Positions 1-23,750 of a DNA stretch of 23,750 bases are shown here, piece after piece. The notes beneath the pieces were generated by a model. It searched no databases and was not told the origin of the DNA. It saw only the letters and a list, made by a program, of their open reading frames with translations. Location of the stretch: positions 1-23,750 of IMG/VR virus record IMGVR_UViG_3300026094_000037, one strand, 5' to 3'. The stretch comes from a virus. Every line of letters begins with the position of its first letter. Position 1 is the stretch's first letter. Both the position numbers and the translations under genes were made by a program.

Positions 1-320
1 CTAATCCTCAAGATTTTGATCTGAGTGCTAATCCTAGAATTCTTATATTGGAGTCAATTGGAGATGTTATAAACACGGACGGCGCCGATGCATGGAAGAA
101 TCAAGACGGATCAGACTTTGTTGCTGGTGCCAACGATATCATAGAATGGACAGGCACAGAATGGCAGGTTGTGTTTGATTCTAGTGACTCGGATTCCACA
201 GTAACACCAGTTTACACTACAAATCTAAACACAGGTGTTCAGTATAAATTTGCTGGCTCAGAATGGCTGTTGTCCTTTGAAGGCGAGTATCCGACCGGCA
301 CTTGGCGTATTGAGTTTTAA
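1..320 (+). CDS. 3' end of a phage structural protein (possibly gp14-like neck protein)
   Basis: The frame is open from the left edge and ends at TAA 318-320, so this is the C-terminal part, about 105 residues, of a gene that starts outside the window. The TTG at 48 is internal, because sense codons continue upstream of it (ending LSANPRILI before it). Visible motifs are WKNQDGSDF, ANDIIEWTG and a closing SEWLLSFEGEYPTGTWRIEF. The Trp/Gly/Asp-rich pattern of 'IEWxGxxW' and 'GxYxxGxWRI' resembles the end of conserved proteins of marine T4-like phages, and from memory a neck protein of the gp14 kind is the best guess. That assignment is weak, since only the tail of the protein is visible. It is the only structural-type gene on the plus strand here, and it converges on the 700-residue fibre gene with a 3-bp overlap of stop codons. 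Confidence 0.6.
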   Translation, partial: NPQDFDLSANPRILILESIGDVINTDGADAWKNQDGSDFVAGANDIIEWTGTEWQVVFDSSDSDSTVTPVYTTNLNTGVQYKFAGSEWLLSFEGEYPTGTWRIEF

Positions 321-2419
321 ATTACGCTTAGTCTCTTCACAGTAATTGTGCCATTCATGCCAGAGTGTAATTGGCACTGATACTGATAATTGCCAGATAG
401 ACTTTCTTGAATTCTCCAGTATAGTGTTCCAGAATCAAATCCCTGTGCTGACGATCCTGTACTGACAGAGCCTGTAGCGCTGACATGCACCAGTCCAGAA
501 GATATAGCAGTTCCTCCAGAATCCTGTATTTCGAAAGGATGACCGCCTATTTGATCGAGGTCAAACGCTATCGTAGTGCCCGAAAGTGCATAGATAGTAG
601 GATTGTCTCCGGAGTAATGCGAGTCAAATGTATATGCACTTGCTCCGTTGTTGTTAACTCTTAAAGTAACAATAGCAGCCTCAAATATGTCATTGACGTC
701 AATGCCTGCATTACTGACGTCTGTGAGTTCGTCAAAGTTTGCGGCACCGCCTGCTGTTCCTGTGTAACTTATAGTAAGTGTATCACCAGATACAGAGGTT
801 GTGATATCTGTACCGCCGGACACAGTTAGTGTGTCTGTGGTAGTATCTGCTGTGGTAGATCCCGAGTCTGCGGACACAGTTTCAAAAACATTCTGATCAG
901 GGTCGCCTCCTCCGCCAGTCACTGCTTGCCAGCTTAACTGTCCAGCACCGTCTGTGGTTAACACTTCTCCGTCTGCGCCGTCTGCTTGCGGCCAATTTTG
1001 ATTGTCAAGAATTATGCTGCCTGTTCCAGCTGTAATAGAAATATCATCTACTGCTGTAAGTGATATTGAAGAGTCGCTGTCTAGCGCAAGTGTTCCTGTA
1101 CCAGTTGAAGAAAGTGTAGTAAACGACACTGCTCCTTGAAAGTCTACGTCCGGTGCGACTGTGATTTCGGCACCGCCTGCGGTGTCAAGTGTGGTGCCTG
1201 TGAATTCAAAATCTCCCAACTGCGGCGGTGTATAACTAAAAACTCCAGTAGTATCGTTGTAAATTAAACCAGCAGTGCCGGCAGCTTCTACTGTAACACT
1301 GAAATCTGTTAGACTTGCAGCACCTATCCCAGTAGCGGTAGGAGGAGTATATTGAAACAGCCCTGTAGTATTATCATATGCAAGTGCACCGTTACCGCTA
1401 GGAGTACCTTCGTTGTCTATATCAAGGGCATCTAGTGTAATTACCGCAGGAGTGTTGGTAAAATTGTTGTAATTTAGATAATAGCTGCTGTCAAATCCGT
1501 CGAGAGTATCAGCATCGAGTCCTGCGCCTCCTTCTGCTATGTCTGTTCCGGGAGCCCACTTTGCACCGTCCCATTTTAGAACTTCGCCTGTGCTAGGAGG
1601 ATTTGATTGGGTGTCAACATCAGACAGAAAGTTTATGGAAAAACTATCGAGGTTGATAGTCACTGCATCGGAGTCTGTCACAACCTCCGTTGATATATTT
1701 TCTCCGCCTAAGAAGGTTAATGTTGACACACTGCTAGGGTTGAAAGAACCACTATCTGTGTTAATCAGTTCAAACGATGAACCACCGCCAGTCGCTGGAT
1801 CTACAAATGAAAACGCACCTGCTCCGTCTGTGGCTAATACCTGTCCGTTTGTACCGTCCGCGATTCCAAAGTCTAATATGCTAACAGGTGTGTTATCTAA
1901 ATCTGCATATGAGTTTGAGTATGCTGTTTCACCAAGAGGAGATACATAACCCGCAGCTTCGACGTCAGAGTGGAAAATGTCGGTTAGCAGTTTGCGCCAT
2001 TCGCCTGCGTGAGCATAGTAAAGAGCACCTGTTTCATGCACATGCATTATCATGCCGTGATAGACACCAGCATCATAGTTTATTAGGTCTGATTCTAGTT
2101 GTATTGCGTTTGCATATTTTATTATGTTATTGCCAAAATCGTAGGTGCCTTCTACCCACTGAAGCTCATCGCCTTCGTCTGGTTGATAGAAGACGTTTGT
2201 AAGCACTCCGGCTGTTTGCAGTATAGAATCAAATGCTGTGAGGTCTACATTTTCAAGGTTTGCTTTTGCTGTTTCTTGGCCTCCTATAGTGCTTCCGTCA
2301 TAGACTCTAATGGTGCCTGTGTCCGAGTTTACGTAGATTTCACCTGATGAACCTGCAATTCTATCAAGGAATTGTTGATTTCTTGGTATAATTCGGATAT
2401 TTTTAAATAGTTCGCTCAT
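317..2419 (-). CDS. Tail-fibre-like structural protein with C-terminal cupredoxin-like domain
   Basis: This 700-residue protein starts at ATG 2419, preceded by a weak ACGGA ribosome site and by AATAAATA 22 bases upstream. Residues 1-45 hold a module (IRIIPRNQQFLDR, then GEIYVNSDTGTIRVYDG) seen at the N-termini of marine phage structural proteins. The middle is low-complexity fibre sequence: two copies of 'VLxTDGAGxxSF/W' (about 195 and 486), the tail-fibre motif LDADTLDGFDSSYYL (301-315), and a near-duplicate NTTGLFQYTPP / DTTGVFSYTPP (350-399). Residues about 605-700 look like a small blue-copper (cupredoxin) fold: GGHPFEI with His627, then Cys682-x2-His685-x2-Met688 in QCQLHSGMNG. The ligand set and the C-x2-H-x2-M spacing match the amicyanin type. 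A role as a tail fibre or baseplate-attached virion protein is inferred. It is the last gene of the minus-strand cluster. Confidence 0.8.
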   Translation of the reverse strand: MSELFKNIRIIPRNQQFLDRIAGSSGEIYVNSDTGTIRVYDGSTIGGQETAKANLENVDLTAFDSILQTAGVLTNVFYQPDEGDELQWVEGTYDFGNNIIKYANAIQLESDLINYDAGVYHGMIMHVHETGALYYAHAGEWRKLLTDIFHSDVEAAGYVSPLGETAYSNSYADLDNTPVSILDFGIADGTNGQVLATDGAGAFSFVDPATGGGSSFELINTDSGSFNPSSVSTLTFLGGENISTEVVTDSDAVTINLDSFSINFLSDVDTQSNPPSTGEVLKWDGAKWAPGTDIAEGGAGLDADTLDGFDSSYYLNYNNFTNTPAVITLDALDIDNEGTPSGNGALAYDNTTGLFQYTPPTATGIGAASLTDFSVTVEAAGTAGLIYNDTTGVFSYTPPQLGDFEFTGTTLDTAGGAEITVAPDVDFQGAVSFTTLSSTGTGTLALDSDSSISLTAVDDISITAGTGSIILDNQNWPQADGADGEVLTTDGAGQLSWQAVTGGGGDPDQNVFETVSADSGSTTADTTTDTLTVSGGTDITTSVSGDTLTISYTGTAGGAANFDELTDVSNAGIDVNDIFEAAIVTLRVNNNGASAYTFDSHYSGDNPTIYALSGTTIAFDLDQIGGHPFEIQDSGGTAISSGLVHVSATGSVSTGSSAQGFDSGTLYWRIQESLSGNYQYQCQLHSGMNGTITVKRLSVI

Positions 2420-2440
2420 AGATGTATTCCGTTGATAAAG

Positions 2441-2448
2441 TATTTATT
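2441..2448 (-). promoter_or_regulatory. T4-like late promoter motif (AATAAATA)
   Basis: The minus strand reads AATAAATA 22 bases before the ATG of the 700-residue fibre gene, the same spacing as the motif before the 2341-residue gene. The plus strand of the same region reads GATAAAGTATTT, a poorer match that might serve the divergent Nudix gene. Confidence 0.5.
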
Positions 2449-2495
2449 TGATTCGAATTGATTTATCAGCTGAGAAATTGCAAATAAGTATTAGC

Positions 2496-2921
2496 ATGAG
2501 TCATATCTGTTCAGGCGCACTTTTTTTTGCTCGAGACACTAAAAGATTCCTGTTTCTACACAGGACGCAGAGCAAGCGATCTCGAGTTTGGGGTATTGTG
2601 GGAGGGAATAATGAATCAGGGGAAACTGCTTGGCAGGCCTGTGAGCGTGAAATTTTCGAAGAAGTTGGCGAAGTTTTGATACAAAAAACAATACCTCTAG
2701 AAACTTTTGTTTCTCATACTAATAATTTTGTATTTCATACATATCTCTGCATTGTGAAACAGGAGTTTATTCCTGTGTTAAACCATGAACATGATGGATA
2801 TGCGTGGGTAGCTTATTCAGCATGGCCTCGGCCGTTGCATTATGGTGTTAAAAATACACTGAATAAAAAAGTAAATCAAAAAAAATTAAAGACTGCGCAA
2901 TTAATTGTTACGATTATATAG
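2496..2921 (+). CDS. Nudix family hydrolase
   Basis: Nudix enzymes hydrolyse nucleoside diphosphates linked to another group. The 141-residue product has the box at residues 37-59: G37-x5-E43-x7-R51-E52-I-x-E55-E56-x-G58. All metal-binding glutamates are present. The last, usually hydrophobic, position is Glu59, a small deviation. The N-terminus MSHICSGALFFA begins the first strand of the fold, so ATG 2496 is preferred over the in-frame TTG at 2448, which would add 16 unrelated-looking residues. No clear ribosome site precedes either. The substrate cannot be read from the sequence; small Nudix proteins of this type occur in marine T4-like phages. The gene is alone on the plus strand between minus-strand genes, in AT-rich flanks, which suggests a separately acquired and separately expressed moron-like gene. 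It converges on the Cys-rich small ORF at 2957. Confidence 0.88.
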   Translation: MSHICSGALFFARDTKRFLFLHRTQSKRSRVWGIVGGNNESGETAWQACEREIFEEVGEVLIQKTIPLETFVSHTNNFVFHTYLCIVKQEFIPVLNHEHDGYAWVAYSAWPRPLHYGVKNTLNKKVNQKKLKTAQLIVTII

Positions 2922-2939
2922 TAGTATAAGTTTCTCAAT

Positions 2940-2953
2940 AATTAAATTTAATT
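2940..2953. repeat. 14-bp perfect palindrome between convergent gene ends
   Basis: AATTAAATTTAATT is its own reverse complement. It lies between the stop of the plus-strand Nudix gene (2921) and the stop of the minus-strand Cys-rich ORF (2957). It is entirely A/T and has no loop, so it is unlikely to be a strong terminator. It may be only a chance product of AT richness. Confidence 0.5.
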
Positions 2954-2956
2954 TTG

Positions 2957-3112
2957 TTACCACTTATTAATTGGGCATTTTGCGTTTTTTGCTTTTGTTT
3001 TTAGTCTAACTAAACAATTACATTCTTTGCACATCAGTAAAGGTGCTGAAGATAAATGTTCACATTGTTTGCAAATATCATATCTTTTTTGTGAATCTAA
3101 AATAGTATTGAT
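2957..3112 (-). CDS. Small Cys-rich zinc-ribbon-like protein with a non-canonical (ATC?) start
   Basis: The minus frame ending at TAA 2957-2959 encodes a Cys-rich peptide: RYDICKQCEH (first CxxC), MCKECNC (second CxxC plus a further Cys), then KCPINKW at the C-terminus. This pattern, C-x2-C, about ten residues, C-x2-C-x-C and a final CPxxKW, is one I recall from short proteins of marine T4-like phages; it probably binds zinc. The frame is open up to the TGA at 3167-3169 but contains no ATG, GTG or TTG before the conserved part. The best placed start is ATC at 3112, giving 51 residues, with AGGA eight bases upstream. ATT at 3127 is an alternative. It directly follows, and in its longer form overlaps, the stop of the 174-residue gene. 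Either a near-cognate start, a +1 frameshift from that gene, a mutated start or a sequence error would explain it. Function unknown. Confidence 0.6.
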   Translation of the reverse strand: MNTILDSQKRYDICKQCEHLSSAPLLMCKECNCLVRLKTKAKNAKCPINKW

Positions 3113-3122
3113 ATTTTTGTTC

Positions 3123-3647
3123 CTAATCGGTTTTGTAATGTGCTGGTATATAATTTTCCGTTCCTGTCAGATTATCGTCGTACAACACCCATGCAAGTTT
3201 GTCTTCTTCCCAAACATAGATATTTCCATCGTCAGGATGAGGTGTAGGAGCTACCCATTCGTCTTTCTGCCATATCCATGACTCAAACGGTTTCGGGTAC
3301 CTAGGTTTATAAAATGAAATTTCCTTTTCCACATAGTTGTCGCTTTCGTTTACCCATATAAAAAGTGTATAATTTTTTTCAGGAGAAACTGGCAAAACTA
3401 CAGATTCTACAAATTCTTGGTCAGTAGATACGTACCACATTCCAGAAGGAGGATACTCTTGTGAATCAATCTCAATGCCTTCTTCTTTAAGGACATAACC
3501 GAATTTTAAGTTATTGAATTTTATATAATTAGAATCTAGATCTTTTTTAAAACCAAGCAACAACTGTGTTTCAGTATCTGCTGGATCAAAATCTGAAATA
3601 TTCCATTCAAAATTAATTAAATCACCTATCACTTTTATATCCGTCAT
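3123..3647 (-). CDS. Uncharacterised phage protein with Trp/Pro-rich C-terminus
   Basis: The product has 174 residues when started at ATG 3647, which lies one base after the TAA of the Gly-rich gene (TAA-A-ATG) with GAGG just upstream. A TTG twelve bases earlier would overlap that gene and is less likely. The first two thirds is an acidic beta-type sequence with no motif I can name. The last 60 residues carry a pattern familiar from marine phage fibre loci: YPKPFESWIWQKDEW, then APTPHPDDGNIYVWEEDK. This is a 'P-W-x-W ... P-x-P-x-DG-x-Y-x-W' arrangement. Position next to a candidate adhesin could suit a fibre accessory or assembly protein, but there is no direct evidence for that. The small Cys-rich ORF begins at its stop codon. 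Confidence 0.7.
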   Translation of the reverse strand: MTDIKVIGDLINFEWNISDFDPADTETQLLLGFKKDLDSNYIKFNNLKFGYVLKEEGIEIDSQEYPPSGMWYVSTDQEFVESVVLPVSPEKNYTLFIWVNESDNYVEKEISFYKPRYPKPFESWIWQKDEWVAPTPHPDDGNIYVWEEDKLAWVLYDDNLTGTENYIPAHYKTD

Positions 3648-3648
3648 T

Positions 3649-4560
3649 TTATGCCTCAAGTCTATATCTAATTACTGCAGTGCCGGATCCGCCGCCGGAT
3701 CGAACGCCACCTGCATTTCCAGCATTGTTTCTCAGAGGGTCTCCGGAATTTCCAGGAGTGGTGGCATTACCATTAAACGTAGATCCGCCAAATCTAGCAT
3801 AGTGGGTTCCGCCACCACCACCACCAGCGCCTACTGAGTCTCTGTTAGCAAGGTTTCCGCGGTTGCCGCCGCGAAAACCGCCGCCGCCTCCTCCGCCGCC
3901 GGACTGGTCGCCGCCGGCTGTGCCGCCGTTTTGTCCATTAGTTCCTGATCGTCCGCCTGCTAGGCCTCCTGACCCAGTTCCGTTAAACCCGTTCTGGCCG
4001 CCGCCACCGCCGTTACCAGCATTGCCGCCGTTTTCCGCGCCGCCGCCTCCTCCGCCGCCGCCGGCTGCTGCAAGAAGCGTACCGCCGTTATATAACAAGG
4101 TACCGGCGCCGCCGCCGCCGCCGGGTGACGAACAACCGCTTCTACCGGGATTCCAGCCTCTGCCGCCGGCTGCGCCGTTTGGACCGGTGCCTCCGCCGCC
4201 GCGGCCGGATCCTGCTATACATCCTCCTGTGGCGCCACCGCCGCCACCGCCGACACTTACAGTGAAGCTAGTACCGTCGTTAACAGGTATATTTCTAGCT
4301 ATAACTGCTCCTCCGGCACCGCCAGGTCTACTTCGGCCGGAGCCGCCACCGCCGCCGCCAGCGCCCCACGCATAAAATTCTACCTCTGGTAAATCGCCTG
4401 CTGTTTGGACTGAAAAAGTTTGATTGCCTCCGGTAAAATTAAACCTATGGTAATTAAAGGTACCATCCGACGTAATAGTACCTCCTGTGGCTTCTATAGG
4501 TGTAAATCCAGCAAATTTGGCTGCTGATGCAGCTCCCGCTATTGTGCTAATTAAAGGCAT
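3649..4560 (-). CDS. Glycine-rich tail-tip / adhesin-like protein
   Basis: This 303-residue protein starts at ATG 4560 behind a full AGGAGG about 11 bases upstream, the strongest ribosome site in the window. Residues 1-60 form a short beta domain (GFTPIEATGGTITSDGTFNY) leading into VEFYAWGAGGG. Residues about 67-295 are dominated by glycine, with runs of five to eight Gly near 68, 104, 147, 167, 183, 221 and 246, separated by Asn/Ala/Ser/Arg. The end is GTAVIRYRLEA. Two cysteines (C114, C143) lie in the Gly region. Such Gly-run proteins are typical of phage adhesins built from packed polyglycine-II helices, such as the gp38 class of T-even-like phages. Homology to gp38 cannot be claimed from sequence alone. 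It follows a fibre protein and fits a role in receptor contact. The gene is a G-rich island on its coding strand. Confidence 0.78.
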   Translation of the reverse strand: MPLISTIAGAASAAKFAGFTPIEATGGTITSDGTFNYHRFNFTGGNQTFSVQTAGDLPEVEFYAWGAGGGGGGSGRSRPGGAGGAVIARNIPVNDGTSFTVSVGGGGGGATGGCIAGSGRGGGGTGPNGAAGGRGWNPGRSGCSSPGGGGGAGTLLYNGGTLLAAAGGGGGGGGAENGGNAGNGGGGGQNGFNGTGSGGLAGGRSGTNGQNGGTAGGDQSGGGGGGGGFRGGNRGNLANRDSVGAGGGGGGTHYARFGGSTFNGNATTPGNSGDPLRNNAGNAGGVRSGGGSGTAVIRYRLEA

Positions 4561-4578
4561 TATAGTTTTAACCTCCTG

Positions 4579-5550
4579 TTACGCAAAGTCGGTCTGAGAT
4601 GCAAAAACATTAAAATTACTAGATCCGACTTTTATTATGCTTATCAAATAAACGTCTACACTGTTTGCGTTTCCAGAATCAGGAGCAGATCCGCCTTGCC
4701 ATCTAATAGATGTTGACGATCCGTCGATTGTAAATCCTGTTTGTCTATATCCAGTACCGCCGTTAGTGTTAAAAAAAGCAATTGTAATAGACTGGCCAAC
4801 TTCTAACATGCTATCTAATGTTGTAGAACTATCTCCACGAACATTTAGGGTCCAGTTTCCGTTTGCAGATGATGTGTAGTATAAAACTGGTTGTGTTTGA
4901 ACATCAAACTGTATAGTGCCGGATGAAGCAGCACTGACCACACTTACTTTTTCTATAATTTCTTGAATTTTTGTAGTACTAGATAAAGTAGTTATACCAG
5001 CAACATTAATCTCTCCACCGATACCGACTCCGCCGTTTACTACTAAAGTTCCTGTAGAAGTTGAGCTGCTAGATGTATTACCTAATAAACTAAGTTGTCC
5101 GCTACTAGGTCGAAAATTAATCTTTGAGCTCGACACATTAACTGACGAAATAGTATTAGAATTTGCAGTAGTTAGTAACGGAAAATATGTGTCAGTATCT
5201 GCTGATTGATCTGTTACCTCTATTGTAAGATCTGTAAATGAAAGATTACCAGATCCGTCAACTGTGAGGACATCTCCTGCTGACCCTATATCTACAGGAA
5301 GTGTCAGGGTATAATCTGATGTTATCTCTGGTGTTTGAATAAACACGCTGTTGTCTTCTGAGTTGTCATTAAACACCAAGGAAGACCCACCTTGTATCCT
5401 TAAATTGGAGTTTACTACAGTTTCGCCGGCGCCATTAGGCGCAAACTCTATATTTTCATCAGCAGGCAGAGTTCCAAAAACATTTTCAGTACTGAAATAG
5501 TTTCCTAATATCGATCTACCTGTTACACCTGTTGATATTCTTCTTGGCAT
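4579..5550 (-). CDS. Tail-fibre-like structural protein
   Basis: This 323-residue protein starts at ATG 5550, preceded by AAGGA and overlapping no other gene. The N-terminus MPRRISTGVTGRSILGNYF leads to fibre-trunk repeats: 'IEFAPNGAGETVVNSNLRI', 'YTLTLPVDIGSAGDVLTVDG' (the 'TLP...G..GxVLxVDGxGxLSF' motif of phage fibres) and 'GTLVVNGGVGIGGEINVAG' near residues 168-185. The C-terminal 110 residues are a compact domain: LYYTSSANGNWTLNVRG, then VGQSITIAFFNTNGGTGY, SIRWQGG, VDVYLISIIKVG and a closing FNVFASQTDFA. I recognise this as a recurrent C-terminal module of marine T4-like phage structural proteins. It probably forms a trimeric fibre or a head/tail decoration. Gaps of 12 and 18 bases to its neighbours indicate one transcription unit with the 106-residue and Gly-rich genes. 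Confidence 0.75.
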   Translation of the reverse strand: MPRRISTGVTGRSILGNYFSTENVFGTLPADENIEFAPNGAGETVVNSNLRIQGGSSLVFNDNSEDNSVFIQTPEITSDYTLTLPVDIGSAGDVLTVDGSGNLSFTDLTIEVTDQSADTDTYFPLLTTANSNTISSVNVSSSKINFRPSSGQLSLLGNTSSSSTSTGTLVVNGGVGIGGEINVAGITTLSSTTKIQEIIEKVSVVSAASSGTIQFDVQTQPVLYYTSSANGNWTLNVRGDSSTTLDSMLEVGQSITIAFFNTNGGTGYRQTGFTIDGSSTSIRWQGGSAPDSGNANSVDVYLISIIKVGSSNFNVFASQTDFA

Positions 5551-5562
5551 TTTGTATCCTTG

Positions 5563-5883
5563 TTAGCTTGTTGGAGTTTCTATTCCGTATACTACAACAC
5601 TGATGTCTGTAGAATTTGAATAAACAATAACTCTTTTGTCTTCATCTAGCACAATGCCCGAACGTTCTAATACACCGCTTCCTAGCAATTCCGCATCGAA
5701 CTCTATCCACTCTTCATTTGTAGCTGATGCGTCTGCGGCAAGCGCCACCCTTATTGATCTAGATTGTGGGTTTCGGTTTGTAACATTTATAGTTACAACT
5801 GAAAATGTATTTGCAGGCACTGTGTACACTGTTGTTTCTGTAGTTGCAGCAAGATCCGCTGTTCCTAGTATTCCTGTTGCCAT
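5563..5883 (-). CDS. Small beta-sandwich virion protein
   Basis: This 106-residue protein starts at ATG 5883 with GGAG upstream, 16 bases after the end of the 2341-residue gene. The sequence begins MATGILGTADLAATTETTVYTVP and continues in alternating hydrophobic strands (FSVVTINVTNRN, SIRVALAA, RVIVYSN, DISVVVYGIE). Small all-beta proteins of this kind, with 'TTVYTVPAxTFxVVxxxVxNR', are common beside the tail or baseplate genes of marine phages and probably bind the virion as adaptors or decorations. The exact role is unknown. It resembles the 109-residue protein at 18894-19223 in length, fold pattern and position beside a giant protein, though sequence identity is low. Confidence 0.72.
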   Translation of the reverse strand: MATGILGTADLAATTETTVYTVPANTFSVVTINVTNRNPQSRSIRVALAADASATNEEWIEFDAELLGSGVLERSGIVLDEDKRVIVYSNSTDISVVVYGIETPTS

Positions 5884-5899
5884 TTATGTCTCCGTTTTG

Positions 5900-8800
5900 T
5901 TATCTTAAAAAGTATTGAAAGGCCAGCGGTATACCTAATACCGTTCCTCTAAATCTTATATTGCCAAATATATTTATTGGTTCTCCGTCAACAGATGAAA
6001 TTTGGTTTCCGCCGACGAATATATTACCTGCAGTAACACTATTTACATTAAGTGATGCACCGCCGCCGCCAATTTGCGACTCGATATACGATTTTACTGC
6101 TCTCTGCGTTGGTACAATATTATCTGAATTTGCAGTAAAGAAAGGATCTGTGGAGAACTCATTAATTGCTGCAGAATTACCTCCTAGTGAAACCTCACCT
6201 AGTGTAAGTTCTTGCAAACCTGCAAGGTTAAATGCATCTGCGGAAATTGTAGCAACACCAGTGCTTTGCTCTACAGAGAACAAATCACCTACTCTAAAAT
6301 TACCATCTTGGTCGGTAGACGTAAAGAATACTCTGCCGCCGTTTTCGCTGCGTGTTTCATTATTTTGGTCAGGAACGTTAAGCGGCTCTCCGAAGAAACG
6401 ACTTGGATAGTTTGTTTCTGAAAAACTGCCTGTTCCGATATCTAGGAAATCGTGTCCAGTTAATCTTACCTGCGAATATCTAATTCTAAGAGTAACTTCC
6501 TCTTCGTCCTCTGGAGCTTCTTCAATTGTGAGTCCAGGAGATATTTGTAGGAACGCTGTATAAGCACCGTCGTTATTACCTACAAAACTGATAGTTGTAA
6601 CCAATTTGAAATATCTTCCAGATAGGTTAGCAAATTCAACATTAGAACCGTCTACAGGTTGCTCTGATATCCACTTAACTGCTATCTGATCAACTGCTTG
6701 GCGGAAGTCAGCTTCGCCATTTGAATTTTCAGCATTAACATCAGCACTTGCTTCTGAATAATTGCTGCCTCTGCTAATGAAGGTTGGATTTGCAAGAGCA
6801 CCCTTGCCTAGTCTTGGCAGAAGAATAACATCTTCTGTGTTACTCGGATCTGTTACAGTTACGGTAGGTTCAGTGCTGTAGTTCGACCCTGGCTCTTTCA
6901 ATCTTATTTCAAATATCTGTTCGTTTGAAACACTTGCTCTGCCTGTTGCTCGAGCACCAAGATTAGCAACTGCTAGGGTGCTATCTGACGCAACAGAACT
7001 AGCAACAAATGTAGTTGTTCTATCAGGATTTCCATGAGCAACTGCAGAAAAACCTGTGGTTACATTGGTATCAACTGACTGAGCAGACCATTCTAAGCCA
7101 TACTCAGAATGATATACTACAGAATTTTCTGTTGCACTTGTAATTACAAAAACACCCTGTCCATATGCAATTTGTTCAGGTTGATCTATTGAAGTAACTC
7201 CTGTGTCTGTCCAGGTTATACCATCAAGACTGTAAAGGACACTTCCTTCTGAACTGATAAGTATGAATCTTCCGTTACCCCATTTGATATCAGTCCATGT
7301 TCCTGAAGTTTCGACGTCCGTTGTGTTATCCCAATCAATTCCGTCGGTAGAAAATGCAACCTGCGCTTGACCTGACAGTGCTGCAACAAACAGTCCCTTA
7401 CCATATGTAAGACAGGAAAATCCAACAGCAGGTAGTGCGTCTGTTGTGGTAACCCAGCTATCAGCGCTGTTTTGACTGTATACAACATCTCGGCTATTGT
7501 CGCTGATAGCTACAAATCTGTTGTTGTCAACAGCTATATTGCCAAATGCAATATTTTTATCGCCTGATGTAGGTAATCCGGATGTAGAACTCTGCCATGC
7601 TGCTGCATCCGAAGAATAGTTAACAGTGCCATCCTCAGAAATTGCTGCAATCAAAGCTGATTTAAACAGCGAGGATCCGTCGTCTAGCAGTCCTGTTGCA
7701 AGGTCTCTCCAAGGACTTGTAGTTGCCATTGTTTCTGTAGTCCAATTTACGCCATCTACGCTGGTATGAGCAATTGCGCTTGAATCTTGGTCAACACCTA
7801 CAAATAGACCTTTTTCGCCGTAGCCGCCAAAGTCAAAATCAAGCACAGTGCCTGAATCGTCTAGAGAAATCAGTGTCACTGTGATATCATTTGTTGGAGT
7901 AGCTCCCCCTAGAAGAGTGCCATTGATCGTAACAGTTTCCAGTCTCTCGTATCCTGATCCTGCAGAGTTAAGAGCAACATAGTATTTTGATCCTACTCTT
8001 ACAACATCGAAAGACACGTTTGACCCAGAACCTCCTGTTGCTGCAACATTCGTGTATTCTTCTGATGTTTCAAAATATTCAATTGCAGACAGAGCCACCG
8101 AAGAATCCAAAGCACCAGTTGCTACAGAGCTGCTAGGAGCAGAAAATTCTATTCTAGGTTCGATCTGATATACAGAAGTAGAGTTTGGCTCCACTATAGG
8201 AATACCCGGCACTACATGCTCCCAGCCTGCACTACCGTCTTGTTTGACAACTGTGGCTTCTTTCGAACCTGCATTATAGGTATCAATGAAACCATACTGA
8301 CCTTCGCCGGCGCCGCCTACAATATAGATTGCCATTCCAGGATATGCAGCGCTCAAACTTCCGTCTGTGGCTGCAAGGAATATGCCGGTTAGGCTGCCTT
8401 CCTGTGCAGTATTGCTCTGAACAGTGTATCCTTCTCCGCCAGGAGGCACGCCTTCTGTTGCGCCTATTCGAGTTTGGAATACTGCGTCGTCTCTAAATTC
8501 ATCTGCTTCTGTTTGAGCTCCTGTTCCTGCGCCAAATATTTCAATTTCTGCTTCTGTATAATTGTTACCAGCATGTTGAAATTCTAAGGCTAAAATTTGG
8601 TCGCCATCAACTGTAACATTTGATACAGTAGCATTAAACTGTGATCTGTTGTCTACAACTGCTCTTACAGGAGTTTCTTCAGGATCTACGCCTTCTGCTA
8701 CTGAACCAAATGTGCCGTATGAATTGTTGCCGTTTGTTGCTCGGATTCTTCCGCCGTTCTCTGCAAGATAACCTATATGAGCATAATAAGAGAACACTGA

Positions 8801-11800
8801 TACAAGTTCTGCTCTGCCATTATTAGTAATCCATGCACCTATTCCGTCTGAGATTAGCTGAGTAAAATCATTAGAAACAATAGAATCGTTGCCTGCAGCG
8901 TGTAATTCTCCGTCGATCTTTTGACCTATAGCAGCTTCGCCGAATGTAGAAACATTTTGTACATAAGGAGATCTTGCTGTAATATGCACTCTCTCATCTT
9001 CTGGTCCCCAGCCTGGATCAAGGCTGCAATACGCGCCGGCGGTAGGCCTGCGAGTACCAAATTCGTTTTCGGGAGTTAGATCTCCGCGCAGACCTGCTAC
9101 TGACTGCAATCGTATGCCAGTTGCATTTCTAAGATAGTACATATCTTCTTCCTGAGATCCGATCACAGAATTAGTATAATATCTTGCTGCTAGTCTATGC
9201 CTATAGCTTGCTGATCTATATATAACAAAATCGTTAACTGATCCTTCGCCACTATATGATCTTTCCCATACTGAAGGATAAACTAAATCCCATTTAATCG
9301 AATCTATGTATTCTCTTACATCTCTAGCACATAAAGTTTCATTATAATCATATGAAGATTTAATATCAAATGCTCCGGTCCATTCCTGAGTAAGATCAAC
9401 TTCTTGAATTTCTCCTGCAGATAATTCACCAATTTTAAATTCTGTTGAACTTATAATTTCAGTTACAAAGTATTGAGTGTCGGGTGATAATCCTGCATCT
9501 GTAAGATTTGTAGTGTCGTCTTCAAACTGGATAGGCTGATTTCTAAACAACCATTCGGTATTAGATATTGTAAGGGTGTTTGTGCTTGTGTTAATATCAG
9601 TAACAGAATCTTGAAAATAGTCGTCTACATAAGCTAATACTTCTTGTACTATAAATTCTTTGTTTAGTTCTAACTGGAACAACGCATTATAGACTTCTTG
9701 ATCTTCGACTTGATCATTATTTCCTTCTGCAAATCCTGTAAAAATAGCATCGTCTTGTTGCTGAAATGTTGCATTAATGGTATTTTCGAATGCTTGTTCT
9801 TCATCGGTAGTTCCATTAGGTATATAGTCAGCTATAATTAATCTTCTTACAAATTCAAAAACTGCAGTACGCGCTTCCTTGTCTTCTTGGGAAAGTACAT
9901 CTGTTACAGAATTAACATAGAAGTTTGTTTGTATGATTGCCGCGACATTTGTAGAAACAGCAAAGTCGTACTCTAATGCTTCAACAATATCTGCGATTGC
10001 AGCTTCATATTCAGATTGAGTGTAAACTAAGTCTGCGAAGTTTGCGTTAATAAAACTAATTGCTTGAGATTGAATTGTAGAAATATTAGAATCTAGGGTC
10101 GATACTACAGTTTCTTCGTATGTCCCAACTCCTACTGTAGGATAAACTATTGCAACAGTTCCTTCCCCATTTTCTACAATGTTAGAAATATCTGTAAATA
10201 ATGCATTTATTCTATTAGCAACAGTTGATGTTCCGGAAGGTCCATTTAAAATCTGTTCAATATTGGTCTGAAGAGCAATAACTTCTGTTCCTGTAGCAAC
10301 ATCTCTTGAAAGATTGTTAAGAAAATCATACACATCTAAAGGCAATTGTTCTTCTGCTGGGTCAATAACTAAAGTTGCAATATTTTCGTCGTAATAGGAA
10401 TTTCCTATCCTTACACTCTGCCAATTGCCTTCATATGTTAAATCATATGTCACAGCATCAATTACAGCAGCAACATCTTTCTTTACTTTAGTCTTTGAAT
10501 AGTGCTTCACAGACGGACTGTTTTGGTTTATAAATTCAATAGTTTCTGCTTTAAGGAATTCTAAGTTCAATCTTAAAAGATCTCTACCGTATCCGAACTC
10601 TGGTGCGTCTAAAGAATAGGTAGGTTCGAACTCTGCAGATCTCAAATCACCAATATTAAAGTCTATATTTTTTCTGATGCTTCTTGCTAGTTTTTCAGTC
10701 TGCTCGCCTACTTGGACAGTTTCGGCAAAGGGCCATTCTTGACTCTGTAATTGTGTATTCGCAGGACTAGAAGTTACTGTAGCACCGGTGACTATATCCC
10801 CTACGATTTGTTCTACTCTTTTTAAACCAGCAAAAGAATATCTAAAATCTTCTCTCGGAGTAAGAGTGCTGTTTACAGTATTTCTAGCTTCTACTCTTGT
10901 AGATCTAAGTTCGTCGCCTAAGACACAACATTTTGCAGGTACAATTATAGGACAAACTTCTCTATAAGTTCCAGTAGATACTTTAATTAATGTATGTGGT
11001 TCGAATTCTACAGGAATGTTATCGTCATTACCTGCTTCAATTGCGTCTTTTATTATATTAACAAGGTTTTGAACTTCTTCAGAAGAACCGTCTTCTGAGT
11101 CAATAGAAGAATTTGTGTATTGGTCTGCAATTCTTGTAGAATTATCTCCTCTAAGAATTTGATAGTTTTCGTCCGGAGATTGCTGTTCTAGCACTGCTTG
11201 CATTACCTGCAGGCTGTAATTAATAGCAGCGACAGTTTCTTCTTCCTGTCCTAAAGTGTAAAATTGTGCAGCATTATTTACATATTCTAGAGCAACTTCT
11301 CTTGAACGAGCATTTCCTCCATGAGCAATGTCCCATACTACTGCATCTACAATGAAACCAATGTCTCTTTCGCATTTAATACTATTGAAAGAAAAATCAG
11401 TAGTAAACGGCGCTGTACCATTTTCAATTTGTTCTTCTATCCATTCGCTAGTTTCTCTCTGAATAAATCTTCTATTCAGCTCTAGTAATTCTGTGCTATT
11501 AGGTTTTTTAGTGCCCTTTTCAATTTGCTCGCAAGCATAGCGAATAGAGCGCCATGGTCTATCTGTTGATTTACCATATATTGGCGCCGGACTGTTTGTT
11601 CCATACTCGGTAACATAATAAACATCTTCTATGCTTCCGATAAATTCCCACTCAGGAATTCCTTCTGGAGAAACTGTTAATATTTGTCCGTTTTCGCCTA
11701 TTGGTAATCTTTGAGGCGTAGTATCGGCAAAATAAACCAAATCGCCTGTTGTGGTAAGCACGCTCTGTTCTGTGCCTATTGCTAACACACTCCAAAACTC

Positions 11801-12925
11801 TGAAGAATCTGCTACATCGGGGGAATTAACACTGTCTTCTGCTATGTGATAGGAATTAGCTACAAACGAACTATCTAAGAATCGTACAACATCGCCAGTA
11901 TAATACTCACCGCCGTCTATCCATTCGCCTCTCCATTCAAATCCTGAGTTCAGTCTCTGCCAGAATTCTTCATTTGGCGGTTGTTGATTTGAGTGATCTT
12001 TAACAGCTCTGTATGTAAATCCGCCTAAACGTACAACTTCTCCAACTCTGTATTCTACATTAGAAGAATCTTCATTCCAGTCGCCTAGAAATTTTAATCC
12101 TTCAGAGAAAAGTTGCCATTGTCCGTTGTCACCTGTAGGGAAATCAGAAACATTATCAGATACTGCAATATATTGATTGCCGCCGTATTTTACAATGTCG
12201 CCTGACTGATATTTTCTAGTAGCATCCCATTCGTCTTCAAATTGGAATCCTTCTACAAATGCCTCCCAAAAACTCGAATCAGTTTCGAATTCTGTGCTAC
12301 TGTTATGATAATCTAAGGAGATCCAAAGTTTGGCTCCTCTTTGAACTACATCGTTTTTCTTATATCGAAAGCCCGGTGTCCAATCAGATAGATATTCAAA
12401 TCCTGCGTTGAAGACCTCCCAGTTTGCATTATCTTCCTCGAGCCCTAAATCATTAGTTGCTGCTGATGTGTGGTCTTGAATACATACGTAACTTATGCCG
12501 CCGTATTTGACAAAGTCATTTACTTTATAGTCGAAAGAAGTTTCCCAGGCACCTTTCCAATCTAGTCCTTCTGCAAATACCTGCCATTTTGTAATGTCGG
12601 CTTCTAGTCCTTGGGTAGAATCTTCAGCGGAAATATGATCTTCTGTTGAAATATAAAGTCTAGCACCATAGCGAACTATGTTGTCTACAAGATATCTTTC
12701 TCCCGGCTGCCACTCTCCTCTCCAACTTTGTCCGTCTGCTATGAGATTCCATTTTGAAGGCACTGCATTTAGGTCATCAAAAAATTCTGTAGAACTGTCG
12801 TGACCTATAACACATATAAAAGACTTGCCGTTAAATGATACAACATCGTCCTTGTAATATTCATTACCTGAACTCCATTCTCCCTTCCAGACAAATCTTA
12901 TTCTTCCTAATTTAAATTCAGCCAT
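5900..12925 (-). CDS. Giant modular fibre/baseplate-associated protein (2341 residues), larger paralogue
   Basis: Start ATG 12925 has GGAG upstream and GATAAATA at 12947-12954. Domains in order: seven Trp-rich repeats ('WxGEW...Y..gDvVxygGxxY') at residues about 8-385, resembling carbohydrate-binding or chitin-binding modules; a beta-helix start near 435 (VYYVTEYGTNSPAP, PWRSIRYACEQIE); a long helical region, about 485-1260, with recurring 'xRDvxxivDAvxwDl' motifs at 518, 815, 973 and 1199, split by a strand block holding GDELRST (670-676); a conserved beta-helix core, about 1290-1415 (AYCSLDPGWGPEDERV, RATNGNNSYGTFGS); GxGY-type repeats; a beta-propeller, about 1700-1985, with Asp-box-like motifs such as YSLDGITWTD; and a C-terminal module, about 2150-2320 (STDQDGNFRVGDLF, NIVPTQRAVKSYI). 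It is probably a peripheral tail or baseplate protein that binds surface glycans. No catalytic residues can be assigned. Confidence 0.85.
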   Translation of the reverse strand: MAEFKLGRIRFVWKGEWSSGNEYYKDDVVSFNGKSFICVIGHDSSTEFFDDLNAVPSKWNLIADGQSWRGEWQPGERYLVDNIVRYGARLYISTEDHISAEDSTQGLEADITKWQVFAEGLDWKGAWETSFDYKVNDFVKYGGISYVCIQDHTSAATNDLGLEEDNANWEVFNAGFEYLSDWTPGFRYKKNDVVQRGAKLWISLDYHNSSTEFETDSSFWEAFVEGFQFEDEWDATRKYQSGDIVKYGGNQYIAVSDNVSDFPTGDNGQWQLFSEGLKFLGDWNEDSSNVEYRVGEVVRLGGFTYRAVKDHSNQQPPNEEFWQRLNSGFEWRGEWIDGGEYYTGDVVRFLDSSFVANSYHIAEDSVNSPDVADSSEFWSVLAIGTEQSVLTTTGDLVYFADTTPQRLPIGENGQILTVSPEGIPEWEFIGSIEDVYYVTEYGTNSPAPIYGKSTDRPWRSIRYACEQIEKGTKKPNSTELLELNRRFIQRETSEWIEEQIENGTAPFTTDFSFNSIKCERDIGFIVDAVVWDIAHGGNARSREVALEYVNNAAQFYTLGQEEETVAAINYSLQVMQAVLEQQSPDENYQILRGDNSTRIADQYTNSSIDSEDGSSEEVQNLVNIIKDAIEAGNDDNIPVEFEPHTLIKVSTGTYREVCPIIVPAKCCVLGDELRSTRVEARNTVNSTLTPREDFRYSFAGLKRVEQIVGDIVTGATVTSSPANTQLQSQEWPFAETVQVGEQTEKLARSIRKNIDFNIGDLRSAEFEPTYSLDAPEFGYGRDLLRLNLEFLKAETIEFINQNSPSVKHYSKTKVKKDVAAVIDAVTYDLTYEGNWQSVRIGNSYYDENIATLVIDPAEEQLPLDVYDFLNNLSRDVATGTEVIALQTNIEQILNGPSGTSTVANRINALFTDISNIVENGEGTVAIVYPTVGVGTYEETVVSTLDSNISTIQSQAISFINANFADLVYTQSEYEAAIADIVEALEYDFAVSTNVAAIIQTNFYVNSVTDVLSQEDKEARTAVFEFVRRLIIADYIPNGTTDEEQAFENTINATFQQQDDAIFTGFAEGNNDQVEDQEVYNALFQLELNKEFIVQEVLAYVDDYFQDSVTDINTSTNTLTISNTEWLFRNQPIQFEDDTTNLTDAGLSPDTQYFVTEIISSTEFKIGELSAGEIQEVDLTQEWTGAFDIKSSYDYNETLCARDVREYIDSIKWDLVYPSVWERSYSGEGSVNDFVIYRSASYRHRLAARYYTNSVIGSQEEDMYYLRNATGIRLQSVAGLRGDLTPENEFGTRRPTAGAYCSLDPGWGPEDERVHITARSPYVQNVSTFGEAAIGQKIDGELHAAGNDSIVSNDFTQLISDGIGAWITNNGRAELVSVFSYYAHIGYLAENGGRIRATNGNNSYGTFGSVAEGVDPEETPVRAVVDNRSQFNATVSNVTVDGDQILALEFQHAGNNYTEAEIEIFGAGTGAQTEADEFRDDAVFQTRIGATEGVPPGGEGYTVQSNTAQEGSLTGIFLAATDGSLSAAYPGMAIYIVGGAGEGQYGFIDTYNAGSKEATVVKQDGSAGWEHVVPGIPIVEPNSTSVYQIEPRIEFSAPSSSVATGALDSSVALSAIEYFETSEEYTNVAATGGSGSNVSFDVVRVGSKYYVALNSAGSGYERLETVTINGTLLGGATPTNDITVTLISLDDSGTVLDFDFGGYGEKGLFVGVDQDSSAIAHTSVDGVNWTTETMATTSPWRDLATGLLDDGSSLFKSALIAAISEDGTVNYSSDAAAWQSSTSGLPTSGDKNIAFGNIAVDNNRFVAISDNSRDVVYSQNSADSWVTTTDALPAVGFSCLTYGKGLFVAALSGQAQVAFSTDGIDWDNTTDVETSGTWTDIKWGNGRFILISSEGSVLYSLDGITWTDTGVTSIDQPEQIAYGQGVFVITSATENSVVYHSEYGLEWSAQSVDTNVTTGFSAVAHGNPDRTTTFVASSVASDSTLAVANLGARATGRASVSNEQIFEIRLKEPGSNYSTEPTVTVTDPSNTEDVILLPRLGKGALANPTFISRGSNYSEASADVNAENSNGEADFRQAVDQIAVKWISEQPVDGSNVEFANLSGRYFKLVTTISFVGNNDGAYTAFLQISPGLTIEEAPEDEEEVTLRIRYSQVRLTGHDFLDIGTGSFSETNYPSRFFGEPLNVPDQNNETRSENGGRVFFTSTDQDGNFRVGDLFSVEQSTGVATISADAFNLAGLQELTLGEVSLGGNSAAINEFSTDPFFTANSDNIVPTQRAVKSYIESQIGGGGASLNVNSVTAGNIFVGGNQISSVDGEPINIFGNIRFRGTVLGIPLAFQYFLR
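5971..5978 (-). promoter_or_regulatory. Possible internal late promoter motif (AATAAATA)
   Basis: The minus strand reads AATAAATA inside the last 80 bases of the 2341-residue gene, about 90 bases upstream of the 106-residue gene. It could give extra transcription of the 106-, 323- and 303-residue genes. It is coding sequence and AT-rich, so chance is a real alternative. Confidence 0.25.
11771..12904 (-). repeat. Seven Trp-rich protein repeats in the 2341-residue protein
   Basis: These are the same repeat unit and the same copy number as in the 1832-residue paralogue, beginning near residues 11, 67, 122, 177, 228, 279 and 330 (for example VWKGEWSSGNEYYKDDVV, LDWKGAWETSFDYKVNDFV). Equal copy number points to duplication of the whole gene rather than independent repeat expansion. 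Confidence 0.75.
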
Positions 12926-12946
12926 CTATAAACTCCGCGCTGTTGT

Positions 12947-12954
12947 TATTTATC
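12947..12954 (-). promoter_or_regulatory. T4-like late promoter motif (GATAAATA)
   Basis: The minus strand reads GATAAATA directly after the TAG of the 1832-residue gene. It lies 22 bases upstream of the ATG of the 2341-residue gene, with GGAG in between. Its position in one of the few non-overlapping junctions, and its identity to the motif at 23068-23075, support a late promoter that separates the two giant genes into different transcription units. Confidence 0.6.
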
Positions 12955-12955
12955 A

Positions 12956-15900
12956 CTATTGCATACTATCGTCGAATGATCTCAGTAATAGTGACTGAGT
13001 TATCATTGTTCCGGAAATATGCGTGGGGGCTCCTGTTCTTGGATCAGTGCCCTGTAAAGTCGCCTGCCTAGGAATATCGATGAAAGGTTCTGCAATTACA
13101 TCTATAGTGTTGGCAGGACCGCCTAGTCGTATCCTTCCTGATATAAGAGTATTTGTTTCGAGATTTTCGCCGCCGACTGAAAGACGTTGTGCAAGAAAAC
13201 TTGCTACAGCTCTTTGAGTAGGTACAATATTATCTGAATCCTGTGTGAAATTTGGATCTGTACTAAATTCTCTAACAACTGTGCCCGAGCCACCTAGTCT
13301 GATTCCTCCTAGAGATAATTCATCAAGTCCCTGCAGATCAAAAAATTCAGCTGATATTGTAATAATACCAGTTGCTTGATTAACAGCAAACAAATCGCCG
13401 CCTCTAAAGTTTCCGTCTTGGTCTGTAGAAACATAAAAAACTCTGCCGCCCGCGAACTCTCTTACTTCGTTACTAGGAGTTGCTGTAAAAAAGTTGCCGC
13501 CGGCATAAATTTCAGGATAGTTTGTAAGCTCGAAATTTCCAGTTCCAATGTCAAGAAAATCATGGTTTGTTAATCGTATTTTACTTAGGTTTTCTATAAT
13601 TGTAACAGTGTCGCCGTTACTTATGTCATTTTCTAATGTAAGAGCAGGAGATACCTGTATTTCAACTAGGCTTGTTCCTTGATTAGTTCCGTCATCGCCG
13701 AGATTTGTAACTCTAGCAGCAGAAAACTCTTTAAGCTGTGTAGGATTTTCATTATCAAACACGCCGCTAATTAACACTTGAGATCCAATATCTGGAACGT
13801 TGGATACATTATTAATTGTTAATATGTTATCTGCAGGAATAACATCTGCAAATCCATCACCAGTTATTAGGACATCTGCTTGAGAACTTACATATCCTGC
13901 ACCACGGTTTATAAAATCGGGTTGGGCAAGAACACCTGATCCTAGTCTAGGTTCAATAGCTGCTTCCACCGTTGCTACGTTATCAAAAAGAACAATTGCA
14001 GGCGGAGCTGCAGAATCGTACCCAGATCCCGGATCCCAAATTTTCATAAAACTTATCTGACCTTGTCTCACAAAGGGCCTCATAATAGCAGGTTTTCCTG
14101 TGCGCACGATCCCAACACCGTTTATTGTTGTGCTGTCCGCAAATAAGAACCATTCTGGCCTCGTGCCAAAACTAGCAACTCCGAACGTAGTCCATGGTAG
14201 TAGTTGATCTAACACATACTTTTGCCAACTTAAACAGTTATATGAAGTATAAAGTGAACCTACATTGTCTATTGCCAAAAATATTCCTTGATAGTATTTC
14301 AAAGTAATAAATGTTCCAGAGCTTTCACCTGCGTTGCGTGGTTCATTTCCTTCTATCCAATTAATTCCGTCAAAGCTGTAAAAACATTCTCCAATCGATG
14401 TAATTGCTACAAATTTGTTATCTCCGTAAGTTAAGGCAATAAAATCATATAGATTTTCGTCGTCTATCTGTGGTAATGCCGAATCGTTTCTTGTCCAAGT
14501 TATGCCGTCATTAGAAGTAGCTGTTGCTCTATCTGAAGTAGATAATGCTACAAATTTTCCTTTTCCGTATGTTACAAATTGATATGCAGGAACAGTAGAA
14601 TCTGCTGTAGAATCGCTGTCTGTGTCTTCTGGAATTTCAGTTATTTCCCATGTTTCTCCAGAGCTACTATACGCAACAGCATTAGAATTATTAGAGATTA
14701 TGACAAATAAATCGTTTCCGTATACACCGTCTACCCAGTTTTGTAGCTCTGGTAGAGGACGTTCTGACCATGTTTCGCCGTCGAGACTAAATGCAACTTT
14801 GTCTTCTAGAGAAGCAACTGCAACAAATCTATTGTTACCACTTATAATTCTCGTAAAATCTCCAACAAATGGAAGAGTAACCTCAGTATAATTTCTTCCA
14901 TTATCTGAGTATAACGCAAGGTTTGGATTAGCTACGTTTACCAGTCGACCGGCTCTTCCTGTTCCGTCAACTTCTAGAGAAATAATACTATTTGTGCTAT
15001 CCTCGCTTACTTGGATTATTTCTACAATAAGGTCATTATTGGGACTAGAACCATCAAACTCTGTGCCCGAAATTACAAAGGAGTCGCCGGCAGCATACCC
15101 TGCCCCTCCGTCTGTTATTGTCGCAGAATAATCTCTTCCAGATTTTGTAACTTCTATAACAGCAGATTGGTCTAAAACTTCCGGGTCTCCTTGACTACCG
15201 GTAGGCAACTCAACATCTGCATAAATTTGAGTAATTTCTCCATAAACCGAATCGGTGTATGTTCTATCAAAAGGCAGATTTGAATATTCTTGCTCAAACG
15301 GGGGTTGGTCTACATCTACTCGAGGCTCGACCCTATATTGATTGTTTGTATCAAGCAACCCTAAAGCAGGTGTGCCTCCAACTACATGATCCCATCCAGG
15401 TTCTCCGTCAGATTCTCTAACTACAGTTGCATCTTTTGTAGTAGGATTATAAGTATCTATAACCGCATACTGCCCTGCTGCAGGGCCAGATATAATAATA
15501 ACTCTTTGACCTATGTAGTCAGTATCTATTTGATTACTATCGTTGGCAGATAAGGTTATCTCTGTTGCGCCATTAGAATTAAATTGGCAAAAACCCTGCT
15601 GTTGTGTATACCCTGAACCTCCTACAGTAGCACTGTCATCAAAACCTGAAATCTTGCCGTTGAATATTGCACTATCTCTCAAATCTGAAAATTCAACACT
15701 TGCAAAATCGCCTGCACCTATTATATCTGCATTTGCTGTTGTATATTCTTCACCTGCATTTCTATACTCGAACACAAGAATTTCACTTAGTGTTCCTCCC
15801 GAAATAGCATCTTGTACAAGTGCCTCATTATTACGGGTAAATGCGGAAACGACTTGGGGAGTTTCGGCAGGATCACTACCGTCGGCAATGCTCCCAAATC

Positions 15901-18454
15901 GTCCGTAAGAATTGTTTCCGTTTGTAGCTCGTATGACACCGCCTGTCTCAGCGAGATATCCAACTGCGCAATAATAACTAAAAACTGATACAAGTTCTGT
16001 TCTTGCATTATCTGAAATCCAAATTCCTATACCGTCTGACAATACTTGTGTAAAGTCGTTAGACACCATAGAACGGTTACCACCGTTATGAAGTGTGCCG
16101 TCTAATCGTTTTCCGACACATCGTGTTCCTATAGTAGTAACTCCTTGAATATAAGGTGAGCGATTTATTATCCATGTTCTCTGATCAGCAGGACCCCAGC
16201 CTGGGTCTAAGCTGACATAGGCGCCACCGTCGACAATACCATATTCTTTTCCTTCTACAGGTAATAAAAGATTGCCTAACAGGCCTCGGAGAGTTAATCC
16301 TCTCATGCCAGTTGTGTCTCGCATATAGAAAAGATTTTCTCTTTCAGATCCGTTTGCAGCATTTTCATATCGTTCGCCGGCCAGTAGAGTGCCATAATTG
16401 CCTGAATTTTCAAGATCTCTTCTTACTCCTCTAAAAAGGGTAATAAAATCGTCCTGCACTCGTGTTCTAGTAAATGTCTGTTCAGGATATTTGTTTTGTA
16501 GATATGCCCAAGATTCTGCAGCAATAAACTTCCTATTCTCCCAAAGAGCAAGAGCAGCATTAACTTCTGCAATATCTTGATTAGGAACATTCGAGCCAGA
16601 TAATACAGGATCGTTTTCGCCGCCATGTAATCTAAAGTTTACATAATCTTGAAAAATTTGTATTTGTGAAAGTATTCTATTAACACCGTTAATGTCTGTT
16701 GTAGTTGTATTGAAAAGTTGTTCTTGATCATTACCTGGACTCGGTTCAACCGCATTGTTTGATAGCACAGGAAGAATAAATGTAGCCAAATGATCTATTG
16801 CATCTTCAACAAATTTAAAATCGTCTTGGTATTCTAGAATTGCTTGGTTTGGCTTTATAGTTGTAGATCTTAATTCGTCTCCAAAAATAGCAGTTCCAGC
16901 AGGAACAATTATGGGTGCAATCTCCTCAAATGTGCCAGTAGAAACCTTTACAGTAGAAAGAGTTCCAGGTGCAAAATTGTCTTCTATGTAAGAACAGGCA
17001 TATTTCACAGTTCTGAAAGGTTTACTTAATGATAATCCTCTGTCTCTGTCGAACTCGTCGTCGTCGACGCCATTAGGCGAAACATACACGACGTTGCCGT
17101 CTACCTCTACTTTTCGCCAAAATACTTCTAGTTCTTCAGAAACACTAAGAACGTCTTCTGTAGTTCCAATTGCCAAAGCTGTGTCGCCTAATGTTGATCC
17201 GTCTCCGGTTTCTTCTCTTGAAAGACCAAAAGTTAAGATTTCACCTTTATAATTCAAACCTCCAGGCTGTCCAGCTTGGATAAAGGTGTCCCAATAGTCG
17301 TAGATGTTGCCGTTATCTCCAGGATAATCTTCTATGCTAGAAATATGTTCTATATTTGCTCTATAGGCGGTGCCGTTATAATAAACTATATCTCCTACAG
17401 AATATCTTTTATTTGTTTCCCATACCTGTGAAAAGACCGAACCAGGAATTAATAATTCCCACCAATCTGTATCTAGATAATCAAGAGTGCTACCGTCATA
17501 CTGTGCCTCTCCGTCTACACTAGTTAGAGAAATTTGTCTTTTTGCAACAAAAAGTTGTCCTCCTCTCTGAACTACGTCTCCTGTATTATATTCATTATTA
17601 AAACTCCATTCGCCTCTAAAATTAAAAGATGCAGAAAGCTGTTGCCAATAAATGCATAGTTTGTCAGTGTAGGGGTCTGAATTGATATGATTTGTAACAG
17701 CAACATATAGAACACCGCCGCGTCTTACAACGTCTCCTATCTGGTATTCCGTAGTTTCGTTCCATTCAGATTCGAACTGATAGCCTGGAAATTCTATTTC
17801 AAATTTTTCTTCGTCAAAATTAGATTGGGACGTATGAGTTTGAGTGCATCTGAATATAGATCCGCCAAACTTAACAAGATCATTTTTTCTAAATTCGGTA
17901 GAAGGCTGCCAAGAACTTCTATAATCTACACCATTATAAAACACCTGCCATTTCTGTAAATCAGCTTCTAAGACACTCTGGGATGTGTGAGGTACTATAC
18001 ACTTATATACTATTCCATTATATTTAACTAATGATCCGTCTGCATAATCAGTGGCAGAAAGCCATTCTCCTAGATAATCAATATGAAAAGCAAAAAAATT
18101 CCAATTTTCTATATCTTGAGAGAACACGGAAGCTACGTGATCGACTTTGCAAACATAGACCGATCCTTTGTAATATACCAACTGGTTTTTGTTATACTCA
18201 GTGCCTGACACCCAATCGCCTCTAAATGATATACCTGTAACCATAAGAACCCAGCGTGGTTGTAGTTGCGGGGGGTCTGATTGTGGTAACACAGCATTTA
18301 GATCATCTGTGAAATTCTGAGAGGCAGTGTGCCCAACTAGACAAACATAACTAGAACCATTTAGAGAAACAACATCATCTCTCTGGTAGAAATTTCCAGA
18401 ATTCCATTCTCCTTTCCATGTGTAAGTTAACCGTTCTATTGCAAATTCAGTCAT
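12956..18454 (-). CDS. Giant modular fibre/baseplate-associated protein (1832 residues), smaller paralogue
   Basis: Start ATG 18454 overlaps the upstream stop (TAATG), implying translational coupling. Domains: seven Trp-rich repeats at residues about 10-395 (for example YTWKGEWNSGNFY...DDVV and FNFRGEWSFNNEY...GDVV); a beta-helix start at about 455 (VVYVSPNGVDDDEF, PFRTVKYACSYIE); GDELRST at 525-531; a short helical stretch, about 540-700; a beta-helix core, about 740-870 (AYVSLDPGWGPADQRT, RATNGNNSYGRFGS); a GxGY-rich region; a beta-propeller, about 1160-1430, with motifs FSLDGETWSE, TSNDGITWTR and YSFDGINWIE; and a C-terminal module, about 1620-1790 (STDQDGNFRGGDLF, NIVPTQRAVASFL). It is a clear paralogue of the next gene downstream but lacks most of its helical insertion. 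The last 35 residues (TDPRTGAPTHISGTMITQ and beyond) are not shared. A receptor- or glycan-binding virion role is inferred. Confidence 0.85.
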   Translation of the reverse strand: MTEFAIERLTYTWKGEWNSGNFYQRDDVVSLNGSSYVCLVGHTASQNFTDDLNAVLPQSDPPQLQPRWVLMVTGISFRGDWVSGTEYNKNQLVYYKGSVYVCKVDHVASVFSQDIENWNFFAFHIDYLGEWLSATDYADGSLVKYNGIVYKCIVPHTSQSVLEADLQKWQVFYNGVDYRSSWQPSTEFRKNDLVKFGGSIFRCTQTHTSQSNFDEEKFEIEFPGYQFESEWNETTEYQIGDVVRRGGVLYVAVTNHINSDPYTDKLCIYWQQLSASFNFRGEWSFNNEYNTGDVVQRGGQLFVAKRQISLTSVDGEAQYDGSTLDYLDTDWWELLIPGSVFSQVWETNKRYSVGDIVYYNGTAYRANIEHISSIEDYPGDNGNIYDYWDTFIQAGQPGGLNYKGEILTFGLSREETGDGSTLGDTALAIGTTEDVLSVSEELEVFWRKVEVDGNVVYVSPNGVDDDEFDRDRGLSLSKPFRTVKYACSYIEDNFAPGTLSTVKVSTGTFEEIAPIIVPAGTAIFGDELRSTTIKPNQAILEYQDDFKFVEDAIDHLATFILPVLSNNAVEPSPGNDQEQLFNTTTTDINGVNRILSQIQIFQDYVNFRLHGGENDPVLSGSNVPNQDIAEVNAALALWENRKFIAAESWAYLQNKYPEQTFTRTRVQDDFITLFRGVRRDLENSGNYGTLLAGERYENAANGSERENLFYMRDTTGMRGLTLRGLLGNLLLPVEGKEYGIVDGGAYVSLDPGWGPADQRTWIINRSPYIQGVTTIGTRCVGKRLDGTLHNGGNRSMVSNDFTQVLSDGIGIWISDNARTELVSVFSYYCAVGYLAETGGVIRATNGNNSYGRFGSIADGSDPAETPQVVSAFTRNNEALVQDAISGGTLSEILVFEYRNAGEEYTTANADIIGAGDFASVEFSDLRDSAIFNGKISGFDDSATVGGSGYTQQQGFCQFNSNGATEITLSANDSNQIDTDYIGQRVIIISGPAAGQYAVIDTYNPTTKDATVVRESDGEPGWDHVVGGTPALGLLDTNNQYRVEPRVDVDQPPFEQEYSNLPFDRTYTDSVYGEITQIYADVELPTGSQGDPEVLDQSAVIEVTKSGRDYSATITDGGAGYAAGDSFVISGTEFDGSSPNNDLIVEIIQVSEDSTNSIISLEVDGTGRAGRLVNVANPNLALYSDNGRNYTEVTLPFVGDFTRIISGNNRFVAVASLEDKVAFSLDGETWSERPLPELQNWVDGVYGNDLFVIISNNSNAVAYSSSGETWEITEIPEDTDSDSTADSTVPAYQFVTYGKGKFVALSTSDRATATSNDGITWTRNDSALPQIDDENLYDFIALTYGDNKFVAITSIGECFYSFDGINWIEGNEPRNAGESSGTFITLKYYQGIFLAIDNVGSLYTSYNCLSWQKYVLDQLLPWTTFGVASFGTRPEWFLFADSTTINGVGIVRTGKPAIMRPFVRQGQISFMKIWDPGSGYDSAAPPAIVLFDNVATVEAAIEPRLGSGVLAQPDFINRGAGYVSSQADVLITGDGFADVIPADNILTINNVSNVPDIGSQVLISGVFDNENPTQLKEFSAARVTNLGDDGTNQGTSLVEIQVSPALTLENDISNGDTVTIIENLSKIRLTNHDFLDIGTGNFELTNYPEIYAGGNFFTATPSNEVREFAGGRVFYVSTDQDGNFRGGDLFAVNQATGIITISAEFFDLQGLDELSLGGIRLGGSGTVVREFSTDPNFTQDSDNIVPTQRAVASFLAQRLSVGGENLETNTLISGRIRLGGPANTIDVIAEPFIDIPRQATLQGTDPRTGAPTHISGTMITQSLLLRSFDDSMQ
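17255..18427 (-). repeat. Seven Trp-rich protein repeats in the 1832-residue protein
   Basis: The repeats are at the protein level and about 45-60 residues long. Each contains an aromatic-x-W-x-G/S-E/D-W element, then Y-x-x-x-D-x-V-x-x-x-G-x-x-Y-x-C/A and a His-Thr/Ser step. Copies begin near residues 11, 76, 126, 177, 226, 278 and 340. An eighth, degenerate copy may be NYKGEILTFG near 401. The spacing resembles carbohydrate-binding module repeats. The match is by pattern only. Confidence 0.75.
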
Positions 18455-18894
18455 TAGTTTCTCTCTGCGTCTGTATATTCTGTGTTGCTGAGCACTTGTG
18501 AATCAAGGCCTTCATTGTAACCCGGTGTAGATATTTTGTCAGGGTATGTAAAATCTTCGTTGACTCGCTGAACAAACTGGCCAGTTTCACTTTCGACGTA
18601 GTAACTTAGCGCTCTATTATCCCATTTAAGCTGTGGATACCTAAGATTAGAATACACAATGTCATGCGATTCATCTATACCTTCAAAATAACTAATTCCT
18701 TCTTCGAAGTCGGGGAAACTAGCGTCTCTTGTTCCTTCGTTATTAATAACAATGGAATTTTCGTTGCCGCCTTGTAATTGATCAATTCTGATTAAAAAAA
18801 GTTCGCCGTCGTTGTTTCTTCTTAATCCGTAAAGATACTGACGTGCTACACCGTCTAGTATGTCTTGCGGACTTTTTCCTATATAATTAGACAT
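18454..18894 (-). CDS. Uncharacterised virion-associated protein (146 residues)
   Basis: Start ATG 18894 overlaps the stop of the 109-residue gene by one base, and its own stop overlaps the next start, so it is translated as part of a coupled chain. The N-terminus MSNYIGKSPQDILDGVARQY is followed by charged sequence with LFLIRIDQLQGG. Then comes an acidic/aromatic centre, FPDFEEGISYFEGIDESHDI and LRYPQLKWDNRALSYYV. The 'FPDFExGxxFFEG...W(D)R...YYV' pattern is one I recall from marine T4-like phage structural proteins of unknown function. There is no signal peptide or membrane segment. Lying between a small beta-sandwich protein and a giant fibre protein, it is likely a baseplate or fibre connector, but this is inference from position only. 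Confidence 0.7.
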   Translation of the reverse strand: MSNYIGKSPQDILDGVARQYLYGLRRNNDGELFLIRIDQLQGGNENSIVINNEGTRDASFPDFEEGISYFEGIDESHDIVYSNLRYPQLKWDNRALSYYVESETGQFVQRVNEDFTYPDKISTPGYNEGLDSQVLSNTEYTDAERN

Positions 18895-19223
18895 TACACT
18901 GTCTCCACGTAACTTAGAATTACATCTACAGAATCGTCTACTGTAGATTGAATTTTGATAGAATTATTAGGTGCTAGTATTAATTTTTCGCCGTTTGTAA
19001 CTGCTCTTAAACTAGTCTGAGTAGGAAGAAGATTCTGTCTTAGATAAAAACCGTCAACGGAGGTATCATCTTTTACAATAATATCTACATACACAAAACT
19101 TGATATAAGATTAGTCAAACTAAGTCCTACTATAGTTGCTCTTTCTGCTGCTCCTACCGAAAGTATTTCAACTGGTTCAGTTCCTATGCTCTTAATTACT
19201 TTGTTTCTAAATGTATTTGCCAT
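18894..19223 (-). CDS. Small beta-sandwich virion protein
   Basis: This 109-residue protein starts at ATG 19223, three bases after the TAA of the 1241-residue gene. It begins MANTFRNKVIKSIGTEPVEI and alternates strands and turns (ERATIVGLSLTNLISSFVYV, DIIVKDD, GFYLRQNLLPTQTSL, KLILAPNNSIKIQST, DVILSYVETV). The order 'AxxxTVxGLxxxN...VxVxVxD...FYLxxNLPIPxxxxL...GxKLxLxxxDxIxV' is typical of short beta-sandwich structural proteins found widely in tailed phages. It parallels the 106-residue protein downstream of the other giant gene. It probably decorates the capsid or tail, or joins a fibre to it. The specific partner is unknown. Confidence 0.74.
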   Translation of the reverse strand: MANTFRNKVIKSIGTEPVEILSVGAAERATIVGLSLTNLISSFVYVDIIVKDDTSVDGFYLRQNLLPTQTSLRAVTNGEKLILAPNNSIKIQSTVDDSVDVILSYVETV

Positions 19224-19226
19224 GAT

Positions 19227-22200
19227 TTACCCAAATGCTATTATGTTTTCAAACGCTATGCTTTCTGCGTCTGTTCTTGACAGGCCTGCTTCTTGGCCTG
19301 CTACTGAAATCCAGTTTAAACCGTCCCATATTTCAACACGATTGTCATCTGTGTTTAATCTCATCATTCCCGGTTCGGAGAAAGCAACCGGAGGACGTTC
19401 ATCACTTTGGCCAATCGGAATAACTAAACCGCTAGTACCGTCAAATTTTACGTAACCGAGATCAGTGTTGTCAAAAACAGTAACAGCATTACTTTCTGTG
19501 TTCCGTAGTACGTTTGTATTTATTGCAAGATTATCGAACACGATACTGCCAGTACCGTTCGAATTCAAAACCAAATCACTATTGCTGGCTTGTGTAGAAA
19601 TAGCATTATTATCTATTACAAAATTATCTACAGTAAGTTTAGGAGCATTTACTTTTTCTTCATCGATGAAAACAACAGTTGAATCTTCAACTGTGAATCT
19701 AATGATGTTATCGTTTGCACCTGGTGAAAGTTCTGCGGTTACGTTTGTATCACCGTCTATGTCTTGGACACCATTTAGCTTAATCCAAAAGCTACCGTCG
19801 TATCCTTCGAATCTATTAAGATCAGAATTAAAGCGAATTTGCCCTGGTTGAGATAGCGGCCTTTCGGCGGTAGTGCCGACAGGAAGGTTAACAGTACCAG
19901 TTGAATCAAAAACTGTGATTTCGTTGCTTGGATCTATTACTAGATCACCTTGAGCAGAAATTACATTGTCTGTGAAGGAAATATCTTCTGCTACAACAGA
20001 TCCTGCACTGTTTGCTCTTAGTTCTAGATCGCTATTTGACAGCGTAGTTTCTATATAGTTCTCAGTAATTACTATATTCTCTGTTACAATTTTCTTGACA
20101 TAGAGATTTTTCCATTGTGCATCTGAAGATCCTAGATTATAGGTTTTATCTTCCGCAGGAACAATGTCGCTGTTTATACCTGCAACGAATTCTATGGAAT
20201 CCTGCGAACTGTCTCCTAGTGTGATATTGCCGCCGATTGCAATATTTCCTGTAACATCAAGATTGCCTGTAATGTCTACATCATTTTCTAGATTGATTTG
20301 ATCTGAATATGCAAATAGATTGATATCGCCAGAAAGACTTTCAATAGTATTTCCGCCAATTCTTATATTACCTGTCTGTGCTTTTGTAGCGTCAATGATT
20401 GTGGTATTAGAACCATCTGTAAAAGTAATACCATCTGTAGTCTCGACAGTAAGATTGTTAGTTGAAAAATTAACCTCTCCTGTGTCTTGGTTTACAAAGA
20501 ATAAATCACCTACTCTGAAATCACCAAGATGATCAACACTGGAGAATCTGATGTTAGCACCGTTATTTTCTATAACTTCGTTTGCCTGTATAACAGTTGT
20601 AGGATCGTTTGTTACAGACTTCTCATTTCCAATATAGGCAAAGTTATGACCAATTGCGTAGATTCTAACACCTCTGCCGTTGCCTACTATTCCAAATTCT
20701 CCATACACAGATGCAGAACTTATGATTCTTACTTCTGCTCCAAAATCTGTAAAATCTACCAGTGTAAATTCTGTAGCAGTTGCTCCGTTGGAAAATCTAA
20801 TATCTTGAGCAACTATAGCATCATCTTCAAAATCTGTAGATCCAGCTTCTCCGTCGAAACGGGCCATAAACACAGTGTCTTCTGTAACAGATACTCTGAA
20901 GCTAGGTCCGCCCGATTCTGGTTCTACAGCAGTGCCCTTAATTACTCTTACATCGTCTACGTTACCTTGGAAGAAAGACTGTGATCCTTCAAACAGCGCG
21001 CCTATCACAAGAGGTTTGGCTGTGCCGTAATCAGTGTTATCTGTCCAGGATCCAATGTCTGTCCCGTTGAGATAAAGCGTTCCCGTAGAACCAGAGCGTG
21101 TGTATGCAACGTGATTCCATGCATTTACTGATAAATCGGCACTGCCTGTAACACGGTAATCACCTTGTACATATACTTCTGGCGTTAGGTTATCAATGTT
21201 AATTGCAACTGCATTGTCATTGATTTGTCCTGCACGAAAATCTAGCAGTCTAGCTACACCGATATTTGCTGTGGGGTAAAACCATCCTTCTACAGTAAAG
21301 TCGTCAGTGCCTAATCCAAAATCATCTTGTGCAGAAACACTTGCGTAGTCGCCGTCGCCATCTAAAAGTAGACTTGCTGAGCCAAACTTCTTTACAGTAG
21401 TATCAAGCTGTGCATCTCCATTTGCAGTAATAGTTTTTCCAGATCTTCTGTCTGCTGTTTCAAATCCGTCTTGTTTTCCCGAAACAAATATTTTTCCGTC
21501 TGCATCTACACGAGAAATTACACTGGATTCTAGCAAACTACCAGTGTCGTCATAATACTGTATTAGTTCTCCTTCGGTATAAGATCCTTGGAGTCCTGAT
21601 ACACGCAGAGCAGTTTCACCGCTGCTTCTTGCTCCAAATGATTCGTCTAGTGCATTAATACTCGTTCTAGCAAAATACGTAAAACAGTTCAGCCATTCTA
21701 CTCTTACGCCGTTTTTAAGAGTCATTGCATCTACACCCGGTGTAATAAGAGTAACTTGGTTGAAAAGACAGCTAACCGATATACTACTTGCTGCAACAAT
21801 GCTTCCATCGAGCAGTATTCCCCTGCCTGCATCCCCTGCGTCGTACCCTCTTGGGTCGGACTGTGAAGTCACCGATCCTTTTGTAATAACAGAAACGTTT
21901 CTTACATATGGTGATCGTGTTGTGATTGATATGCCGGGATTGAATTTGAACCCGTAACCAGTGTCTATGCTGCTGTTATAGAAAAAATCTTTAACGGTGA
22001 GATTTTCAACAGTGGACTCCCCGTTGAGCAAAAATGCATCATTGCTTTGAGTAATGCTGGTAGGAGTTACCGTCACTGTTCTTAAGCCGTGTCCTCTCAG
22101 TGTAACTCCCTGGGGTATAATAATAGGAAATGATTCTTGATATTCTCCAGGGTATACATATATCGTGTCACCTGCTGTAGATTCGCTAATTGCTTTACTG

Positions 22201-22952
22201 ATAGTTGCAAAAGGATCTAGAATATGATCTCCGGTTTTCTGATCATCACCGTTTACTGCAACGTAGTATACATTTCCTTGTCTTAGTGTAAGGTCTATTC
22301 CGTCTACTTCTAGATTAGATGCATCTACCGAAGAAGCAACTAGACTGTCAGTAAATACGTCTGCAAATTCATTGCCGCCCTGAGTAGGATCTGATCCTAA
22401 TGTGTAGGTATTATCCTGATCAGGAATTATGTCAGAATTAATCTCTGCATTGAATGTGATGTTGTCAGTATTTTCGTCACCTACAGTGATATTTCCGTCT
22501 GCACGAATATCACCTGATACAAAGAGATTGCCGTCTATGTTGAGATCTGATTGTACATTTACTGATCCTGTGCCGTTTGGATCAAAGTCAATGTCTGCAT
22601 TCGAATCGACAGTTTGTATGAGATTGCCTTCAATTTTGAATGAATCTATTTCTAAACGACGAAGTGATATTACAGAATCTAGTGTAGCAAGATTAAGGTA
22701 TTCTAGATTACTAGTTATTGTGTCGCCATCTATTGTAATGTCTGCAATATCGGCTTTATCTGTTACCTGAAGATTGGTTGTTTTTGTTGTGCCGTTGACG
22801 TCAAGATCGTGTTCAGGAGTGCTTGTTCTAATTCCTATTCGCTGATTGTTTACATCGAGATAGAGAAGATCTGTTTCAAACGCAAGATCAATACCGTTAC
22901 GAAGAAGGTTCGACTTTAAAAGCGGACCAGAAATGCGACCAACAGATGCCAT
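19227..22952 (-). CDS. Large beta-helix structural protein with an inserted LamG-like domain (1241 residues)
   Basis: Start ATG 22952 has AAGGA six bases upstream. The N-terminus has the fibre signature 'NNQRIGIRTSTPEHDLDVNG' (residues 35-54) and repeated 'GNLxVxGDIRADGNITVG' strands. A pectate-lyase-like beta-helix begins at about 228 (VYYVAVNGDDQKTGD, DPFATISKAIS, GDTIYVYPGEYQESFPIIIP) and continues to about 460. Residues about 503-690 form a LamG/concanavalin-like jelly roll: KKFGSASLLLDGDGDYASV, DFTVEGWFYP, AWNHVAYTRSGSTGTLYLNG, VDDVRVIKG. The C-terminal half returns to fibre repeats ('HLGDFRVGDLFFVNQDTGEV', 'GNIRIGGNTIESLSGDINLF') and ends with two copies of a 'lPvG...ERP...PGxxRxNxDxxRxExxDGxxWI' module. 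It is probably a tail-fibre or baseplate spike with sugar-binding capacity. No hydrolase active site can be named. Confidence 0.83.
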   Translation of the reverse strand: MASVGRISGPLLKSNLLRNGIDLAFETDLLYLDVNNQRIGIRTSTPEHDLDVNGTTKTTNLQVTDKADIADITIDGDTITSNLEYLNLATLDSVISLRRLEIDSFKIEGNLIQTVDSNADIDFDPNGTGSVNVQSDLNIDGNLFVSGDIRADGNITVGDENTDNITFNAEINSDIIPDQDNTYTLGSDPTQGGNEFADVFTDSLVASSVDASNLEVDGIDLTLRQGNVYYVAVNGDDQKTGDHILDPFATISKAISESTAGDTIYVYPGEYQESFPIIIPQGVTLRGHGLRTVTVTPTSITQSNDAFLLNGESTVENLTVKDFFYNSSIDTGYGFKFNPGISITTRSPYVRNVSVITKGSVTSQSDPRGYDAGDAGRGILLDGSIVAASSISVSCLFNQVTLITPGVDAMTLKNGVRVEWLNCFTYFARTSINALDESFGARSSGETALRVSGLQGSYTEGELIQYYDDTGSLLESSVISRVDADGKIFVSGKQDGFETADRRSGKTITANGDAQLDTTVKKFGSASLLLDGDGDYASVSAQDDFGLGTDDFTVEGWFYPTANIGVARLLDFRAGQINDNAVAINIDNLTPEVYVQGDYRVTGSADLSVNAWNHVAYTRSGSTGTLYLNGTDIGSWTDNTDYGTAKPLVIGALFEGSQSFFQGNVDDVRVIKGTAVEPESGGPSFRVSVTEDTVFMARFDGEAGSTDFEDDAIVAQDIRFSNGATATEFTLVDFTDFGAEVRIISSASVYGEFGIVGNGRGVRIYAIGHNFAYIGNEKSVTNDPTTVIQANEVIENNGANIRFSSVDHLGDFRVGDLFFVNQDTGEVNFSTNNLTVETTDGITFTDGSNTTIIDATKAQTGNIRIGGNTIESLSGDINLFAYSDQINLENDVDITGNLDVTGNIAIGGNITLGDSSQDSIEFVAGINSDIVPAEDKTYNLGSSDAQWKNLYVKKIVTENIVITENYIETTLSNSDLELRANSAGSVVAEDISFTDNVISAQGDLVIDPSNEITVFDSTGTVNLPVGTTAERPLSQPGQIRFNSDLNRFEGYDGSFWIKLNGVQDIDGDTNVTAELSPGANDNIIRFTVEDSTVVFIDEEKVNAPKLTVDNFVIDNNAISTQASNSDLVLNSNGTGSIVFDNLAINTNVLRNTESNAVTVFDNTDLGYVKFDGTSGLVIPIGQSDERPPVAFSEPGMMRLNTDDNRVEIWDGLNWISVAGQEAGLSRTDAESIAFENIIAFG

Positions 22953-23061
22953 AATAATTCCTTAAACACGGGGATCCTGTCCCTCCAACCCAATTTTCAG
23001 CTTCTAGCTCTTTGCTGGTTGACCACAGTTTGTCCTGCTCGACATTGGTCGTGTCTTGCAT
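22897..23061 (-). CDS. Possible small ORF in the leader of the 1241-residue gene (doubtful)
   Basis: The frame from ATG 23061 to TAA 22897-22899 encodes 54 residues. It begins MQDTTNVEQDKLWSTSKELE, followed by AENWVGGTGSPCLRN, then runs out of frame over the first 56 bases of the 1241-residue gene. The first 35 residues look protein-like (LWSTSKELEAENWVGG), and third codon positions there are richer in G/C than in neighbouring genes. Against it, the start lies only 7 bases from a late-promoter motif with no ribosome site between, and it is short. It could be a real small gene, the remnant of an older gene end, or simply a leader RNA of about 115 bases. Confidence 0.25.
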   Translation of the reverse strand: MQDTTNVEQDKLWSTSKELEAENWVGGTGSPCLRNYYGICWSHFWSAFKVEPSS

Positions 23062-23067
23062 TAATAT

Positions 23068-23075
23068 TATTTATC
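23068..23075 (-). promoter_or_regulatory. T4-like late promoter motif (GATAAATA)
   Basis: The minus strand reads GATAAATA, which fits the NATAAATA late-promoter consensus of T4-like phages. It starts three bases past the stop codon of the upstream fibre gene, in the largest intergenic gap on the minus strand. The next ATG with a good ribosome site (22952) is about 115 bases downstream, so the transcript would have a long leader. The identical octamer precedes the 2341-residue gene. Confidence 0.55.
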
Positions 23076-23077
23076 AA

Positions 23078-23750
23078 TTAACCAAACATTAGGGTGAGTT
23101 CGATTAGGATTTCGTTGTATTCTTCTTCGTCTACGAATCTAGAAGTACCTGCAGAATCAATCCAGATTGAGCCATCCCAGGTTTCTAGAAATTCAAGGTC
23201 GGTGTTAAATCTTGTATCTCCGATTTCAGGATTTGCATATCTACCTGTAGTATCGCCTACGGGAACAACAACCCCTGAAGTTCCACTTATCTTGGTATAG
23301 CCAAGATCGGTATTAGTTATTAGAAAATTATCTGTCTCTAGTCTAGAAATTGCGGAATTATCAAAAACAAAATTATCAAAAACAAAATTGTCTGCTGTGG
23401 ATTTTTCTAACACAAGATTTTGATCAAGTTGAGAATTGGAAATCGTAGCGCCAATCGAAACATCATCTACTAAGAGTTCTGTAACATCAAGTCCTTGACT
23501 GTTTACATTCAAAATTTGTGCGTTGTTTGAGAATGCCTGAATTTCATTTGTTTGATTTGCTATTAGGCGTGTTTTTCTATCTGCAGAATATAGATTAGAA
23601 AAAGTAATTCTTTCCGGAACAAAACCTTCGAATAGTTGGTCCTCTAAATTAAACCTTATATCTGCAGCATTTTTCCCCAACAAGCTGTTATATTGAAATT
23701 CAGTACCAATAGGCAATTGTATTGCTTTAGAATTGCTGGAGAAATCTATT
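23078..23750 (-). CDS. 3' part of a fibre-like structural protein
   Basis: The frame is open to the right edge (residues IDFSSNSKAIQ precede the TTG at 23716), so the true start lies outside the window; about 223 residues are visible. The sequence is fibre-like: LEDQLFEGFVPERITFSNLY, then acidic beta repeats ending 'DNFVFDNFVFDNSAISRLET'. The C-terminus TDLGYTKISGTSGVVVPVGD, then TRFNTDLEFLETWDGSIWI, closely matches the C-terminal module of the adjacent 1241-residue protein (TDLGYVKFDGTSGLVIPIGQ, RLNTDDNRVEIWDGLNWI). The two are paralogous at least in this module. The stop TAA 23078-23080 is followed at once by a late-promoter-like motif. Likely a tail-fibre or baseplate protein; the family-specific role is unknown. 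Confidence 0.72.
   Translation of the reverse strand, partial: IDFSSNSKAIQLPIGTEFQYNSLLGKNAADIRFNLEDQLFEGFVPERITFSNLYSADRKTRLIANQTNEIQAFSNNAQILNVNSQGLDVTELLVDDVSIGATISNSQLDQNLVLEKSTADNFVFDNFVFDNSAISRLETDNFLITNTDLGYTKISGTSGVVVPVGDTTGRYANPEIGDTRFNTDLEFLETWDGSIWIDSAGTSRFVDEEEYNEILIELTLMFG
23356..23385. repeat. Perfect 15-bp tandem duplication
   Basis: AATTATCAAAAACAA occurs twice head to tail (23356-23370 and 23371-23385), followed by a further AATT. In the minus-strand gene it adds the five residues F-V-F-D-N a second time without breaking the frame. The paralogous stretch in the 1241-residue protein (DNFVIDNNAIS) has a single copy, so this is probably a recent slippage event. Confidence 0.9.

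Follow-up and report, generated by a model that had tools for sequence, protein, structure and literature searches.

A predicted cupredoxin domain with a putative type-1 copper site at the C-terminus of a phage tail protein

The C-terminal 124 residues of a 700-aa tail protein, encoded in a virus record of 23,750 bases (the whole of this stretch is called the window below), are predicted to adopt a cupredoxin fold, i.e., a Greek-key beta-sandwich, in which four residues stand at the places of type-1 copper ligands. The reading favored here, with a confidence somewhat above even, is that of a cupredoxin domain binding one copper ion in a type-1-like site, within a tail or baseplate protein family of marine T4-like phages. 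Taken by itself, the binding of copper by this site in the virion is considered likely, and the fold, together with the retention of the four ligand residues in related viruses, points to possible copper in these virions. A blue-copper site that is intact in tail proteins would amount to a metal cofactor of virions, with a bearing on the stabilization and aiming of marine phage tails and possibly on marine trace-metal chemistry. The prediction is open to test in cultured phages: the domain, ligands included, is present in S-SSM5, P-SSM4, Syn10, P-SSM2, and others. T4-like cyanophages have been treated in the literature (PMC2984593); among the open-access papers listed, none was found to describe a phage-tail cupredoxin, and databases may already label such domains as cupredoxin.

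Predicted fold and relation to copper proteins

The initial annotation had assigned type-1 copper ligands to the last 100 residues of a fibre protein, and had proposed a cupredoxin fold with the C-x2-H-x2-M spacing of amicyanin. Translation of the open reading frame confirms His627, Cys682, His685, and Met688 (Table 1); the domain itself begins ahead of the range given, at about residue 577. The fold is borne out by structure prediction: residues 577-700 (P0002) were modeled by AlphaFold2 from 73 aligned sequences with a pLDDT of 96.6 and a pTM of 0.90. A Foldseek search of the PDB with this model returned 125 matches at E <=0.001, the best 50 of which all have the cupredoxin fold, with middling TM-scores of 0.44-0.61 by query length. 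Rusticyanin is the best match (E 3.3e-5), and the matches listed further comprise laccases and other multicopper oxidases, nitrite reductases, amicyanin, AcoP, plastocyanin, purple cupredoxin, and pseudoazurin. Similarly, VIA-align placed the nitrite reductase NirK (3wi9) first, with Z 11.8 and an rmsd of 2.3 over 111 aligned residues, and of 999 chains, 237 scored Z >=8. The model places the first His directly ahead of strand 53-56 and the Cys at the end of strand 100-106, and the loop leading into strand 113-119 contains the second His and the Met (P0002 numbering); the same placing of ligands relative to strands characterizes the cupredoxin arrangement. Rusticyanin, AcoP, and the cupredoxin domains of NirK, which are cellular respiratory proteins, thus share the fold, whereas their identity to the window domain is about 10-22% in structural alignments. 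Two giant-virus proteins in BFVD also resemble the domain, namely the "Blue type 1 copper protein" of Fadolivirus and a beta-sandwich protein of Pithovirus (A0A7D3QVK4 and A0A481Z6J5).

In Pfam, the single domain gives weak scores. The Pfam families PF00127 (Copper-bind, 16 vs 21.2 bits) and PF13473 (Cupredoxin_1, 18.9 vs 27 bits) score below their curated cut-offs; PF00127 reaches E 0.017 against the domain alone in hmmscan, and a profile search with it over the window as a genome gave no match. A P-SSM2 relative scores 21.0 against the Copper-bind cut-off of 21.2 bits, and 48 of the 73 family members match Copper-bind at E <=1 (best 0.0016), with Bys1 matched by 19 and DUF4352 by 18. Profile A2, comprising these 73 rows (of which 72 share >=50% identity with P0002 and the other shares 26%), gave E values of 0.014 and above for its best PDB sequences, which include nitrite reductase, amicyanin, plastocyanin, and rusticyanin. 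The wider profile A3, whose rows were pre-selected for C..H..[MQ], a choice that raises the match scores of the C-H-M part and not of the first His, reached nitrite reductase NirK (9cck) at E 6.4e-6 and its best amicyanin at E 1.8e-4. In the alignment of A3 with amicyanin 2gb2 (E 3.1e-4), all four residues are paired with copper-ligand positions, His627 standing opposite the His of AMGHNVHF and the C-x2-H-x2-M opposite its counterpart, so that the amicyanin spacing noticed earlier is upheld; in the best match, 9cck, the C-H-M part alone is paired, and the residue aligned with the first position is Asp. On these alignments, the putative site is the type-1 copper ligand set of His, Cys, His, and Met at homologous positions, and a meeting of their side chains at one point would agree with the predicted fold and this pairing.

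Amicyanin of Paracoccus, a soluble electron carrier, offers the closest parallel in layout: it has the four ligands in the same order, the C-x2-H-x2-M spacing, and, near the C-terminus, a ligand loop that leads into the final strand. In contrast, its chain measures about 105 aa, whereas the window domain ends a 700-aa tail protein and has a step of 55 positions from the first His to the Cys.

Table 1. Position of the tail-protein gene, its domain and predicted ligands, and other features of the window
Feature	Position	Strand	Basis or remark
Tail-protein gene, 700 aa (P0001)	317-2419	-	ORF translation, PHROG matches
Cupredoxin-fold domain, residues 577-700 (P0002), predicted	320-691	-	AlphaFold2, Foldseek, VIA
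PHROG 677-like part, residues 478-695	335-988	-	PHROG 677 positions 191-409 of 412
His627 in GGHPFEI, predicted copper ligand 1	539-541	-	Invariant in A2 and A3; aligned with His of amicyanin 2gb2
Cys682 in CQLHSGM, predicted copper ligand 2	374-376	-	Conservation, amicyanin alignment
His685 in CQLHSGM, predicted copper ligand 3	365-367	-	Conservation, amicyanin alignment
Met688 in CQLHSGM, predicted axial copper ligand 4	356-358	-	Conservation, amicyanin alignment
Tyr680, two residues ahead of Cys (YxC)	380-382	-	Invariant in A2; 96% in the 164-domain set
HVH motif, residues 126-128 of the tail protein	2036-2044	-	Within YHGMIMHVHETGALYYAHAGEW
Convergent incomplete ORF	3-320	+	Stop codon overlaps that of the tail gene at 317-320
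Nudix hydrolase gene	2448-2921	+	PF00293, E 3.4e-15
Glycine-rich protein, 303 aa	3649-4560	-	
Fibre protein, 1832 aa	12956-18454	-	Six CBM_5_12 carbohydrate-binding stretches
Baseplate wedge-like protein, 1241 aa	19227-22952	-	Inserted concanavalin A-like (Laminin_G_3) domain

Conservation of the predicted ligands and degenerate copies

The only invariant residues of A2 are P31, T40, H51 (His627), W92, Y104, C106, H109, and M112 in P0002 numbering. Among 111 distinct homologous domains, the window's own counted, C..H..M is present in every one, and the first ligand is followed by Pro in 110, the remaining one being His-Ala. Iterated profile searching, for which no motif was required, gave 307 rows (303 at E <=0.001) and from these 164 distinct domains; with gapped cells excluded (5 at the first His and 2 each at Cys, second His, and Met), the filled cells hold His in 159/159, Cys in 162/162, and His in 162/162, and the axial position holds Met in 155 and Gln in 7 of 162. 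All four ligand columns are in the top five of the domain for conservation. The domain outside the site is no better conserved than the site, which points to selection for the metal itself. At each His and at the Cys, both synonymous codons occur among 156 distinct DNA sequences; it is therefore the residue itself that is kept. These counts are to be read with the sampling of the viral scans, which took the best 80 of 144, 117, and 390 relatives with some search patterns that held part of the motif, so that intact copies are favored.

Cys682 is the sole cysteine of the 700-aa protein. Likewise, exactly one Cys occurs in 68 of the 86 C-type frames (>=480 aa, none contained in another), and in all 68 it is that of C..H..M. 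Given the length and composition of the protein, C-x2-H-x2-M is expected by chance 7e-5 times, and C-x2-H-x2-[MQ] is absent from the other 10 minus-strand window ORFs that were scanned; the motif is therefore more than a chance occurrence.

This pattern has to be weighed against the view that the cupredoxin fold is a metal-free beta-sandwich module that serves only for adhesion or as a joint, with the ligand residues kept for the sake of the fold or an interface. Such a view is unlikely, though not negligible. In its favor, the large cyanophage protein adjoining gp9 retains degenerate copies in which the Cys is lost (residues 541-682 of the 1386-aa frame L155 from S-SSM5, and more weakly 555-664 of L232 and 563-652 of L233), so the scaffold is usable without the site; SufI, a metal-free cupredoxin fold, is moreover among the VIA matches. 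It is opposed by the rank of the four ligand columns given above, by the protein's single Cys occupying a ligand position, and by the sole axial variant, Gln, being itself a ligand, known as the alternative axial residue of stellacyanin. Further cupredoxin-like matches, some of them partial or degenerate, occur in L155, L242, and cyanophage frames of 4,000-7,300 aa, structural proteins of very large size.

The Gln forms, whose axial position holds Gln and not Met (CHFHxxQ), are paralogues encoded near C-type genes (L081, L103, L104, and L116, with cut copies in L040, L063, and L065). On a tree of 92 domains that included 4 of the 7 Gln rows, a single Met-to-Gln change is found, and the substitution accordingly counts once. 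The resulting His-Cys-His-Gln set is like that of a stellacyanin-type phytocyanin, a plant extracellular protein. A model of the Gln-type domain attained a pLDDT of 92.1; its Foldseek matches are weak, with none at E <=0.001 and Ig-like adhesins first, and VIA lists cupredoxins first but only at Z 5 to 6. The same two axial residues bear on a reading in which another soft metal (zinc, mercury, silver, or nickel) is bound in nature, or the Cys acts as a redox switch. Cupredoxin sites do accept other metals in vitro; nevertheless, the ligands retained are those of type-1 copper, the fourth being Met or Gln, and this speaks against the reading, which is held to be the least probable of all those considered.

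A second branch of the family comprises 29 rows, 19 of which lie at residues 68-90 of their frames, and is split off with 99% SH-aLRT in a tree built from few columns, some of whose branches are long. The two proteins of the latter kind that were scanned both match a baseplate wedge PHROG at that place. The Gln form modeled above belongs to this branch.

Tail context and proposed role

The tail protein matches PHROG 677 (baseplate wedge tail fiber protein connector) at E 2.1e-50 and PHROG 9729 (tail fiber protein) at E 7.5e-11. The former match covers the C-terminal half of the profile, which represents cyanophage gp9, and does not extend over the whole of it. In S-SSM5 and P-SSM4, gp9 carries the N-terminal domain of T4 gp9/10 (PF07880, E 7.2e-9 and 4.6e-12, respectively) and ends in the same cupredoxin domain with the four ligands; by contrast, PF07880 (T4_gp9_10_N) was not found in the window protein, which gave three Pfam matches up to E 10, and the likeness is that of the C-terminal half. 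Because gp9 is annotated as a connector of baseplate and fibre, the sequence comparison makes a position of the domain at the joint as likely as one at the tip.

In the proposed mechanism, the C-terminal 124 residues would form a cupredoxin whose type-1-like His-Cys-His-Met site holds one copper ion, obtained from the host or the surrounding medium; the metal would pin the C-terminal loop and the partner-facing surface, and the domain would then act as a rigid docking module joining the fibre to the baseplate, or the fibre to the host. Such a metal-pinned docking domain is regarded as the most likely role, with electron transfer and copper-dependent adsorption as lesser possibilities.

A phage-borne metabolic gene for plastocyanin (petE) was considered and rejected, since the domain forms the C-terminal end of a 700-aa tail protein, whose gene is adjoined by tail genes. 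The Nudix hydrolase gene, directly upstream of the tail-gene start on the opposite strand, stands between the tail gene and a series of minus-strand tail genes, which encode the 1241-aa baseplate wedge-like protein, the 1832-aa protein, a tail fibre protein of 2341 aa, and smaller proteins. T4-like phages have glycine-rich adhesins, which the 303-aa glycine-rich protein (no Pfam or PHROG match at E 0.01) brings to mind; by this resemblance, it may be the real receptor-binding tip. No RNA families (at gathering score) or tRNAs were detected in the window.

The tail protein further contains the HVH motif within YHGMIMHVHETGALYYAHAGEW, and the HVH form of this stretch is present in 22 of the 86 related frames. 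In T4 gp37 and marine phage fibres, iron is placed at HxH sites (PMC11705849). Since HxH is the motif proposed there for iron binding, the protein may by analogy hold a second metal site at HVH beside the cupredoxin site. The likeness lies in a transition metal within a phage fibre, which for the window protein is predicted; the difference lies in Fe at His pairs as opposed to a four-ligand cupredoxin site.

Distribution, hosts, and possible alternative roles of copper

By tblastn, the window domain was found in 274 of 50,697 phage records, 269 of which are named Synechococcus, Prochlorococcus, or Cyanophage; the gp9 form was found in 349, of which 341 bear these names. In a scan of 16 phage records with A3, for which the cyanophages and a lake phage had been picked from the tblastn matches, each of the 8 cyanophages gave 3 to 5 matches, some of them partial, whereas the SAR11 phage Mosig and the lake actinobacterial phage gave one each, and T4, Phosso, PA5oct, Vibrio phage 2.275.O, and HTVC008M gave none. 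The initial suggestion that the same ending recurs in other marine phage structural proteins is supported by these tblastn and profile matches.

The abundance of copies in cyanophages, whose hosts use plastocyanin, lends some credit to a redox-active blue-copper electron carrier on the virion, which would sense or use the redox state of the host surface, for example as a trigger of tail contraction or DNA release, and the domain does keep every ligand of the type-1 site found in electron-transfer proteins. Such an electron-carrier role is nonetheless the less likely one and is given a slim chance: no partner outside the cell is known, and a link to photosynthesis is not general. The latter point follows from five larger contigs bearing the family, all of which carry a T4-type gp23 and in none of which psbA was detected (the records may be fragments), and from the gp23 of two of them (G001 and G003), the two tested, whose nearest relatives are in phages of proteobacteria, namely Sinorhizobium phage Phosso (72.9% and 71.5% identity, respectively) and Vibrio phage 2.275.O. 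From the same evidence, the domain is probably not solely a cyanophage trait but a module common to phages of different hosts; a cyanophage origin of the window itself is unsupported. A search for gp23 in 8 records of 12-47 kb with close relatives gave no match, the controls being likewise blank, and no near match to the window was found among phages. As for a cellular source, genome contigs scanned with A1 yielded 53 pattern stretches and no tblastn relative, the patterns being short and the scan weak.

The concentration in marine cyanophages, to which the domain is almost confined among annotated phages, also counts in favor of the notion that copper is bound for recognition by a host copper-uptake receptor, as a copper version of the iron Trojan horse. 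Its chance is slimmer still than that of the electron carrier, as copper in a cupredoxin is largely buried and no such receptor is known to us. Iron-binding HxH in marine phage fibres has been proposed to act in this manner, and the sole mention of copper in the accessible part of the same source concerns a microscopy grid (PMC11705849).

More broadly, copper could be a working virion cofactor in many marine T4-like phages and be needed for host attachment or entry; type-1 sites would then sit on the tails and baseplates of phages infecting cyanobacteria and other bacteria, and their binding or redox state would matter. This wider reading, in both its parts, is fairly doubtful; if true, abundant virions would be copper-binding ligands in seawater. 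Beyond the matches given above, the A3 scan met a marginal one (E 0.009) in a 137-aa frame of phage CBB (W03), at 303930-304190.
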